A stretch of DNA of 64,000 nucleotides from Hymenobacter setariae (GTDB lineage: Bacteria; Bacteroidota; Bacteroidia; Cytophagales; Hymenobacteraceae). The translations under genes and the position numbers were made by a program. Location of the stretch: positions 664,129 through 728,128 of the forward strand of contig NZ_VMRJ01000001.1 in the NCBI RefSeq assembly GCF_007713685.1, read 5' to 3'. The notes beneath the pieces are model-generated. The model did no database searches. It worked only from the letters and a program-made list of their open reading frames with translations, and was not told where the DNA came from. Below, piece by piece: positions 1-64,000 of this stretch (position 1 is the stretch's first letter; each line of letters begins with the position of its first letter).

Positions 1-1851
1 CAGCAATACATCGAGCGTGCTCGTCGCCACCGAATGGTAGTTGGGCCGCGCTTGCCGGTAAATCTCCTGGGCCCGCGCCTGGCCATTGGGCGTAGCCAAC
101 AAAGCCCGGTACAACGGCACCAAAAATTTGCGCCGCCCCACGTGCAAGAGAAAACTGGTGAGTGCTGCATCGGCCGGCGCGTACCCGGCTCGCAGCGCCA
201 GCGGAAACCACGTCGCCAGCAGCTCGGCGTTGCCTGAGGCCGTGAAATGAAAAACTGCGTCGAGCGCCGCTAGCTCGGCCGGGGGCAGCGTCGGCGACAA
301 GCCTTGCAGGAAGTGCACCCACTCGTGGCTGCTCCACTCAGCAGTAGCCGGCACTAGTGCGGCGGCCGGCGTGCCCGCGCTGAACTGGGCCAGCACAGCA
401 TCCACCGCGTCGAACCGCGCCGAGTGCGCCACGGGTGCATTGGCCGGCAGGCCGGGGCCGTCGACCCAGGCACCTAGGTTCAAGCGCTCGGCTAGGCCGG
501 GCTCAGGGCCGAGCAACTGCTGCTGCAGGTAGTCGATAAACGTGGTCGTATCCATGCTCTGAAAACTGAACCGCGCGAAGTACTCCTTAATAAAAGCGTC
601 GAGGCGCGGGCGCCCCACCAGCTGCTCAAGGGCTAGCAGCAGTAAGCAGCCCTTCTCATAAGCAATATCGTTGAGGCCATCGTCGGGGTCACGACCGGCT
701 AGGTGCAACCGCAAGTGAGTAGCTGGGCTGGTAGCACCGAGTTCACCAATTGTATGGTGCAAGTCGGCCTCGCCTAGCACTTGCAGCATGTCAGCGTAAG
801 TGCTTCCATATAAGTGCTCCATGATGCGGCGCTCGAAGTACACCGTAAAGCCTTCATTGAGCCAGAAATCATTCCAGGTTGCATTTGTAACCAGGTTACC
901 ACTCCACGAGTGCGCTAGCTCGTGTGCCACCAAGCTAGTAAGACTGCGGTCACCCGACAGAATTGTTGGCGTAACAAATGTTAAGCATGGATTTTCCATG
1001 CCGCCAAATGGAAAACTAGGTGGTAACACAAGTAAATCGTAGCGCTTCCAGCGGTATGCGCCATACAATTGTTCGGCGGCGATTACCATCTGCTCTAGGT
1101 CGGCAAACTCATAAGTAGCTCGCGCCAGCGTGGCCGGCTCGGCGTAGATGCCGGTGCGCTCGCTAAGCGGCGCAAAGTCGAGCCGCCCCACAGCCAGCGC
1201 CATGAGGTAAGCCGGAATAGGCTGCTCCATTCGAAACTGGTAGCGGCCATCAGCGGCGGTGTGCTGTGGGTTCTCAGCACTCATCAGTGCTAGCAGCTGC
1301 CCGCGCTCTGGGCCGAGGATTTCCACGGTGGCTTCATAGGTAAAGCGGATACCCGGCGAGTCTTGGCACGGCAGCCAAGTGCGCGCCAGAATGGCTTGCG
1401 ACTGCGTGAAGAGGAACGGGAACTCGCCGGCCGTTTGGGCAGGGTTCAGCCATTGCAAGGCTGCCGCGGCGGGCGCAGTGCGATAGCTAATAGTTACCGC
1501 CGCGGTGCCCGCTGGCAGTTGAATGCGCAGGGCCTGTCCGAGCACGTTATCAGCTGCGCCAAGAGTATAGGCAGCGGCCGGGCCGTTGGTGGTTTCCCCT
1601 AGGCTCACACTTTCAAGAAGCAAGTCACGGGTGTCCAACACGAGCGCTGCCTCTGCTAGGTGGCCAGCCGCAGCTGCTCCTGCTGGCGCCGTGAGCAGCC
1701 AAGTGGCGGTGCCCACCAGCGTGCGCTGAGCGAAGTCAACGGCCAAGTACAGGCGCAGGTGGCGGACCAGCTGCGTGCCTTGGCTGGCGTAGCTGTGGGG
1801 GTCCGAAGCGAGGGGAGCGGCCGGGGACACCGGCGAAGCAAGAGGAGCCAT
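1..1851 (-). CDS. M1 family zinc aminopeptidase (leukotriene A4 hydrolase-like), C-terminus outside the window
   Basis: Zinc metallopeptidase that removes N-terminal residues from peptides. The zinc motif HELAH lies at about residues 310-314, followed by the downstream NEGF glutamate near residue 333. The M1 exopeptidase motif GGMEN precedes it (in GGMENPCLTF). The N-terminal beta domain is recognisable (LVRHLRLYLAVDF; QAILARTWLPCQDSPG), which is the LTA4-hydrolase type. The ATG at 1851 is the first start in this frame, because a TGA lies a few codons upstream. No signal peptide is seen, so it is probably cytoplasmic. 617 codons are visible with no stop; family members are about 600-640 residues, so only the tail should be missing. 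Divergent from the L,D-transpeptidase gene. Confidence 0.93.
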   Translation of the reverse strand, partial: MAPLASPVSPAAPLASDPHSYASQGTQLVRHLRLYLAVDFAQRTLVGTATWLLTAPAGAAAAGHLAEAALVLDTRDLLLESVSLGETTNGPAAAYTLGAADNVLGQALRIQLPAGTAAVTISYRTAPAAAALQWLNPAQTAGEFPFLFTQSQAILARTWLPCQDSPGIRFTYEATVEILGPERGQLLALMSAENPQHTAADGRYQFRMEQPIPAYLMALAVGRLDFAPLSERTGIYAEPATLARATYEFADLEQMVIAAEQLYGAYRWKRYDLLVLPPSFPFGGMENPCLTFVTPTILSGDRSLTSLVAHELAHSWSGNLVTNATWNDFWLNEGFTVYFERRIMEHLYGSTYADMLQVLGEADLHHTIGELGATSPATHLRLHLAGRDPDDGLNDIAYEKGCLLLLALEQLVGRPRLDAFIKEYFARFSFQSMDTTTFIDYLQQQLLGPEPGLAERLNLGAWVDGPGLPANAPVAHSARFDAVDAVLAQFSAGTPAAALVPATAEWSSHEWVHFLQGLSPTLPPAELAALDAVFHFTASGNAELLATWFPLALRAGYAPADAALTSFLLHVGRRKFLVPLYRALLATPNGQARAQEIYRQARPNYHSVATSTLDVLL

Positions 1852-2247
1852 GCGGAAGAAAATTGAGAGCAGTCAAGAAAACTCTGCTATACGAACACCT
1901 AGGGCCCGGCGAGGTTGCCCCAGTCTTGTTGGCAGCGCGGGGGCTCGCAGTGGCGGCCTGAAAGCTGGCCTCGGCCCGAGAGTCCAACGAGTCGTCTTCT
2001 CGCCCAGTAGGCTCCTCCGGCCAAGCCAATAGCAAGCACGAGGCAGCGGCCCAGCCGCCCGCCAGCACCCCGTGCCTTGAGATTAATTCTGCCTCAACGT
2101 TGGGTTTACTAGCAATAGCACTTTCTGGCGCGTACTTTGCACCTAGGCTTGCCACTGTGCTCAGGCAACCTACCTACCGGCCGCTCAGTAAACGCTACCA
2201 TTCGCGTTCACCTTTGCTGGGCTACGGCCCGGTTTTTTCTTGCTTCA
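1852..2247. other. Intergenic region between divergent aminopeptidase and L,D-transpeptidase genes
   Basis: About 396 bp holding the divergent promoters. Short open frames occur on both strands, but none has a recognisable domain and they overlap one another. I see no hairpin terminator and no clear TAnnTTTG element. Confidence 0.4.
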
Positions 2248-4014
2248 ATGTATCTCAAGTTTCGTTTTAATTTTTTAGTACTTGCCTTCTGGCTGGGGTT
2301 GCTCAGCCTGTCAGGATTGCTGACGTCGTGCGGCGGCAGCGGCGACCAAACTGGCACGCCCACTGCCGGCGGCATCAAGCAGGGCATCGCCACGGCGGGG
2401 CCTGCGCCGCATCTTGATAGTGTCTTTGTCATCCGGGCTATGCAAACCAACGCCCGCTTTAAAGCGCAGGAGCGCTGGGCTCGCAAGTTTTACCGCGAGC
2501 GGCAGTTCCGCCTAGGGTGGTTTAAGGACCACCAGCTGGTGCCCCAGGCCCAGACACTACTCAATGTCATCGCTAAAGCAAAAGATGATGGCCTTGACCC
2601 TAAGAGGTATCAAGACAATGGGTTAACTAAGCTACTGGCAGAATTCAAAACTGTCCAGGATTCGACGCGTCGTAACCAATTGGAACGTCAAATAGACGTG
2701 GCACTTTCGGGCACGTACTTCAATTGGGCCTCGGATTATTACCGGGGCGTGGCCAATCCGCGCGATACCAAGAACGATGCGTGGAAAGTAAAGCGCAATA
2801 AAATCAAGCTTGACCGGGCACTGCTCACCATTCTGCGTGAGCGTGAAAGCACGTATCCGTACTACGACTTTGCCCCCCTGCACCCCGAGTACGACCACCT
2901 AAAGAAGGCGCTGGCTTTGCTGCGCTCGCGCCAGCAAGCGGGTGGCTGGCCTACCCTGCCGGCCTCTACCAATCTGCGTCCTGGCCAGACTTCGCCCGTA
3001 GTAGGACTGCTTCGCCAGCGTCTGCTCGGCAGCGAAACGGCGGGTCCCACAGCCCCAGCTACTGCACCGGGCCAAGCCCTGCCAGTAGTAAATAAAGAGC
3101 CCGCGCCCACAGCAGCGGAAGTTTATAATTCGGAATTAGTAGACGCCGTGAAAGGCTTTCAGCGCGATGCTGGTCTACCGCCTACGGGCATCGTAAATGG
3201 CGAAACGTTGCGCCAACTCAACGTGCCGCTTAGCGCCCGCATCAACCAAGTTATCCTGAACATGGAGCGTTGGCGGTGGCTACCCAAGAAGTTCGAGCCC
3301 GACTACTTGCTGGTCAATATTCCGGAGTATCGCCTCTACGTCTACGAAGAGCACAAGCCCGTCATGACCATGCGCGTCATCGTGGGCAAGACCCTCAACG
3401 CAACGCCCGTGTTCTCCGACAAGATGGAATATGTGGTACTGTCACCCTACTGGAACGTACCCTTTAGCATCATCGATAAAGAGCTTCGCTATAAGCTGGC
3501 CGAGAACCCACAGGGTACCCTCGACCGCCTCGACATGGAAGTAGTGAAGGGGTACGGCCGGCGCGCTACCGTCATCGACCCCTCCACGGTAGACTGGGCC
3601 AACGTGACGCCGGCTACTTTCAAGTACACGCTACGCCGCCGGCCGGGCCCCAAGAATGACCTAGGGGAAGTAAAATTCATCTTCCCAAACTCGAACGACA
3701 TCTACCTTCACGACACGCCGCACGGCGAGTTGTTCTCGCAAACGGCGCGCAATTTCAGTCACGGCTGCGTGCGCGTGGAGGAGCCCGTGAAGCTGGCCAC
3801 CTACCTGCTTCGTGACTACTCACAGTGGGACCAGGCGACCATCCAGGACACCATTGCACAGCGTCGCGAGAAGTACATTACTCTCAAGGAAAAGCTACCC
3901 GTATACTTAGTGTACCTCACCGCCTGGGCCGATGCCGACGGCCACGTTCACTTCCGAAACGACATTTATGGTCATGACAAAGCGCTCGCTAAAGAGTACT
4001 TCGAGCAGAGTTAA
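2248..4014 (+). CDS. Lipoprotein L,D-transpeptidase (YcbB-like, YkuD domain)
   Basis: Makes 3-3 crosslinks in peptidoglycan, or attaches proteins to it, in the periplasm. The start at 2248 gives a lipoprotein signal with lipobox LLTSC (Cys28), so I prefer it to the upstream in-frame codon. Order of parts: lipoprotein signal, scaffold region (about 60-300), a peptidoglycan-binding domain 1 repeat (VDAVKGFQRDAGLPPTG), then the YkuD catalytic domain. The catalytic signature is present: HDTPHG at about residue 488 and SHGCVR with the nucleophile Cys507. At 588 residues it matches the long YcbB-type transpeptidases. A terminator follows 38 bp downstream. Confidence 0.93.
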   Translation: MYLKFRFNFLVLAFWLGLLSLSGLLTSCGGSGDQTGTPTAGGIKQGIATAGPAPHLDSVFVIRAMQTNARFKAQERWARKFYRERQFRLGWFKDHQLVPQAQTLLNVIAKAKDDGLDPKRYQDNGLTKLLAEFKTVQDSTRRNQLERQIDVALSGTYFNWASDYYRGVANPRDTKNDAWKVKRNKIKLDRALLTILRERESTYPYYDFAPLHPEYDHLKKALALLRSRQQAGGWPTLPASTNLRPGQTSPVVGLLRQRLLGSETAGPTAPATAPGQALPVVNKEPAPTAAEVYNSELVDAVKGFQRDAGLPPTGIVNGETLRQLNVPLSARINQVILNMERWRWLPKKFEPDYLLVNIPEYRLYVYEEHKPVMTMRVIVGKTLNATPVFSDKMEYVVLSPYWNVPFSIIDKELRYKLAENPQGTLDRLDMEVVKGYGRRATVIDPSTVDWANVTPATFKYTLRRRPGPKNDLGEVKFIFPNSNDIYLHDTPHGELFSQTARNFSHGCVRVEEPVKLATYLLRDYSQWDQATIQDTIAQRREKYITLKEKLPVYLVYLTAWADADGHVHFRNDIYGHDKALAKEYFEQS

Positions 4015-4052
4015 TCTGTAAGCACAGCGGCCTTACAGGAACCGCTTACACT

Positions 4053-4107
4053 AAAAAAATAGGGTCACTTCATCTGGCATGCTCCAGTGAGGTGGCCCTA
4101 TTTTTTT
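4053..4107 (+). terminator. Rho-independent terminator after the L,D-transpeptidase gene
   Basis: The left arm (A run, then ATAGGGTCACTT) pairs with the right arm (AGGTGGCCCTAT, then seven T), giving a strong stem with a T tract on the + strand. The flanking A run would also allow termination from the opposite direction. Confidence 0.85.
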
Positions 4108-4202
4108 ATGATTATGCAGCTACTCTTTTGGTGATTATTACCTGCTAATATACTTCACACAAAAGTATACTCTTATGAATTAAAACCATAAAGCGTCTAA
4201 TA

Positions 4203-4280
4203 ACATATGTACCACTCATGTCCAATATCTCTAAATTACATATGTATACATCAGTCAAATCAGCTATCGTATACATATGT
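4203..4280. promoter_or_regulatory. Three ACATATGT palindromes at exact 35-bp spacing (candidate operator array)
   Basis: Perfect 8-bp palindromes ACATATGT start at 4203, 4238 and 4273, all flanked by A/T. The sequence between them is not repeated, so this is not a tandem duplication. Weaker relatives follow at 4295-4302 (TATATGTA) and 4352-4359 (ACTTATGT). The array lies 109-186 bp upstream of an XRE-type regulator gene in AT-rich DNA. Autoregulation by that protein is an inference. Confidence 0.55.
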
Positions 4281-4388
4281 TAAGGCATTACGTCTATATG
4301 TAAACAACGCATCTCTTAGCAATAACATATATAAACAGTCGCTATTTGTTTACTTATGTGCATCTTTGCATTGAAGTAAACTATCATT

Positions 4389-5189
4389 ATGATTACGCGC
4401 ATCCGCGAACTGCTAGAAGACCGTCAGCTTAGCCCTACTCAGTTTGCTGACCTTATCGGGGTTGGCCGCCCGGTTATCAGCCATATCCTCAGCGAGCGTA
4501 ATAAGCCCAGTCTAGAAGTAGTCCAGAAGATTATTGGTGCTTTTCCCAATATATCGCTGCCTTGGCTGCTTGCCGGTACTGGCCCCATGCTGGCAGCTAC
4601 GGCCCCACCTGCTGCTGGCCCCGCCACAAGTGCTCCAGAAGTAGTGCAGCCTCCTGTTTCAGTAGCTCCGCCCCCACCAGTAGCCGTTGCTACGCCGCCA
4701 GCCCCCGCCCCTAACCCAGTGGCCGCAGCCCGGCCAACGCCGGTATCCCGTCCTGGCAACTATAACCAGCCCCCTAGGTTCCGGCCCGGAGCTACCGCTG
4801 CGGTCTCTGCTACCTTGGCTAGCGTTGAGGCATCTCCCCTCACGCCACCAGCGGCCGATGCTATGCCTATTGCGCCCGTGCTGCCTAGCCAAGTTCCACC
4901 TACTGCTCCTGTGCCTCCTACTCCTGCTAGTAAGCCAGCACCAGCAGTAGCGCCGGTTGCAGTTCAGTTGCCCCCAGCCCCTGCCCCTTATGAAGACCTA
5001 GGCGCTGCTGAGAGCCCGACTACCGCTGCAGAGGTATCTGCCCCAGCAGCCAATACCGAAGTGCCTGCGCCTGCCCCACACCCAGCGGCAGCCTTATCGT
5101 TCTTAGGTGAGCCAGGCAAGGCTATTCGCCGCATTGTCATCTTCTACCGTGATGGCTCATTCAGCGATTATCTACCCGAAGGCTATTAG
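4389..5189 (+). CDS. XRE-family helix-turn-helix regulator with long Pro/Ala-rich linker
   Basis: 266 residues. The first ~65 form a helix-turn-helix domain of the XRE/Cro type (SPTQFADLIGVGRPVISHIL, then NKPSLEVVQKII). Residues ~70-235 are a low-complexity linker rich in proline, alanine and valine. The last ~25 residues form a compact segment (RRIVIFYRDGSFSDYLP) that looks like a beta hairpin; similar tails occur on other Bacteroidota XRE proteins, as far as I recall. The N-terminus should bind DNA; the role of the tail is unknown. The upstream palindrome array suggests autoregulation. Monocistronic, closed by a 22-bp hairpin at 5324-5374. Confidence 0.85.
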   Translation: MITRIRELLEDRQLSPTQFADLIGVGRPVISHILSERNKPSLEVVQKIIGAFPNISLPWLLAGTGPMLAATAPPAAGPATSAPEVVQPPVSVAPPPPVAVATPPAPAPNPVAAARPTPVSRPGNYNQPPRFRPGATAAVSATLASVEASPLTPPAADAMPIAPVLPSQVPPTAPVPPTPASKPAPAVAPVAVQLPPAPAPYEDLGAAESPTTAAEVSAPAANTEVPAPAPHPAAALSFLGEPGKAIRRIVIFYRDGSFSDYLPEGY

Positions 5190-5323
5190 TCTAGTCTGCT
5201 ACCTAGTCCCTACTACGAGTTGTGGGACCAGGAAAAATACGTTGGTATTTACAAATCTAGCAGCATGTTTTCCCGCGCGGCAGCGGTAGAACCTAGGCTC
5301 CTCTCTTACCTATTTTTATCTTA

Positions 5324-5374
5324 AACGGGCCTGCGCTTAGGTAGCTTGTAATGCTACCTAAGCGCAGGCCCGTT
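5324..5374. repeat. Perfect 22-bp inverted repeat (hairpin, 7-nt loop)
   Basis: The arms at 5324-5345 and 5353-5374 are exact reverse complements, separated by TTGTAAT. There is no T tract on either side, so it is not a canonical intrinsic terminator, although it follows the XRE gene and may protect or end its transcript. Confidence 0.9.
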
Positions 5375-6084
5375 ACGCATTCACCCAGCTCTAGGCTAAT
5401 GTTATTGACCGTTGCCTATCCAAATTTAGTTATAATTTTATAGCGTTCTATTTAAAGAAATATAGCTCCTATACTGGGCATGATACATAATAAATCACGC
5501 ATACCCCACCACATCAAGCCTCTTTAAATAGCACAACGAAATTTGCATACTTATTCATGGCTTATATCAACGCCTTTTTCTACTCTTTTACTTCTTTCTA
5601 TCAGGCACTTATATACATCAATCAAAAGAATTGTTTTAAGCAAAATATGCTTAATCAGACGCTGTACTTGATATTTTTTTCGTGCAAGAATAATCCTTAA
5701 CCAATATGCGACAACAACCTATTGCTCACACCTAACTTTTGCTAATATTCCAATCACCTGTCTTTACTCAAAAAAAACAATTATCATTCAGCCAATAGTA
5801 TTCGCAGCTACCGAGCAAATGCAGAGACTGAGATGGCTGCTTGGTGAGCAATTAACCTTGCTATCATCTCAAAGTCGCCAAGTCAAGACAGTGCAACTAG
5901 ATACCAACACTGCTACTAGCTGCTACCTGCTAGCAGATGGGCAACCAGCCATTCCTACGGGCTAGCAGTGATAGCAGACAGACCGGCACAACGGCACTGT
6001 TTACACTTCCTGCCGTCAGCTACTACTCACAAATTGCGCCAAGTTTGTAGGCATCGTTTGGCGGCTACGGCTTACCTTCGCGGC
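5375..6084. other. AT-rich intergenic stretch without a convincing gene
   Basis: About 700 bp, much more AT-rich than its surroundings from 5390 to about 5800. A 48-codon frame at 5819-5965 has no recognisable features and I do not call it. There are no tRNA or RNA motifs. The last part, before the small lipoprotein gene, contains TACCTTCG at 6073-6080, close to the Bacteroidota -7 element. Confidence 0.4.
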
Positions 6085-6261
6085 ATGAAACGTCTGCGCA
6101 CCTACTCCTTGCTGCTGGCCGCCAGCGCGGCCCTGTTCCTCACCGCTGCCTGCTCGGTTGCTCCCGATGCGGAGAAAGACCCGAGCGCCGATGCGGCCTA
6201 CAAGCGGGAACACCGCACCGAAGGCTACCGCGAAGCGCAACGCAGCAACGTCAACTACTAA
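6085..6261 (+). CDS. Small lipoprotein, 58 aa
   Basis: The ATG at 6085 gives a short lipoprotein signal (MKRLRTYSLLLAASA) with lipobox LTAAC, then a 35-residue charged tail ending SNVNY. Upstream in-frame starts would bury the signal peptide, so I reject them. The mature protein is too short for a fold; it is probably a small envelope-anchored peptide of unknown function. It converges on the 6390-6863 gene, and the two are separated by a 36-bp-arm hairpin. Confidence 0.7.
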   Translation: MKRLRTYSLLLAASAALFLTAACSVAPDAEKDPSADAAYKREHRTEGYREAQRSNVNY

Positions 6262-6298
6262 GCCCTTGCCGCCGCTAGTGCCTGAGCCACTAGGCTAG

Positions 6299-6377
6299 CG
6301 CAGCGAGGCCTCTACATGCAAAAGCCCCGACTACTTGGTTAGTAGTCGGGGCTTTTGCGTGTAGAGGCCTCGCTGCG
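6299..6377. terminator. Very long bidirectional hairpin between convergent genes
   Basis: The arms at 6299-6334 and 6342-6377 are 36 bp each with a single mismatch and a 7-nt loop. The inner part (AAAAGCCCCGACTAC and its complement) resembles an ordinary bidirectional terminator. The outer 16 bp (GCAGCGAGGCCTCTAC) extend the stem far beyond what termination needs. Confidence 0.8.
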
Positions 6378-6389
6378 TTTATTGAGTTG

Positions 6390-6863
6390 CTAGCTATGCA
6401 AGGCGGCCGTCTCAGCTACCTCGGGCAGGGGTAAGGTGTCAAGCAGACGCTGCTCGAGTAAGTCGGCCCAGGTGCGCAAGTACAGCACAACATCATCGCG
6501 CTGGTTATGACGCAACGCATTGCGTCGCTCAAACGGGATGGCCAAGCGCACGGCCGGGTCGGAGATTTTTTCTAGGTGGGTCAAATCCTGCCGCGAGAAG
6601 CCCAGTGCCAGCATTTCGTCGATAGTCTGGTCGAAAGGTAGACCGCTGGTAGGACAGTAATCGATGAGTTGGCGCTCCCAATCGCCGTAGCGCTGCAAGG
6701 CTTGGGTATGAATCTCGGCCTTAGTGAGGGACGTTACCGTTTGGGCCAAGTGGCCGCAGTTGCAGCTGCCCATATGGCCCCACTGGTACGGAGCCTCGGC
6801 GGCCAAGCGGCGGGCCGTGTCACGCAGGGCCTGAATCAACGGAAGAGAAACGCGAGAAGTCAT
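6390..6863 (-). CDS. Conserved hypothetical protein, 157 aa
   Basis: Soluble protein without signal peptide or membrane segment. A distinctive stretch WGHMGSCNCGHLAQ sits at about residues 28-41 and contains a CxC pair and two histidines, so metal binding is possible. The rest is predicted helical with many charged residues. I recall similar proteins in Bacteroidota but no assigned function. The promoter side faces the helicase terminator. Confidence 0.75.
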   Translation of the reverse strand: MTSRVSLPLIQALRDTARRLAAEAPYQWGHMGSCNCGHLAQTVTSLTKAEIHTQALQRYGDWERQLIDYCPTSGLPFDQTIDEMLALGFSRQDLTHLEKISDPAVRLAIPFERRNALRHNQRDDVVLYLRTWADLLEQRLLDTLPLPEVAETAALHS

Positions 6864-6949
6864 GGGCTGAAAGGCTACTAGTTAAACAAATAGCTTCTGC
6901 TAGAAGCGATGCCAGCCGATTTTTGTTTCCGGCTGCCACACAAAAAGAC

Positions 6950-6990
6950 GTTCCGGCCTCCCAGCCTAAAGCAGGCTGCGAAACCGGAAC
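6950..6990 (-). terminator. Terminator of the DEAD-box helicase gene
   Basis: Nested hairpin: outer arms GTTCCGG/CCGGAAC and inner arms CAGCCT/AGGCTG. On the minus strand it is followed by a T-rich tail (TCTTTTTG), as expected for transcripts leaving the helicase gene. Confidence 0.7.
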
Positions 6991-7037
6991 GAATATAACT
7001 ACGAGGGCTCGTTGTGCCTATCTAGCGATAGCAGAAC

Positions 7038-8483
7038 CTAAGAACGGCGGCTGCCACCTTCGCTTCCGCCACGGCCCGCTTGCCAAGGACGGCTGCTCGA
7101 ACGGCGCTCGCCGCCGCCAGCACTACCCGCGGCGGCTGGTCGCCCGCTCGCTTGGGGCCGCCCACCACTACGCTGCTCGCCCCGGTTGGGCGTGCCTTGG
7201 CCACTAGCAGCACGCGGTGCGCCACCACGGCCCTGGCCACCACCCGAGCGGCCATCGCGGGGCGGGCGACCAGCCGGGCCTTTGGGCCGGATGATGCGCT
7301 CGCTACCATGCAGCGATACTGGCGCCACGCTAGCCGTGGTAAACGGATGGTCACTATCCACATCAATCTGCTTACGAATAAGCTTCTGAATGTCTTGCAG
7401 ATAGGCCCGCTCCTCACCCTCTACAAATGTAAATGCCGTACCGAAAGCCCCCGCTCGGCCTGTGCGGCCAATGCGGTGCACATATGTTTCGGGCTCGTTG
7501 GGCACTTCGTAGTTGATGACGTGAGTCAGCTCGTCCACATCGATGCCGCGGGCGGCAATATCGGTAGCCACCAGCACGCGCGTAGTGCCCGCCTTGAAGT
7601 TGCTCAGCGCCCGCTGGCGGTGATTCTGGCTTTTGTTGCCGTGGATGGCTTCAGCCGTAATCTGGGCCTTCTCCAAGGTCTCGGTTACTTTGTTGGCGCC
7701 GTGCTTAGTGCGGGTAAATACCAGCACGCGCTTGATGGCGGGGTCTTTCAGCACGTGGCGCAGCAGCGCGGGCTTATCATTTTTATCGACCAAAAACACC
7801 GACTGCGTCACGGTGTCGGCGGTGCTCGACACGGGCGTCACTGCTACCTGCACGGGGTTAGGGCGCAGGATGGTGGCCGAAAGCTCTTTGATAGCCTGCG
7901 GCATCGTGGCCGAGAAAAACAAGCTCTGGCGGCCAGCCGGCAGCTTGGGCAGGATGCGCTTGATGTCGTGGATGAAGCCCATGTCAAGCATGCGGTCGGC
8001 CTCATCAAGCACAAACACTTCAAGGTGCTGCAGATTGACGTAACCTTGGTTCATCAAATCGAGCAGGCGGCCGGGTGTGGCCACCAATATTTCAACGCCG
8101 CGCTGCAAGGCTTGCACCTGCGGGTTTTGCCCTACCCCACCAAAAATAACGGTCGAGCGCAGTTGCGGCAAGTGGCGGCCGTATGCTTTGAAGCTCTCGC
8201 CAATCTGGATGGCGAGCTCGCGGGTGGGTGTGAGTACAAGACAGCGGACGCGCCCGCGCGGGCCCTGGCCTTTTTGGGCTAGGGCGGTTTGGTGCAGTAT
8301 CTGGAGGATGGGCACCGAGAAGGCGGCTGTTTTGCCAGTGCCCGTTTGGGCGACGCCGAGCAGGTCGTGGCCTTCGAGCACCTGCGGGATAGCCTGCTGC
8401 TGAATGGGCGTGGGGGTGGTGTAGCCTTCCTCGCCTAGGGCGCGCAGGATGGGCTCAATCAGGTTGAGTTCGGTAAACGTCAT
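7038..8483 (-). CDS. DEAD-box ATP-dependent RNA helicase (RhlE-like)
   Basis: Unwinds RNA duplexes using ATP, in ribosome assembly or RNA turnover. Seen in order: Q motif region ([14 protein letters not shown]), motif I AQTGTGKT, motif Ia PTRELAIQ, motif II DEAD ([13 protein letters not shown]), motif III SAT, and the C-terminal helicase core ending HRIGRTGR. The last ~70 residues are a Gly/Arg/Ser-rich basic tail (GGGQGRGG type) typical of Bacteroidota RhlE proteins and likely to bind RNA. I chose the ATG at 8483 because it begins right at the Q-motif region. A TACCTTTG -7 element 180 bp upstream implies a long 5' leader, reminiscent of cold-regulated helicase genes. Confidence 0.95.
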
Positions 8484-8661
8484 GGGGTGGCGGGCCGCCC
8501 GCCAAACAAGCGGCGACCCAGGGCGGGGCAAGCGGAGCTCCCCGGTCGGAAAAAATTTCAGGATAAAACAGCCCGCACCTTACGCGCCACTTACGACGCG
8601 GCGGGCCGGATGGCCGTATATACGGCCGGCAGCCGGTCCGCAACCAGACTGCCCGTAGCGG

Positions 8662-8669
8662 CAAAGGTA
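8662..8669 (-). promoter_or_regulatory. TACCTTTG -7 element (helicase promoter)
   Basis: Matches the Bacteroidota TAnnTTTG -7 box on the minus strand. It lies about 180 bp before the helicase ATG, so the transcript would carry a leader of roughly 170 nt. It also lies 20 bp before the divergent NUDIX gene. Confidence 0.5.
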
Positions 8670-8688
8670 CCGCTTATTTTTACAAGCT

Positions 8689-9204
8689 ATGAAAATCACG
8701 CAACGCCGCCGCGTATTCGACGGGCATTTCAAAATCACCGAACTCACCGCCACCACTCCGCAAGGAGAAGAAATAACGCGCGAGCGTTTTGAGCCAGGCC
8801 ATGCTGTGGCCGCGCTGGTGTTCGATACGAGTAAGCAACAGTATCTATTCACGAAGCAGTTCCGCGTCGGCCCCGAAGCCGACCTACTGGAAATCGCCGC
8901 TGGCATGGTAGATAAAGACGAAAGCCCCGAAACTGCCGTGCGCCGCGAGCTGCACGAAGAGCTAGGCTACGAGGTCGATGAGCTTACCCAAATAGTAAAA
9001 ATGTGGCCCTCGCCCGGCACTAGCGGCGAAACCATTACGGTGTATTACGCCGAGGTGAGCCGCCAAACCGGCGCCGGGGGCGGCCTAGCCGACGAGCACG
9101 AGCACCTAGAAATGGTAGCCTTCACCCGCGAGCAGCTAGTTGCCGAGCCTTGGCAAGATGCTAAAACCCTACTGGCCGTGCAGTGGGTACAGCTGCATAA
9201 GTAA
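8689..9204 (+). CDS. NUDIX hydrolase, ADP-ribose pyrophosphatase type
   Basis: Hydrolyses nucleoside diphosphates linked to another moiety, probably ADP-ribose or a sugar nucleotide. The complete Nudix box is present at about residues 79-101: G, five residues, E, seven residues, then RELHEELGY. Its length of 171 residues and the preceding beta strands (FEPGHAVAALVFD; FTKQFRVGPEADLLEI) fit the NudF-like group. Divergent from the helicase gene. Its transcript converges on the 9282-9878 gene across a 17-bp-arm hairpin. Confidence 0.92.
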   Translation: MKITQRRRVFDGHFKITELTATTPQGEEITRERFEPGHAVAALVFDTSKQQYLFTKQFRVGPEADLLEIAAGMVDKDESPETAVRRELHEELGYEVDELTQIVKMWPSPGTSGETITVYYAEVSRQTGAGGGLADEHEHLEMVAFTREQLVAEPWQDAKTLLAVQWVQLHK

Positions 9205-9213
9205 GTTCCGCGC

Positions 9214-9276
9214 CCTAGGTGGCAGTTGGGATAGCGTTGCTTATGAAGTCCTCGCCTGCCCCAACTACCACCTAGG
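9214..9276. terminator. Hairpin between convergent NUDIX and secreted-protein genes
   Basis: The 17-bp arms at 9214-9230 and 9260-9276 have one mismatch, with CCTAGG at both ends. The loop is 29 nt. T tracts are weak, so its role as a terminator is inferred from position. Confidence 0.55.
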
Positions 9277-9281
9277 TCGTT

Positions 9282-9878
9282 TTACGGAATAGACAACTGG
9301 TATTCAAATACCTGCCGCAGCTTGCTATCTGTAATTGATAATAGATAAGGCCCTGGCACAGTGGGCTTCACAAAGGGTACGGCCTGCTGTGCCTGGTACA
9401 GGTCGCGGCCGAAGAAACGGCCGGAGCCGGGCTTGGGCGTGGCCGTGTACACCTCGGCGCCGTCTTTGGTGCGGGCCGTGAGGGTGAGGGCAGAAGGGTC
9501 GGCGTTCTTAGCGCCTTGGCGATGAATAGTGAGCAGCAGCGCGCCGCCAGGCGGCAATGCGGCCAGCCGGCGCTGATAGGTGCTGTCGGCCCAGGTATGG
9601 ATGCGGCGCAGCTCGTCGATTTCGGCCAGCATCTCGACTGGCGAGCGGTAGCACACCCGCGTGTAAGAGCCTGTGATGTCAGCGTCCTCGTCAGTGTTTT
9701 TAGTAATGTTAGCTACCACCGGGCACTCGGGGTCCTTTTGCGCAAACATGTACTTTTTGCGGGGTGGGCCAGCGGGCGTAGGGTACTTATTGGCACTCTG
9801 AGCCGAAGCAACGGGAGCCGACATGGCAAGTAAGCTGATGCTCAAAAGAGAAGCCTGCAGCAACTTTTCAAATTGCAT
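9282..9878 (-). CDS. Secreted protein of unknown function, 198 aa
   Basis: A Sec signal peptide is clear (KLLQASLLSISLLAMSAP, cleavage after ASAQS or nearby). The mature part has two cysteines (ECPVV and RVCYR) that could form a disulfide. I do not recognise a family. It is probably periplasmic, with predicted beta structure in the second half (GGALLLTIHRQG; GPYLLSITDS). The upstream region is AT-rich and probably holds its own promoter. Confidence 0.75.
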   Translation of the reverse strand: MQFEKLLQASLLSISLLAMSAPVASAQSANKYPTPAGPPRKKYMFAQKDPECPVVANITKNTDEDADITGSYTRVCYRSPVEMLAEIDELRRIHTWADSTYQRRLAALPPGGALLLTIHRQGAKNADPSALTLTARTKDGAEVYTATPKPGSGRFFGRDLYQAQQAVPFVKPTVPGPYLLSITDSKLRQVFEYQLSIP

Positions 9879-9987
9879 TTTATTTATAAATAATGTGTAA
9901 TAAGTTCATTATAATAGAACACTGCAAAGAACGGCATTAATTATCAATCTATAGCTCGCTGTAGCTTTGGGTTTACTCTTTATTTGT

Positions 9988-11631
9988 TCAGGGTGCCTTC
10001 GCTTCAACGCTATTCTGAAGAGGAAGCATTATACCAACTTCCCATATTTCGTCGCTGAACAATACCTTCCTACGAGTCTGGTCGGCCGCCTGTAGTTCAT
10101 CCTTATAGAGTAGGTAGCCATACGCCGCTTCTTGTGCTAAATACTGACTATTAAAAACATACCGCCCAAACCGATTGACCTGGTAAGCACCTTCTAGCGA
10201 GTCTATTCCTACTTGCGCTTCTCGCTGAAACTGGGCGGGCGGGTAGCGCTGGTAAAAGAGAGTGTACACATACCCTAGGGGCAGGTGCGGCGTAACATAT
10301 ACCTGCCCCACCCCTTGCAAGCGGTTTACAGCTGCAAAAGCCGCTGGCAACCCACTGTTAAACTGCTCCTTGATAGGGCCGTGCGGATAGTGACGCAAGT
10401 AATAACTCGCCGCCAGCCCCCCCTCCAGTACAAACCAGGCGAGCACTGCCCCCCGAATAAACTGCTTAGGTGTGCTCGGCCGCAAGTGCCGAATGAGCAT
10501 GTTCACAAACCAGGCAGCCAGCCCCAGGCAAGGCAAGAAAAAATGATTCACCCGGTTCGTATTCAGCCCAAATAAAAAAATGAGCGGAATACAGGCCACG
10601 GCCCAAGCTAGCAGTAGCAACCCCATTGCTTCGTGCCGGCGCTTGCTCAGTTGGGTACGCCACTTTGCCAGTCGGTAGAGCAGCGTGCAGCTTCCAAGCG
10701 CCGCTAATGCCCATGTAAACCGTAGTAGCAACGGGTAGCCAGGCAATTGATTATAAACTGTACTATCAGTGAAGCCCCGCGCAACGAACATGCTGTTCAC
10801 CTCATATATATCTCGCAAGGTGTTATGGCTTTCTTGGCTGAGGCGCGTAGCTGGCAGCACAGGAGTCGAGAAAAACAGCTTGTCGGTCCACGGTAGGTTG
10901 TGTTCCAGGACATAGTTTTCAATAATGAATAGTCCAAATGGCGCCGCCACTACTACGAACAGGCAAGCTGCTAGTAACCAAGGCCCTGGTCGCTGACTAA
11001 TAAGCTGAAAAAAAGCAATTAGCACTAGTGCAAACAGCGTCGGCAGTATAATAAGCGTAATGCCGTAGGCGTACAGCGCAATGGCGAAAGGCAAAAGAGA
11101 AGGGATAATCCAGCGTCGCTGCTGCGTACTAACTGCCCGCGCTACCATTACACAGCCCAGCAGCATCCAAAAGGGAGCGAGGTTACTTTCCAAACCCCAG
11201 CGCGAAAGCATAAAGTGCCAAGGCGCTAGCGCCAGCAGTAGCAACCCCAGCAAGGCCGGGTAGCGCCCCATCGGCCGCAGGCCATAGTAAAACAGCGGCA
11301 GTGTAAGCAGGCCCACCAGCAACGACACGAGGCGGGCCGAGAAGATACTCAGGCCAAACGCTTTAACCACCGGCACTGTGAGATAGGCCAGTAGCACATT
11401 TTGCCCGCTGCCCCACGCCGGGAAATAAGCCGGCCAGGGGTTACCCCATTTATCGCAGCCAGTTTCGGCTAGGGAGTAGGCTTCGTAAGCGCTGGCGGCC
11501 TCATCCTGGTTGAGGCCAGGCGGCACACTTGGAAAATGCCATACGCGCACAAAAAATCCTAGCCCAAGCACAGCAAGCACCAGCAGCCGGTATGCTCGTT
11601 GCCGACCTAGGTATTGCTCCAGACTCCTCAT
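9988..11631 (-). CDS. Polytopic membrane glycosyltransferase, PMT/ArnT (GT39)-like
   Basis: 547 residues with about ten or more hydrophobic segments. The N-terminal periplasmic loop has the acidic motif typical of GT-C enzymes (PGLNQDEAASAYEAYS), whose aspartate and glutamate bind metal and the lipid-phosphate sugar donor. It probably transfers a sugar from a polyprenyl-phosphate carrier to an envelope glycan or protein. The acceptor cannot be inferred. It starts 9 bp downstream of the isoaspartyl peptidase stop on the same strand, so the two are probably cotranscribed. Confidence 0.8.
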   Translation of the reverse strand: MRSLEQYLGRQRAYRLLVLAVLGLGFFVRVWHFPSVPPGLNQDEAASAYEAYSLAETGCDKWGNPWPAYFPAWGSGQNVLLAYLTVPVVKAFGLSIFSARLVSLLVGLLTLPLFYYGLRPMGRYPALLGLLLLALAPWHFMLSRWGLESNLAPFWMLLGCVMVARAVSTQQRRWIIPSLLPFAIALYAYGITLIILPTLFALVLIAFFQLISQRPGPWLLAACLFVVVAAPFGLFIIENYVLEHNLPWTDKLFFSTPVLPATRLSQESHNTLRDIYEVNSMFVARGFTDSTVYNQLPGYPLLLRFTWALAALGSCTLLYRLAKWRTQLSKRRHEAMGLLLLAWAVACIPLIFLFGLNTNRVNHFFLPCLGLAAWFVNMLIRHLRPSTPKQFIRGAVLAWFVLEGGLAASYYLRHYPHGPIKEQFNSGLPAAFAAVNRLQGVGQVYVTPHLPLGYVYTLFYQRYPPAQFQREAQVGIDSLEGAYQVNRFGRYVFNSQYLAQEAAYGYLLYKDELQAADQTRRKVLFSDEIWEVGIMLPLQNSVEAKAP

Positions 11632-11640
11632 TAACCTAGC

Positions 11641-12576
11641 TTAATAGATAGCAATGTGCACCTCGCCGGCCATGTTGCGGCTGGCCCGGTACATGCCCTC
11701 CGAGTTAAAAGGCAACGCCAGGTTGCCAGCGGCATCCACGGCAATGAGGCCGCCCTCGCCACCCACCGGGGCCAGTTTGTCGTGCACCACCACGCGGCAG
11801 GCCTCGGCCAGCGATAAGCCCCGATACTCCATCAGGCACGCCACGTCGTAGCTGGCCACGGCCCGGATAAAGTACTCGCCGTGCCCGGTGCAGCTGATGG
11901 CACAATGCGCATCGGCCCAGGTGCCTGCCCCAATGAGGGGCGTGTCGCCGATGCGGGCGTAGCGCTTGTTGGTCATGCCGCCGGTGCTGGTGGCGGCGGC
12001 CAGGTGGCCGCGCTGGTCGCGGGCCACGGCCCCCACGGTGCCTTTTTTCCAGTTGGGGTCTAGCTTCGGCGGGTCGCTGGGGGTATGGTCGAGTTGCACC
12101 CGGCCGGCCGCGATGGCCTCTTGCAACTGGTCGTAGCGTTGCTGGGTAAAGAAATAAGCGGGCGGCTGCAGCGGCAGGCCGTGCTCGCGGGCTAGCTGGT
12201 CAGCGCCGGGGTAGGCCAGCAGCACGTGCTCGGTTTGCTCCATCACTAGGCGCGCCGCCCGAATGGGATTTTGTACCTCGCGCACCCCAGCCACGGCGCC
12301 CGCGCGCCGGGTGGCCCCGTCCATGAGGGCGGCGTCCATCTCGTGGTGGCCTTCGTGGGTGAATACTGCCCCCCGCCCGGCGTTGAAAAGCGGGCAGTCT
12401 TCGAGCGAGCGCACCGTGGCTTCTACCGCGTCGAGCGCCGGGGCGCCCTGGGCTAGCAAGTCGGTACCTAAGTCTAGTGCTGCGCGCAGCGCGGCGCGGT
12501 AATCGGCTTCTAAGGCGGGCGTCAGCGCGGCGCGGGCGATGGTGCCAGCCCCCCCGTGCAAGGCAAGTGCGAACAT
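11641..12576 (-). CDS. iaaA: Isoaspartyl peptidase / L-asparaginase (Ntn hydrolase)
   Basis: Cleaves beta-aspartyl dipeptides and asparagine; the precursor matures by self-cleavage. The N-terminal start LALHGGAGTI is typical. The nucleophile Thr180 lies in KGTVGAVARD, almost the same position as in the E. coli enzyme (Thr179). The substrate-binding stretches STGGMTNK and GTWAD and the C-terminal GHGEYFIR match the family. I place the start at 12576, since homologues begin just before HGGAG and the longer form only adds seven residues. No signal peptide, so cytoplasmic. Overlap with older annotations as asparaginase type 2 is likely. Confidence 0.93.
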   Translation of the reverse strand: MFALALHGGAGTIARAALTPALEADYRAALRAALDLGTDLLAQGAPALDAVEATVRSLEDCPLFNAGRGAVFTHEGHHEMDAALMDGATRRAGAVAGVREVQNPIRAARLVMEQTEHVLLAYPGADQLAREHGLPLQPPAYFFTQQRYDQLQEAIAAGRVQLDHTPSDPPKLDPNWKKGTVGAVARDQRGHLAAATSTGGMTNKRYARIGDTPLIGAGTWADAHCAISCTGHGEYFIRAVASYDVACLMEYRGLSLAEACRVVVHDKLAPVGGEGGLIAVDAAGNLALPFNSEGMYRASRNMAGEVHIAIY

Positions 12577-12833
12577 ATTTTTAGCTTTTGGCCGCAAGAA
12601 CGGGATTCGTGCTCATAAGCTTAGTGCGCGCCAACTACTTGGCTGCGAAACAGGCGCTGCCCTAGGTTATTATTTCAACTGTATTTATCAAATAATCAAG
12701 CAGATAATTAACGTTAAAAATTCAGGTTTTTTGCTACAAAACTGACTTTACCGAAACCAAAACCTAGCCGCCTTCGGTTTTTATTCGTAGGTTTGACCTC
12801 CCAATCCCAATTTTCTCTTAACCATACAATACG

Positions 12834-13262
12834 ATGGCATACGACGTAACCGGCCGCCTGCACGAAATCTTTGACGAACAGCAGGTTAGCGATAAATTTC
12901 GCAAGCGCGAGTTCGTCCTGGAAGTCCAAGACGGCCAGTATCCCCAGCAAATCAAGTTTCAGCTGACTCAGGACAAAACCAGCCTCATTGACCCCTACAA
13001 AATGGGCGACGAGGTGAAAGTTACTTTCGACCTGCGCGGCCGCGGCTTCAACAAAAACGGCCAGATGCTGTACTTCACCAACCTCGAAGCATGGCGCGTT
13101 GAGCCGGCTGCGGCGGGTGGTGCCCCGGCCGGTGGCGGTGGTGGCTATGCCCAGCCTCAAGCCGCTGCTCGCCCTGCTGCTCAAAACCAGAATCCCAACC
13201 TGCGGGCTCAGCCTTCGGCTGCCCCCATCGCCAGTGACGACGACAACGACCTGCCCTTCTAA
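12834..13262 (+). CDS. DUF3127 SSB-like protein with acidic C-terminal tip
   Basis: 142 residues. The N-terminal ~90 residues form an OB-fold-like domain of the Bacteroidota DUF3127 type (DVTGRLHEIFDEQQVS; REFVLEV; VTFDLRGR). A Gly/Ala/Gln/Pro linker follows, and then the terminal residues DDDNDLPF. This acidic hydrophobic tip closely resembles the partner-docking tip of bacterial SSB. The architecture suggests a nucleic-acid-associated protein that recruits replication or repair partners, but that function is inferred. Monocistronic, with a terminator at 13343-13374. Confidence 0.85.
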   Translation: MAYDVTGRLHEIFDEQQVSDKFRKREFVLEVQDGQYPQQIKFQLTQDKTSLIDPYKMGDEVKVTFDLRGRGFNKNGQMLYFTNLEAWRVEPAAAGGAPAGGGGGYAQPQAAARPAAQNQNPNLRAQPSAAPIASDDDNDLPF

Positions 13263-13342
13263 ATCGCAGACTGTGTTAGGTTAAACGGACTTCACAGATA
13301 CGCCCGCCTTAGGCGAGCTGATTGACAGCCGTTAGCTATTTG

Positions 13343-13374
13343 ATGTGCCGCTTCCTACTTAGGGGGCGGCACAT
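13343..13374 (+). terminator. Hairpin terminator after the DUF3127 gene
   Basis: Arms ATGTGCCGC and GCGGCACAT are perfect, with a 14-nt loop, followed by TTTGTGTTT. Confidence 0.6.
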
Positions 13375-13449
13375 TTGTGTTTCGGCTTACGTTAGGATAA
13401 GCTACTAGAAAGCTCACAGCCAATAGCTGCTAGCTAACAGCTTATACAT

Positions 13450-14076
13450 ATGAACTTACGCGCACTTATCAGCCGGGGCGAGGGCGAGGAACTGGAATTT
13501 AAAAAGAAAACCACCCACCCTACCCGTATTTCGCGCACGCTGGCCTCGCTGGCCAATACCCGGGGCGGCAAGGTGCTAGTGGGCGTCGACGATGACGGCC
13601 GTGTGGTGGGCGTGCGCGACGCCGAGGAAGAAATGTTTGTGCTGCGCGAGGCGGCGGCGCACTACATCGAGCCGCCGCTTACTCTGCATTTTCGCGAGAT
13701 AGAAACGGAGGACGACCGCATTGTGCTCATTGTGGAGGTGCCCGAAAGCCAGAACAAGCCGCACCGCGCTCAAATAGCGCCCGGCGAATGGCGCGGCTAC
13801 ATCCGGGTGCGCGATGAAAGCGTGCAAACCAGCTCGCTCACCGAAAAGCTACTGGAGCGCCAGCAGCCTGAGGCCCGCTTCGAAAAGCTGCCGCTTACGA
13901 AAGACGAGCTGCGCGTGCTGGAATACCTGCGCACCACCCCGCGCATCACGGTGGCCCAGTATACCAAGCTTATTAATGTGAGCCGCCGCCGCGCCTACCG
14001 TACCCTCATCAAGCTGACGCTGCACGGCTACCTGCGCTACCACGACAAAGAGAAAGAACCTTATTACACCCTCTAA
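13450..14076 (+). CDS. AlbA_2 (Schlafen-type) domain protein with winged-helix tail
   Basis: The N-terminal ~130 residues match the AlbA_2 domain (EELEFKKK at the start, then SLANTRGGKVLVGVDDDG and IRVRDESVQ), a fold found in putative DNA-binding regulators and Schlafen proteins. Residues ~145-208 look like a winged helix (ELRVLEYLRTTPRITVAQYT; RRRAYRTLIKL). It is probably a transcriptional regulator, but its target is unknown. It stands alone and converges on the acyltransferase gene 30 bp away. Confidence 0.82.
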   Translation: MNLRALISRGEGEELEFKKKTTHPTRISRTLASLANTRGGKVLVGVDDDGRVVGVRDAEEEMFVLREAAAHYIEPPLTLHFREIETEDDRIVLIVEVPESQNKPHRAQIAPGEWRGYIRVRDESVQTSSLTEKLLERQQPEARFEKLPLTKDELRVLEYLRTTPRITVAQYTKLINVSRRRAYRTLIKLTLHGYLRYHDKEKEPYYTL

Positions 14077-14105
14077 CCCATCTACAGTACCCTTACATTA
14101 CTTAC

Positions 14106-15281
14106 TCATACGCTCACTACTAAAGGCCTTTTTTCGCTAGGCGCGCGCAACAGCTTATGCAAGGGGTGCTCTACCCACTTGTAGAGCAGAATAGCTAGCA
14201 ATGTATAAGCGCATAGCCTCGCTACCACATTGCCTGTCACGTAGACGCTGAAAATAGTATCCAGCGTACCTAGGTGAATTAAGTAGAACGCGTAAGAGCT
14301 CTTACCCAATAATTGCGCCGTTTTCGATTCGAGTATTCGCCGCAGCCAAGTTCGCTCGTAGAGCAGGCCCCATAGCATAATTGCAATTGGCAAAGGCAAC
14401 ATAATGTTGGTCAAGAGTCGATTTATGCTAAAGGCCACCCATGAGTTGATTGGCAGGCTACGCTCCAGCCACAGCAATAGCAGCAAACAGCTTACTATCC
14501 CCGCACAGCCCAGCAACGTGGTCGACCCGCCTCTGCTTACTCCTTGCGCCATCGGGCGCCGGTGCACCCACCACGCCAGCCCTATCCCGATTAAGAATTC
14601 CACGCAACGACCAAAAAATGTTTCGCTGAGCATAAAGCGTAGGTTAGCCATTAAGCCGTAGTGAGGCAGCCAGCGTTCACAAACGAGTACCAATAGCAAG
14701 CCGCTTAAAATGAATAATACGGGATAAGTATAGAACCATCGGATGCTATGCTTTAAGCCAAGCAGTAAGAACGGAGCGCTTAGGTAGAATGTCTCCTCGA
14801 TGGTCAGAGTCCAGGCTGTGGGTACGCCCACAAAAACAAATTCGTTAAAAAAGGCTCGAACTAAGGTTAAGTTGGCCAAAATAATAACCGCTTTATCACC
14901 ACTGCTAGAGGTGCTAGACCACTCATACCAAGTATGAAAAGGGTGCACCAGCATCACTGCGAATGTAAAAGCTGTCAGCAGAAAGTAGAGCGGGTAGATA
15001 CGGGCAAAGCGATTCTGCACATAGTGTTTGAACCAGATACCAGTTAGCTGAACGCGGTCAAAGTTGCGGATGGCAATTAGAAAGCCGCTCAGCACAAAAA
15101 AGATACTTACCCCGATGTAGCCCTGCTGGGCGAGCCGTCCTGGCCACTTCAACCAAATAATTTGGACATCAGCAGGAGCTTCGGGCACGGCGTGAAAGAA
15201 GAAAACCAGGAGAGCCGCCACGGCCCGAATACCCGTCAACGCCGGAAAATAGCTTGCAGACTTGGAAGAAGTAGTTACCAA
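14106..15281 (-). CDS. Membrane acyltransferase, acyltransferase-3 family (OafA/YrhL-like)
   Basis: 391 residues with about ten membrane segments. The N-terminus has the family pattern (YFPALTGIRAVAALLVFFFH) with the catalytic-site histidine in the first helix, followed by GYIGVSIFFVLSGFLIA. Such enzymes O-acetylate lipopolysaccharide, exopolysaccharide or peptidoglycan at the inner membrane. The acceptor cannot be read from the context. A PVLFILSGLLL segment and the C-terminal YKWVEHPL motif also fit. Confidence 0.92.
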   Translation of the reverse strand: MVTTSSKSASYFPALTGIRAVAALLVFFFHAVPEAPADVQIIWLKWPGRLAQQGYIGVSIFFVLSGFLIAIRNFDRVQLTGIWFKHYVQNRFARIYPLYFLLTAFTFAVMLVHPFHTWYEWSSTSSSGDKAVIILANLTLVRAFFNEFVFVGVPTAWTLTIEETFYLSAPFLLLGLKHSIRWFYTYPVLFILSGLLLVLVCERWLPHYGLMANLRFMLSETFFGRCVEFLIGIGLAWWVHRRPMAQGVSRGGSTTLLGCAGIVSCLLLLLWLERSLPINSWVAFSINRLLTNIMLPLPIAIMLWGLLYERTWLRRILESKTAQLLGKSSYAFYLIHLGTLDTIFSVYVTGNVVARLCAYTLLAILLYKWVEHPLHKLLRAPSEKRPLVVSV

Positions 15282-15353
15282 TTGTTAAGCCGGTAGCTGT
15301 GTAAAATACTGCATATATACCTATTATACTTCATTACTCCTTTTAAACCCAAT

Positions 15354-15409
15354 AAAAAAACCAGCTGGCTGCAACAGAATGGTTCCTGTTAGCAGCCAGT
15401 TGGCTTTTT
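15354..15409 (-). terminator. Terminator with A and T runs at both ends
   Basis: Stem CCAGCTGGCTGC pairs with GCAGCCAGTTGG (one wobble), with an A run on the left and a T run on the right. It lies directly downstream of the small Lys-rich gene on the minus strand, and the A run supplies the U tract there. Confidence 0.75.
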
Positions 15410-15440
15410 CCAGTAAGTTGTGCAAAGTCCTAGAAGCAGG

Positions 15441-15557
15441 CTACTCTTGCTTGCGGGCGCGAGCAGCTTTTTTCTCGTCTTTTTCAGCCTTCTTCTCCTT
15501 CATAGATTTGGTAGGCTCTTTCTTTTTTTCCTTACGGGCGTCTTGTGCTTTTGCCAT
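15441..15557 (-). CDS. Small lysine-rich basic protein, 38 aa
   Basis: Starts MAKAQDARKEKKKEPTKS and ends AARARKQE. Nearly half the residues are Lys or Arg, and there are no hydrophobic segments. I recall short proteins with the same opening (MAK..D..KE.KKEPTK) as common, unnamed genes in Bacteroidota. A terminator 32 bp downstream supports expression. Binding to RNA or ribosomes would fit the charge, but that is inference. Confidence 0.65.
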   Translation of the reverse strand: MAKAQDARKEKKKEPTKSMKEKKAEKDEKKAARARKQE

Positions 15558-15607
15558 GAGTGAAAAGGTGTGTGGGAGGGGTAAAAGGAATCAAAAAAAT
15601 CGGCATT

Positions 15608-17170
15608 CTAACGCAGTGGAGCAGCTAGTTGTTGTGCCGCGGTGTCGGCGGCAGGCAACACGGGCCAGTAGCGCTCACGCAGTATACCTAGGTGGTGCCG
15701 CTCGTGACCGGCCGTGATAAAGAGCAGGGCGCGCACGCTAGTAGCGCCTCCATTGGCGAGGCCCACGCGGTCGAGCTGCGCGGGTGTGAAACTGCTAAAA
15801 AGGGCCAGCGTAGCCGCCCGCACGGCATGATACTCCATTAGCAGGTCGCTCATCGGGCGGTCGTTGGCCTCGCTCGTAGCGGCATATTCGTTTTCATTGA
15901 AGCCAGGCAGCGACTGGGCATCGCCGCGGGCGAAACGCAGGGCCCGGTACGTAAAAATGCGCTCCGTATCAATGATATGTAGTAGCACCTCCTTAGGCGT
16001 CCACTTGCCGGGCGCGTAGCGCATAAATGCCTGCGCCTCGGTGAGGCGGGCCAGGTCGCGGTGCAGTTCGGCGGGCTGCTGGCGCAGCAGCGCGAGCGGG
16101 TCGGCGCCTTCCGGAATCAGGTCGAGGTAGCCTTGCGCGTAGGGCTGGTAGGTGCCGGGCGCGGGGCGGGCTGGGGTAGCAGTGGCAGGCATGGCGGCAA
16201 AGGTAGCCGCCCGCGCCCGGCCCTTGGCCAGATATCGAAACCCCAGGCGTGCGGCGCCAAGCGGCCGGCGGCGTAGATGGCGCTTGCCAGCCAACAGGTG
16301 CGCCCCTAGGTGGTGCTGTAAGTAATCACGGGTATCAACGCCCTCTACCCCAAAGGCCCAGCGCAAAAAATCGGGCATGATGGCGCCCCAGGTGTCTTGG
16401 TGGTGGTGGCCGCCGGGCACCTCTACGTAGCGCACAGCCTCGGTGGGCAGCCCCTGCTGGGCCAGCGTGGCCATCAGGTCGAGGGTATCATCTATCGAGT
16501 CGATGATACCGTTGTTGTTGCGGTCGCTGGTTTCATCGTCGGTGCCGGTTTGCAGCCAGTATTGCTGGCCGGGCCTAGGCGCCCGGGCACTTACCAAGCT
16601 GTGCATCAATCGGTCGGCATCGGTGTAGCCATCATTCAAGCCCCGGCTGCGCCACCAAAACGAGCCGCTGAACGAGCCCGCCCGCTGAAACGCTTCGGGG
16701 TGGTGCCAGGCTAGGTCGAAGGCCGTGAGGCCACCTAGGGACATCCCGGCCACTACCGCTTCGGCGGGGTTGGCGCTGGCGTGGTAGTGGGCCTGCACGT
16801 AGGGCAGCAACTCCTTGAGCACAAACTCGGTGTAGTGCCCGGCGCGGCTGCCGCGGCCTAGGTAGTCGGGCTGGGCAGCCACGCCGTACTCCTGCAGGCG
16901 GTCGGCGGCGTGCACTGCTACCAGCACAAAGGGATGCACGGCCCCGCGCTTATACAGGTAGTTGAGCGTGGCGGGCAGGCGTAGGCGCTGCAGGTCCTGG
17001 CCGTCGTTGAGGTACAGCACCGGGTAGGGCTGCGCGGCGGCCACGTCGAAGCCAGGCGGCAACACCACATCGAGGCGCACCACGCGGCCCAGCCGGATAG
17101 AGAATAAGGATTCGTCGCGCCGAACGGCCACGGTGGCCCCGCGCGGCGACTGAAAGCGGAATACTGCCAT
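15608..17170 (-). CDS. Esterase-DinB fusion protein, 520 aa
   Basis: The N-terminal ~290 residues are an alpha/beta hydrolase of the enterochelin-esterase type (PF00756-like): VLYLNDGQDLQ, nucleophile elbow GMSLGG and a GGHHH histidine near the end. After a basic linker, residues 327-520 form a DinB-like four-helix domain with the metal-binding histidine pattern (LLHIIDTERIF; GHERHHLGI). Such two-domain proteins are unusual. An internal ATG at 16192, preceded 5 bp upstream by TACCTTTG, could express the DinB part alone (194 aa). So this may be one fused gene, or two genes of which the first has lost its stop. Confidence 0.8.
   Translation of the reverse strand: MAVFRFQSPRGATVAVRRDESLFSIRLGRVVRLDVVLPPGFDVAAAQPYPVLYLNDGQDLQRLRLPATLNYLYKRGAVHPFVLVAVHAADRLQEYGVAAQPDYLGRGSRAGHYTEFVLKELLPYVQAHYHASANPAEAVVAGMSLGGLTAFDLAWHHPEAFQRAGSFSGSFWWRSRGLNDGYTDADRLMHSLVSARAPRPGQQYWLQTGTDDETSDRNNNGIIDSIDDTLDLMATLAQQGLPTEAVRYVEVPGGHHHQDTWGAIMPDFLRWAFGVEGVDTRDYLQHHLGAHLLAGKRHLRRRPLGAARLGFRYLAKGRARAATFAAMPATATPARPAPGTYQPYAQGYLDLIPEGADPLALLRQQPAELHRDLARLTEAQAFMRYAPGKWTPKEVLLHIIDTERIFTYRALRFARGDAQSLPGFNENEYAATSEANDRPMSDLLMEYHAVRAATLALFSSFTPAQLDRVGLANGGATSVRALLFITAGHERHHLGILRERYWPVLPAADTAAQQLAAPLR
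16198..16205 (-). promoter_or_regulatory. Internal TACCTTTG element before the DinB-like part
   Basis: A perfect TAnnTTTG match on the minus strand inside the esterase-DinB frame, five bases before an in-frame ATG at 16192. If active, it would give a leaderless DinB transcript. No clear -33 TTG is seen at the usual distance. Confidence 0.4.
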
Positions 17171-17266
17171 TATCTACGCAAAGAAACACGCCCCGCCCGC
17201 GTTTCCCAGAATTTTATCCAAAGTTGGCCGTTCAGATTTTCTGCTTAGTTTGCGGCCGGTTCCGGG

Positions 17267-18004
17267 GTGGGCTCCTTTCCCACCGGCACCTGCCCCTTGC
17301 ACGAAGAATACCGCCGCTTCTACTCCCAGCACCTAGGCCTCGACATGGAAATGCTGGTTTTAGGCGACTACGGCTACCCCATCCTGGTTTTTCCGACCTC
17401 CAATGGTCGCTACTTCGAGGCCAAAGATTTTCACCTGGTCGACTCAGTGCGCTGGTTTATCGAAAACAAGCTCATTAAGCTGGTTTGCATCGACAGCGGC
17501 GACAAGTGGAGTTGGTACGCCAAGCACCTGCACCCCGGTACCCGCCTGCACAACCACAACCTTTATGACCGCATGATAAGCGAAGAGTTAGTGCCGCGCC
17601 TGCAGCAAGAGTGCCAGGTCGACAAGATAGGCGTGGCGGGCTGCTCCCTAGGTGGCTACCAGGCGCTTAACTTCGCCTTTAAGCACCCCGAGAAGGTGGC
17701 GCACCTATTTTCGATGGGTGCGGCCTTCGACATTCGCATGTTTATGGGCGGCTACTACGACGAGCAGGTGTACTTCAACAATCCGCCCGATTTTATGCCC
17801 AATGCTCAGAATGACAACTTTTACAAGATGAACATCATCTTGGGCACGGCCGAGCACGACTTCTGCAAGGATTCTAACTATCAGATGTCGGGTATTTTAG
17901 CCGCCAAAGGCATTCCGCACCGCCTCGATGTGCGCCCCAACGGCACCCACGACTGGCCGGTGTGGCGCGAAATGTTCCCGGAATACGTCTCTTCTATCTT
18001 TTAA
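17267..18004 (+). CDS. Alpha/beta hydrolase, predicted esterase (COG4947-like)
   Basis: About 235-245 residues. The nucleophile elbow is GCSLGGYQALNFAF; the fold starts HLGLDMEMLVLGDYG and ends with a catalytic His in NGTHDWPVW. There is no good ATG at the N-terminus. GTG 17267 or TTG 17297 (which gives MHEEYRRFYSQHLG) are the candidates, and the conserved start of the family favours one of them. First gene of the co-directional amidoligase set, 59 bp ahead of the ATP-grasp gene. A hydrolase in such a set may cleave or trim an ester or amide intermediate (inference). Confidence 0.8.
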   Translation: MGSFPTGTCPLHEEYRRFYSQHLGLDMEMLVLGDYGYPILVFPTSNGRYFEAKDFHLVDSVRWFIENKLIKLVCIDSGDKWSWYAKHLHPGTRLHNHNLYDRMISEELVPRLQQECQVDKIGVAGCSLGGYQALNFAFKHPEKVAHLFSMGAAFDIRMFMGGYYDEQVYFNNPPDFMPNAQNDNFYKMNIILGTAEHDFCKDSNYQMSGILAAKGIPHRLDVRPNGTHDWPVWREMFPEYVSSIF

Positions 18005-18063
18005 TAAGGCTGTTGCGTACAACTGCGCAGCTTCTCTCCCAAACACCCATTTCGTCTTCTCTC

Positions 18064-19272
18064 ATGAAAAAAATAGGCATTCTTTTCGGCCAAGAAAACA
18101 CGTTTCCGCAGGCTTTTGTCGACCGCGTCAACCAAAAAGCCGTTGATGGCATCACGGCCGAGTTTGTAAATATTACGGAAGTGGAGCAGGCTGTGCCCAC
18201 TGACTATGCCGTTATTATCGACCGCATTTCGCAGGACGTGCCTTTCTATCGTGCCTACCTCAAGAACGCCGCCCTCACGGGTACGGCTGTGATTAACAAC
18301 CCCTTCTGGTGGAGCGCCGACGAAAAGTTCTTTAATAATGCCCTCGCGGTGCAGCTCGGCGTGCCAGTGCCCAAGACGCTGCTGCTGCCCAGCAAGGCCC
18401 GCCCCGACGACACCAATGAGAACTCGTTCCGCAACCTGTCGATGTTCGACTGGCAGAAGGCGTTTGAGAAAATCGGTTTTCCGGCCTTCATGAAGCCCCA
18501 CTCGGGCGGCGGCTGGAAAAGCGTGTATAAGGTGGACAATCCCGACGAAGCCTGGCGCGCCTACGACGAAACTGGTCAGCTCGTAATGCTGTATCAGGAA
18601 GCCGTTGAGTTCGATGACTATTTCCGCTGCTACTGCCTAGGTGGTAAGGATGTGCTCATCATGCCCTACGAGCCGCGCAATGCCTTCCATGAGCGCTACA
18701 AGACGGAGATGAAAACGCAGGGCGAGGCCGGCGAAAAGCTGCTCGCAACGGTAAAAGACTATACGCTGCGCCTCTGCCAAGGCCTGGGCTATGACTTCAA
18801 CACCGTAGAATTTGCGGTGCGCGACGGTGTTCCAATCGCTATTGACTTTGGCAACCCCGCGCCTGACGCCGACATTAATTCGGTAGGCCCCGAAAACTTT
18901 GAGTGGGTGGTAGAGCACGCCGCGAACCTAGCCATCGAGCGGGCCCAGGCCCAGCAGCCCGGCCGCGACAACCTCACCTGGGGCACGTTTGTGCAGAAAT
19001 CAGCTAGCCAAACCGTCATTGCCTCGACCGATGGCGCGGTGGAAGTTGGCAGCCCCGTGCATGAAACCAACGACCTAGGGGCCACTGGCATTCAAGCCGC
19101 AACGAAGAAGGCCGCGCCCAAAAAATCGGCTGCTCCTCAGCCCGTAGCCCCCGAGGGCGAGGTACCAACCGAGAAGCCCGCCGCTAAAGCCAAAGCGAAA
19201 GCTGCCCCCAAAGCAGAAGCCAGCGCCGAAAAGGCGCCCGCCAAACCCAAGAAGGCACCCGCTAAGAAATAA
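18064..19272 (+). CDS. ATP-grasp ligase with histone H1-like Lys/Ala/Pro tail
   Basis: 402 residues from ATG 18064 (MKKIGILFGQENTFP). The ATP-grasp fold is visible: FPAFMKPHSGGGW (ATP-binding lysine and glycine loop), LYQEAVEFDDYFR, and the metal-binding end FNTVEFAVRDG followed by IDFGNPAPDAD. It should join a carboxylate to an amine through an acyl phosphate. After about residue 345 comes a ~55-residue tail rich in Lys, Ala and Pro (AKAKAKAAPKAEAS), like histone H1 or AlgP tails, which is odd for a metabolic enzyme. Neighbours are a GCS2-type ligase, an amidotransferase and a second ATP-grasp-like protein. Confidence 0.85.
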   Translation: MKKIGILFGQENTFPQAFVDRVNQKAVDGITAEFVNITEVEQAVPTDYAVIIDRISQDVPFYRAYLKNAALTGTAVINNPFWWSADEKFFNNALAVQLGVPVPKTLLLPSKARPDDTNENSFRNLSMFDWQKAFEKIGFPAFMKPHSGGGWKSVYKVDNPDEAWRAYDETGQLVMLYQEAVEFDDYFRCYCLGGKDVLIMPYEPRNAFHERYKTEMKTQGEAGEKLLATVKDYTLRLCQGLGYDFNTVEFAVRDGVPIAIDFGNPAPDADINSVGPENFEWVVEHAANLAIERAQAQQPGRDNLTWGTFVQKSASQTVIASTDGAVEVGSPVHETNDLGATGIQAATKKAAPKKSAAPQPVAPEGEVPTEKPAAKAKAKAAPKAEASAEKAPAKPKKAPAKK

Positions 19273-19298
19273 CTGTTTTTCCTTTTTAGCTGCGTGAG

Positions 19299-19335
19299 AA
19301 AGGGCTGCCATCGCTGCTTGGTGGTAGCCCTTTTT
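19299..19335 (+). terminator. Hairpin after the ATP-grasp gene
   Basis: AAAGGGCTGCCA pairs with TGGTAGCCCTTT (one G-U pair) and is followed by further T. It lies inside the amidoligase set, so the downstream ligase gene may have its own promoter or depend on read-through. Confidence 0.65.
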
Positions 19336-19401
19336 GTGGCTCTTTGCTTCCTCTAGCGCCCTAGGGGTTTTTGCTTACTCATTTCTAGTCGCTGCCCACC
19401 T

Positions 19402-20505
19402 ATGGCCCGGCCCGTTTTCACCCTCGGAATCGAAGAAGAGTTTCAAACCATCGACCCGGTCACGCGCGACCTGCGCTCGCACATGTCGAAGATTGTGGAG
19501 GACGGCAAAATCACGCTGCACGAGCAGGTGAAGGCCGAAATGCACGAGTCGGTAGTGGAAGTTGGCACCAATATTTGCCATAATATCGAGGAGGCCCGCA
19601 CAGAGGTAATTCACTTGCGCCGCCAGGTGATAGAGCTGGCCGACCGCGTGGGCCTCAAAATAGCGGCAGCGGGCACGCACCCGTTTTCGCGCTGGCAAGA
19701 CCAGCCCATCACGCCCGATGCGCGCTACGACAAAATAGTGGAGGAGCTGCAAGAGGCTGCCCGCTCCAACCTCGTCTTTGGCATGCACGTGCACATCGGC
19801 ATCGAAAACCGCGACCTAGGCGTGTACATGATGAACGCGCTGCGCTATTTCTTGCCGCACTTGTTTGCGCTCAGCACCAACTCGCCGTTTTGGGAAGGCC
19901 GCGAAACCGGTTATAAATCGTTCCGAACTAAGGTATTCGAGCGGTTTCCGCGCACCGGTATCCCGGGCTATTTCAATAGCGCGTCTGACTACGACGAGTT
20001 TCTGGCGTTGCTCATCAAGACGGGCTGTATCGACAACGGCAAGAAAATCTGGTGGGACTTGCGGCTGCATCCCTTCTTCGACACCATCGAGTACCGCATC
20101 TGCGACATGATGATGCGCGCCGACGAAACCATTGCCGTAGCTGCCGTAATGCAGGCGCTGGTAGCTAAAATTTATAAGCTTAAGTGCCAAAATCTGAACT
20201 TCCGGCTCTACCGCAGCGCCCTCATTAAAGAGAATAAGTGGCGCGCCGCGCGCTACGGCATCAATGGCACGCTCATCGACTTTGGCTCACAGGAAGAGAA
20301 GCCGGCCCGCCAACTCATTCTGGAACTGCTCGACTTTGTCGATGACGTACTCGACGACCTAGGCAGCCGCCACGAAGTAGAGTATGTGCTTAAAATGTTG
20401 GAAATGGGCACAGGCGCCGACCGCCAGCTCGCCGTTTTTCACCAAACCGGCGACCTCACCAAAGTAGTTGACTACATTTTAAGCGAGACCACGCACGGGC
20501 TCTAA
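19402..20505 (+). CDS. Carboxylate-amine ligase, GCS2 family (YbdK-like)
   Basis: 367 residues, normal length for the COG2170 group related to plant-type glutamate-cysteine ligase. Diagnostic stretches: FTLGIEEEFQTID at the start (metal-binding glutamates), AAGTHPFSRW, VFGMHVHIGI and ALSTNSPFWEGRETGYKS. It catalyses ATP-dependent amide formation; YbdK itself has only weak glutamate-cysteine ligase activity, so the natural substrate is unknown. It is followed at 99 bp by a glutamine amidotransferase gene. Together with two ATP-grasp-type proteins it suggests stepwise synthesis of an amide-linked metabolite. Confidence 0.93.
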   Translation: MARPVFTLGIEEEFQTIDPVTRDLRSHMSKIVEDGKITLHEQVKAEMHESVVEVGTNICHNIEEARTEVIHLRRQVIELADRVGLKIAAAGTHPFSRWQDQPITPDARYDKIVEELQEAARSNLVFGMHVHIGIENRDLGVYMMNALRYFLPHLFALSTNSPFWEGRETGYKSFRTKVFERFPRTGIPGYFNSASDYDEFLALLIKTGCIDNGKKIWWDLRLHPFFDTIEYRICDMMMRADETIAVAAVMQALVAKIYKLKCQNLNFRLYRSALIKENKWRAARYGINGTLIDFGSQEEKPARQLILELLDFVDDVLDDLGSRHEVEYVLKMLEMGTGADRQLAVFHQTGDLTKVVDYILSETTHGL

Positions 20506-20604
20506 ACAGCTTATGCGCTGCTTCAACGAACTTATTATTAATTTGCTACCGTTATTTTAAACAAGCCTTTTCTTATCGGGTTTATTAAGATTATTCATTA
20601 GCCT

Positions 20605-21429
20605 ATGCCTACTTTCCGTATTGCCGTCCTGGATTTGTACAATAACACCCGCAATGAAGGGATGCGTTGTATCTACCAGCTTTTACGCCGCACCGAAGCC
20701 GCTCACCACGTAACATTTGCGGTTGACACGTTTAATGTCCGGGCTGAGAACCAGGTTCCAGGCCTCGACTACGACATCTACATCTCGAGCGGCGGGCCCG
20801 GCAGCCCCCTTCCTTCTACCGAAGCTTGGGAGCCGCTTTATTTTCAGTTTATTGACTCACTGCTGACTTACAATCAGACAGCTGAGCGCAAAAAGCACTT
20901 ACTTCTGATTTGCCACTCGTTTCAGCTCATAAGCCGGCACCTAGGGCTGGGCGAGGTGAGCAAGCGCAAGTCTACTTCTTTTGGCGTGCTGCCGGTGCAC
21001 CTTACGCCAGCCGGCGAAGCTGACCCGGTATTTGACCAGCTGCCCGAGCCATTCTACGCCGTCGATTCGCGTGATTATCAGCTTACTGACGTTGATGATG
21101 ACCGCCTGGCCGAGTTAGGGGCTTCGGTGCTGTGCCTCGAGAAAGAGCGCCCCCACGTGCCGCTGGCCCGGGCCGTTATGGCCATCCGCTTCTCACCCGA
21201 GGTGCTGGGCACCCAGTTTCACCCCGAGGCCGATGGCGAAGGCATGCTACGCTATATGCTAACCGATGAGCGTAAGCAGCAGGTAATCACAGCCTATGGC
21301 GAAGATAAATACGACGACATGGTGCGCCTGCTCGCCGACCCCAATGCCATCGAGCGGACCGAAAACGTAATTATTCCCAACTTTTTGCGCCGGGCGCTGG
21401 CGCAGCTTGGCGAGTTGGCACTAGCCTAG
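20605..21429 (+). CDS. Class I glutamine amidotransferase-like protein
   Basis: 274 residues. The triad is visible: Cys in LLICHSFQL and His and Glu in GTQFHPEAD, with the oxyanion-type SSGGPGSP strand earlier. It is not linked to a synthase domain, unlike GuaA or CarA. It would release ammonia from glutamine for a partner ligase, or act as a gamma-glutamyl hydrolase. The N-terminal ~60 residues (FRIAVLDLYNNTRNEGMRCI) and the last ~60 residues extend beyond the core. Context points to supplying the amidoligases on either side. Confidence 0.88.
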   Translation: MPTFRIAVLDLYNNTRNEGMRCIYQLLRRTEAAHHVTFAVDTFNVRAENQVPGLDYDIYISSGGPGSPLPSTEAWEPLYFQFIDSLLTYNQTAERKKHLLLICHSFQLISRHLGLGEVSKRKSTSFGVLPVHLTPAGEADPVFDQLPEPFYAVDSRDYQLTDVDDDRLAELGASVLCLEKERPHVPLARAVMAIRFSPEVLGTQFHPEADGEGMLRYMLTDERKQQVITAYGEDKYDDMVRLLADPNAIERTENVIIPNFLRRALAQLGELALA

Positions 21430-21475
21430 GTCCCTTCTGCTATGCTGATTGCTAAGCGCTCTTAAGTCCATTTAC

Positions 21476-21508
21476 TGGCGCGAACCTGACCGTTCGCGCC
21501 ATTTTTTT
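21476..21508 (+). terminator. Rho-independent terminator after the amidotransferase gene
   Basis: Perfect 10-bp stem TGGCGCGAAC/GTTCGCGCCA with a 6-nt loop and seven T. It separates the amidotransferase from the next ligase-like gene, whose start is only 21 bp further on. Confidence 0.85.
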
Positions 21509-21528
21509 GCTCGTCATTTCTTCTCCTT

Positions 21529-22722
21529 ATGATTCCTGCTGCCCGCCACCTCTTCAACGCCGCTTTCACCCCCGAGAAATATCAGGAAATGCTGGCCGAC
21601 ATCGACCAGCAGCTACCGGGTCAGTTGGATTTTCGCGTGGCAGAAACGCCGGTTTTTGTGCCGGCAGGCTTACGCGACAAGCTCATTCAGGCGGGCCAGG
21701 ATATCATCGATGTTATTCAGCAGCCCGATTTCAAGCAGCTCACCGAGCAGGCCATTCCTCCCCACCAACGCGTGCCGCATGAGGATGAGCACGCCGAATT
21801 TTTAACGTTTGACTTTGCGGTGTGCCGGGGCGCCGATGGTGACTTGGAGCCACAGCTCATTGAGATGCAAGGCTTTCCGTCGCTTTATGCGTTTCAGTCG
21901 TGGCTGCCTTCTATTTTTCGAAAGCACTATCCTATTCCCGAATCGGTAACTCCGTTTTTGGAAGTGGCCGATGTAGATGCCTACCACGCCGAAATGCGTA
22001 AATTGATATTAGGCGACGAGCAGCCGGAAAATGTCATTCTACTGGAGTTGTTTCCAAAGCTGCAGAAGACTCGGATAGATTTTATGCTGTCTAAGCAGTT
22101 CTGGGGCATCGAAGCCATATCGCTGCCCGACGTGCGGAAGCGTGGCCGACACTTATTCTATGAGAAAGACGGCCGGGAAATTTTAATCAAGCGCATCTAC
22201 AACCGCATCATCTTTGATGAGCTAGTGCGCTACCCCGATTTGCACCCTGAGTTTAACCTCACCGACGATGATGTGGACGTGGAGTGGGTAGGCCACCCCA
22301 ACTGGTTTTTCCGCATCAGCAAGTACACGCTGCCGCTCGTCAAAAGTGACTTTGCGCCGGCTAGCTACTTCTTGCACGAGCTGACAGAATACCCAGCCAA
22401 CCTAGAGAACTACGTGCTCAAGCCCCTGTTCTCGTTTGCGGGCGCGGGCGTGCGGCTGCACGTGACAGCGGCCGACCTCGACGCGCTGCCCGATAAGCAG
22501 AATTACTTGCTGCAGCGCAAGGTGCAGTACGAACCAGTAGTGCAATCGCCCGATGGCTTGGTGAAGTGCGAAATCCGTCTCTTGTATAGCTGGCCTAAGA
22601 CGAGCACCAAGCCAATGCTGCTCACTGGCTTAGCCCGTCTGAGCCGTGGTGAAATGATAGGCGTGGATTTCAATAAAAATAAAGATTGGGTGGGCGGCAC
22701 TACGCCGCTGTTTGAGAGATAA
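21529..22722 (+). CDS. ATP-grasp-like protein of unknown substrate, 397 aa
   Basis: I do not recognise a named family. Features compatible with a divergent or rearranged ATP-grasp fold are: PQLIEMQGFPSLYAFQ (acidic strand), ENYVLKPLFSFAGAGV (candidate ATP-binding Lys and glycine loop), LQRKVQYEPVV, and VKCEIRLLYSW near the end. There is no signal peptide. It is the last of five co-directional genes with ligase, amidotransferase and esterase functions, and this supports an amide-bond role. The ATP-grasp reading is moderate confidence only; a structure prediction would decide it. Confidence 0.6.
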   Translation: MIPAARHLFNAAFTPEKYQEMLADIDQQLPGQLDFRVAETPVFVPAGLRDKLIQAGQDIIDVIQQPDFKQLTEQAIPPHQRVPHEDEHAEFLTFDFAVCRGADGDLEPQLIEMQGFPSLYAFQSWLPSIFRKHYPIPESVTPFLEVADVDAYHAEMRKLILGDEQPENVILLELFPKLQKTRIDFMLSKQFWGIEAISLPDVRKRGRHLFYEKDGREILIKRIYNRIIFDELVRYPDLHPEFNLTDDDVDVEWVGHPNWFFRISKYTLPLVKSDFAPASYFLHELTEYPANLENYVLKPLFSFAGAGVRLHVTAADLDALPDKQNYLLQRKVQYEPVVQSPDGLVKCEIRLLYSWPKTSTKPMLLTGLARLSRGEMIGVDFNKNKDWVGGTTPLFER

Positions 22723-22765
22723 GCTCAAGCAGTCTGCGTTTAGCCCTTAGGAGACTGGCAACTAC

Positions 22766-22800
22766 AACGGTTGGCCCTGCGTATTGCCGGGCTAACCGTT
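22766..22800 (+). terminator. Hairpin after the amidoligase set
   Basis: Arms AACGGTTGGCCC and GGGCTAACCGTT (one G-U pair), then CTTCTTTC. It ends 18 bp before the YkvA-like gene start, so that gene needs a promoter within or just after the hairpin, or read-through. Confidence 0.6.
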
Positions 22801-22818
22801 CTTCTTTCGTCTCTCCTC

Positions 22819-23313
22819 ATGTCAACTCTTGCTCAACGCGGCCTCGAGATTTCCAAAAACTTACTTTTCAGCAAATTTATCAGCCGCAGCTCTCGGCTAC
22901 TCAGCAAGCCCCTCAAGGTGGCTGTTGTGCTCAACGAAGCCGCCGACAAACTAGCTGATAAGAACAGTAAGGAAAATAAATTTGTCCAGCTCTTCGAAAC
23001 TGGCCACACACTGGTGCGCCTCGTGCGCAATTATGTCAGCGGCGAGTATCGGCAAATTCAAACCAGCACTATTGTTTCGGGCCTAGGTGTACTTCTCTAC
23101 GTCATCTCCCCTATCGACCTAGTACCCGACTTTATTCCAGCGCTCGGCTTTCTCGACGATTTAAGTCTGATAAGCTGGTTTATCGGTAAGTTCCACGTGG
23201 AAATTACCAGTTTTCATGAATGGGAGCAAACCAGTGCACCAGCATTAGCGCACTCAGCCCCTGCTCAGAGCGACCGCTCGCTACCTGCCGTAGCCGAACT
23301 CGGTCATTCCTAG
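22819..23313 (+). CDS. YkvA/DUF1232 family membrane-associated protein
   Basis: 164 residues from ATG 22819; the in-frame TTG at 22771 lies inside the preceding hairpin and I reject it. The DUF1232 signature is clear: YVISPIDLVPDFIPALGFLDDL with neighbouring hydrophobic helices. The family is widespread and its function is unknown. The N-terminal ~70 residues are amphipathic and the C-terminal ~30 are low complexity. It converges on the Gfo/Idh/MocA gene. Confidence 0.88.
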   Translation: MSTLAQRGLEISKNLLFSKFISRSSRLLSKPLKVAVVLNEAADKLADKNSKENKFVQLFETGHTLVRLVRNYVSGEYRQIQTSTIVSGLGVLLYVISPIDLVPDFIPALGFLDDLSLISWFIGKFHVEITSFHEWEQTSAPALAHSAPAQSDRSLPAVAELGHS

Positions 23314-23321
23314 GGTATCAA

Positions 23322-23389
23322 CACTAAAAAGCCGGCTACTCCTTGTAGGACACGATGTTGTCTTATAATGAGTAGCCGGCTTTTTAGTG
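23322..23389. terminator. Bidirectional terminator overlapping a stop codon
   Basis: Perfect 20-bp arms (CACTAAAAAGCCGGCTACTC and complement) at 23322-23341 and 23370-23389, with a 28-nt loop. A and T runs serve both strands. The right arm includes the TAA stop of the oxidoreductase gene (23384-23386). Confidence 0.85.
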
Positions 23390-24424
23390 AAATAGGCTTG
23401 GGCGTAGCGCGTAGATACGCTCAATCAACTCGACTACTTTCAAGCCATCTTGAGCATTGGTAATGACTTGGGCACCGCTTTGCACGGCCTGCACCACGTC
23501 GTCAATCACATAGCCGTGGTTGGCAGCCGAGCCTTGGTAGGTGCCGTAATTATTGGCGGCGTTGGTGGCGGGCAGGGTCGGCAGCTCATAGCCTTGCACA
23601 TGGCAGTAGTCGATTTTATCTAGGTACTGCCCCCCTATTTTGAGTGAGCCGCGCTCGGCCACTACGGTCAGGGAGCTTTCGAGATTGCGGTCCCACACCG
23701 CAGTGCTGTAGCTGAGCGTGCCACTGCCGCCACGCACTAAGTCAAAGGTAACGAGCCCACTGTCTTCAAAATCAGTGACCCCTTGATGCACAAAATCTTG
23801 AAAGCGAGCGTTGATATTCGTGATATCCCCAAACACCCAGTATAACAAGTCAACGAAGTGGCTGAACTGCGTAAACAGCGTGCCGCCATCCAGCGCCTGG
23901 GTGCCCCGCCAGCCGCCCGGTTGGTAGTACCGCGCATCGCGGTTCCAGAAGCAATTGAGTTGCACCAAAAAAACTCGACCTAGGTAACCGTTTTCATATA
24001 GCTGCTTAAGCCAGGCCGCGGGCGGCGAGTAGCGGTTCTGCATCACTCCAAAGACCAGCTTGTTAGCTTTTTGCGCCGTTTGCAGCACTAATTCAGCGTC
24101 GGCAGTACGCAGGGCTAGAGGCTTTTCAATGACAACGTGCAAGCCGTGGCGCACGCCAGCCACAGCCTGGCTAGCATGCAAGCCATTGGGCGTAGCTATG
24201 GTAAGCACGTCAGCGGCAGGCCCTTGCGCAACATACGCTTCTAAAGATGTAAAGAAGGGTACCCCCGGGAACGTAGCAGCCAACGCGGGGCGTAGTTCTG
24301 CTTGCACATCGACCAGGGCCACCAGCTGCGCCTCGGGGTGGCGGGCCACCAGCGTGGCGTGGCGGTGGCCAATATGGCCTACCCCACAAATAACGAAGCG
24401 AACTTTAGCTTTTGAATAAGTCAC
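23384..24424 (-). CDS. Gfo/Idh/MocA oxidoreductase, nucleotide-sugar dehydrogenase type (WlbA/WbpB-like)
   Basis: 346 residues. The Rossmann NAD site is FVICGVGHIGHRHA; the family lysine lies in HVVIEKPLAL. The C-terminal half is the usual beta-sheet domain (GGTLFTQFSHFVDLLYW, with the catalytic-region His and Asp). WlbA/WbpB enzymes oxidise UDP-GlcNAcA at C3, producing the keto group that a DegT-type aminotransferase then aminates. Exactly such an aminotransferase gene lies 9 bp upstream on the same strand, so the pair probably makes an amino-sugar for envelope polysaccharide. Confidence 0.9.
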   Translation of the reverse strand: MTYSKAKVRFVICGVGHIGHRHATLVARHPEAQLVALVDVQAELRPALAATFPGVPFFTSLEAYVAQGPAADVLTIATPNGLHASQAVAGVRHGLHVVIEKPLALRTADAELVLQTAQKANKLVFGVMQNRYSPPAAWLKQLYENGYLGRVFLVQLNCFWNRDARYYQPGGWRGTQALDGGTLFTQFSHFVDLLYWVFGDITNINARFQDFVHQGVTDFEDSGLVTFDLVRGGSGTLSYSTAVWDRNLESSLTVVAERGSLKIGGQYLDKIDYCHVQGYELPTLPATNAANNYGTYQGSAANHGYVIDDVVQAVQSGAQVITNAQDGLKVVELIERIYALRPSLFH

Positions 24425-24433
24425 GCGCGAATA

Positions 24434-25576
24434 TCAAACTGCGAAGAAAGCACGCGTGCTGGCTATGATGTAATCGAGCTGCGCGCCCGTCAGCCCCGGA
24501 TGCAGCGGTAGCGATAGCACCTGCTGGCACAGCTGCTCGGCTACCGGAAACTGGCCCGCCCCGTACCCTAGGTAGGCGTAAGCCGGCTGCTGATGCACAG
24601 GCAGTGGGTAGTAAATAGCGCTCGGAATAGCGTGCTGCGCCAAGTGCTGCCGCAGTGCCTCGCGGCGGCCATCTCCTTCTATACGAAGCGTATACTGGTG
24701 AAAAACGTGGCTGCTGCGCGGGTCGCGAGCAGGGATGTGCAGGCCGGGCATGTCGGCTAGCCCAGCATCATAGCAGGCACCTAGGGCTTGGCGGGCCGCC
24801 TGCGCAGCTGGCAGGTGCCGCAGCTTTACGCGCAGCAGGGCCGCTTGCAGGGTATCAAGGCGCGAATTTAGGCCAATGTGCTGGTGGTCGTATTTCTGCG
24901 CTTGGCCGTGGTTGGCCAGCCGCTGCAAGAGGCTGGCGTGGGCCGCGTCGCGAGTAAAAAGTGCGCCGCCATCGCCAAGGCAACCTAGGTTTTTGCTTGG
25001 AAAGAAGGAAGTAGTACCGACCTTCCCTACTGTGCCAGCATAAGCAGTCTTGCCGCTAGCAAAGGTAAAAGTAGCCCCTAGGGCCTGGGCATTATCTTCT
25101 ACCAAGGCAACACCAGCCGCCGAGCAAATTTTCGCTAAATCTTCTAAATCAGCGCATTGCCCAAATAAATGCACAGCCAACACGGCCCCAGTACGCGGTG
25201 TGAGAGCTGCCCGAACCGCCGCTGGGTCGAGCATAAAAGTGTCGGGGCGCACATCGGCCAGTACTGGGCGCAGCCCTAACAGGGCTACGGCCTCCAGCGT
25301 GGCAATGTAGGTGAAGGCCGGTACAATAACCTCCGCACCCGGTGGCAGCCCTAGGCTGAGCAGCGTCAGTGTAAGAGCATCGGTGCCGTTGGCGCAGGGC
25401 ACCACATGCGCCCCACCCAGCCAACTACCTAGCTCGTTGGCAAAGGCCTGCACCGCTGGTCCCTGAATAAACGCGGCCTCCTGTGCAGTAGCTCGCCAAG
25501 CAGCATCCAGTTCCGCTTGGTAAGACGCGTGTTCGGCCGCAAGGTCGAGTAGCGAAATAGGAGCGGGTGGCAGCAA
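24434..25576 (-). CDS. DegT/DnrJ/EryC1 sugar aminotransferase (WbpE/WlbC-like)
   Basis: PLP enzyme that aminates keto-sugar nucleotides. The family fold is clear from PISLLDLAAEH through CANGTDALTLTL, EVIVPAFTYIATLEAV and LVEDNAQALGA. The PLP lysine is in SFFPSKNLGCLGDGG. 380 residues, normal length. It is followed by the Gfo/Idh/MocA dehydrogenase gene at 9 bp and preceded by a family 2 glycosyltransferase gene, a typical O-antigen or capsule arrangement. Confidence 0.93.
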   Translation of the reverse strand: MLPPAPISLLDLAAEHASYQAELDAAWRATAQEAAFIQGPAVQAFANELGSWLGGAHVVPCANGTDALTLTLLSLGLPPGAEVIVPAFTYIATLEAVALLGLRPVLADVRPDTFMLDPAAVRAALTPRTGAVLAVHLFGQCADLEDLAKICSAAGVALVEDNAQALGATFTFASGKTAYAGTVGKVGTTSFFPSKNLGCLGDGGALFTRDAAHASLLQRLANHGQAQKYDHQHIGLNSRLDTLQAALLRVKLRHLPAAQAARQALGACYDAGLADMPGLHIPARDPRSSHVFHQYTLRIEGDGRREALRQHLAQHAIPSAIYYPLPVHQQPAYAYLGYGAGQFPVAEQLCQQVLSLPLHPGLTGAQLDYIIASTRAFFAV

Positions 25577-25621
25577 AGCAGCAAGTAAAAAACAGTAGAC
25601 GCGGCCAAAGATACTGGCCAG

Positions 25622-26518
25622 TTAGCGGCCGCCCCCTTCTCGCAATAGCCAGAGCAACTTAAGTGCATCTAACGCTTTTAGAGAGGGTCTCGTACTAAGT
25701 AAGTTACGCCGTAGCAGTGGCTCACCCAGCGTTAGCGCTGCCTGCAAGGCGGCGGCTAAGCGGGCCCGCTGCAGGCGCCGAGCCGCCTGAACCAACCGGC
25801 TACTTGCGCCTAAGTTATCTTGGCGCAGCAGCTGCGCTAGGTTACGCACGGCCTGCTCCGATTTCTCGAGGAAAGCAGTGGCCGTTTCCAAACCGGCGTG
25901 CATAATGGGGTTGTCTAGGTGATGGATTGGTACGCCCGCCGCCGCAAGCTGCCAGCCTAGCTTCGTATCCTCGTGGCCGTAGCCACGCAAGCGCTCATCA
26001 AGTGGAAACTGTTGTAACAGTGCTTTTTGAATCAGTAAATTATTTATTAACAACTGGTCGTAGGCCGCAGCTTTGCGCTGCGCTAGGGGGCGAGCTTCGC
26101 GTTGGCGGCCATATAGCCACCGCAGCCGCAAGCCAGGCTCGGCCGGTGCCTGGTCGGCATAGCGTACGCCTCCTGCTACTACTGGCGCCTGGCTGCTGGC
26201 TGCGGCGTAGCGAGCTAAGTAGTGGCTAGCTGTCACTTGCCCGGTGTTGTCGAGCAATAATACCCATTCGTATTTAGCCTTGGCTACTAGTTGATTGCGC
26301 ACTGTTGCGCGGCCTACGTTGGCGGCTAGCTCTTGGTACACTACCCTAGGGAGCGTCGCTAGTAGTCGATTTGCCACCCGGTATTTTTCATCCGAGCCAT
26401 CGTCAAGTAGTCTGATTTCGGTAGGGCCCGGCCAGTCGGGCAGCTGCGCTAGCAGCGCGTGCACCAACTCTGATACGTCACGATTAAAAATCGGAATCAG
26501 AATGGATAAACCAGCCAT
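25622..26518 (-). CDS. Family 2 glycosyltransferase
   Basis: 298 residues, soluble. The N-terminal nucleotide-binding part is typical (LSILIPIFNRDVSELVHALL; EIRLLDDGSDEKYR) with a DNTG in place of the more usual DxD motif and a downstream GYGHEDTKLGWQL that fits the ED acceptor motif. Probably transfers a sugar or amino-sugar to a polysaccharide or lipid carrier. Followed at 45 bp by the DegT-type gene and preceded by ftsE at 19 bp. It may be cotranscribed with both. Confidence 0.85.
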   Translation of the reverse strand: MAGLSILIPIFNRDVSELVHALLAQLPDWPGPTEIRLLDDGSDEKYRVANRLLATLPRVVYQELAANVGRATVRNQLVAKAKYEWVLLLDNTGQVTASHYLARYAAASSQAPVVAGGVRYADQAPAEPGLRLRWLYGRQREARPLAQRKAAAYDQLLINNLLIQKALLQQFPLDERLRGYGHEDTKLGWQLAAAGVPIHHLDNPIMHAGLETATAFLEKSEQAVRNLAQLLRQDNLGASSRLVQAARRLQRARLAAALQAALTLGEPLLRRNLLSTRPSLKALDALKLLWLLREGGGR

Positions 26519-26537
26519 GAGCAGACGCCGCGAAGCG

Positions 26538-27215
26538 CTATTTCCGGCCCGAATCTAGTAGCTGCCCGCCCTGGCACGTGAGCACGCGGTGCGGAAACCT
26601 ATCAATTAGCTGGAAGTTGTGCGTAGCCATGAGCACGGCCGTGCCCGCGTGGTTTATCTCCGTAAACAACTCCATGATACCATCGGCCACCTCGGGGTCT
26701 AGGTTGCCGGTGGGCTCGTCGGCGAGTAGTAGCACAGGCTCGTTGAGCAAGGCGCGCGCAATAACTACGCGTTGCTGCTCGCCACCCGAAAGGCGGTGTG
26801 GCATGCGGTTGCCCACCCCACTAAGGCCTACTTGCGTGAGCACTTCTTGGATGCGCTGCTGCTTACGCGCTTTGCCACTCCAGCCGGTAGCGTTCAGCAC
26901 AAATAACAAGTTTTCAGTTACGGTCCGGTCGGATAGCAACTGAAAATCCTGAAATACGATACCTAGCTTGCGGCGCAGGTAGGGCACTTTACCCGCGGGT
27001 AGCTTGGCTAGGTTAAATCCAGCGACCTCGCCGGTACCCACCAGCAGCGGCAAGTCGGCATATAAGGTCTTGAGCAGCGACGACTTGCCCGAGCCCGTGC
27101 GCCCCACTAGGTAGGCAAACTCACTCTTGGCCAGCGCAAACGTGACGCCCGCCAGCACGGCGCGCTCCTCCTGGGTCACGGTTGCATCGCGCAGCTCTAG
27201 AATCGGCTCGGTCAT
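26538..27215 (-). CDS. ftsE: ABC transporter ATP-binding protein FtsE
   Basis: 225 residues with Walker A GRTGSGKSSLLK, Q-loop VFQDFQLL, signature LSGGEQQRVVIARALL, Walker B LLLADEPTGNLDPE and H-loop ATHNF. This is the FtsE pattern; with FtsX it controls peptidoglycan hydrolases at the division site. No ftsX gene is adjacent, so the partner must lie elsewhere. Starts 6 bp downstream of a 67-aa conserved gene on the same strand. Confidence 0.88.
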   Translation of the reverse strand: MTEPILELRDATVTQEERAVLAGVTFALAKSEFAYLVGRTGSGKSSLLKTLYADLPLLVGTGEVAGFNLAKLPAGKVPYLRRKLGIVFQDFQLLSDRTVTENLLFVLNATGWSGKARKQQRIQEVLTQVGLSGVGNRMPHRLSGGEQQRVVIARALLNEPVLLLADEPTGNLDPEVADGIMELFTEINHAGTAVLMATHNFQLIDRFPHRVLTCQGGQLLDSGRK

Positions 27216-27221
27216 AGTCTT

Positions 27222-27425
27222 TTAGAGTTCGAGCTTACGCAGCTTGCCAAATTCCAGCTCCGAGATGATGGCGGCCAGCGGCACTTCCTGGCCTTCGAGG
27301 CCGTAGCGGTGCAGGTCTTTCAGCGGGCGGTCGGCCCGGAAATAGGCAATCAGCACGAATTGCTCGTCGCGCAGCTGGATGTAATCCGGAATTTTGGCCT
27401 TGCCTTTTACTTTGATGATATACAC
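27222..27425 (-). CDS. Conserved hypothetical protein, 67 aa, upstream of ftsE
   Basis: Starts MYIIKVKGKAKIPDYIQLRD and ends LEFGKLRKLEL. It is small, soluble and mostly beta-strand by composition. I do not know a function. The tight 6-bp spacing to ftsE on the same strand suggests cotranscription and possibly a related role. Confidence 0.75.
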   Translation of the reverse strand: MYIIKVKGKAKIPDYIQLRDEQFVLIAYFRADRPLKDLHRYGLEGQEVPLAAIISELEFGKLRKLEL

Positions 27426-27445
27426 GCTCTACCTAATTAAAAGTA

Positions 27446-27551
27446 CTGTCATTGCGAGGAAGAACGACGAAGCCATTCATCCTCAGGTGCTAGCTAACGT
27501 CCGCTAAGCTAAAAGGAAAGATGGCTTCGTCGTTCCTCCTCGCAATGACAG
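27446..27551. repeat. REP-like palindrome (TGTCATTGCGAGGA type)
   Basis: The arms at 27446-27476 and 27521-27551 are 31 bp with one mismatch and flank a 44-nt centre. The TGTCATTGCGAGGA...GACGAAGCCAT arm resembles short dispersed palindromes common between genes in many Bacteroidota genomes. It lies in the short gap between transaldolase and the 67-aa gene, so it forms a large stem in any joint transcript. Confidence 0.7.
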
Positions 27552-27558
27552 ACTATTT

Positions 27559-28215
27559 TTAAGCGTTTACTTTCTTGTGGTCGGCCAGGAAGGTAGCCAA
27601 CCCTTTGTCGGTCAGCGGGTGGTTGAGCAGCCCGGTAATAACGTTGAGCGGGCACGTTACGACATCGGCCCCTAGCTCGGCGCACTGAATGAGGTGCGGC
27701 ACGTGGCGCACGCTGGCAGCCAGAACTTCGGTGGCGTAGCCGTAGTTGGCAAAAATCTCGATAATCTGGGCAATCAGACCCAGGCCATCGGCGCCGATAT
27801 CATCGAGGCGGCCCACGAAGGGCGACACGTAGGTAGCGCCCGCCTTAGCGGCCAGAATAGCCTGCCCTGCCGAGAAAATAAGCGTGCAATTGGTGCGAAT
27901 ACCCTTGTCGCTGAAGCATTTGATAGCTTTTACGCCATCTTTAATCATCGGTACTTTCACCACGATATTGGGGTGCAGGTCGGCCAAGGCCTCCCCTTCG
28001 CGGATGATGCCTTCGAAGTCGGTAGCAATCACTTCGGCCGATACGTCGCCGTCTACAATGTCGCAGATGGCTTGGTAGTGCGCCATCACGGCATCGGTGC
28101 CCCGGATGCCTTCCTTGGCCATCAGCGAAGGATTGGTGGTAACACCGTCGAGCACGCCTAGGTCTACGGCTTCTTGAATCTCGGCTAGGTTGGCCGTATC
28201 GATGAAAAACTTCAT
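27559..28215 (-). CDS. Transaldolase, small TalC/Fsa-type
   Basis: 218 residues, a single TIM barrel as in transaldolase subfamily 3 and fructose-6-phosphate aldolase. Diagnostic: [21 protein letters not shown], the Schiff-base lysine in IVVKVPMI and the strand [26 protein letters not shown]. Pentose phosphate pathway, cytoplasmic. Transaldolase versus F6P-aldolase activity cannot be settled by reading; the GRLDD motif and Phe in VSPFVGR favour transaldolase. Confidence 0.93.
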
Positions 28216-28373
28216 TTGTAGAATGTTAGCTAGTACCGGCTGGCTGCTAGCCTTTTTGTAAAGAACCTGGTCGTGGCTTTAGCGCTTTTGCCAAAAACAA
28301 AACCGGCCCAAAGCTACGCGCCGACTGCCCAAAACCGGCAGGCAAACGCGGCTCTAGGCCGGTTGGAAAAGAC

Positions 28374-28470
28374 AAAAAAAAGCGAGCCAAAATCGCACCG
28401 CTCAACCACCTACCCTTGCTGCCTTCCGGCCCTGGGGGAGTTCAGCAGGAGCTGGTCGTTCTGACTCGCC
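28374..28470 (-). ncRNA. ffs: Signal recognition particle RNA, small bacterial (4.5S) type
   Basis: The minus strand reads the SRP RNA core: CCTGCTGAACTCCCCCAGG, then GCCGGAAGGCAGCAAGG, which contain the GGAA-type tetraloop region and the two asymmetric internal loops that bind Ffh. The 5' end GGCGAG pairs with CTCGC near the 3' end, followed by seven T, so the closing helix doubles as the terminator. About 97 nt including the tail. A TACCTTTG element lies 5 bp upstream. It targets membrane-protein ribosomes together with Ffh. Confidence 0.93.
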
Positions 28471-28474
28471 GGTG

Positions 28475-28482
28475 CAAAGGTA
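28475..28482 (-). promoter_or_regulatory. TACCTTTG -7 element of the SRP RNA gene
   Basis: Perfect TAnnTTTG match on the minus strand immediately before the RNA 5' end, which fixes the likely transcription start near 28470. Confidence 0.65.
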
Positions 28483-28645
28483 CAACCATCTAGCGCAGAT
28501 TCGTACGCTTTTTCCTTTTTTAAGGCCAATGAACCGCATTAGAAGACCTAATGCACAGATTGTCGGGCAGAAATAGTTAGCGGCACCTTCGCAAGTAGCG
28601 GGGGCTATTCGGCACCTAGGGCTACCAGGCGGCCCTTTTGGGCCC

Positions 28646-28653
28646 TACCTTTG
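28646..28653 (+). promoter_or_regulatory. TACCTTTG -7 element of guaA
   Basis: Perfect TAnnTTTG match ending six bases before the guaA ATG at 28660. A start site at the usual distance would fall at or next to the ATG, so the mRNA is probably leaderless or nearly so. Confidence 0.6.
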
Positions 28654-28659
28654 TGCCCC

Positions 28660-30213
28660 ATGCAGCAGATTCTAATTCTAGACTTCGGCTCGCAATACAC
28701 GCAGCTCATTGCCCGGCGCATTCGCGAGTTGCATGTTTTTTGCGAGATTCACCCCTACACCCACGCCCCCCAGCTGGCCGCGCGCATTAGCGCCGGCGAC
28801 GACAGCTTGCGGGGCGTTATTCTTTCGGGCTCGCCCTGCTCGGTGCGCGATGCCGACTCGCCCAACCCCGACCTAAGCGGCATTCTGGGCAAAGTGCCTG
28901 TACTGGGCATCTGCTACGGCGCGCAGTTGCTGGCGCAGCAGGGCGGCGGCGAGGTGCTACCAGCCACCATTCGGGAGTATGGCCGGGCGCGGCTAACGTC
29001 GCTGGAGGAAGCCTCGCCCCTACTCACTGGCCTGCACCTGGATACGCAGGTCTGGATGTCGCACGGCGATACCATCAAGACCCTGCCGGCCGAGTATAAC
29101 ATCATTGCCAGCACGCCCGAGGTGGCGGTGGCGGCCTACCAGTTGCCTGGCCAGGATACCTACGGCATCCAGTTTCACCCCGAGGTAACGCACTCGACCG
29201 AGGGCAAGCAGTTGCTGGCCAACTTCGTGGTCAATATCTGCGGCTGCGACCAGAGCTGGACGCCCGAGCACTTTGTCGACTCGATGGTAGAGGCCCTGCA
29301 AAACACCGTCGGCCCCGACGACCAGGTTATCCTAGGTCTGTCGGGCGGCGTGGATAGCAGCGTAGCGGCGCTACTGCTGCACCGGGCTATTGGGCCGCGC
29401 CTGCACGGCATTTTTGTGGATAATGGCCTGCTGCGGCAAGATGAGTTTGCTTCGGTACTGAAGGCTTATGAGGGCCTAGGCCTGAACGTGACCGGCGTGA
29501 ATGCCGCACCCGAGTTCTACGCCGCGCTCGCTGGCCTCACCGACCCCGAGCAGAAGCGCAAGGCCATCGGCCGGACGTTCGTGGAAGTGTTTGACCGCGA
29601 GGCGCAGAAGGTAGAGGGCGCTCGCTGGCTGGCCCAGGGCACTATCTACCCCGACGTTATCGAGTCGGTATCGGTGCACGGCGGCCCAGCCGTGACCATC
29701 AAAAGCCACCACAACGTGGGCGGCTTGCCCGAGAAGATGAACCTCAAAATCGTGGAGCCGCTGCGCATGCTCTTCAAGGATGAGGTGCGCGAGGTGGGCG
29801 CCACCCTGGGGCTACCCGCCGACATTCTCAACCGCCACCCCTTCCCCGGCCCCGGCCTGGGCATTCGCATCCTCGGCGACATCACGCCCGAGAAGGTAGA
29901 CCTGCTCCAGCGCGCCGATGGCGTGTTCATCAACCTCCTCAAAGAGCGCGGCCTTTACGATAAAACCTGGCAGGCCGGCGCCATGCTGCTGCCCATCCAG
30001 AGCGTGGGCGTGATGGGCGACGAGCGCACCTATGAGCGCGTGGTGGCCCTGCGCGCCGTAACCAGCGTAGATGGCATGACCGCTGACTGGGCACACCTAC
30101 CCTACGACTTCCTGGCCGAGGTGAGCAACAAGATTATCAACCAGGTACGCGGCATCAACCGCGTGGTGTACGATATCAGCAGCAAGCCCCCAGCAACGAT
30201 TGAGTGGGAATAG
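28660..30213 (+). CDS. guaA: GMP synthase (glutamine-hydrolysing)
   Basis: Converts XMP, ATP and glutamine to GMP. N-terminal class I amidotransferase: [10 protein letters not shown] with nucleophile Cys85, and QFHPEV with the His. Then the ATP-pyrophosphatase P-loop [16 protein letters not shown], and the C-terminal dimerisation domain from [14 protein letters not shown] to the terminal IEWE. 517 residues, normal. I use ATG 28660; an in-frame TTG three codons earlier overlaps the promoter element. The divergent neighbour is the SRP RNA gene. Confidence 0.97.
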
Positions 30214-30264
30214 TTAAAGCGCGTGCAGCCGCTTAATTAAGCTTTGACCAGCAGTTTTAATCGT

Positions 30265-30359
30265 CTGTCATGCTGAGCTTGCGAAGCATCTTATCACGTT
30301 AGGTTACTACATCTAACTAACCTGACATGATAAGATGCTTCGCGAGCTCAGCATGACAG
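30265..30359. repeat. REP-like palindrome (TGTCATGCTGAGC type)
   Basis: The arms at 30265-30296 and 30328-30359 are 32 bp with one mismatch and a 31-nt centre. The arm motif TGTCATGCTGAGC..GCGAAGCATCTTATCA is unlike the 27446 element in sequence but the same in layout. It lies between guaA and a second amidotransferase gene. Confidence 0.7.
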
Positions 30360-30380
30360 GCGTTTTTGCTTTTTTACTTT

Positions 30381-31100
30381 ATGCGTTGGCACTGCCTCCA
30401 ACATTTACCCGACGAAGGTCCTGGCTACGCCGCTGAGTGGCTGGTGGCGCACGGCCATACGCTCAGTTTCACGCGCCTATTTGAGCCTAATCCGGTTTTC
30501 CCGCCTTTAGCCGATTTTGATGGTTTACTCGTCCTTGGTGGGGCAATGAGCGTGCATGATGAGGAAAACTTCTCGTGGCTGCGCGCCGAAAAAGCGTTTT
30601 TGCAGCAGACATTGCGAGCAGGCAAAATCACGCTGGCCATCTGCCTAGGTGCGCAACTAGTGGCACAGGCCCTAGGTGGCGAGGTGCGACCCAACCCCGA
30701 GCCAGAAATTGGCTACTGGACGGTGCGCTTTTCGGCCAAGGCTCTCACCCACCCGCTGCTGCGCGGTTGGCCCGACAAAGCCACCGTGCTGCACTGGCAC
30801 TTCGACACATTTACAGTGCCGCCGGGCGCACTGCGCGTGGGTATGTCGGCTGGTTGCGCGGCTCAAGGCTTCGTGTGGGGCGATGGCATTATCGGCCTCC
30901 AGTTTCACCCTGAGATGACGGAGGCGATGGTCGAAAAGCTGATAGCTTTTGAGGACCATGAAGCGGCCGAAGAACAAGAATTTGTACAGACCGCGAACCA
31001 GATTCGAGCTAAACTAAAATCGGGCTGGAAAGGACGAAGGTTGCTGGAGGCACTGTTAGCGAATATGGTGGCCTTGCACGAGGAAGAAGCCATTTTCTAG
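30381..31100 (+). CDS. Class I glutamine amidotransferase-like protein (GMP synthase-like domain)
   Basis: 239 residues from ATG 30381; the upstream in-frame TTG would only add FYF-type residues. The triad: Cys in LAICLGAQLVAQALGG, and His and Glu in LQFHPEMTE. The start RWHCLQHLPDEGPGYAAEW is typical of stand-alone COG0518 proteins. The partner synthase is unknown. These proteins may be glutamine- or gamma-glutamyl-hydrolases. The guaA neighbour does not imply shared function, as GuaA already has its own domain. Converges on dgt with an 11-bp gap. Confidence 0.88.
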   Translation: MRWHCLQHLPDEGPGYAAEWLVAHGHTLSFTRLFEPNPVFPPLADFDGLLVLGGAMSVHDEENFSWLRAEKAFLQQTLRAGKITLAICLGAQLVAQALGGEVRPNPEPEIGYWTVRFSAKALTHPLLRGWPDKATVLHWHFDTFTVPPGALRVGMSAGCAAQGFVWGDGIIGLQFHPEMTEAMVEKLIAFEDHEAAEEQEFVQTANQIRAKLKSGWKGRRLLEALLANMVALHEEEAIF

Positions 31101-31111
31101 CAGAAATAACT

Positions 31112-32497
31112 TTAAAACCCTTTCGGCAATTCAATGCCCTTAATTGTCTTATACAAGCTTAGGGCGTGCTGGTCGGTCATGCCGGCTACGTAGTCGGTAA
31201 GCAAGAGAATTTGCTCATAGGCCGACGCGCCGGCTTGCGGGCCGATGGCGCGGTACTGAGCCGGCAGCAGGTCGAGCAGCTTGCGCGAGCGGTGGTTTTC
31301 CTTCTTGTCGAAAATGGCGCACAGAAAGGCGTCGAGTAGGCCGCCGAGCACCTCGAAGCCGGCCGCTTCGATTTCGAGTACTGGGCGCGAGCGGTAGAGC
31401 TTGGCAATGCTGAGGCGCTGAATCTCTTGCAGATACTCGTAGCCGCTCAGCTCTTTTACCAGCGAGGCATCGTAGGTGCCCCCTAAGATGGCGGGCGCAT
31501 GCTGGGCAAAGCGGGTAGCGGTTTCATCGACGAGCTGGCCGATGAGCGTGGCGCGCAGGTAGCCGAGCTCCTCCTGCCAGTCGCGCCAGTGCAGGCCGCT
31601 GCTGCCGCTGCCTTTGGGGCGGGCGTTGGGCGCGGCGGCGCGCAGCTCGCGCAGCAGCTCTAGGCCGCGCTCGTGGTCAATGAGGCCGAGCTTGAGGCCG
31701 TCTTCAAAGTCGATGATGCGGTAGCAGATGTCATCGGCCGCCTCCACCAGAAAGGCCAGCGGGTGGCGGTGGTAGAAGCCAGCCACCGGGTCTTTGGGCC
31801 GCAAGCACAACTCCTCGGCCACTAGCTTGAAACGCGGGTTTTCCGCTTGAAAGTGACCGTATTTCTTCTCGCTGGCGCCACCTTGCTTTTTCTCGGCCTC
31901 GACTACCGAGGGGCGCGGGTACTTGGTAAACGCGCCTAGGGTGGCATACGTGAGCCCCAGCCCGGCCGAGCCGCTGCTGAGCGCCGCATAGGTGTGCGTG
32001 AGAATGCGGAAGCCCGCTGCGTTACCCTCAAAATGCTGTAAGTCACTTTGCTCGGCGGTGCTGAGCCCGGTGATGAAGCGCTCGGCCGCTCGACTAGCAA
32101 AGTAGGCCGAAATAGCATCCTCGCCCGAGTGGCCGAAGGGCGGGTTGCCAATGTCGTGGGCCAGGCAAGCCGAGGCCACAATGTCGCCGCAGTCCTGGGC
32201 GAAGTCGGGCAATTCATCTGCGATGCTTGGGTCGCCTTCGAGCACACGGCGGGCCGACAGGCGACCTAGGGAGCGGCCCACGCAGGCTGTTTCGAGCGAG
32301 TGCGTAAGGCGAGTGTGCACGAAGTCGGTCTCGGGCAGCGGCATCACCTGGGTTTTACGCTGCAAGCGCCGGAAGGCCGACGAGAATACGACGCGGTCGT
32401 AATCAGCGAGGTAGGGCGAGCGGCCGGGCATAGGCACCTCGGCGGGACGGTCGGGGTAGCGACGAGTGGAAAGCAGGCGAGACCAGGACGTTGACAT
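31112..32497 (-). CDS. dgt: Deoxyguanosinetriphosphate triphosphohydrolase (dGTPase)
   Basis: Hydrolyses dGTP to deoxyguanosine and triphosphate; shapes the dNTP pool. HD-domain metal residues are visible: RLTHSLETACVGRSLG (His), LAHDIGNPPFGHSGEDAI (HD) and the later FLVEAADDICYRIIDFED (Asp). 461 residues, normal for the long form. The N-terminus YLADYDRVVFSSAFRRLQRKTQV is a family hallmark. Divergent from the membrane glycosyltransferase gene; the short region between them holds a 21-bp hairpin. Confidence 0.95.
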   Translation of the reverse strand: MSTSWSRLLSTRRYPDRPAEVPMPGRSPYLADYDRVVFSSAFRRLQRKTQVMPLPETDFVHTRLTHSLETACVGRSLGRLSARRVLEGDPSIADELPDFAQDCGDIVASACLAHDIGNPPFGHSGEDAISAYFASRAAERFITGLSTAEQSDLQHFEGNAAGFRILTHTYAALSSGSAGLGLTYATLGAFTKYPRPSVVEAEKKQGGASEKKYGHFQAENPRFKLVAEELCLRPKDPVAGFYHRHPLAFLVEAADDICYRIIDFEDGLKLGLIDHERGLELLRELRAAAPNARPKGSGSSGLHWRDWQEELGYLRATLIGQLVDETATRFAQHAPAILGGTYDASLVKELSGYEYLQEIQRLSIAKLYRSRPVLEIEAAGFEVLGGLLDAFLCAIFDKKENHRSRKLLDLLPAQYRAIGPQAGASAYEQILLLTDYVAGMTDQHALSLYKTIKGIELPKGF

Positions 32498-32529
32498 TTA
32501 ACAGGTATCAATAAATAAGGAGTAGAAAA

Positions 32530-32579
32530 ACAAAGAAAGGTCATGCAGCGAAGCAGCTCGCTGCATGACCTTTCTTTGT
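32530..32579. repeat. Perfect 21-bp inverted repeat between divergent genes
   Basis: Arms at 32530-32550 and 32559-32579 are exact complements with an 8-nt loop. It has the A/T-flanked shape of an intrinsic terminator, yet it lies in the 112-bp gap upstream of both dgt (minus) and the 32610 gene (plus), where a terminator is not expected. It could be a 5' UTR structure, an attenuator or an operator. Confidence 0.85.
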
Positions 32580-32609
32580 TGCCCTGCCTCTCTCCACTCA
32601 CCTTCTGCA

Positions 32610-34151
32610 ATGAAACACCGATTGCCCCTGCTATTCTCCCTGCTCAAAATCATCTCGGGCCTGCTGCTGGCCGGCTACGGCACCTACGAACTGCAACGCG
32701 ATGAGTACCTGTACCTCGACTACGGCCGACACCTGGCCTGGGGCTACATTGAGGTGCCGCCCCTCACAGCTCTGCAAAGCTGGGTAACGTTGGCATTGGG
32801 CGGGGGCTTCTTTTGGGTGAAAGCGTGGCCGCTGCTCTGGGGGGCGCTCACTATTTATGTGGTGGTGCGGCTGGCACAGCGGCTGGGTGGCGGGCCGTGG
32901 GCGCAAGCGCTGGCGGGGGTGTGCTATCTCACCACTGCCTACGGCCGGGTTAACCTGCTATTCCAACCCAATGCTTTTGAGATATTCAGCTTTACGCTAG
33001 CCACTTACTTATTAGTGCGGCACGCACAGCCTGACGGCCGCCCCAGGCACCTCTACGCCCTAGGTATCGTGCTGGGCCTGGGTATTCTCAACAAATACAC
33101 AACCTTTTTCTTCGGAGCGGCCGTGCTAGGGGCGCTGCTGCTTACGGCCCCGCGCACGCTAGGGCGGCGGCCCGTGTGGGTGGCGGCGGGGCTGGCGCTG
33201 CTAGTGGCGGCCCCTACCCTGCTGTGGCAGGTGGCCCACGGCCTACCCTTCCGGCACCACATGGCGCTGCTGCACGACCAGCAGCTGGTAAACGTGACGC
33301 CAGGCAATTTCTGGCAAGAGCAGGTGCTCATGAACCTGCCGGCGCTGGTGGTGTGGGTGCCGGGGCTAGTGGCAGCGTTGTGGGGCCGGCCCGCGCCGGC
33401 AGCTCGCGCGGCCGGGCTGGTATACCTAGGCGGTATGCTGATTCTGAATATCTTGCACGGCAAAGCCTACTACGGCCTAGGTTATTATCCGGCGCTATTT
33501 GCGGTGGGTGCCGTGTGGTGGCAGGCCCGGCTGGCGGCTCGGCCTCGGCTGCGGGTGGCGCTACTGGGGCTACCGCTGGTATTATTGGCGCCACTGCTGT
33601 TTATTATTTATCCACTGCTGCCGCCACCTCGTATGGCGCGCCTCGGTCAAACTCCTACTTTTCAGAAGCTGGGCCTCAACCGCTGGGAAGATGGCCAGGT
33701 GCACGCACTCCCTCAGGACTTTGCTGACATGCTGGGCTGGCGCGAGCTGGCTGATAAAACCTGGCAGGCCTACCAGGCCCTACCCGACTCAACCCGTGCC
33801 CGCACCCTCATCAAGTGCGACGACTACGGCCAAGCTGGGGCCATCAACTACTACAATCGAGGCCGCCAGCTGCCCGCCGCCACCAGCTTCAATGGCAGCT
33901 ATTTGCACTGGTTTCCAGCCCAGCCACCACGCCCCTGGCGGCACATGCTGCTTGTGGGCGAAGGCCACCCCGAAGAACTAATACCTTATTTCCAAAGCTT
34001 GCGCAAAGTGGGCGAAATAACCCATCCGTACGCCCGCGAACGTGGCGAAACTATCTACCTAGGCACTGGCCCCAGCCCGGCGCTGCTAGCCCGCGTGCAG
34101 GCCGAGCGGCAGCAGGAACTAGCAGCTTGGGAAGGAGGACTGGGGCGGTAA
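32610..34151 (+). CDS. Polytopic membrane glycosyltransferase, GT39/PMT-like
   Basis: 513 residues from ATG 32610 (the upstream in-frame start lies in the hairpin). About ten membrane segments. The first loop carries GTYELQRDEYLYLDYGRHLAWGY, with the DE pair of GT-C donors; a HG(K/L) motif and AYYGLGYYPALFA follow in the middle. The soluble C-terminal ~150 residues may bind acceptor. It probably uses a polyprenyl-phosphate sugar for glycan or lipid A modification; the substrate is not readable. It is unlike the 9988 enzyme in sequence. Confidence 0.85.
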   Translation: MKHRLPLLFSLLKIISGLLLAGYGTYELQRDEYLYLDYGRHLAWGYIEVPPLTALQSWVTLALGGGFFWVKAWPLLWGALTIYVVVRLAQRLGGGPWAQALAGVCYLTTAYGRVNLLFQPNAFEIFSFTLATYLLVRHAQPDGRPRHLYALGIVLGLGILNKYTTFFFGAAVLGALLLTAPRTLGRRPVWVAAGLALLVAAPTLLWQVAHGLPFRHHMALLHDQQLVNVTPGNFWQEQVLMNLPALVVWVPGLVAALWGRPAPAARAAGLVYLGGMLILNILHGKAYYGLGYYPALFAVGAVWWQARLAARPRLRVALLGLPLVLLAPLLFIIYPLLPPPRMARLGQTPTFQKLGLNRWEDGQVHALPQDFADMLGWRELADKTWQAYQALPDSTRARTLIKCDDYGQAGAINYYNRGRQLPAATSFNGSYLHWFPAQPPRPWRHMLLVGEGHPEELIPYFQSLRKVGEITHPYARERGETIYLGTGPSPALLARVQAERQQELAAWEGGLGR

Positions 34152-34206
34152 TACTACCCTTGCTACGGATAAATTCTCCGCTAAAGAAAATTTGATTTTT
34201 TACTAC

Positions 34207-34902
34207 TTATCCCTCCTGCTCAATTGCCGTTTCCACGCGCCCTAGCAGGCGCACAGTAGCGTAGCCAATCAGTAGAAAGGCCCAGAAAACGACGGTCACG
34301 CCCCAGGTCTGCCAGTTATGGAAGGGGTGCAGGAAACGCTGCACAATATCGTAGAACAGGGTAAACGGGTTGCTAAGAATATCCCAGGAGTTGAAGCGCA
34401 AATACCGACCTAGGTACACCCCAAACGCGCTGAGACCCAATGCCACTGTGGCAAAGCCCCAGCCCGCCACGAAGCCCAGCCGCTGCCGCACCAGCGTGTG
34501 CATATCCATGAGCGAGGAATAAGCCAGCATCAGGCCGTTCCAGGCGCAGGACATGATAAGCGCGAGGTCATACCAATACGGCACGCCGGGGCGTGGCTCG
34601 AGGTGAAAAAGGTCGGTGACGAGGTAGGGCGCGTTGGGGAAGAAGAGCAACCACACTGCACCCACTGGCAGCAGCAGCCGGGCCTTAGGCCGGTGGGCGG
34701 CCAGGTGAATGGCCGCGCTCAGCGCAAAGGGAATAGCGGCCAGAAACAAATTCCAAAGCAGGAAAACAAACGTCAATTGCTGCGTGAGCAGTACCCGCAC
34801 CGCCACGAGCACAAAGCTTAGGGCCAGTGACAAACCCAGCGCCAGCAGCAGCGGCAGGCGGTGGCGCAGGGCAGGCATCGATAGAGGCATGGCAAGGGAC
34901 AT
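34207..34902 (-). CDS. DUF1361 family membrane protein
   Basis: About 231 residues with six membrane segments. The family core is FLLWNLFLAAIPFALS, then FFPNAPYLVTDLFHL and PYWYDLALIMSCAWNGLMLA. Function unknown. I choose the ATG at 34902, which puts only a short loop before the first helix; other in-frame ATGs nearby (34890, 34878) are possible. A TACTTTAG element at 34932-34939 on the minus strand may be its promoter. Converges on the glycosyltransferase gene 56 bp away. Confidence 0.85.
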   Translation of the reverse strand: MSLAMPLSMPALRHRLPLLLALGLSLALSFVLVAVRVLLTQQLTFVFLLWNLFLAAIPFALSAAIHLAAHRPKARLLLPVGAVWLLFFPNAPYLVTDLFHLEPRPGVPYWYDLALIMSCAWNGLMLAYSSLMDMHTLVRQRLGFVAGWGFATVALGLSAFGVYLGRYLRFNSWDILSNPFTLFYDIVQRFLHPFHNWQTWGVTVVFWAFLLIGYATVRLLGRVETAIEQEG

Positions 34903-34984
34903 GGGCACAGTGTTAAAGAGTGAATACGCTAAAGTAGAGCGCCGAGGTGAGCAAGTTGCGTGCCGGCCCCCTCTCGGTGGCACG

Positions 34985-34992
34985 TACCTTTG
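34985..34992 (+). promoter_or_regulatory. TACCTTTG -7 element upstream of the 35031 gene
   Basis: Perfect TAnnTTTG match 38 bp before the ATG, giving a leader of about 30 nt. It is divergent from the likely DUF1361 promoter. Confidence 0.5.
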
Positions 34993-35030
34993 CGGCAGCT
35001 AACGCGGCTACCTAGCCGTTTCAGTATCGC

Positions 35031-36761
35031 ATGACTCATTTTTATCGGGCCGTTCCTTCGTCGCTGCGGCGGCTCCTGCTGCTATGGCCCTGGGCCCTGC
35101 TCAGCCTGAGCGCCGCCGCGCAGGGCCAGCTTACCCGCTACCAAACCGCTAAAACCCAGCTCGACCAGGGCCACTACGCCGTGGCCATGCAAGAGCTGCA
35201 GCCCCTGACCCAGCCGGTCAACCACTTTTCCAAGGCCCCCGACGCGGCCTACCTCTACGCCGTGGCCGCCACCCGCCTCGGGCAGTGGGCCGAGGCCGAG
35301 CAGATGCTTAATCTCATCCGCAACCAGTATCCTACCTACGCGGGCCTCAACGAGGTGCTGTACCTGCAAGGCCAGGTGTCGTTTGAGCAGGGCGACTACG
35401 ACACGGCACTGCGCACCCTAGGGCAGCTGCCTGCTGAGCAGTATGCGGCGCTGCGCGAGGCTATGCAGGCCAACTACTTAGCCAAGCTAAAGGACCGCGC
35501 TGTTTGGCAGCGCCTGCGCCAGCGCTACCCCCAAAGCAAGCTCGTGGGCCGACTCTACGCCGACTTCTTGCTAGCTAGCGCCCCTCTTCTTGATGCCGAC
35601 CGCCAACAGCTCGACGCGCTAATCACGCAGTTCAAGCTTGAGCGCAGCCGCTACACCGCCGTGCTAGCTACGGCGCCAGCGGCACCTAAGGCCTTGCCCC
35701 GCAAGGGCACTTACAACATTGGGGTGTTACTGCCTTTCGAGCTGCAAGACAATACATGGCAGACACGTCGCAAAAACCAGTTCGTAACCGACCTCTACGC
35801 CGGCCTGCGCCTGGCCCAAGACTCCTTGCAGCGCGCTGGGCACCCGGTGCAGCTATTTGCATACGACACGGGCGCCGATACGCTCACCCTCAAGTCGGTG
35901 CTGACGCTGCCCGAACTCGCGGGCATGGACATGATAGTCGGGCCGGTGTACAAGTCGGGCGCCAAGCTAGTGGCTCGCTTCGCCCGCGAACACCAAATAG
36001 TGTGCATCAACCCGCTTTCGCAAGATGCGAGCCTTGTGCTGGATAATGCCTACCACTACCTCTACATGCCTAGCGCGGCTACCCAGGGCCGGCTGGCGGC
36101 GCAGTTTGCGGCCACGGCCTTCGGTACCGGCCGCCCAGCCATCTTGTTGCACGAAGACGCGAAGGACGACAACGAGTTTGCCTTAGCTTACCAGGCAGCT
36201 TACGAAGAAGCCGGCGGCAAAATACTGACCTCGCGCGCGTTCCGGCCCGACGACCCAGCTAGTCTCACCGCCGCCTACACGGGCCTCGATCTAGCCAGCG
36301 CCAGTCACCTCGTGGTGGCGTCGGATAACCGCAAGGCTGGTCCACCCGCTTTCGCGGCCCTAGGTACGGTGCCCAGCGCTACCCGCCCGGCGCTGCTGGC
36401 ACCCGGCGAATGGCTCGATAATCCTAGCCTGGGCGCCGGCCAGCTCGGCGGCCCTAGCGTGTATTACTACCATCCCAAGTACTTCGATGCGCAGCGCCCG
36501 AGCTATCGCCGCTTCCGCCAGCTGTACCTAGCCAAGCAGAACCTGCCGCCGTCCAGCTTTGCTAGCCAAGGCTTTGAGCTGCTGCTGTTTTTTAGCTCTG
36601 CGCTTCAGCAGTTTGGGCCGGCCTTCCAGAGTGCGCTGGCGACCGCGCCCCCGCAGCCGGGCGCCATTTTCGAGGGCTTGTCCTACCCCGGTGGCGCCCA
36701 TGACAACCAAGTGGTGCCAATTGTAAAACTCAGTAATCTGGAATTTCAACTCGTGCGCTAA
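35031..36761 (+). CDS. TPR plus periplasmic-binding-fold protein (LppC/LpoA-like)
   Basis: 576 residues. A signal peptide (LLLLWPWALLSLSAAAQG) comes first. Residues ~35-190 are helical repeats of TPR type (YAVAATRLGQWAEAEQML; LYLQGQVSFEQGDYDTALRTL). From ~225 on there is a type I periplasmic-binding fold (YNIGVLLPFELQDN; GLRLAQDSL; DMIVGPVYKSGAKLVA). The same layout occurs in LpoA, the outer-membrane activator of penicillin-binding protein 1A, though no lipobox is visible. Transport binding protein or peptidoglycan-synthesis regulator are both possible. Confidence 0.82.
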   Translation: MTHFYRAVPSSLRRLLLLWPWALLSLSAAAQGQLTRYQTAKTQLDQGHYAVAMQELQPLTQPVNHFSKAPDAAYLYAVAATRLGQWAEAEQMLNLIRNQYPTYAGLNEVLYLQGQVSFEQGDYDTALRTLGQLPAEQYAALREAMQANYLAKLKDRAVWQRLRQRYPQSKLVGRLYADFLLASAPLLDADRQQLDALITQFKLERSRYTAVLATAPAAPKALPRKGTYNIGVLLPFELQDNTWQTRRKNQFVTDLYAGLRLAQDSLQRAGHPVQLFAYDTGADTLTLKSVLTLPELAGMDMIVGPVYKSGAKLVARFAREHQIVCINPLSQDASLVLDNAYHYLYMPSAATQGRLAAQFAATAFGTGRPAILLHEDAKDDNEFALAYQAAYEEAGGKILTSRAFRPDDPASLTAAYTGLDLASASHLVVASDNRKAGPPAFAALGTVPSATRPALLAPGEWLDNPSLGAGQLGGPSVYYYHPKYFDAQRPSYRRFRQLYLAKQNLPPSSFASQGFELLLFFSSALQQFGPAFQSALATAPPQPGAIFEGLSYPGGAHDNQVVPIVKLSNLEFQLVR

Positions 36762-36836
36762 GCGTTGATGATACATCACCCCAGCGCTTTCTCTGCGCAG
36801 AGGCACGACCATAGAAATTAACTAATTCCCTACCTC

Positions 36837-38132
36837 TTGACTACTTCCGAAAACCTTTTTGCCCGCGCCCAGGAGCTGATTCCGGGCGGCGTTAACTCAC
36901 CCGTTCGGGCCTTTCGGGCCGTGGGCGGCGCCCCCATTTTCATGCAGTCGGCCGAAGGTGCTTGGCTCACCGATGTCGATGGCAACAAGTACGTTGACTT
37001 CATCAACTCGTGGGGACCGATGATACTCGGCCACGCGCCAGCAGTGGTGCTCGATGCCGTGCGCGAGGCGCTGCCGCACTCGCTTTCTTATGGCGCGCCC
37101 ACCCGGCGCGAGGTTGAGCTGGCTGAGCTGCTTATTGAGATGGTGCCGAGCGTGGAGAAAGTCCGCCTCGTCAACTCTGGTACCGAGGCTACGATGTCGG
37201 CTATTCGGGTGGCGCGAGGCTACACCGGCCGCGATAAAATCCTCAAGTTTGAGGGCTGCTACCACGGCCACGGCGATTCGTTTCTTATTGCGGCCGGCAG
37301 TGGCGCACTGACCCTAGGTGCCCCCGACTCGCCAGGCGTGACCGAAGGCGTGGCCAAGGACACCCTCACTGTGCCTTACAACGATATACCGGCCGTGAAG
37401 GCCGCCATAGCCGCAAACCCTGAGCAAATTGCGACCATCATTATTGAGCCGGTAGTAGGTAACATGGGCCTTGTAGTGCCCGCGCCGGGCTTTCTGGCCG
37501 AGTTGCGCGCCCTGTGCACCGAGCACGGCATTGTGCTGCTCTTCGATGAGGTAATGACAGGCTTCCGCCTCGCCCCTGGCGGCGCGCAGCAGCTCTTCGG
37601 CGTCACGCCCGACCTCACGACCCTAGGTAAGATTATCGGCGGTGGCCTACCCGTGGGCGCCTACGGTGGCCGCGCCGACATCATGAACCAAGTAGCCCCC
37701 GCGGGCAAAGTGTACCAAGCCGGCACGCTCTCGGGCAACCCGCTAGCTACCGCCGCTGGCCTAGCTCAACTGCGCTACCTGCACGAGCACCCCGAAGTGT
37801 ACGAGCAGCTCGAAGCCACCACCGCCCGCCTGGCCGACGGCACCCGCCAGATTGCCCAGGAGCTGGGCCTGAACTACACCGTCAACCGAGTGGGCTCGAT
37901 GTTTAGCTTGTTCTTCACTGCTGAGCCGGTAAATAACTTGGAAGACGCCAAGAAGGCCGATTTACCAGCCTTTGGCCGCTACTTCCACGCCATGCTGAGC
38001 CGGGGTATTTATTTGGCACCGTCGCAGTTCGAGGCGCTGTTTATTTCTACGTCCATCACCGATGAGCTAGTGGAGAAGTACCTAGGGGCCTGCCGCGAGT
38101 CGCTGGCCGAAGCGCACGGCCTTTCGCTTTAA
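36837..38132 (+). CDS. hemL: Glutamate-1-semialdehyde 2,1-aminomutase
   Basis: Converts glutamate-1-semialdehyde to 5-aminolevulinate, the C5 entry to haem synthesis. The sequence matches the family throughout: AQELIPGGVNSPVRAF, NSGTEATMSAIRVAR, LLFDEVMTGFRLA, PLP lysine Lys265 in LGKIIGGGLPVGAYGG and AGTLSGNPLA. 431 residues, normal. The start is TTG at 36837, directly in line with homologues that begin MTTSE; no in-frame ATG lies near. Followed at 39 bp by a hypothetical membrane-associated protein gene. Confidence 0.97.
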   Translation: MTTSENLFARAQELIPGGVNSPVRAFRAVGGAPIFMQSAEGAWLTDVDGNKYVDFINSWGPMILGHAPAVVLDAVREALPHSLSYGAPTRREVELAELLIEMVPSVEKVRLVNSGTEATMSAIRVARGYTGRDKILKFEGCYHGHGDSFLIAAGSGALTLGAPDSPGVTEGVAKDTLTVPYNDIPAVKAAIAANPEQIATIIIEPVVGNMGLVVPAPGFLAELRALCTEHGIVLLFDEVMTGFRLAPGGAQQLFGVTPDLTTLGKIIGGGLPVGAYGGRADIMNQVAPAGKVYQAGTLSGNPLATAAGLAQLRYLHEHPEVYEQLEATTARLADGTRQIAQELGLNYTVNRVGSMFSLFFTAEPVNNLEDAKKADLPAFGRYFHAMLSRGIYLAPSQFEALFISTSITDELVEKYLGACRESLAEAHGLSL

Positions 38133-38171
38133 TTTCACGCCGCGCCTTTTTCACTTCTGAATTTCTGAGTT

Positions 38172-39101
38172 ATGCGTTACTTGTGGAAGCTGCTGCTGTT
38201 CGTTCCGTTCCTAGGCTTTGCCCAGGGGGAAACACCCGCGCAGGCCAACAAAAAGTTGTTTGACCGCACCATCGACGAGCTGAACTTTCGCACGTTCGAA
38301 ACGGTGTACGACAAGCACTTTACGCGGCAGAAATTCCCCGAAAACCTGCGCACTGCGGCCGCTCGGCGCGACTTCACAAATTTCGAGAACAACGCCGAGC
38401 TGCAAAAGCTGTTTTTGAACTACAATGGCGTGGCCGAGCGCTACAAAACGCACTTTGGCGGCGGCTCGCTTTCGCAGGCCGAGTTTGAGAAGCAACTGAA
38501 CGCGGTGGTACGCGACCGCAACTTCGAGTTCTTCATCCGCGGCCTGCCGCGCGATGAGCGCTCGGCCCTCATCCGCACCGAGCAGCGCATCATCAAACAG
38601 GCTGTGGCCCGCTTCAATGCCAGTGGCGAAACGGCCACGGCCAACGTGCCGGCTGCCGATGTGGAGCCCGAGCCCGCCGTGGCCTCGGCGCCCCTCACCA
38701 CCAATGGCACCACCGACCCCGAGGCCGCGCCCGCTGCTACCCCCGCCGCCCGCGAGCCCGAACTGCGCAGCCCCGACGCTGAGGCTCCCAGCAGTGGCCC
38801 CGGCTGGGTAGGCTACCTCACGCTCCTAAGCAGCCTCGCCACGCTGGGCCTAGGCGGGTTCGCCCTACTGAGCGTGCTGCCCGAGTTGCGCCGCCTGCGG
38901 CGCCGCGTGCGCGAGCTAGAAGACGCTGGTGCTCAAGCCCCACCTTACGGTGAAACTGACCTAGACGCTCCCGACCAGGAGCCAGCCGAGGCACGCCCCA
39001 GCTTTTTGAGCCGCCTGCGCGGCCCGGCCAGCGGCGAGCTACTTGCCGACAACTACGGCGATGACGACGACGAGCCTGACCCGCAACATCCTGTACGCTA
39101 G
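38172..39101 (+). CDS. Membrane-anchored protein of unknown function, 309 aa
   Basis: A signal peptide (RYLWKLLLFVPFLGFAQG) is followed by a helical, charged domain (residues ~25-145), a Pro/Ala/Thr-rich stretch, one membrane helix near residues 217-237 (YLTLLSSLATLGLGGFALL) and a basic then acidic tail. The helical part probably faces the periplasm and the tail the cytoplasm. No family recognised. It sits between hemL and dcd on the same strand. Confidence 0.75.
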   Translation: MRYLWKLLLFVPFLGFAQGETPAQANKKLFDRTIDELNFRTFETVYDKHFTRQKFPENLRTAAARRDFTNFENNAELQKLFLNYNGVAERYKTHFGGGSLSQAEFEKQLNAVVRDRNFEFFIRGLPRDERSALIRTEQRIIKQAVARFNASGETATANVPAADVEPEPAVASAPLTTNGTTDPEAAPAATPAAREPELRSPDAEAPSSGPGWVGYLTLLSSLATLGLGGFALLSVLPELRRLRRRVRELEDAGAQAPPYGETDLDAPDQEPAEARPSFLSRLRGPASGELLADNYGDDDDEPDPQHPVR

Positions 39102-39209
39102 GGGCCCCTGCCACCGCAGCGCCCTTGCCAGGTGCGCTGCCTACCCTCTTACTTTCTCCGGCGGAGCGCCTCCAAAACCCGCGCCATCCGCTACAATTTG
39201 AGTTAACCC

Positions 39210-39749
39210 GTGATTCTTACCGACCAGCAAATCCGCGCCGAAATGGAGCGCGGCACCATTGTAGTGCAGCCCTATGACCCTAGCTGCCTGGGTACCAACT
39301 CCTACGATGTGCACCTAGGGCGCTATCTAGCCATCTACGACGAGCCCGTGCTGGATGCGCGCCGCCACAACACCATCACCACCTTTGAAATGCCGGCCGA
39401 CGAAGGCTACGTGCTTCAGCCCGGTATTTTGTACCTCGGCGTCACCGAAGAGTACACCGAAACCCACGCCCACGTGCCCTTTCTCGAAGGCAAGAGTAGT
39501 GTTGGCCGCCTAGGTATCGATATTCACGCCACCGCCGGCAAAGGTGACGTGGGCTTTTGCAATCACTGGACGTTGGAAATCAGCGTGTCGATGCCCGTGC
39601 GGGTGTACCCTGGCATGCCCATTGGGCAGCTCATTTATTTTGGTTTGCAGGGCGACGTGCAAACCTTTTACAACCGCAAGCAATCGGCCAAGTACAACGA
39701 CCGCACCGACCGCCCCGTGGAGAGCATGATGTGGAAAAACTCGTTTTAG
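39210..39749 (+). CDS. dcd: dCTP deaminase
   Basis: Deaminates dCTP to dUTP (or directly to dUMP in bifunctional forms). The fold and motifs match: SCLGTNSYDVHLG near the start, PFLEGKSSVGRLG, HATAGKGDVGFCNHWTLEI (catalytic Glu) and YPGMPIGQLIYF. 179 residues, slightly shorter than the E. coli enzyme. The start is GTG at 39210. Convergent partner absent; a 13-bp stem hairpin follows. Confidence 0.94.
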   Translation: MILTDQQIRAEMERGTIVVQPYDPSCLGTNSYDVHLGRYLAIYDEPVLDARRHNTITTFEMPADEGYVLQPGILYLGVTEEYTETHAHVPFLEGKSSVGRLGIDIHATAGKGDVGFCNHWTLEISVSMPVRVYPGMPIGQLIYFGLQGDVQTFYNRKQSAKYNDRTDRPVESMMWKNSF

Positions 39750-39783
39750 CCACCCATTAAATCGGCTTTTTGTGTAGTGCAAG

Positions 39784-39839
39784 GGAGCCAGCGCAGTGTT
39801 GCAGCCTGCTAGTAAAGGCCTAACCTCTGCGCTGGCTCC
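39784..39839 (+). terminator. Hairpin after dcd
   Basis: Perfect 13-bp arms GGAGCCAGCGCAG and CTGCGCTGGCTCC with a 30-nt loop, then TTCGTTAGT. The T tract is weak, so termination is likely but not certain. Confidence 0.5.
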
Positions 39840-39915
39840 TTCGTTAGTACTACTGCCAGCGCCGCTAACCTTGGCACGCTAGTTGGCAATTAGACATCTT
39901 TAGTATCTACTCCGC

Positions 39916-40470
39916 ATGACCTTGAAGCCTTTTTTTGCCGCTTGGTTGCTGGTTGTTGCCCCAGCAGCGGCGTTTGCCCAGCAGCCCGCTACGCTTTCGG
40001 CCCCTACCCCGGTGGCCGTGCAGGATAAAACCCAATCTAGCCCCCGCCTCAACCCCGTAGAGGCCCGGGCCGACCGCCTCAGCACGCAAATGGTGCGTGA
40101 CCTGCACCTTAACAATTACCAAGCAACCCGCCTACGGGCCATCAATACCGATAAAGTGGCCAAGCTCGACGCCCTTGAGCGCCAGTATGCCCGCAGCCCC
40201 AAGCAGTTAGAAGAACAGTCGAAGGTGGTGGGCCGCGAGCGCGATAAGGAGTTGCAAGCTGTGCTTACTACCGACCAGTACACCAACTATTTCGACGCCC
40301 GCCAGCGCTACGCGCAGTTCGATAAAAACTACGCAGCCTCAGCCTCGTCGGCCATTTTGGTCAATTCCATTCAAAACCCAGCTCCGGTGCGAGCCAATGA
40401 TGCTACTATCGGCCCGGCCCGCAAGGAAACCCGCCGCACCGAGCCCCTAGGCCGCACAGTGCGCCAGTAA
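39916..40470 (+). CDS. Secreted helical protein of unknown function, 184 aa
   Basis: A Sec signal peptide (LKPFFAAWLLVVAPAAAFA, cleavage before QQ). The mature part is mostly helical with many charged residues (MVRDLHLNNYQATRLRAINT; ERDKELQAVLTTDQYTNYF). The DLHLNNYQ..R...LTTDQY pattern recalls the LTxEQ helices of Spy/CpxP-like periplasmic proteins, so a periplasmic chaperone-type or sensor role is possible. Terminator at 40489. Confidence 0.72.
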   Translation: MTLKPFFAAWLLVVAPAAAFAQQPATLSAPTPVAVQDKTQSSPRLNPVEARADRLSTQMVRDLHLNNYQATRLRAINTDKVAKLDALERQYARSPKQLEEQSKVVGRERDKELQAVLTTDQYTNYFDARQRYAQFDKNYAASASSAILVNSIQNPAPVRANDATIGPARKETRRTEPLGRTVRQ

Positions 40471-40488
40471 CCCAACCTTTCTTTGACT

Positions 40489-40524
40489 AAAACCGCCTTT
40501 GACGTCATGTCAAGGCGGTTTTTT
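40489..40524 (+). terminator. Rho-independent terminator
   Basis: AAAACCGCCTT pairs with AAGGCGGTTTT (short bulge in the loop side) and six T follow in the right arm and beyond. Confidence 0.8.
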
Positions 40525-40751
40525 AATGTATTGCGCAGTGCTATTTGCTACAGCGAGCTAGCACTGCTAAGGTACTTGCCGCATAAATTTCCTGCGCTCT
40601 GCTTGGCTATATAGGCTGGTGCGCCTCGGTGGGCTATTGGGAGGCGTGATAGTATGGCCAAACCTAAAGGGAGATGTCAATTGGTAAACTCTTGCTGGTG
40701 CTTTTCGTAACATGGCTTCCTCTTTCATCCATGTCTTTTTAGTTAAGTATC

Positions 40752-41042
40752 ATGATTAAGACGATTTTAACAGCATTGGCTGTTTCTGGTATGCTTAGCT
40801 TTACAGCACAGGCACAGACTACCTCAGGCACTGCTCCCGCAAGCACCACCAAATCAGCCAACTCAACCAGCAAAACTGGTCAGAGTAATTCGGGTAACAT
40901 GGCACCTAACCGGTCGAGCACGGCTGGCAACCCCAGTGCTTCTACCTCAAACAACCCAGTAGATGCGACTGGCAAGCCAGTTGGCACTACCCAATCGCCC
41001 ACTACTATGGGCACTGGCAAAGCCCAGAAGCCTAAAAAATAG
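40752..41042 (+). CDS. Small secreted Ser/Thr/Asn-rich protein, 96 aa
   Basis: A signal peptide (IKTILTALAVSGMLSFTAQA) precedes a low-complexity mature part of Ser, Thr, Asn, Gly and Pro ending in KAQKPKK. No domain. Similar small secreted proteins occur in Hymenobacter-like genomes, as far as I recall; function unknown. The 281 bp upstream hold no other gene. Confidence 0.72.
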   Translation: MIKTILTALAVSGMLSFTAQAQTTSGTAPASTTKSANSTSKTGQSNSGNMAPNRSSTAGNPSASTSNNPVDATGKPVGTTQSPTTMGTGKAQKPKK

Positions 41043-41102
41043 CGTTGCCAAACTGGCAGCATTTAGTGAGCTTTTCTAAAGCTTTGAACACAGAGATTAC
41101 CC

Positions 41103-41135
41103 AAAAGCCCCGCGCCTAACCGGCGCGGGGCTTTT
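41103..41135 (+). terminator. Rho-independent terminator
   Basis: Perfect 14-bp arms AAAAGCCCCGCGCC and GGCGCGGGGCTTTT with a 5-nt loop. Serves the 40752 gene and, given its symmetry, possibly the DUF4267 gene from the other side. Confidence 0.85.
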
Positions 41136-41257
41136 GCTGTCTCACCAGCTATGTTTCACGTTCCAGCTGGCAGTATATGCAACCACAGCCTTTAGACATA
41201 AGCTTGGGCAAATGATAACCAGCCCAAAAGACCAAAAAGCGCTCATGGCAGCAGCTA

Positions 41258-41683
41258 CTATATAAATTGGGCTGGGAGTTGAACGCCGGCCGAGGTAGCC
41301 GGGCGGGCCGTGGTGGTAAATAGGGACACCGCCAGGGGTAGCAGCAGGTCAATAGCCACCAAGTGGGGCATTGCCAAGGCTACCGACCCAGTAGGCTGAC
41401 TCAGCACGATGGTGGCATCGACGCAGGGAATGAGTGCGCCCAACAGCAGCACCCAGGCCAGAGGCCGGTCGTAGCCCAGGCTGGCAAATAGGACTAGCAG
41501 CAGCCCCGAGAATACATCACGGATGCCTTTGGCGTAGTGGAAGGCGTACTGCGCGTCGGTAGGCGGCAGAAACACACCGAAGCCTTCGGCCCCCGCACGG
41601 GGAGCCAATAGGAAGCGGAGACCGATGAAAAGCATGCCAAGTCCGATGACTAGGCTCAGGCTGCGGGAGAGGGTGCGACGCAT
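41258..41683 (-). CDS. DUF4267 family membrane protein
   Basis: 141 residues with four membrane segments. The family pattern is visible: SLVIGLGMLFIGLRFLLAP, then AFHYAKGIRDVFSGLLLVLFA. I use ATG 41683 (MRRTLSRSL). Function unknown. It lies 84 bp downstream of the Crp/Fnr-type regulator on the same strand, so it may be its target. Confidence 0.82.
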   Translation of the reverse strand: MRRTLSRSLSLVIGLGMLFIGLRFLLAPRAGAEGFGVFLPPTDAQYAFHYAKGIRDVFSGLLLVLFASLGYDRPLAWVLLLGALIPCVDATIVLSQPTGSVALAMPHLVAIDLLLPLAVSLFTTTARPATSAGVQLPAQFI

Positions 41684-41767
41684 AACAGAGAGGTTTTTGG
41701 TACGGCACAAAGGTCCCGCTACCCCACTCCCCTAGGCATTCACCCAAGTGCATAAATGCGCCGCTGG

Positions 41768-42340
41768 CTACAACGTCGCCCGGCCCCGAATCCGACTTAG
41801 CGATTGGGGCCTGACACCCACGTAAGAGGCGATATAATACTGCGGCACGCGCTGCTGCAAGTCGGGGTAAATGCGCATGAAACGGGCGTAGCGCTGCTCG
41901 GGCGTGTCCTCGTAGAAGGAGGTAAGTTGGCGCAGCACGTCCACAAACAGCGCCTCGGCCATGAGACGGCCGAAGCGCTCGCCCGCACGCACCTCGCGGT
42001 AAAACCGCTGCAAATTGTCGTGGGTAATGGATAGCAAGCGGGCTTCCTCCAGGGCCTGAATGCCGTGCTGGGCGGGCTGAGCAGGCAAAAAGCTCTCGTA
42101 GTCACCGATGAACTCCTGCTCGCGGCCAAAGTAGTACGTGAGTTCCTGGCCGTCGCGGCTTTGAAAGTTGTGAAACACGCCTTGCAGCACAAAGCCCACT
42201 TTGCGGCTCACTTCGCCGGGCCGTAGAAAGTAGCCGCCCTTGGGCAACGTCTCAGGCACAAATAGTTGCCGAACAAGGTCTTCTTCTGCCTCATTTAAGG
42301 CGATGAAGTGACGAATGGTAACTAGCAGCGAGTCGTGCAT
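41768..42340 (-). CDS. Crp/Fnr-family transcriptional regulator
   Basis: 190 residues. A cyclic-nucleotide-binding-like beta roll (LPKGGYFLRPGEVSRKVGFVLQGVF; GREQEFIGDYESFL) is followed by a connecting helix and a C-terminal winged-helix (QYYIASYVGVRPQSLSRIRG). No cysteine cluster for an FeS sensor, so it is not FNR-like. The family is common in Bacteroidota beside small membrane-protein genes. Signal unknown. Probably controls the DUF4267 gene. Confidence 0.88.
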   Translation of the reverse strand: MHDSLLVTIRHFIALNEAEEDLVRQLFVPETLPKGGYFLRPGEVSRKVGFVLQGVFHNFQSRDGQELTYYFGREQEFIGDYESFLPAQPAQHGIQALEEARLLSITHDNLQRFYREVRAGERFGRLMAEALFVDVLRQLTSFYEDTPEQRYARFMRIYPDLQQRVPQYYIASYVGVRPQSLSRIRGRATL

Positions 42341-42550
42341 TGGGTAGTAGGCCCGCCTAGGTCAACAACTGGCCGACGGAGTGGAGCGAGTCAAAAATAG
42401 CGCCTAGCCCTCGCCCCACCAGACGGCTTGCAGTGCCTGAAGCCCACAGGTTACCAGGTGCTGTAAAAGCGATTATTTAGCTCGCAACGGGAAGGAGCTT
42501 ATCCACTGTCAAGGCTGGCACCTAGGCCTGAGTTGAGGGGTCAGCAGCAA

Positions 42551-42579
42551 TTGACGTAGATTTGATTATATTACTTTTG
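42551..42579 (+). promoter_or_regulatory. Bacteroidota-type promoter of the AraC-family gene
   Basis: TTG at 42551-42553, 18 bp, then TACTTTTG at 42572-42579: a full match to the TTG-N(17-20)-TAnnTTTG consensus. The -7 box ends four bases before the ATG at 42584, so either that start is leaderless or translation begins at the in-frame ATG 42593. Confidence 0.65.
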
Positions 42580-42583
42580 CAGC

Positions 42584-43465
42584 ATGAGTGCTATGTCTAA
42601 TTCAGTGCTTCCTGTCTTTGCTGGCGTGACCCTGCCGCTGCAAGGATTTAAGGCCTACAAGGTCGTTTCGCCAGCTAATGCGCTGCTGGCCGCTGGCCGC
42701 CGCGACTTTTACAAGCTTGTGCTAGCTACCGGGCAAATGACCGTTGGCCACGGAACCGAAACGACTTACCTCGACGGCACTTTTCTGCTGTGCATCAATC
42801 CGCTCGTGCCGCACTCGGTGGTGCACCACTCGGCGGATAATAGTGGGTACGCCTGCGTGTTTACCGAGGCGTTTGTAGCCAGCCTCAGGCGCACGGAAAA
42901 ATTGCAGCACTCCCCGTTGTTCCGCGTGGGCGACTCTCCCATCATTCAACTCACCGGCGAGCAGGCAGCGTTTATGGCGGGCCTTTTTCGGCAAATACTA
43001 GCAGTGCAACAGGAAGAGTATGTTCATAAAGAAGAAGTAGTTAATAACTGCTTGGCCCTTATACTACATGAGGCATTGCGCGTGCAGCCACCAACGGAGG
43101 CCAGCGCACCTCCTAGCGCGGCTATGCATCTCACGCAGCGGTTCTTAGGGCTGCTAGAGCGGCAGTTTCCTCTCGAAAGCCTCGAGCAACAGCTTGCTTT
43201 GCGCACCGTCCAAGATTTTGCTAGTCGCTTGGCGGTGCACGTCAACTACCTCAACCGCTGCGTGAAGGAAATTACGGGCCGGCCCACCTCGGCCCACCTT
43301 GCCGAGCGCTTAGTGGCCGAGGCCCGGGCGCTGCTGCGCCACACGCGCTGGAGCGTTGCCGACATTGCCACATGTCTGGGCTTTGCTTACCCCACTTATT
43401 TCAATAACTACTTCAAGCGGGAAACTGGTCAAACGCCTGCTGCCTTTCGCAAGCATCAGGTTTGA
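42584..43465 (+). CDS. AraC-family transcriptional regulator
   Basis: 293 residues. The N-terminal half is a sensing domain of the cupin type (GHGTETTYLDGTFLLCINPL). The C-terminal ~95 residues carry two helix-turn-helix units (VQDFASRLAVHVNYLNRCVK; SVADIATCLGFAYPTYFNNYFKRETGQTPAAFR), the AraC signature. Likely regulates the alpha/beta hydrolase gene 122 bp downstream or genes elsewhere. Effector unknown. Confidence 0.93.
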   Translation: MSAMSNSVLPVFAGVTLPLQGFKAYKVVSPANALLAAGRRDFYKLVLATGQMTVGHGTETTYLDGTFLLCINPLVPHSVVHHSADNSGYACVFTEAFVASLRRTEKLQHSPLFRVGDSPIIQLTGEQAAFMAGLFRQILAVQQEEYVHKEEVVNNCLALILHEALRVQPPTEASAPPSAAMHLTQRFLGLLERQFPLESLEQQLALRTVQDFASRLAVHVNYLNRCVKEITGRPTSAHLAERLVAEARALLRHTRWSVADIATCLGFAYPTYFNNYFKRETGQTPAAFRKHQV

Positions 43466-43587
43466 TAATTATACTTTTTGGGTTTGATTCTCATTAACCG
43501 CCGACGGTTGAGGGCACGCAATTTTGCACCACCTAGCAGCTAGCTTCAGTAGAGGCTGCGCTGGCTAGGCTTACGCACGCCTTTCTT

Positions 43588-44574
43588 ATGAACAACCCTC
43601 AAGTTTTTGCGCCCGAAGCCGCCAGCGTGGTGCCGGCTGCCGTGCAGCTCACCAGCACAGTCGTCTCGCTTAGCCCAGTCGTACTGGCTGCCCCAGCGCG
43701 AGCCGTCGATTTGCAGTTGCGCATCTCTCTGCCCCGCACGGGGCACGACTTGCCCATTTTGCTGCTCTCGCACGGCCACGGCGCGTCAAACTACCTTTCT
43801 TCGCTGGAAGGCTACGCGCCATTAGCTAACTTCTGGGCCGCCCGCGGCTTCGTCGTTATTCAGCCCACGCACCTCAGCTCTAAAACGCTGCGCCAAGACC
43901 CGCGCGTGCTGCATGCGCCTGGTGCGCCATTTTTTTGGCGCTCCCGCCCGCAGGATATGAGCTACATTCTCGACCAGCTGCCCACGCTGGAGGCCGCCGT
44001 GCCTGAGCTAACTGGGCGCCTCGACCATAGCCGGGTAGCGGTGGCCGGGCACTCGCTAGGGGCGCACACGGCCAGCATGCTGCTAGGTGCGCAGCTTACC
44101 GAAGACGGCACCAAGGTCAGCCTCGTGGACACGCGCATCAAGGCGGGCGTGCTGCTTACGCCGCCTGGCAATGGCGGCGCCGACCTCACCGCGGCGGGCG
44201 CCGAGCGCGTGCCCTTTTTCCGCTATCCTAGCTTTGCGGAGATGACGACCCCCACCCTCGTGGTAGTGGGCGACGAGGACCTTTCGCCCCAATTCACCGT
44301 ACGCGGCGCCGATTGGCACGCCGACTCTTACTTCCTGAGCACCGGCCCCAAATGCTTGCTGACAGTATTGGGCAGCGGGCACTTGCTAGGTGGTATCTCG
44401 GGCTACGACGCGGCCGAAACGACCGACGAAAACCCCGAGCGGGTAGCATTGGTGCAACACCTCACCTGGGCCTACCTGCGCACCGCGCTCTACCCCGAAG
44501 ACCCAGCCTGGCCCAACGCTTGCGCTCAGCTACAGCAACAATCGCCAGCTTTAGCCAGGGTAGAATGCAAATAA
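43588..44574 (+). CDS. Alpha/beta hydrolase (chlorophyllase/PAF-acetylhydrolase-like)
   Basis: 328 residues. The oxyanion HGHGASN, the nucleophile elbow VAVAGHSLGAHTASMLL, the acidic GDEDLSP and the final His in GSGHLLGG form the catalytic set. No clear signal peptide (MNNPQVFAPEAASVVP), so it is probably cytoplasmic, although the start may vary. Substrate not readable. Preceded by an AraC-type regulator on the same strand; closed by a strong terminator. Confidence 0.87.
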   Translation: MNNPQVFAPEAASVVPAAVQLTSTVVSLSPVVLAAPARAVDLQLRISLPRTGHDLPILLLSHGHGASNYLSSLEGYAPLANFWAARGFVVIQPTHLSSKTLRQDPRVLHAPGAPFFWRSRPQDMSYILDQLPTLEAAVPELTGRLDHSRVAVAGHSLGAHTASMLLGAQLTEDGTKVSLVDTRIKAGVLLTPPGNGGADLTAAGAERVPFFRYPSFAEMTTPTLVVVGDEDLSPQFTVRGADWHADSYFLSTGPKCLLTVLGSGHLLGGISGYDAAETTDENPERVALVQHLTWAYLRTALYPEDPAWPNACAQLQQQSPALARVECK

Positions 44575-44622
44575 GCAATTAGCTAGGCTTCCCTAGGTAC
44601 TAGTAGCCTCCTATATAAATGC

Positions 44623-44654
44623 AAAAGAGCCGCAGCAATAGCTGCGGCTCTTTT
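44623..44654 (+). terminator. Rho-independent terminator
   Basis: Perfect 14-bp arms AAAAGAGCCGCAGC and GCTGCGGCTCTTTT with a 4-nt loop AATA. Confidence 0.92.
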
Positions 44655-44996
44655 AGTTGCCAGCAGGATGTAAAGGTGTGAGTGGTTCCGGCTGCTTGGT
44701 CTTGATTTTCTTAAGGTGCACCACTTACATGGCGGGCTTGAAGAGGACATTATTTAATAAGTAGCTGTATCCGTAAAAATTGAGCACAAAACTTCGGCAG
44801 TATGCGCTAGTAACAGGGAGACCTCAACACTGTTAGTGACGCTCAACCATTTACACTGGGCGTTCGATAAGCAGGAGTAGTGGTGAAAAGAAGTATAAGT
44901 TGGCTATTTCTAAGAAAAGCTTACTACCAGAATGGTGGCCGTTCTACCCTTACTTTGGGCGATTGTTCTTTTCTCCACCGCCGCCTAGCCTGCTCC
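44655..44996. other. Intergenic region upstream of the GH97 gene
   Basis: About 340 bp. An in-frame GTG at 44880 would extend the GH97 frame but gives no better signal peptide. No operator palindrome or riboswitch pattern stands out. Confidence 0.35.
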
Positions 44997-46856
44997 ATGA
45001 CTGTATCTACTACTTTTTCCTGGCTGCTGGCTATGCAGCTGCTCCCAGTGCCAGCCCTCTTGGCCCAAAGCCGGCAGGAAATTATTTTGAGCCCAGATAA
45101 ACGCCTAGCGCTCACGTTGTCTTTTGCCGGCGACCAGCTACAGTATAAGATACTATTTAGAGGCAAGCCAGTTATCGAGCCTTCGGCGCTGGGGCTGCAG
45201 CTTGGCACACAGCTGGTGGGCCGGGGGCAGGCGTTTGGCCCAGTGCAGCGCACTAGCTTTTCGGAAACCTACGCTTGGCGAGGCGTGCATAGCCAGGCCA
45301 CCAATGCCTACAACCAAGCGAGCCTGCCGGTTACGCCTACTGCGTCGGCGGCCGCCTTCCGCGTGGAGGCCCGGGTGTTCAACGACGGCGTGGCGTGGCG
45401 CTACGTGGTACCGCAGGCCGGGGCAGGCCTCGTGCGCGCCGACAACACGGAGTTTACTATTCCGGCAGGCAGTACCGTATGGAGCCAGCCCGATGTCGTC
45501 AACTACGAGGGGCGTTATCAGCCGCAGCCCATCGAGGCAGTGCCGGTAGGCCAGCTGGCGGGGCCGCCCCTCACCGCCGTGCTCCCGAACCGGCAAGGCT
45601 ACCTGGCCATTACGGAAGGCGGGGTCACAAACTTTGCTGGTATATCGCTGGCGGCCAGTGGCCCTAGGGTGTACAAAGCCAATTTAAAGGGCACCGTGAC
45701 TACTGAGGCCACTATCGAAACGCCTTGGCGCATTGTGGAAGTAGGAGCTGACTTGAATGCGCTGGTAAACTGTGATATTGTGCACAACGTGTCGCCCAAG
45801 CCCGATGCCCGCCTGTTTCCGCAGGGCTTTGCCACGCCCTGGGTCCAGCCTGGCCGCAGCGTTTGGTCGTGGCTCACTGCCAACCGGGCCGTGACGTTTG
45901 AAAACATGAAGCGATTTTCTCAATGGGCCGGCCAGCTAGGTTTCGAATACAACCTAGTGGACGAGGGCTGGTCCCGCTGGAACGACGGCGGCAAAGACCC
46001 CTGGACCCTGCTACAAGAACTTGTAACTTATTCGGCCACCCAACATGTGAAGGTCTGGATATGGAAGGCCTACCCCGACCACGACGGTACCCCCGGCTTG
46101 CAGCAGGCAGCGGCGCGGCAGGCTTTTTTCCGCCACTGCCGCGATATTGGTGTGGCAGGGGTAAAAATAGATTTCTTTAATGGCGAACCACAGCAAGTGC
46201 TTCAGTTTTACCAAGCTGCGCTGCGCGAAGCCGCCGAGCTGCACTTGCTGCTCGATTTTCACGGGGCCAATAAGCCAACTGGTGAGTCGCGCACCTGGCC
46301 CAACGAGCTGTCGCGGGAGGCCGTGCGGGGTTTGGAAAGCGAAAAGGTGTGGCCGGCGCACGATGCGGCTCTGCCCTTTACGCGTTACCTAGCAGGCCAC
46401 GGCGACTATACGCCCCTCACTTTTGGGCCCCTAGGCCAAGGCACGACCCTGGCTCACCAGGTGGCCACGATGGCTACTTTCACATCGCCTTTTCTGTGCG
46501 TGGCCGCTAATCCGGAGGAGATACTGACTAGCCCCGCGCGGGAGTTTATTACCAGTATCCCTACGGTATGGGACGAAACCATCGTCTTACCCCAGAGCGA
46601 GCTAGGGGCCCTGTCCTTGCTGGCTCGCCGCCACGGCACCACTTGGTACCTAGCTGCCTTAAATGGGACTGCAAGCCAGCAAGTGTCCGTTAGCCTCGCT
46701 TTTCTGGGTAAGGGCAACTACCAGGCCCTGACACTCGCCGATAGCCCCGACTCGCCGGCGCAGGCGGTTAGTAAGCGGCCCACCGTCACGCGCCAAACCT
46801 CACTTACTATCACTCTACAAGCGGGTGGGGGCTACCTCGGCATCTTCCGCAAATAA
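44997..46856 (+). CDS. Glycoside hydrolase family 97, exported
   Basis: 619 residues from ATG 44997, which gives a signal peptide (FSWLLAMQLLPVPALLAQS). Order: beta-sandwich domain (SPDKRLALTLSFAGDQLQYKI), TIM barrel (YNLVDEGWSRWND; KVWIWKAYPDHDG; VAGVKIDFFNGEP; LLLDFHGANKPTGESRTWPN), C-terminal beta domain. GH97 members hydrolyse alpha-glucosides or alpha-galactosides. Asp392 in GVKIDFF fits the nucleophile position of retaining GH97 alpha-galactosidases rather than the SusB-type inverting group; this is from memory. No SusC/SusD pair is nearby. Confidence 0.92.
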   Translation: MTVSTTFSWLLAMQLLPVPALLAQSRQEIILSPDKRLALTLSFAGDQLQYKILFRGKPVIEPSALGLQLGTQLVGRGQAFGPVQRTSFSETYAWRGVHSQATNAYNQASLPVTPTASAAAFRVEARVFNDGVAWRYVVPQAGAGLVRADNTEFTIPAGSTVWSQPDVVNYEGRYQPQPIEAVPVGQLAGPPLTAVLPNRQGYLAITEGGVTNFAGISLAASGPRVYKANLKGTVTTEATIETPWRIVEVGADLNALVNCDIVHNVSPKPDARLFPQGFATPWVQPGRSVWSWLTANRAVTFENMKRFSQWAGQLGFEYNLVDEGWSRWNDGGKDPWTLLQELVTYSATQHVKVWIWKAYPDHDGTPGLQQAAARQAFFRHCRDIGVAGVKIDFFNGEPQQVLQFYQAALREAAELHLLLDFHGANKPTGESRTWPNELSREAVRGLESEKVWPAHDAALPFTRYLAGHGDYTPLTFGPLGQGTTLAHQVATMATFTSPFLCVAANPEEILTSPAREFITSIPTVWDETIVLPQSELGALSLLARRHGTTWYLAALNGTASQQVSVSLAFLGKGNYQALTLADSPDSPAQAVSKRPTVTRQTSLTITLQAGGGYLGIFRK

Positions 46857-46932
46857 GCTTGGCTATCAGCCATTAAGCGGCGCATCGTGGTTTCTTGCTA
46901 GCGGAGCAGGTTGTTTACTCTTACATCCTAGG

Positions 46933-46978
46933 TTCGCGCACTAGGCAGCTCGGTCCCAGCGGCTATCTAGTGCGCGAA
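46933..46978 (+). terminator. Hairpin after the GH97 gene
   Basis: Perfect 11-bp arms TTCGCGCACTA and TAGTGCGCGAA, 24-nt loop, no T tract. It may be a weak terminator or only a stable 3' structure. Confidence 0.4.
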
Positions 46979-47096
46979 GGCGGGGCAGCTATAAGCTTCT
47001 TCAGTAGCAGTTTCTCACTAAACTAACTCTTAGGGAGTCTTTCTGCGTCTAAAAACGCTTGGCTAAAACGATATAGCTAGAGCACAGTGTATTATT

Positions 47097-47108
47097 GCAA
47101 ACGTTTGC
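47097..47108. promoter_or_regulatory. LacI-type operator-like palindrome
   Basis: GCAAACGTTTGC is a perfect 12-bp palindrome in the LacI/PurR/CcpA style with a central CG, 73 bp upstream of the SGNH esterase start at 47181 and within the 324-bp gap after GH97. Control by a sugar-responsive LacI-family protein is inferred. No such regulator gene is in the window. Confidence 0.5.
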
Positions 47109-47180
47109 GGACGCTACCTGCACCAGGTGAGCTTCTTAGCAAGAAAGCTTTTTATTCATTTCCCACCCTACCCCGTTCTT

Positions 47181-49853
47181 ATGCGGATAAAAAATCTACT
47201 CTTACTCTTGGCCCTAACAAACCTAGGCCTGAGCCGCGCGCATGCGCAAACCGCGCCCATACGCTCGCTGCTCATTGACTTTGGCGTCAGTGACGGCACA
47301 AATGGAAATATTACCTCTAGCCCCGACGCCAATGGCAGCTATTGGAATAACCTGCTCAATAGGACGGGTGTAGCCGATACCTTTCGGCTCGTAGACAAGC
47401 AGAACCAGGCTACCGGCGTGAAAGTAAAAGTTGGTCCCAATTTCTTGACCAATGGCATTCTCAATGGGGGCTTGCTGAGCCCAAGCACGACGCTGCTCGG
47501 TGAATACGCCGTTTCTACGGCCACGCAAGACTACTTTTTTGTGCAGGGCACGGGCAGCACTAGCATGGCTACGCTGCGCTTCAGCGGCTTAGAGGCGAGC
47601 CGGCGCTATGTGTTTCACGTGTTTGGTTCGCGTCAGACCGCGGACGAAACTCGGATATCACAATACAAATTCACCGGGGCCAACGTCAGCACCATCACCC
47701 AGACAACCACGGGGCCTGGCGTAGGGGCCAACGGCTACCCCGGCAACAACAACACCATTACAAAATCGGATACTCTGACAGCTGACGCGGCGGGTGGCAT
47801 CACCCTGGAGCTAAGTAAGATAAGGGGCTCGTTTGGTTATCTTAACCTGATGCGGATAGATGTTGTGCCGGGCCGCGCCACTACTACGCCACCCGTGTAC
47901 TATGCCTTCCAGAACCCAGGCTTCGAGTTGGGCAACCTAGCGTACTGGACTACTGCGGGCGGCAGCGCCGGCGGGGGCAGTGTCGGCCAAGCCCCGAAGC
48001 ACCAGGGCTCATTTGCGGCCCGGCTCACCGGCATGAACAATTTGCGCCTTGAGCAACGTATTAGCTACCAAGCCACTAGCAGCGTGAGTACCTACCGCCT
48101 CAATGGCTGGTTTCTGAATGCCGCCGCTAGCGCCCTGAGCGGGGCGCAGGGCGCCCACCTAGAGCTGCTGTTTTATAACTCGGCCAATGCGCTGCTCGGG
48201 CGCTTCAAGTCCGACTCGGTGCAGGCCAGCACGCCCACCGATACCTGGGTGCGGCTATCAGCAGTGGGCGCCATCCCGGCGGGTACGGCCTTTGTGCAGG
48301 CGGCCGCCGTGTGGCACAATAGCGCTGGCCTGGCTACGGGCAGCGTGTACTTCGATGACCTAGCCGTGGAGCCCTACATACCGATTAACACTGCTAAAAC
48401 GATTTATATAGGCTCGTCAGTACCTTATGGTACCGGCGCCACCGGCAACCGCGGCTATACCACGCTCTATGCCGACTTGTTGGCGGCGCGCAGCGCGGCT
48501 GGCATTGGCGGCCCTTGGGTGACCGCCAACGTATCGGTGCCGGGCAACAATACGGTGGACGTGACCAATCGCTTCGACAACGACATCTTTCCGCAGAATG
48601 GCAAGTATGTCTTTATCGGCCTCTCACTAGGTAATGAAGGCATCACGGGCAGCAATAAAGACAACACGTTCAACCAGTTTCGGGATAATATGCGGGCCCT
48701 TATCACGCACGCCCGCGCTAATGGACTGGTGCCGATAGTGGCCGGCAACTATGGCCGCAACGACTACACGCCCACCGAATATGGCTACGTGCAGCGCATC
48801 AACGCCCTGCTCAATGGCTGGAGCGTGCCTACCGTGAACCTCCTCGGGGCCGTAGACGACCTTAGCGGCAACGGCCGCTACACCCCCGGCTACTGGTTTG
48901 ATGACCTACACCCCAACGATGCCGGCCACGCCGAAATGGCCCACGCCATCGTGCCCTCGCTGCTCGATGCGCTGGCCGCCAACAAGACCCAGCCCCGGCG
49001 CCGCGTGAGTGCCGGTATTACCCTACGCAACTCGGCCACCGCACCCGCTCCGCTGGTGCGCCTGGTGCCCGAAGATGTGGTGCATCCTTTCACTACCACG
49101 CTGCGCTTTCGCACCGCCAGCCCTGGCCAACTCATGCAGGTGCTCGATAGCGCGGGCCTCCAAGCGGGCACCATCCAGGTGGCCAGCACGGGCAAGCTGC
49201 TTTACACGTCGGCCAAGGGCCGCACCATTGCGGGCACTAAGGTGGTGAATGACAACCGCTGGCACAAGTTGGTACTCACGCACTACTACGGTCGGGGCCT
49301 CACGCGGCTTTATGTGGACAGCCTCGCCGAGGGCACGGCCGCTGAGCGCCTGCGCCCCACCCGACTTGACCTAGGTGGCAACGCGGCCCCGGCGCGCGTG
49401 CAGCTGCGCGATTTCTTTTTCTATCGCTCGGGCATGAACGAGGGCGAGGTACTGGCCATGGCCGCCGACTCGCTGCTGAAATCGAGCCTGGAGCTTTACG
49501 CCCCGCTCGATGGCAGCCGCGCCGTGGCTGCTGACTCGCTCCTGAACCTAGCCCAGAGTCTGAACTCCCTAACCCGAGTGGCGGCTACTCCACTGGCCGC
49601 TCGCGAAAGTGCGGAAGCCGCTGCTATCAGCCTCTACCCCAATCCCAGCACTGGCTTGGTGCATTTGCGCGCTTCTACCAACCTCAACGGCACGGTGGTA
49701 CAGCTGCTTAATGGGCTGGGCCAGCTCGTGCTGACTGCTACCGTGCGCCAGGGCAGCATCGACCTAGGGGCTTTGCCAGGGGGGGTATTTATTCTACAAT
49801 TTCAGGTGGCCGGTGAAACCGTTCGTAAGCGCTTAGTGCACCAAGCGAAATAA
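47181..49853 (+). CDS. Multidomain SGNH esterase secreted by the type IX system
   Basis: 890 residues from ATG 47181, which gives a clean signal peptide (MRIKNLLLLLALTNLGLS, cleavage AHAQ). Residues ~20-220 and ~230-395 look like beta-sandwich modules (ALLIDFG and GFELGNLAYW, carbohydrate-binding-like). An SGNH hydrolase core follows: IYIGSSVPYGTG (Ser block), GLSLGNEG, NYGRND, and DDLHPNDAGHAEMAH (Asp-His block). Then a LamG/ConA-like domain (~640-810), and a C-terminal type IX sorting domain (SLYPNPSTGLVHLR to the end, GGVFILQFQ). A surface or secreted polysaccharide deacylase that would work with the GH97 enzyme is likely. Confidence 0.9.
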   Translation: MRIKNLLLLLALTNLGLSRAHAQTAPIRSLLIDFGVSDGTNGNITSSPDANGSYWNNLLNRTGVADTFRLVDKQNQATGVKVKVGPNFLTNGILNGGLLSPSTTLLGEYAVSTATQDYFFVQGTGSTSMATLRFSGLEASRRYVFHVFGSRQTADETRISQYKFTGANVSTITQTTTGPGVGANGYPGNNNTITKSDTLTADAAGGITLELSKIRGSFGYLNLMRIDVVPGRATTTPPVYYAFQNPGFELGNLAYWTTAGGSAGGGSVGQAPKHQGSFAARLTGMNNLRLEQRISYQATSSVSTYRLNGWFLNAAASALSGAQGAHLELLFYNSANALLGRFKSDSVQASTPTDTWVRLSAVGAIPAGTAFVQAAAVWHNSAGLATGSVYFDDLAVEPYIPINTAKTIYIGSSVPYGTGATGNRGYTTLYADLLAARSAAGIGGPWVTANVSVPGNNTVDVTNRFDNDIFPQNGKYVFIGLSLGNEGITGSNKDNTFNQFRDNMRALITHARANGLVPIVAGNYGRNDYTPTEYGYVQRINALLNGWSVPTVNLLGAVDDLSGNGRYTPGYWFDDLHPNDAGHAEMAHAIVPSLLDALAANKTQPRRRVSAGITLRNSATAPAPLVRLVPEDVVHPFTTTLRFRTASPGQLMQVLDSAGLQAGTIQVASTGKLLYTSAKGRTIAGTKVVNDNRWHKLVLTHYYGRGLTRLYVDSLAEGTAAERLRPTRLDLGGNAAPARVQLRDFFFYRSGMNEGEVLAMAADSLLKSSLELYAPLDGSRAVAADSLLNLAQSLNSLTRVAATPLAARESAEAAAISLYPNPSTGLVHLRASTNLNGTVVQLLNGLGQLVLTATVRQGSIDLGALPGGVFILQFQVAGETVRKRLVHQAK

Positions 49854-49875
49854 ACGTATTTAGGCCCATGCTTTT

Positions 49876-49907
49876 AAAGCCCCGCTGCCAGCTGGCAGCG
49901 GGGCTTT
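49876..49907 (+). terminator. Rho-independent terminator
   Basis: Perfect 15-bp arms AAAGCCCCGCTGCCA and its complement, 2-nt centre, then TTGGTTT. Confidence 0.9.
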
Positions 49908-50318
49908 TGGTTTACAGTAAGATAGTCGCGCCGGCCGGTGAGTACTTGCTAGCGTTGGCCAGCACGCTGCCCAGAACCAAACCAACCAAAAAGGGCGCAA
50001 CGGCAAGCTCGACTACCGCAACCCGGACAAGCACGTGTAGCAGTTCCAAGTGCACATGCAATAGCGCCGAGCGGCGGGACCAAGAGCATACTGGGCTACT
50101 GGGCGGCGGCCGGGTGAGAGCAGCTACTGGCAAGCCAAAACGCACCAGCCGCCAGTTCATGAAAAACACCTATCTAACGCCGTAACTTAGAACGGCTTCT
50201 TAAGGCTTCTGCCCTACCGGCCCCTACTTACGGGCCACAGGTTATGCCCGCCCAATTTGGCTTGTGCGGTGCCAGGCTAAAGCACCGGTCGCCTTCGCCT
50301 CTACTACATCTTTTTATC
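49908..50318. pseudogene. Possible decayed coding remnant, two in-frame TAG codons
   Basis: In the frame starting after the TGA at 49939, the + strand reads protein-like segments (for example NGKLDYRNPDKHV, then RPGESSYWQAKTHQPPVHEK) interrupted by TAG at 50038 and 50062 and closed by TAG at 50188. No start or stop of a full gene is recognisable, and the reading could be chance in GC-rich DNA. The rest up to 50318 is the leader region of the thioredoxin gene. Only a translated search could settle it. Confidence 0.2.
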
Positions 50319-50795
50319 ATGACTACGCTGCTGAATACGCTCGCCATCAGCTTTTTTAGTATGACCTTTACCGGGTTGCCTGCTAGCTTGGCCCAAACTG
50401 CGCCGGCCCCAGCCTGGCACACCTCGCTACCCGAGGCGCTGGCGCTGGCCAAGACCAGCCAGAAGCCAGTGCTGGCCGTGTTTTCGGGCTCCGACTGGTG
50501 CAAGCCCTGCATGATGCTCAAGCAGGAAGTATTTGACCAGCCCGAGTTTGCCAGCTTCGCCAAAGACCGGTTTGTGCTGGCCCGCTTCGACTTTCCGCGC
50601 AACAAGAAAAATCGCCTCGACCCGGCCCAAACTAAGCTCAGCGAGGAGGCCGCAGCTCAACTCAATAAAGAGGGTGCGTTTCCGGCCGTGGTACTTCTTT
50701 CCCCCGAAGGCAACATCTTGGCTCGCACCGGCTACCGCCCCGGCGGGGCCGCGGCCTACGACGCATATCTAACCCAATTGCTACCTCAGAAATAG
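50319..50795 (+). CDS. Exported thioredoxin-like protein
   Basis: 158 residues from ATG 50319, which gives a signal peptide (LLNTLAISFFSMTFTGLP, cleavage near LAQ). The thioredoxin fold is clear, with active-site CKPC at residues 61-64 (VFSGSDWCKPCMML) and the cis-proline segment GAFPAVVLLSPEG. It acts in the periplasm, probably reducing or oxidising cysteines of a partner. It begins a tight run: 6 bp to apbE, which overlaps the DUF4266 gene, followed by DUF3570. The small DUF4266 lipoprotein ends in CGC and is an attractive substrate. Confidence 0.88.
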   Translation: MTTLLNTLAISFFSMTFTGLPASLAQTAPAPAWHTSLPEALALAKTSQKPVLAVFSGSDWCKPCMMLKQEVFDQPEFASFAKDRFVLARFDFPRNKKNRLDPAQTKLSEEAAAQLNKEGAFPAVVLLSPEGNILARTGYRPGGAAAYDAYLTQLLPQK

Positions 50796-50801
50796 TGCGC
50801 T

Positions 50802-51881
50802 ATGCCACGCTTTTGGTTAGCTACCCGCTGGGCCATAGCTCTGTTAATCAGCATTTCGTTTGAACTGCTGCTCAATGGCCCCGCCGGTGCGCAAGCTGCG
50901 CCCCGCGCCCGGGCCTACACGCGCAGCGCCCACCTCATGGGGTCTCACTTTACGTTCACGGCGGTATCGGCCGACGACTCGCTGGCCTGGCGAGCCTTGC
51001 GGGCGGGCCTGCGCGAAACGCAGCGCATCGACCGCCTTTTTTCTTACTGGGATTCGACCTCGCAGGTAACTAAAATTAACCGCTTGGCCGGTATCCGCCC
51101 CGTGGTGGTCGACCAAGAAGTAGTTGACTTGATTGCGCGCACGCTAAAAATATCGGCGCTGAGTGGCGGTGCCTTCGATATCACGTTTGCCAGCGGCGAC
51201 AAGATTTATAAGTTTGACCGGCAGGCGCACGCCAGCCTGCCCGACTCGGCCACGGTGCGCCATTCGGTGCGCCGCATAGGATGGCAAAAAGTGCAGCTCG
51301 ACCCCATTAAGCACACGGTCTTTCTACCCGGAAAAGGCATGCGCATCAACCTAGCGGGCATCTTGCAAGGCTATGGCGTGCGCCGCGCCCAGGAGCTGAT
51401 GAAGAAAATGGGCATCGCGGGTGGCCTCATCAATGGCTCGGGCGATGTGTACTGCTGGGGCCAGCAGCCCGACGGCAGCGGTTGGCGCATTGCCATCGGC
51501 GACCCTGCCCGCCCGCAAAGCGTGTCGTCGTGGCTGACGGTGAGCGACTTGGCCGTGGTCACGGCCGGTAACTACGAGCAGTATTTCACGGTGGACGGGC
51601 GGTACTACGGCCACATCATCAATCCTCACACTGGCTACCCAGCCACTGGCCTGCGCTCAGTCACCATCATTTGTCCCGATGTGGAACTGGCCGACGCGCT
51701 CGACGATGCCGTGTTTGTACTAGGGCCCGTCGAAGGGCTGGCTTTCATCAACCGGCTGAAGGGCGTCAGCTGCACGCTTATCGACGACAGCGGCCAAACC
51801 CTGGTTTCTAAGGGTATGCAACTCAATTCTTACCACAGCGCGGCCCCGGCGGCCGCGGCCCATCCTACTTCCAAACCATGA
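50802..51881 (+). CDS. apbE: FAD:protein FMN transferase (ApbE)
   Basis: Covalently attaches FMN to threonine of target proteins on the periplasmic side. 359 residues with a signal peptide (LLISISFELLLNGPAGA). Motifs: HLMGSHFTFTAV, SYWDSTSQVTKINRLAG, ISALSGGAFDITF, INLAGILQGYGV, GLINGSGDVYCWG, and the metal site INPHTGYPATG. The usual D-x-x-(S/T)-G-A-(T/S) flavinylation motif is not evident in the neighbouring proteins, so the target is unknown. Overlaps the DUF4266 gene by ATGA, indicating translational coupling. Confidence 0.93.
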   Translation: MPRFWLATRWAIALLISISFELLLNGPAGAQAAPRARAYTRSAHLMGSHFTFTAVSADDSLAWRALRAGLRETQRIDRLFSYWDSTSQVTKINRLAGIRPVVVDQEVVDLIARTLKISALSGGAFDITFASGDKIYKFDRQAHASLPDSATVRHSVRRIGWQKVQLDPIKHTVFLPGKGMRINLAGILQGYGVRRAQELMKKMGIAGGLINGSGDVYCWGQQPDGSGWRIAIGDPARPQSVSSWLTVSDLAVVTAGNYEQYFTVDGRYYGHIINPHTGYPATGLRSVTIICPDVELADALDDAVFVLGPVEGLAFINRLKGVSCTLIDDSGQTLVSKGMQLNSYHSAAPAAAAHPTSKP

Positions 51882-52111
51882 GGTACACTACCTTATTTCG
51901 CCCATCATTGCTGGGCTTGCTACTGGCTGGCGCGGCTACGCTGCCCAGCTGCGTGTCGGTGGCTGCCTACCAAAAGGCCTACCTCAACGACGAGGATATG
52001 AAGCTGGCCACCAAAAAAGTGGAAACCCCCGAAGTCAATTTTGAGAGCTACCGCGAAGGGGCTGGCGGGGCCAATGGTGGCAAAGTAGGCGGCGGCTGCG
52101 GCTGCAATTAA
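51878..52111 (+). CDS. DUF4266 small lipoprotein with CGC C-terminus
   Basis: 77 residues. A lipoprotein signal with lipobox TLPSC (Cys25) is followed by AAYQKAYLNDEDMKLATKKV and a Gly-rich tail ending GGGCGCN. The DUF4266 pattern and the terminal Cys-Gly-Cys suggest a metal-binding or redox-active tail. It overlaps apbE by four bases and is always, as I recall, found with ApbE and DUF3570. Periplasmic, membrane-anchored. No biochemical function known to me. Confidence 0.85.
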   Translation: MRYTTLFRPSLLGLLLAGAATLPSCVSVAAYQKAYLNDEDMKLATKKVETPEVNFESYREGAGGANGGKVGGGCGCN

Positions 52112-52189
52112 GTAGCGCGGAATTTTAGTCCGCAAGTGACCAGAACTGCTATTCGTGAGCAACAAGCTCGCGCCATACCACCTACTACC

Positions 52190-53470
52190 TTGTTAATTAA
52201 ACACTTATTATTCCTACTAGCGCTTGCCGCGCCCCTGGCAGCTTTGGCGCAGGCCACCCCTACTCCCAACCGCCTCGATGGCTCGGGCCTCTCGCCCAAC
52301 GCAGCGCAGCTGCCCGCGCCTGGCCGCTACGGCGAAACGGAAGTGGACATCCTAGGTAGCTACTACCAGCAAAACGGCGACCACTCGGCCGTGGAGGGCG
52401 GCATTGGTAGCCAGCACCTTACCGACACAGCGCCGACCATTTTGCTCAACGTGCCGCTCGACTCGACCACCCGCCTGGCGGCCAACGTGGGCATCGACTA
52501 CTACACCTCGGCCTCGTCCGACAAAATCGACCAGGTGATGTCGTCGCCCTCGTCGCACGATGCACGCTACCACGCCGACTTTGGCTTGGCGCGCGTGCTA
52601 GCCGACAAGCTCACCACGGTGGGCCTAGGGGCTGGCGTATCGAAGGAGTATGACTATCTGTCTTTTAATCTGCTAGCCAGCTGGGCGCGGGCTTCCCAAG
52701 ATGGCAACCGGCAGCTGAGCGTGAGCGGGCAGGCGTTTCTGGATAAAATCACGCTCATTACCCCGGCCGAGCTGCGTGTGGGCGGCACCCGCAACAAAAA
52801 CTACGGCTCCGACAACCGCCAAAGCTTCACGCTGTCGGTGGTGTACGCGCAGGTACTTACCAAGCGCCTGCAAGCGTCCATCAGCATCGAGCCGGTGGTG
52901 CAGCGCGGGCTGCTGAGCACGCCGTTTCAACGGGTGTATTTCTTCGACAGCAACCCCGCCCTAGGTACGCCCGGCGCGCTGGGCACGGCCCAGGCCGAGG
53001 TGCTGCCACGCCTGCGCTACAAGTACCCCGCCAGCCTGCGCCTCACCTATTATGCCACCGACCTGGTGCAGCTGCGTGGCTTTTACCGCTTCTACAACGA
53101 TAACTTCGGTATCCGGGCGCACACCTTCGAGCTGGAAGTGCCCGTAAAGGTGACGCCCTTCTTTACGCTTTACCCTTTCTACCGCTACCACACCCAAACG
53201 GCGGCCGACTACTTCGCGCCCTACCTCCAGCACTCGGTCAGGGAGGAGTATTTCACTTCCGATTTTGACTTATCAGCCTTCTCGGCCAATAAGCTGGGGC
53301 TAGGGTTTCGCTACGCGCCGCTCTACGGGCTGGGCCGCTTCAAAACGCCATTCGGGGGTGGCCGCATCACCAAGTTTAAGTCCTTAGATGTGCGTTACGG
53401 CTACTACCGCCAAAGCACCGGCCTGACAGCTAACATCGTCAGCGCCAACCTAGCGTTTACCATGCCCTAG
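52190..53470 (+). CDS. DUF3570 outer-membrane barrel-like protein
   Basis: About 426 residues from TTG 52190, which gives a signal peptide (LIKHLLFLLALAAPLAALAQ); GTG 52136 is in frame but adds a non-signal stretch. DUF3570 members are predicted outer-membrane beta barrels; the sequence has alternating amphipathic strands with aromatic residues (RYGETEVDILGSYYQQNG; SLRLTYYATDLVQLRGFYRFY; PFFTLYPFYRYH) and ends VSANLAFTMP. Last member of the thioredoxin-ApbE-DUF4266 set. Function unknown. Confidence 0.85.
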   Translation: MLIKHLLFLLALAAPLAALAQATPTPNRLDGSGLSPNAAQLPAPGRYGETEVDILGSYYQQNGDHSAVEGGIGSQHLTDTAPTILLNVPLDSTTRLAANVGIDYYTSASSDKIDQVMSSPSSHDARYHADFGLARVLADKLTTVGLGAGVSKEYDYLSFNLLASWARASQDGNRQLSVSGQAFLDKITLITPAELRVGGTRNKNYGSDNRQSFTLSVVYAQVLTKRLQASISIEPVVQRGLLSTPFQRVYFFDSNPALGTPGALGTAQAEVLPRLRYKYPASLRLTYYATDLVQLRGFYRFYNDNFGIRAHTFELEVPVKVTPFFTLYPFYRYHTQTAADYFAPYLQHSVREEYFTSDFDLSAFSANKLGLGFRYAPLYGLGRFKTPFGGGRITKFKSLDVRYGYYRQSTGLTANIVSANLAFTMP

Positions 53471-53521
53471 CCGCGGCGCGCTACCGGGCCGTACTACCTA
53501 TTTCGCTTAGCTAATTTGACT

Positions 53522-54211
53522 ATGCAACACGTGGAGCGGCACCACACGCACCGCCTAGGCTGGCTTCGGGCGGCCGTGCTGGGGGCTAATGATGGCATTA
53601 TTTCTACGGCTAGCCTGGTGGTGGGCGTGGCTGCGGCCAGTGCCACGCCGCACAACGTGCTGCTGACGGGCGTGGCGGGCTTGGTGGCCGGGGCCATGTC
53701 AATGGCAACTGGCGAATACGTGTCCGTTAGTTCGCAGGCCGATTCGGAGCAGGCTGACCTGGCGCGCGAGCAAGAGGAGCTACGCAGCGACCCCATTGCC
53801 GAGCAGCAGGAGCTGGCCGACATTTATGTGGCGCGCGGCCTGGCGCCAGCACTGGCCCTGCAAGTGGCGCAGCAGCTCATGGCCCACGATGCGCTAGGCA
53901 CCCACGCCCGCGAAGAGCTAGGCATCTTCGAAGCCATTGCAGCCAATCCCATTCAGGCGGCGCTGGCGTCGGCGGCCTCATTTATGGTGGGGGCAGCTTT
54001 GCCGCTGGCGGTCATTTTGCTGGCTCCTACCGTGGGACTGGCCTGGACGGTGTCGGTCACGGCCTTGCTTTTTTTAGCGGCCCTAGGGGCGCTGGCTGCC
54101 TATGTGGGTGGCTCGGGCATGTTGCGGGCTGCCGCACGCGTCACCTTTTGGGGCGCGCTGGCCATGGGCCTCACGGCTGCCGTGGGCCACTTTTTCAGCG
54201 TTGCGCCCTAG
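53522..54211 (+). CDS. VIT1/CCC1-family Fe2+/Mn2+ transporter
   Basis: 229 residues from ATG 53522. The first helix pair carries the family motif (LRAAVLGANDGIISTASLVVGV) and AGAMSMATGEYVSVSSQ. A cytoplasmic helical metal-binding insert (ADLAREQEELRSDPIAEQQEL) follows, then three more membrane segments. Such proteins move iron or manganese out of the cytosol. It starts 51 bp after the DUF3570 gene on the same strand, so a link between metal handling and the redox cluster is possible. A terminator follows. Confidence 0.9.
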   Translation: MQHVERHHTHRLGWLRAAVLGANDGIISTASLVVGVAAASATPHNVLLTGVAGLVAGAMSMATGEYVSVSSQADSEQADLAREQEELRSDPIAEQQELADIYVARGLAPALALQVAQQLMAHDALGTHAREELGIFEAIAANPIQAALASAASFMVGAALPLAVILLAPTVGLAWTVSVTALLFLAALGALAAYVGGSGMLRAAARVTFWGALAMGLTAAVGHFFSVAP

Positions 54212-54269
54212 GTAAGGCGAGCTTTATCCTAGCGTTTTTAGGTCCTATTGCTTACTCATGGGCAATTAT

Positions 54270-54306
54270 AAAAAAGGCTTCTCACCGCGGTGAGAAGCCT
54301 TTTTTT
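54270..54306 (+). terminator. Rho-independent terminator
   Basis: AAAAAAGGCTTCTCACC pairs perfectly with GGTGAGAAGCCTTTTTT. Serves the VIT gene, and gldC from the other side. Confidence 0.92.
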
Positions 54307-54334
54307 CTTCCAAGCGAGCGACACCCGCTGCGAA

Positions 54335-54682
54335 TTATAGGTTTGGGCGGTCGTCCTGGCCCTGTTCTTCTAGGTAGTCGGTCAGCTCCTGGCAGAGGGC
54401 GCGCATTTTGGCAGCCATCTTTTGGTCGCTGGTGGCGGTCACGATGGTTTCAGCCATCGAGCCGATGGTATCTACCACAAAATACTTCATGGCATCCGTG
54501 GGCATGTCCTTGGTCCACAGGTCAATCTTCATCGTGCCATCGGCATTGCGGTCCCAGATGGAGATGTTGATGGCTTTGGCAAAATGAATGTCCTGCCCCG
54601 CATCGGTGGCTTGCCAGCTAATAGCTTCCGGTACTTTTTGGTCGTCCAGCGCGATGCTAAAACGGATTTCAGACTTCTTCAT
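54335..54682 (-). CDS. gldC: Gliding motility protein GldC
   Basis: 115 residues. The N-terminus KKSEIRFSIALDDQKVPEAI followed by WQATDAG and the central KIDLWTKDMPTDAMKYF match GldC of Bacteroidota. GldC is a small soluble protein, needed for or improving gliding in Flavobacterium. ATG 54682 is preferred to the GTG one codon earlier. Lies 44 bp downstream of dnaN on the same strand. It supports the placement of the organism in a gliding or T9SS-bearing lineage. Confidence 0.9.
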   Translation of the reverse strand: MKKSEIRFSIALDDQKVPEAISWQATDAGQDIHFAKAINISIWDRNADGTMKIDLWTKDMPTDAMKYFVVDTIGSMAETIVTATSDQKMAAKMRALCQELTDYLEEQGQDDRPNL

Positions 54683-54726
54683 CACAGATTCAAACGTATT
54701 AAAACAGGACCGCCAGCTTAAGCGGC

Positions 54727-55851
54727 TTACACATAGTTGTTAAGCATCACGGGCATCACTAGCATCAGGATGCTTTCGTTTTCATCGGCCTGGGCAGGCA
54801 TCAGCAGGCCGGCGCGGTTGGGCGTGCTCAGCTCTAGGGTGATGTCTTCGGAGTCGATGTTGGACAGCATTTCGAGCAGGAAGCGGGCGTTGAAGCCGAT
54901 TTCCATGTCTTCGCCGTCGTACTGACAGGCCAGCGTTTCCTTGGCTTCGTTCGAGAAGTCCAAGTCTTCGGCCGAAATCACTAGCTCCGAGCTCGTGAGG
55001 CGCAGGCGCACCTGGTGAGTGGTTTTGTTGGAGTAGATGCTGATGCGGCGCACCGAGTTAAGCAGTTCGGCGCGGTTGATGGTCAGCTTGTTGGGGTTGC
55101 TTACCGGAATAACGTTCTCGTAGTCGGGGTAGCGCTCGTCGATGAGGCGGCACACCAGGCGCATCTGGTTGAACGAGAAGAAGGCGTTGCTCTGGTTGAA
55201 CTCGACGCGCACCGGCGCAGCTTCGCTCGGCAGCGAGCTCTTGAGCAAGTTGAAGGCCTTGCGCGGAATGATGAGGTTGGCGGTTTGGCCGGCGCCTACG
55301 TCTTGGCGGCGGTAGCGCAGTAGGCGGTGGCCATCGGTGGCTACGAAGGTCACCTGCTGGTCGGCTAGCTGCACCAGAATGCCCGTCATGGCGGGGCGCA
55401 GCTCGTCGGTGCTTACCGCGAAGATGGTCTTGTTGATGGCCCGCGCCAGCGACGACGACGGGATTTCGACCGGGGCCGAACCTTTCACCACCGGCACGCG
55501 GGGGAAGTCAGCGGCGTTCTCGCCGGCCAGCTTGTAGCGCCCGTTGGCCGAGCTGATTTCGATATTGTAGGTTTCCTCGTCCAGCGTGAAGGTCACGGGC
55601 TGGTCAGGCAGGTTCTTGAGCGTGTCGAGCAGGATGCGGGCCGGGGCCGCGATGCGCCCTGCCTCCTGGGCCTCGATGGGCAGCTCAGTAATCATGCTCG
55701 TTTCGAGGTCAGAGGCCGTAATCGTCAGCTTGCCCGGCTCAATCTCGAAGAGAAAATTCTCCAGAATCGGCACCACGGGGTTGTTCGTAACCACGCCGTT
55801 GATGCTCTGGAGCTGCTTGAGCAGGGCCGAGGACGAAACGATGAATTTCAT
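54727..55851 (-). CDS. dnaN: DNA polymerase III beta subunit (sliding clamp)
   Basis: Ring-shaped processivity clamp. 374 residues, normal. Family features: MKFIVSSSALLKQLQSINGVV at the start, EIEPGKLTITASDLETSM, VATDGHRLL in the middle domain, and the C-terminal MLVMPVMLN that lines the partner-binding pocket. A TATCTTTG element 38 bp upstream is the likely promoter. dnaA is not in the window, so the gene is separated from the usual origin cluster. Confidence 0.97.
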   Translation of the reverse strand: MKFIVSSSALLKQLQSINGVVTNNPVVPILENFLFEIEPGKLTITASDLETSMITELPIEAQEAGRIAAPARILLDTLKNLPDQPVTFTLDEETYNIEISSANGRYKLAGENAADFPRVPVVKGSAPVEIPSSSLARAINKTIFAVSTDELRPAMTGILVQLADQQVTFVATDGHRLLRYRRQDVGAGQTANLIIPRKAFNLLKSSLPSEAAPVRVEFNQSNAFFSFNQMRLVCRLIDERYPDYENVIPVSNPNKLTINRAELLNSVRRISIYSNKTTHQVRLRLTSSELVISAEDLDFSNEAKETLACQYDGEDMEIGFNARFLLEMLSNIDSEDITLELSTPNRAGLLMPAQADENESILMLVMPVMLNNYV

Positions 55852-55889
55852 AAATATAAGCTAGACAGGAGCCGGGGTTTGGGAAGGAG

Positions 55890-55897
55890 CAAAGATA
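55890..55897 (-). promoter_or_regulatory. TATCTTTG -7 element of dnaN
   Basis: Perfect TAnnTTTG match on the minus strand, 38 bp before the dnaN ATG, in a gap that otherwise holds nothing obvious. Confidence 0.6.
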
Positions 55898-56154
55898 CGC
55901 CCGGCGGGCGGGGTTTAGAAAAGCTTGTGCTTTGGCTTGGGGCAACAACGCCTGGCTTATTTTTCGACCGCGTAGAAGATGTTGCTGATAGCAATCAACT
56001 TAGCTCAACAATGGCACTTTCTAGCTTCTGTGTTCAAAAACCACTCGCTCGGCGAAGCAGCCCTGCTACTACGGGCCCTAGACAGGCGTATGCCCCTAGG
56101 GCCGGCGGCGGGCTCTCCTGTGTTTAATGCAATGCCGCAAGATGAGGAGTGGGT
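55898..56154. other. Intergenic region upstream of dnaN
   Basis: Holds the dnaN promoter at its left edge and an 8-bp inverted repeat (GGCCCTAG/CTAGGGCC) at 56074-56103 that may end transcripts of the SGNH gene. No convincing gene. Confidence 0.35.
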
Positions 56155-57285
56155 TCATGGCAGCTGGTTGAGAAAGTCGCCATACCCATTGCCGACCAGC
56201 GCGCCCCCGTCGCTGTTCCAATGCAGCTGGTCTTGGGTGGTAGCAGTCACGTTGGCGGGCGTGATGCCGGCGAGGTGGTACGCATCCCAGTGCGGCAGGC
56301 CTAGGTAGTCGGCCGTGGTCATCAGGGCCTGGCAGCCGGCTTCCAGGGTTAGGCCATAGTGATTGGCCGCGGGCGGCACAGGCTCATTGGCATACACCCC
56401 GCGCCAAGTGTCATTGAGCACAATGATGGGGAGATTGCTGTCGAGCGCACGAATCTTACCGACCACGTATTTCAGGTCGCCACAAATAGTGTTCATGTCT
56501 GGTGTGTCGGTGACCTGGCCAGCCGTCGAAAAGCCGTGGCCGTAGTCGTTGGTGGGGCCCTCGATAGATACAAAGGCGGCGCCGGCTACATCGGCAGCGG
56601 TTAGGTCGTCGGCCATCGTGCGCAGCAGTTGGCCGGGCACGCCTTTGTTAACGATGGTTGCCAGCCCAGTGCGCGCCTGCATATAGTCTACATACACGTG
56701 CTGAAACGTGAGGGACGTGCCCAGCAACACCGCTTTTTTGCCTTTAAATGGCTGCTTACCGCCCGCGTTGCTTTTAAAAAACGGCTTATAATTGGCGGGT
56801 ACCTTGCCCCCGTAGATGAGCATGGTAGTTGGCAGGGCGCCGGTTTGGATGGAAATTCGCACGTAGGCGGCTTCCTCGGGTGCGATGCCATCGCCAAAAG
56901 GCGCCAAAAACTCTTTATCAGCGTCATACCAGGCGCTGTGTACCAAGTTATTATTAGAGGCGTAGCGCACCCCCGGTACTACCGGGTAATAGGCAGAGGC
57001 GCTGAAGCTTGGCACGGTGTATTCGGTGCCGTAATAGCGCTCATTGATGGCGTACCCCGCCTCATTGCCGGGGTCGGTGGGGTTCAAAATATTATCGCCG
57101 TCCTGTGCATTAGCTGCATTGGCAGCGCTCAGTGATTTTGCGGCGGCACTGCCGGTGGTGTTTTTCGAGTGCTGGACCGCCGCGGTCTGGGTCGGCGGCA
57201 CTTCTGTTTTTTGCTGCGCACAGCCTGGCGAGCCAAGGCCCAGGCAGGCCACGGCCAGGGATAACAAATACTTTCTCAACGCCAT
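56155..57285 (-). CDS. SGNH/GDSL-family lipoprotein hydrolase
   Basis: 376 residues from ATG 57285, which gives a lipoprotein signal with lipobox GSPGC (MALRKYLLSLAVACLGLGSPGC). The SGNH blocks are visible: VLLGTSLTFQHVYVD (Ser), GVPGQLLRTM (Gly), EGPTNDYGHG (Asn) and QLHWNSDGGALVGN (the His block, with Asp-His arrangement slightly modified). A ~150-residue beta domain precedes it. Likely deacetylates or de-esterifies a polysaccharide at the cell surface or periplasm. Divergent from GH43. Confidence 0.82.
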   Translation of the reverse strand: MALRKYLLSLAVACLGLGSPGCAQQKTEVPPTQTAAVQHSKNTTGSAAAKSLSAANAANAQDGDNILNPTDPGNEAGYAINERYYGTEYTVPSFSASAYYPVVPGVRYASNNNLVHSAWYDADKEFLAPFGDGIAPEEAAYVRISIQTGALPTTMLIYGGKVPANYKPFFKSNAGGKQPFKGKKAVLLGTSLTFQHVYVDYMQARTGLATIVNKGVPGQLLRTMADDLTAADVAGAAFVSIEGPTNDYGHGFSTAGQVTDTPDMNTICGDLKYVVGKIRALDSNLPIIVLNDTWRGVYANEPVPPAANHYGLTLEAGCQALMTTADYLGLPHWDAYHLAGITPANVTATTQDQLHWNSDGGALVGNGYGDFLNQLP

Positions 57286-57640
57286 AATGCGCACTACTAA
57301 GGTTAGGTCTTTTAGTTTGTTGGCAGCCCCGGCAGCTAGGTGTGCGGCATGGCGAGAGCTGGGAATTGCGTAGAGACCACGGGCTGCTGGGGCCATAACT
57401 AGTGAATAGTCCTGCTTGTTCGGCCAGCCGGCGTATTAGCGCTAAGCGGCCGCCACAGCCACCTAGGCGAGTGCGCCGGGTAGCTTCTGGCAGCGGGCAA
57501 CGCCCCACAAACTATTGGTTGCTGATTTTGGCGTAGATTTTTGACCGATTTAGCGACCTGCAGCCGGTGGGCAAGGGCCCTAGTTTTGCCAGGCAGGGCT
57601 GATTCGCAAGGGCCCTGCACTTACCTCCCACCCACGTAGC
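57286..57640. other. Divergent promoter region between the SGNH lipoprotein and GH43 genes
   Basis: 355 bp without a credible gene. The two polysaccharide-active genes are likely to share regulation here. I saw no perfect palindrome of LacI type and no clear TAnnTTTG element. Confidence 0.35.
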
Positions 57641-58639
57641 ATGAAAAATAGTTGGTTAGCCGTACTCGGCTGCGCGCTGCCGCTGCTAGCAGCAGCCCAG
57701 AAACCGGCTGTCCCGGTTATTCGCAAGAATATTCCGTTGGACTCCATTGGGCTGAGTGACCCATTTATTCTGGCCGATGCCAAAACGCACCAATACTATA
57801 TGACGGGCACCGGGGGCATGCTTTGGAAAAGCCCCGACCTAAAAACCTGGGAAGGCCCCTACCAAGTAGCCCGGCCCGACCCTACCTCCTGGATGGGCCC
57901 CAAACCCATGATTTGGGCGGCCGAGATTCATCCCTTCAAAGGCAAGTATTATTACTTCGCCACCTTCACCAACCGGAATATTAAGATTGACACCGTGCAG
58001 GGCAGCGCCCTAGAGCGCCGCGCCAGCCACGTGCTTGTCAGCAACCAGCCCACCGGGCCCTACGTGCCCATGGGCGATGCCACGTACTTGCCGGCCAACA
58101 AGTCTACCCTAGACGGCACGTTTTGGATTGATAAAGATGGCAAGCCCTACCTGGTGTATTGCCACGAATGGGTGCAAAATCAGGATGGCACCGTTGAGAA
58201 AATAGAGCTAAAACCCGACCTAAGCGGGACCCTAGGTACCGGCCAAGTCTTATTCAAGGCCAGCGCCGCGCCCTGGAGCCGCGAAAATCCACGCACTGGC
58301 CCTGCCCGCCCCAACAAAGTAACCGATGGCCCTTACCTGTTCCGGACTAAAACCGGCCGCCTAGGTATGCTCTGGACCAGCTGGGTATATGATGTATACA
58401 CTCAAGGCGTAGCCTATTCCCGCAGCGGCACCCTCGATGGCCCCTGGCTGCAAGAGGCCGCCCCCATTACGCCGCCCAACTACGGGCATGGCATGCTCTT
58501 TCGCACGTTTGAGGGCAAGCTGCTCATGTCCCTGCACAGCCACAAAGACATAAAGGGGCACTACCGCCGCATCCCGCACTTGTTTGAGGTCGATGTATCG
58601 GGCGATAAGCTGGTGCTTGGTCAGCCTTATCGGCCGTAG
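57641..58639 (+). CDS. Glycoside hydrolase family 43
   Basis: 332 residues. A signal peptide (KNSWLAVLGCALPLLAAAQ) precedes a five-bladed propeller with the GH43 acids: general base Asp in LSDPFILAD, a pKa-modulating Asp in LDGTFWIDKDGKPYLVY, and the Glu in DGPYLFR-region. IWAAEIHPFKGKYYYF is the characteristic blade-2 strand. Hydrolyses arabinan, xylan or galactan side chains; the exact substrate is open. Exported, probably periplasmic. Confidence 0.88.
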   Translation: MKNSWLAVLGCALPLLAAAQKPAVPVIRKNIPLDSIGLSDPFILADAKTHQYYMTGTGGMLWKSPDLKTWEGPYQVARPDPTSWMGPKPMIWAAEIHPFKGKYYYFATFTNRNIKIDTVQGSALERRASHVLVSNQPTGPYVPMGDATYLPANKSTLDGTFWIDKDGKPYLVYCHEWVQNQDGTVEKIELKPDLSGTLGTGQVLFKASAAPWSRENPRTGPARPNKVTDGPYLFRTKTGRLGMLWTSWVYDVYTQGVAYSRSGTLDGPWLQEAAPITPPNYGHGMLFRTFEGKLLMSLHSHKDIKGHYRRIPHLFEVDVSGDKLVLGQPYRP

Positions 58640-59017
58640 CCTATGCAAGCGTTAGCCCAGCTCGACGACCCTAGGTGGCTAGCACAGCTTTCGGCAGATG
58701 CAGGCCGAACTGCTAAACAGCTGCCAAAGGTGATAGCAGCAGGGCCAACAAATACAACTAATTATTGTCCTAAAACCAATCTTTTTTAGTTTTTTCACCA
58801 GGCTACATTGCGCTCTAAAGCATGGCATATGCGGTGCTAGGCCAGTTTTTAGAGTTCGGCCCACTCCACAGCGCCCGGATAAGCTGGCAAGAAGCCATGT
58901 CGTAAAATCAAGTTAATTGTCCTTGGTAACTGCGCGCAGGGTCGCGTCCTTTGATATCATTCCTGCAACGCTACGCGGCGCATCTCTACTATCTATTCCC
59001 ACCCTAGGTCAATTACC
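58640..59017. other. Intergenic region, no gene seen
   Basis: About 380 bp, moderately AT-rich. Short frames on the minus strand have no features. No hairpin terminator is obvious after GH43. Confidence 0.35.
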
Positions 59018-59176
59018 ATGAAAATTCTGTTTTTAGTTGCCTCCATATGGTCAGGCGGTGGGGTTGCAGTTTACCACATCTTACCACTGTGGGCTTTGGT
59101 GGTTTATGGACTGCTTTCGCTCTTCTATCTGGCCACGTGGCTGACGCTGCGGCGCGGCTTTTACCCAGTAAAATAG
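59018..59176 (+). CDS. Small membrane protein, 52 aa
   Basis: Starts MKILFLVASIWSGGGVAVYH, then one long hydrophobic helix (LWALVVYGLLSLFYLATW) and a basic end LRRGFYPVK, so N-out or two short helices are possible. Codon use is like the neighbours, and a strong terminator follows 40 bp downstream, which supports expression. Function unknown. Confidence 0.6.
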   Translation: MKILFLVASIWSGGGVAVYHILPLWALVVYGLLSLFYLATWLTLRRGFYPVK

Positions 59177-59215
59177 CCAAGCTCACGGCGTACTCTCAAC
59201 TACTTTTTTACCACC

Positions 59216-59244
59216 AAAAACCCCGCTTACCCAGCGGGGTTTTT
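59216..59244 (+). terminator. Rho-independent terminator
   Basis: AAAAACCCCGCT pairs with AGCGGGGTTTTT, 5-nt loop. Strong on both strands. Confidence 0.9.
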
Positions 59245-59304
59245 CTTTGCCCGGCCGCTAAGCGCTTAGCAGCCTGCTCCTAGGTTACTTCAGCGCGCCT
59301 TTGC

Positions 59305-59367
59305 GCCCCCTAGCCGCATAACTGGTCTTGGCGGGCGGCCATTACGAAGGGTGTGCGGCTAGGGGGC
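59305..59367. repeat. Perfect 14-bp inverted repeat with 35-nt centre
   Basis: Arms GCCCCCTAGCCGCA (59305-59318) and TGCGGCTAGGGGGC (59354-59367). No T tract. The GC-rich centre could fold further. Position: between the small membrane protein terminator and the 59483 gene, so it may be a leader structure of the latter. Confidence 0.7.
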
Positions 59368-59482
59368 TGGCCATAAGCTGTAGGGGCAGTGGTGCCTCAG
59401 CTGCAGGCCGGGAAGAAGCTACGTGCAAGCACACTTGCAAAGGCTTTGTCAATACTGGCCAGTGTTTTGCTAAGCTGCACAC

Positions 59483-59776
59483 ATGAAATATTTTACTCAT
59501 CGCTACTGGTCCTGCTTTTCCATCCTACTGCTTGCGGGCTTGCTACCTCGGCTAGCGCACGCCGAGGATTTAAAAGCAGTCAATATTTTATTTCAACTTG
59601 CCCTGCTCGGCATCGTGCTGCTAGCTATGGCGTTACTCCTGCTCGCCTTGCCTTTTGTACTAGCAGCCAAGTGGAAGCGGCTGTCTACGGAGGCAAGATG
59701 GCTCGGGGTAGTGAGTTGGTTGGGAGTACTCATGCTGACTGGTAACATCCTTCGGGCAGGGCTTGGCTCGCTCTGA
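59483..59776 (+). CDS. Small exported membrane protein, 97 aa
   Basis: A signal peptide (FSILLLAGLLPRLAHA) is followed by two hydrophobic helices (LFQLALLGIVLLAMALLLLALPFVLAA; LGVVSWLGVLMLTGNIL) separated by a basic loop KWKRLSTEARW. Function unknown. Confidence 0.68.
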   Translation: MKYFTHRYWSCFSILLLAGLLPRLAHAEDLKAVNILFQLALLGIVLLAMALLLLALPFVLAAKWKRLSTEARWLGVVSWLGVLMLTGNILRAGLGSL

Positions 59777-59906
59777 GGTAAGGAGCGGCCTCAGGAAAAG
59801 TGGGCAACATTATTACCAGGTAGCAGGACACTCCCTAGGCGCCATCGGGGCTCAACTACAGGACAAGACTGCATCCCCACCTAGGGTCGCGGCCTTGCGT
59901 GAGTGC

Positions 59907-60608
59907 TTAGCTCTTATTAACTAAGTAACTGAGCGACACTTGAAATGCTCGGTTATAAGCAGTAGGCTGATTATCATACACCTGCCCATTGTACTGATAA
60001 GGAACCGCCGAATTGCGCAGTCCCAGACTATAGCTGGCTTGTACCTGCACTCCCTTTACGCGGTAGCCTACGCCAGCTTGCAGGCCGCCATCAAAACGCT
60101 GCGCATATCTGTTGTCTCCATCAGACGCAACGCTGGCTGGCTTTATTTTTCCTCTCACCTCCTCGAAACTACTAATCTTATCGCTGTAATTGCCTCCTAC
60201 GAGCAGGCTCACATACGGCCCCGCAAAGACTTGGAAGCCTTGCCCATCGCGCCCCAGGGTGAAAGCTAGGTTGAGCGGCAGCGTCAAGTAGTTGAGGCGT
60301 ACTTCTTCCTCGTAGGAGGTGGCCATATCGATAAGGAGCCGGTAGCCCGAGGTGCGGTAACCTTTTTGAGAAAACAGCAGGCTAGGCTGCACGGCAAAGT
60401 GGCCAAACTGCACTGTGCTAGTTAGCCCTGCCTCAAAGCCTAGGCGGCGCGTAGCAGAAGCCTGCTCGGGAAAGGCCCGCTCTGCCGTTGAGAAATGACC
60501 GGTGGAAACATTTAGCCCAACGCGCGGACCTATACTGAATGTAGTTTGCGCCTGTGCCGCACTAGCTAGCGCTAGGCCGCTAACTACGAGGAGAAGAAAT
60601 TGCTTCAT
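59907..60608 (-). CDS. Outer-membrane beta-barrel protein (PorT-like)
   Basis: 233 residues from ATG 60608, giving a signal peptide (FLLLVVSGLALASAAQAQ). The pattern FSIGPRVGLNVSTG, QFGHFAVQPSLLFSQKGYR, NYLTLPLNLAF and FAGPYVSLLVGG belongs to the outer-membrane protein beta-barrel family that includes PorT, which serves type IX secretion. Ends SLSYLVNKS. Specific role not readable. Confidence 0.85.
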   Translation of the reverse strand: MKQFLLLVVSGLALASAAQAQTTFSIGPRVGLNVSTGHFSTAERAFPEQASATRRLGFEAGLTSTVQFGHFAVQPSLLFSQKGYRTSGYRLLIDMATSYEEEVRLNYLTLPLNLAFTLGRDGQGFQVFAGPYVSLLVGGNYSDKISSFEEVRGKIKPASVASDGDNRYAQRFDGGLQAGVGYRVKGVQVQASYSLGLRNSAVPYQYNGQVYDNQPTAYNRAFQVSLSYLVNKS

Positions 60609-61121
60609 AAAAAACAAGGAAAAGTAGCTTCTTGGTGAGCCACTGGGCGGGCAAACGGTTGCAGTAAGCGGCAATAAAATGGTACCCTGGTAATTAGCTT
60701 CTCCCCTACTGCCCTGACTTACGAAGGCCTCGCAAGCCAACTATACTACTTACCTAGGTGGCCACTCTATCTGCCCCGAGCTTATGTCTCATACTAGGGC
60801 CTTTATGCACGTCAGCCACTCCCTTGTGACATGCATTTCGCCGGATAGTAGCCCTCATAAGGCTCCAACCTGTTAGTATTTGCCATAATTATAACAGGAC
60901 AGCCTAGCACTATTACAAGCGCATTCTGCCTGGTAGCCGTGTCGCTTTTAGGGTGCCTTTGTCCCTGTGCAGCAGCACACTGCATCGTAGGTTTGACTGT
61001 CCTTCCGCCTTGGTCAGCGCCCCCACGTTATTCCGAGCTAAGCGCGACCGCCGTACTCTGCCATCCTTCCGGAATAAGGTCTTCTTATTCCTCCTTTTCC
61101 ACTCCCACCCAATCCTTTACC
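60609..61121. other. Divergent intergenic region (outer-membrane protein / endoglycosidase)
   Basis: 513 bp. Holds both promoters. An in-frame extension of the endoglycosidase frame to 60939 lacks a signal sequence and I reject it. No terminators or palindromes of note. Confidence 0.35.
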
Positions 61122-62081
61122 ATGAAAGTCGGAACCAACCGAGCCGCTCGGCCACTGGCCCTCTTCGGCACCTTGCTCACCCTGCTTTTTTCTGCCTGCC
61201 AGAAAAAAGACGAGTTGCCTACCCCAACATCTCCCCAGACGCTGGCTGCGCCCGGGGGTGTTTCGACAAATGCAGTCGGCGTTAGCGGCGCTAAAACAGT
61301 GTGCTATGTAGAAGTCAATAATAATAACTTCTATAACGTAGGCAAGTACTCGCTGGCCTCTGGCCAACCACTATTTGATATCGGTATCATTTTCGCAGCC
61401 AATATCAATTATAATACTTCTACGAAGAAAGCGACCCTCTTTTTTAATACGCAAGTCACCAACGTTCTCAACAACCGAGCTACGTACATCCAGCCGGTGC
61501 AGGCCAGGGGCATCAAGGTACTGCTCTCCATCCTGGGCAACCATCAGGGGGCGGGCGTTTGCAATTTTACAAGCCAGGCGGCGGCCCGAGAATTTGCCCA
61601 GCAGTTGGCGAGCGCCGTAACCACTTATGGGCTAGATGGCATAGACTTCGACGACGAATATGCCGACTACGGCACGAATGGCACCGGACAGCCCAATAGT
61701 TCTTCGTTTGTGTACCTAGTGAGCGCCCTGCGAGAACTGATGCCGAACAAGATTATTTCGTTCTACTACTACGGGCCAGCCGCCAGCCGCTTGTCCTACA
61801 ATGGCGTGACAGTAGGCTCGAAGGTGAACTACAGCTGGAACGCCGTGTACGGCACCTACTCGGTACCGGCTGTGCCGGGCTTAGCCAAGGCCAATTTAGG
61901 CCCAGCAGCCGTCCAAATCACTGCTACTTCTTCCGCAACGGCCGCCACACTTGCCACCCGCACCAAAACCGACGGCTACGGCATCTACCTCACATACGAC
62001 TTACCTAACACAAACTCCAGCAGCTACTTATCTAGCATTTCTAATATCTTGTACGGGCAAGCTACCACGTACACTCCCTGA
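61122..62081 (+). CDS. GH18 endo-beta-N-acetylglucosaminidase, EndoF/EndoH-type lipoprotein
   Basis: 319 residues from ATG 61122. Lipoprotein signal with lipobox LFSAC (ALFGTLLTLLFSAC). The GH18 motif is YGLDGIDFDDEYADYG with catalytic Glu179, in the wording typical of Endo F1 and Endo H. Such enzymes cut the chitobiose core of N-glycans. A single-domain barrel with the substrate strand RGIKVLLSILGNHQGAGVCNF. Surface-exposed, so glycoprotein foraging is likely. Confidence 0.92.
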   Translation: MKVGTNRAARPLALFGTLLTLLFSACQKKDELPTPTSPQTLAAPGGVSTNAVGVSGAKTVCYVEVNNNNFYNVGKYSLASGQPLFDIGIIFAANINYNTSTKKATLFFNTQVTNVLNNRATYIQPVQARGIKVLLSILGNHQGAGVCNFTSQAAAREFAQQLASAVTTYGLDGIDFDDEYADYGTNGTGQPNSSSFVYLVSALRELMPNKIISFYYYGPAASRLSYNGVTVGSKVNYSWNAVYGTYSVPAVPGLAKANLGPAAVQITATSSATAATLATRTKTDGYGIYLTYDLPNTNSSSYLSSISNILYGQATTYTP

Positions 62082-62172
62082 GCTAGCAGGAGTACCTCAC
62101 AGCGAAACCTAGCCGCTTTGCTGACGCACGTGCAAGGGCCATATCAGAGCCGGTGCTACTTGCTTTAAAGAG

Positions 62173-62207
62173 AAACTCCCACTGTACTTGATTTACAGTG
62201 GGAGTTT
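62173..62207 (+). terminator. Terminator after the endoglycosidase gene
   Basis: Perfect 14-bp arms AAACTCCCACTGTA and TACAGTGGGAGTTT, 7-nt loop. Confidence 0.75.
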
Positions 62208-62270
62208 GGTTTGCAGAGAGGAAGGAACTCATAACTTGAAATAGACAGATACAAATACTGTGTCAACGCC

Positions 62271-62348
62271 GTTTTACAGGCTTTTTAGGCACATTATGCA
62301 ACGCTATTTGTAGCACGTTTTATCGCTTTTGTTTTACGCGTGTTTTAC
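62271..62348 (+). repeat. Four GTTTTA(C/T) motifs next to the integrase 3' end
   Basis: GTTTTAC, GTTTTAT, GTTTTAC and GTTTTAC start at 62271, 62317, 62331 and 62342. The last overlaps the integrase stop codon. Repeats at an integrase edge can be arm-type binding sites or attachment-site parts, but they could be chance in a short AT-rich stretch. Confidence 0.3.
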
Positions 62349-63694
62349 TCATCAAAAATACTGCGTGCCTTTTGGGTTAATTCTAGCGACTCCAACTCCC
62401 CATAGTAGCCTTCGGTTTGCGCAATGCTATGGTGATTGAGCATGTCCCGCATGTCGGAGGCCGATATACCACGTCGGCGGCCTCGGTCGGCAAAGCTGTG
62501 GCGGGCGGTGTGGCTGGTAAGGGTTTTTTCGATACCAGCCAGTCGGGCCACCCGCTTCAAGTTCCCATTAATACTGGTGGTAGCCGACTCAACTTTGCGT
62601 AGCAGCTGCATCCATAGCGGGCGGTATTCCGGTAGTCGGCTCAGCTCGGCCCAGGTCAGGCCTGCGGGGTACTGCGCATAGGGTGCCTCGGTTTTGAGAT
62701 AGGGTAACACAAAATTATTCGGGTTATCGCTCCGCTCGGCCCAGCGCGCCAGCACTGTGTTGAGGCGGGCCGAGCGTGGGGAGAGCTTCGCCTTACCTGT
62801 TTTGTGTTCGGTAAAAAAGATTTCCTCGGCGCGCACATCGCGCCAGCGCATGCAAACGGCATCCCCTACCCGTGAGCCCAGCAGATAATATTGGAGTAGC
62901 CACGCATCGCGGGCGCTCAATTCGCCGCGGGTCAATTGCTCGGCAGGCAAGGCTTCCAAGCGGGCTACTTCCTCATCGCTGAGCTTAGCCTTTGGGCGTG
63001 CCTTGCCTTCTTTAAGCTTGATTTTCTTAAATGGGTTTTTGGCCTCGGGTAGCTTATCCTCATCGATGGCTTGTAGTACGACTGTCTTGAGAAAGGACAG
63101 CTCCTTGTTTAGGGTGGTTTCCCGATTGCCCAAACCCGCCAGGTAGATTTCGTAGTCCCGAATCAGGCGCAGGGTGAGTTGTGAGAACGGCAGCGTTACC
63201 GTGGCCCGCTGCGTTTTTATATCGTCTGACTCATTACGTAGGCCGTAGCGGCCCTTGGGGTGCGGGATGCCTAGGCAGAAGCTTTGGAGCTTGCTGCGAA
63301 TGCTAGCAAATTTTTCGGCCGTGCGCGGATGCCCTGCCTTGCGGCGGCGCTCGATGTCTTGCTGCATGTAAGCCAAAAAATCGTCACCCCCGCCCCCATC
63401 CAGTGCGTCGCGCACTTGCTTGGCTGACCATAGCGGGTTTTCATCGAGCAGCTGCTGCACTTGGCGCAGCAGCTTGCGCAGCACGTCATTGTAGCGACGT
63501 GCCTCTGGGTGCGTGCCACGTACCCAGTTTTGCTTTTCCAGCGTGCCAGCTTCATTCCAGTGCTTGGCTGATACTGCCACGTCGGGAATGGCGCGGTACG
63601 TAGGCTGTCGGTCGGAGGTCAGGCGCAAGTGCACAGGGTGCAGGCCATCCTTCGCGCGAGGTGGGCGAAGGACTAGCGCGAAAGTGGTGGCCAT
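62345..63694 (-). CDS. Tyrosine recombinase/integrase of a mobile element
   Basis: 449 residues. N-terminal arm-binding-like domain (LRPPRAKDGLHPVHLRLTSDRQ), a SAM-like core-binding domain (~100-200), then the catalytic domain with the first Arg in LLGSRVGDAVCMRW, HTARHSFADRGRRRG (His-x-x-Arg), the second His in DMLNHHS and the nucleophile Tyr in QTEGYYGEL. This is a phage or integrative-element type, longer than XerC/D. It lies 3 bp downstream of an S24-type gene on the same strand. Confidence 0.92.
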   Translation of the reverse strand: MATTFALVLRPPRAKDGLHPVHLRLTSDRQPTYRAIPDVAVSAKHWNEAGTLEKQNWVRGTHPEARRYNDVLRKLLRQVQQLLDENPLWSAKQVRDALDGGGGDDFLAYMQQDIERRRKAGHPRTAEKFASIRSKLQSFCLGIPHPKGRYGLRNESDDIKTQRATVTLPFSQLTLRLIRDYEIYLAGLGNRETTLNKELSFLKTVVLQAIDEDKLPEAKNPFKKIKLKEGKARPKAKLSDEEVARLEALPAEQLTRGELSARDAWLLQYYLLGSRVGDAVCMRWRDVRAEEIFFTEHKTGKAKLSPRSARLNTVLARWAERSDNPNNFVLPYLKTEAPYAQYPAGLTWAELSRLPEYRPLWMQLLRKVESATTSINGNLKRVARLAGIEKTLTSHTARHSFADRGRRRGISASDMRDMLNHHSIAQTEGYYGELESLELTQKARSIFDE

Positions 63695-63697
63695 AGG

Positions 63698-64000
63698 CTA
63701 CGACAGCAAGCGCACGGGCACGATGCCGTAGAATTCGCGCACCTCCAAAATAGTGTTGATGTCCTTGCGCGCTACGGTGAAGCTGCCACCCAGCCCGCCC
63801 GTTGCGTGCAGAGTCAAGCCATCTGTGTTGTTTAGGTCATTCTTGAGAATGGCCTTCACTGTTACCTCTTCGGCATAGGCAACCACGCAGATGGTATTGT
63901 GCAGGTATTCCCACTTGCCCTCCGGAATAGGCCAAGCAATTACCTGCTGGCCGTCGCGCAGGCTCGGCTCCATGCTATCGCCTTCGATATCGAAAACGAG
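63698..64000 (-). CDS. S24-family (LexA/CI-like) repressor or peptidase, N-terminus outside the window
   Basis: 101 codons visible, reading in from the right edge. Starts with FDIEGDSMEPSLRDGQQVIA, the Ser block of the S24 family, and continues to EFYGIVPVRLLS. The expected Lys lies in ILKNDLNNTD or nearby. The N-terminal DNA-binding domain would be upstream, beyond 64000. Immediately upstream of an integrase on the same strand, as in prophages and integrative elements. LexA proper is less likely because of this context. Confidence 0.78.
   Translation of the reverse strand, partial: LVFDIEGDSMEPSLRDGQQVIAWPIPEGKWEYLHNTICVVAYAEEVTVKAILKNDLNNTDGLTLHATGGLGGSFTVARKDINTILEVREFYGIVPVRLLS

Follow-up and report, generated by a model that had tools for sequence, protein, structure and literature searches.

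Five open reading frames, P1 to P5, follow one another on the forward strand of the window (the whole stretch of 64,000 nucleotides that was analysed), and a sixth, P6, is divergent from them (Table 1). The initial annotation had described the five as a set, citing the motifs GCSLGG, MKPHSGGGW, IDFGNPAPDAD, FTLGIEEEFQ, ICHSFQ and FHPE. All five are present in the ORF listing and all six motifs occur in their translations, so that the five genes are real; the divergent gene P6 had been overlooked. The start of P1 is probably the TTG at 17297, as the proteins of several relatives start there, with MHEEYRRF or MKESY, and the ATG start of P2 lies inside a longer listed ORF from 17962. The set looks like three ATP-driven amide-bond ligase-like proteins, one thiol amidase-like protein and two esterase-like proteins. 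Their location would be cytosolic, with no obvious signal peptide seen by eye.

Table 1. Features of the P1 to P6 locus in window coordinates
Feature	Position	Strand	Evidence
P6, PF00756 esterase with C-terminal DinB_2	15608..17170	-	Pfam; neighbourhood counts
DinB_2 domain of P6, residues 362-496	15683..16087	-	PF12867
P1, PF00756 esterase	17297..18004 (listed ORF from 17267)	+	Pfam, conserved residues, starts of relatives
P2, predicted ATP-grasp ligase, RimK/LysX/ArgX fold	18064..19272	+	Predicted fold
P2 Lys/Ala/Pro-rich C-terminal tail	19018..19269	+	Sequence; alignment of relatives
Weak terminator-like hairpins, P2-P3 gap	19304..19328	+	Terminator scan, folding
P3, putative GCS2/YbdK-type carboxylate-amine ligase	19402..20505	+	NF010039, YbdK 1r8g
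P4, putative class I glutamine-amidotransferase-like thiol enzyme	20605..21429	+	PF00117, Cys103-His206-Glu208
Strong terminator-like hairpin, P4-P5 gap	21476..21501	+	Terminator scan
P5, predicted circularly permuted ATP-grasp, glutathionylspermidine/glutathione synthetase fold	21529..22722	+	Predicted fold

Gene-order searches in other Bacteroidota showed the set to be linked and not scattered. The same order of the five genes on one strand was found in 57/80 loci, which were taken from named genomes selected via P2 (some with an extra gene between), and the arrangement is therefore not due to chance; some genomes do split the set. Forty further loci were picked by hand. P2 occurs in 60 of the 148 Bacteroidota genomes sampled (approximately four in ten), two of the sixty having distant relatives only, and is accompanied nearly always by a GspS-type partner. 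As the genomes counted are kin, Fisher values overstate independence. P2 and the GspS-type ligase are the least dispensable pair, while P3 and P4 are commonly there and can be missing: P3 is missing genome-wide in 2/49 genomes with P5 (G037 and G064) and the P2 loci L117, L133 and L147 lack it. Replacement in place was seen for two members of the set, P5 by a protein named X and P4 by an M29 peptidase. Relatives of P6 lie within 3 kb of P2 in 55/115 loci, on the opposite strand in 55/55, making P6 the sixth member of the set. An SSF transporter is fused to P5 in G125 and adjoins it in G133; seen only in these two genomes, it was dropped as a partner.

Hairpins in the gaps had led the initial annotation to suggest a regulon of separate transcripts rather than one operon, which is not borne out generally and was not adopted. 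Between P4 and P5 the median distance is 6 nt, and 48/69 gaps are no longer than 20 nt or overlap (these lengths are lower bounds, measured from first possible start codons), and the strong hairpin is not kept: no short hairpin with a T run of its kind occurs in the P4-P5 gaps of the nine Hymenobacter loci listed. Large palindromes were noted in this gap in L075, L076 and L079, and a stem-loop in L077. Across the scanned region, terminator-like sites are no more numerous than expected by chance (11 versus 8.4 ± 3.2 in shuffles). The weak hairpin at 19304-19328 contains 3 G-C pairs; a stem-loop is predicted in the P2-P3 gap in all 11 Hymenobacter loci listed (folding without a shuffled control), so that partial termination after P2 is possible.

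P3 is predicted by profile and core residues to be a member of the GCS2/YbdK family (PF04107, 230 bits against a cut-off of 21; NF010039, 536.8 bits against 371; YbdK 1r8g, E 2.8e-51). Residues E11, E12, E13, H129 and H131 are conserved in 92/92 relatives; E11 and E13 line up with YbdK, as does the HVHxG stretch, and a GIExE and HxHxG core is common to both proteins.

Neither P2 nor P5 has a Pfam match above cut-off. For P5, in which an ATP-grasp-like protein had been suspected from the sequence, the predicted fold is clearly ATP-grasp and more precisely the circularly permuted form of glutathione synthetase (GS) and glutathionylspermidine synthetase (GspS). Its nearest folds are YgiC, YjfC and GspS, with glutathione synthetases only approximately 2 Z lower. 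At 13 bits it does not reach the cut-off of 29.3 for Pfam GSP_synth (PF03738), the likeness being one of function type only. P5 is 10-14% identical to GspS and to the peptide-spermidine ligases YgiC and YjfC of E. coli and, unlike them, is encoded together with two other ligases in a set of six genes. Compared with the R-x-D...E-x-N motif reported for Cp1B, D95 and E112 are kept, Q114 replaces Asn and the Arg is absent in 84/84 relatives (mapped by motif, not by structure), so that the chemistry of P5 may differ. X takes its place in some lineages; as the profile comparison of X with P5 gives E 9e-4 with a probability of 22%, homology of X rests more on its match to 3n6x.

The predicted fold of P2 is clearly ATP-grasp of RimK type, RimK being the top match in a separate fold comparison on which this assignment rests. 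Foldseek alone ranks D-Ala-D-Ala ligases first and LysX fifth, and the best PDB matches by sequence profile are biotin/pyruvate carboxylases and one D-Ala-D-Ala ligase, with no RimK. P2 scores 33.4 bits against TIGR00768 (RimK family, NCBIfam; cut-off 143.4) and is therefore called RimK-like, not a member of the RimK family. It is only 14-17% identical to RimK, LysX and ArgX, and the set differs from theirs in having no LysW-like carrier. The Lys/Ala/Pro-rich tail is variable or missing in relatives.

P4 had been annotated as a class I amidotransferase. The GATase profile (PF00117; 37.2 bits, cut-off 22.8) and the triad C103/H206/E208, kept in 81/81 relatives, agree with this. The nucleophile elbow of canonical class I glutamine amidotransferases is G-x-C-x-G, whereas that of P4 is L-I-C-H-S-F-Q (C103 and S105 in 81/81), which makes a supply of ammonia doubtful. 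As P4 also has no fused synthetase, and an M29 peptidase stands at its place in two genomes where no P4 was found, it resembles a free-standing thiol amidase or peptidase more than a source of ammonia.

P1 is a PF00756 esterase by Pfam, with residues Ser127-Asp198-His228 (numbered from 17267). P6 carries the same domain at residues about 26-269 (107.7 bits) and DinB_2 at its C-terminus (PF12867, 77.3 bits, 1.9e-21). The latter domain is a predicted relative of bacillithiol/mycothiol S-transferases, scoring 38.5 bits against NF009807 (YfiT bacillithiol transferase), under the cut-off of 160. DinB S-transferases are described in an extract of PMC4360819 as employing bacillithiol, mycothiol or glutathione. 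In 10 Hymenobacter loci DinB_2 is fused to P6, and in 4 loci it stands alone between P1 and P2; these relatives number 14 in the 120 loci scanned, all near P2, and 6 of them were among the 7 rows used to build the profile.

We tentatively propose, at somewhat under even likelihood, a pathway of all six proteins for the synthesis and subsequent turnover of a small, glutathione-like gamma-glutamyl peptide or peptide-amine conjugate. From the linkage and co-occurrence of the genes, together with the predicted folds of the proteins and their conserved catalytic residues, we infer its reactions, their order, substrates and product. P3 would couple an amine to the side-chain carboxylate of glutamate or of a similar acid. 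P5 or X would work as the synthetases of glutathione and glutathionylspermidine do: the carboxylate of this product, or of some other small peptide, would be activated and an amine or amino acid attached to it. P2 would add one further amino acid. P4 may cleave a gamma-glutamyl or terminal amide through its Cys-His-Glu residues, and an ester or thioester form may be the substrate that P1 and P6 hydrolyse. The absences of P3 mean that the gamma-glutamyl first step is not obligatory. Counting against the pathway are BshC, above cut-off in 144/148 genomes by profile search, so that no second thiol is needed, the departures of P5 from the Cp1B motif, and P2 itself, at 33 of 143 bits for the RimK family and with carboxylases and a D-Ala-D-Ala ligase as its best PDB matches by profile. 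The amide-ligase set that the initial annotation had put forward stands as a conserved multi-ligase set with a fifth protein of predicted ATP-grasp fold and a conjectural metabolite.

Among other readings, a peptidyl-polyamine system, in which P5 would join a short peptide to spermidine or a similar polyamine, P4 would release it in the manner of the amidase half of GspS, and the locus would control polyamine pools, is unlikely. The closest folds of P5 suit it, and YgiC and YjfC are named peptidylpolyamine synthetases in an extract of PMC12568646; the small margin by which glutathione synthetases trail those folds, however, is counted against it, and YgiC reportedly showed no GspS activity (Sui 2012, cited in an extract of PMC12506659). 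In 19/115 loci there is a class III aminotransferase nearby, but the one scanned fell under every family cut-off shown. The carboxyspermidine route was rejected, with NspC above cut-off in 0/16 P2 genomes, a result that says nothing on other polyamine routes. Tagging of proteins or peptides, where P2 would glutamylate a protein like RimK and the other ligases lengthen the tag, is quite unlikely; RimK as the top fold match and the low-complexity Lys/Ala tail on P2 in Hymenobacter and some others are consistent with it. Bacillithiol-linked detoxification, with S-conjugates made by the DinB domain and processed by the ligases and hydrolases, draws on the DinB_2 positions, on the thiols used by such transferases and on BshC in G000. 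It is nevertheless highly unlikely: DinB is near P2 in few of the loci scanned, many DinB_2 members are of unknown function, and bacillithiol is far wider spread than the locus. Modification of cell-wall peptides is barely credible, since the PBP1C gene directly after P4 in two genomes of different families, and the D-Ala-D-Ala ligases among the fold relatives of P2, are set against its absence there from all other loci examined and the lack of any wall gene among the 18 largest neighbour families. Inherited synteny of neighbours without a common pathway is just as remote: synteny is strong within genera and many outer neighbours are common only to near relatives, but the order is kept across many families, the genes co-occur where unlinked, and P5 and P4 are replaced in place.

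Several known systems were rejected. GshB of classical glutathione synthesis (TIGR01380) is above cut-off in 0/16 P2 genomes, the nearest match being in G130 (245.6 bits, cut-off 299). P1 to P6 match no Bsh synthesis model, BshC being encoded elsewhere (G000:C8). A carrier or RiPP precursor encoded in the operon was looked for among ORFs of 22-110 aa (blastp E 1e-4, a scan that very short or fast-changing peptides could escape), and no widespread family came up: the largest are confined to Hymenobacter, with 8 loci each, and the next covers 7 loci from two genera. LysW was found in 1/16 genomes. The P5 search gave no viral contig and the P2 search no plasmid, and PADLOC returned 0 families for the six proteins at E 0.001, which disfavours a mobile or viral origin and anti-phage defence, respectively.

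The plant glutathione pathway pairs a GCS2-family GCL with a eukaryotic-type GS; P3 weakly matches plant GCL (E about 3e-4) and P5 folds like the GS of plants and humans, but P3 is far closer to YbdK, P2 comes on top as a third ligase, along with esterases and a thiol amidase, and some genomes are without P3. Amidoligase operons are reportedly also linked with peptidases. As described by Iyer et al. 2009 (Mol Biosyst, b917682a; from an extract of PMC4431377, which cites it), such operons likewise hold different peptide ligases together. In section 6 of Iyer 2008 (PMC2588565), a carboxylate-amine ligase likewise adjoins a GATase-like thiol peptidase, a pair predicted to make glutathione-like peptides; that ligase is of another family, and the section names neither esterases nor partners of RimK or GspS type beside the pair. 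No published study of the six-gene set was found in the open-licence literature searched, and Iyer et al. 2009 may list it.

The pathway proposed here is directly testable, given that co-occurrence is strict, that enzymes are swapped in place and that the active sites are intact. It is rather unlikely, though conceivable, that Bacteroidota make an undescribed gamma-glutamyl peptide-amine beside bacillithiol, a counterpart of glutathionylspermidine or trypanothione built by GCS2-, GspS- and RimK-type ligases, with an amidase, esterases and a DinB-type S-transferase of its own. If the proposed pathway holds, a large environmental phylum would have a common small-molecule pathway, the product of which could serve to buffer redox state, stress or polyamines.

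All five plus-strand ORFs that the initial annotation had claimed are present in the window, which spans positions 664129-728128 of contig C1 in a genome of 6.1 Mb and has its closest protein relatives in Hymenobacter. Pfam analysis identified P1 as a PF00756 esterase, P3 as a GCS2 ligase and P4 as a class I GATase-like protein; P2 (RimK-like ATP-grasp ligase) and P5 (circularly permuted ATP-grasp protein of predicted GS/GspS fold) had no Pfam match above cut-off. P3 also passed NF010039 'carboxylate-amine ligase' (537 bits, cut-off 371). P1 most likely begins at a TTG codon, where close relatives begin MHEEYRRF. Coordinates are collected in the table.

Coordinates of features in the window and in loci of related genomes
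Feature	Position	Strand	Remark
P6	15608-17170	-	Esterase with C-terminal DinB_2
P1, most likely start	17297	+	TTG
Hairpin	21476-21501		P4-P5 gap
DUF1232 (YkvA-like) gene	22819-23313	+	Just 3' of P5
Apparent start of a surface-polysaccharide-type gene run	23384-26518	-	
CCTAGG, examples	16305, 17647, 20940, 21425		
PBP1C genes	L039:2839-5217; L040:9158-11641		Immediately 3' of P4
SSF symporter-P5 fusion	L037:4637-7240		G125

The same five-gene order, for which the initial annotation had proposed to search other Bacteroidota, recurs there. When named GTDB genomes were scanned with an alignment of P2, at least 582 relatives were obtained, the best 80 of which belong to Bacteroidota throughout; P1-P2-P3-P4-P5 lie in this order on one strand in 57 of these 80 loci, in some with an extra gene between members. 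Full flanks (at least 16 kb) were available for 57 loci; the order is complete in 47 of them, the remaining ten showing P1-P2-P3-P5 (four), P1-P2 (two), P1-P2-P3 (two), P2 alone (one) and P1-P2-P3-P4 (one). Genera with the five-gene order include Hymenobacter, Dyadobacter, Larkinella, Algoriphagus, Mucilaginibacter and Chryseobacterium.

Each protein was searched for in 148 Bacteroidota genomes with a completeness of 90% or more, which gave matches in 82 (P1), 62 (P2), 52 (P3), 52 (P4) and 49 (P5). Co-occurrence was counted on strong rows only: 60 for P2 (including G007 and G087 at 33-34% identity), 51 for P3, 40 for P4 (12 rows at E 4e-7 or weaker left out) and 49 for P5. P2 occurs together with P3 in 50 genomes, with P4 in 40 and with P5 in 48, and P3 with P5 in 47; P3 and P5 are each found without P2 in one genome and P4 in none, the Fisher values taking no account of relatedness among genomes. 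P2 to P5 are all present in 28 genomes, clustered in 17 (seven family labels) and unclustered in 11, contig breaks possibly contributing in G066 and G109.

P2 occurs without P5 in 12 genomes, two of which have distant P2 relatives only. Examination of seven of the other ten (G104, G123 and G131 left out) showed another GspS-type ligase, X, directly after P2 on the same strand in 7/7 loci (5-98 nt). X is a circularly permuted, PF14403-like ATP-grasp protein (cut-off passed by one of two scanned), whose profile matches the putative GspS of PDB entry 3n6x at 6e-8. P2 with a GspS-type ligase is the most constant element of the set. A further esterase follows P4 in five of the seven X loci (PF00756 match in one). 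G055 and G093, where P4 gave no match, have an M29 peptidase between P3 and P5, and five Cyclobacteriaceae/Cytophagales loci have an S33-type hydrolase gene between P1 and P2 (Pfam for one). P3 is absent from G037 and G064, which have P2, P4 and P5. In two genomes, which belong to different families, P4 is followed directly by the gene of penicillin-binding protein 1C. P5 is fused behind an SSF (sodium:solute) symporter in one genome and adjoins such a gene in G133, a possible clue to substrate uptake.

Median gaps, measured from the first possible start codon and therefore lower bounds, are 35.5 nt for P1-P2 (n=72), 27 for P2-P3 (n=89), 44 for P3-P4 (n=66) and 6 for P4-P5 (n=69), the last being 20 nt or less, or overlapping, in 48/69 loci. 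The corresponding gaps in the window are 59, 129, 99 and 99 nt. The P4-P5 gap of the window holds a strong hairpin; a short hairpin with T run of this kind was found in none of nine Hymenobacter P4-P5 gaps inspected, and this gap has large palindromes in L075, L076 and L079 and a stem-loop in L077. A stem-loop of differing sequence is predicted in the P2-P3 gap of 11/11 Hymenobacter loci inspected (folding without shuffled control) and could act downstream of P2 as a partial terminator; in L075 and L076 it consists of large palindromic repeats. These two Hymenobacter species carry such repeat elements inside the operon, in P2-P3 and P4-P5 gaps of 145-255 nt with folding energies of -80.6 to -112.5 kcal/mol. 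The palindrome CCTAGG occurs 91 times in the whole window (21.5 +- 4.6 expected), once in the 17 kb of each of the Hymenobacter relatives L071 and L072, where GCTAGC is abundant instead, and 14 times in the H. cavernae locus (L079). Its abundance is lineage-specific and resembles that of a highly iterated palindrome.

Neighbour clustering by single linkage, which is loose, placed the divergent gene P6 in a family found in 66 fetched loci and the window, usually two genes ahead of P2 and usually on the minus strand of the locus. With its esterase half as query, relatives were identified in 59/115 P2 loci (49 of 80 named, 10 of 40 hand-picked); 55 lie within 3 kb of P2, all on the opposite strand. 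A C-terminal DinB_2 domain is present in all ten Hymenobacter loci having this esterase. One Spirosoma locus (L084) and three of Larkinella (L095, L096, L099) have DinB_2 as a gene of its own, located between P1 and P2 and identified by Pfam, or in L099 by profile. In a scan of 120 loci, a DinB profile picked up 14 relatives, each within 1.1 kb of P2; six of them were among the sequences used to build the profile. DinB enzymes described in PMC4360819 include S-transferases for bacillithiol, mycothiol and glutathione. On the other flank, relatives of the DUF1232 gene occur near the locus in 11 loci, only in Hymenobacter or the same-genus G072, so it is taken as a local neighbour. The minus-strand genes beyond it encode a Gfo/Idh/MocA oxidoreductase, a DegT-type sugar aminotransferase and an HfsG-like glycosyltransferase, none of which reaches its NCBIfam cut-off; a surface-polysaccharide-type gene run seems to begin here.

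Judged by their conserved residues, all enzymes look active. After the rows had been filtered by identity and length, and with the window protein counted in, P1 keeps Ser127 (84/85), Asp198 and His228 (85/85 each), P2 keeps K144, D261 and N264 (each at least 97% of 109), P3 keeps Glu11, Glu12, Glu13, His129 and His131 (92/92), P4 keeps Cys103, His206 and Glu208 (81/81) and P5 keeps D95, E112, Q114 and K298 (84/84). Cp1B is reported to have an R-x-D...E-x-N pattern; by motif mapping only, P5 lacks its Arg and has Gln for Asn, whereas X keeps the pattern (R134, D136, E148, N150 in 5/5). The supply of ammonia by P4, as initially suggested, is less likely, because its nucleophile elbow is non-canonical, no synthetase is fused to it and a peptidase can replace it.

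Linked amidoligases as a kind are already known from comparative genomics; no description of this six-gene combination, its variants or its spread was found in the literature searched, and Iyer 2009 may list the set. GshB and NspC were over cut-off in 0/16 P2 genomes, and no precursor ORF was widespread across loci. BshC is above cut-off in 144/148 genomes, so that the locus is unlikely to be the main thiol route of the phylum. Linked peptide ligases often work successively, according to PMC4431377, and the GCS2, GS/GspS and RimK folds suggest that amide ligations would take place one after another on a small acid. Since genes of P4, M29, S33 and esterase hydrolases are linked to the ligases, these may serve in the turnover of peptide and ester bonds.
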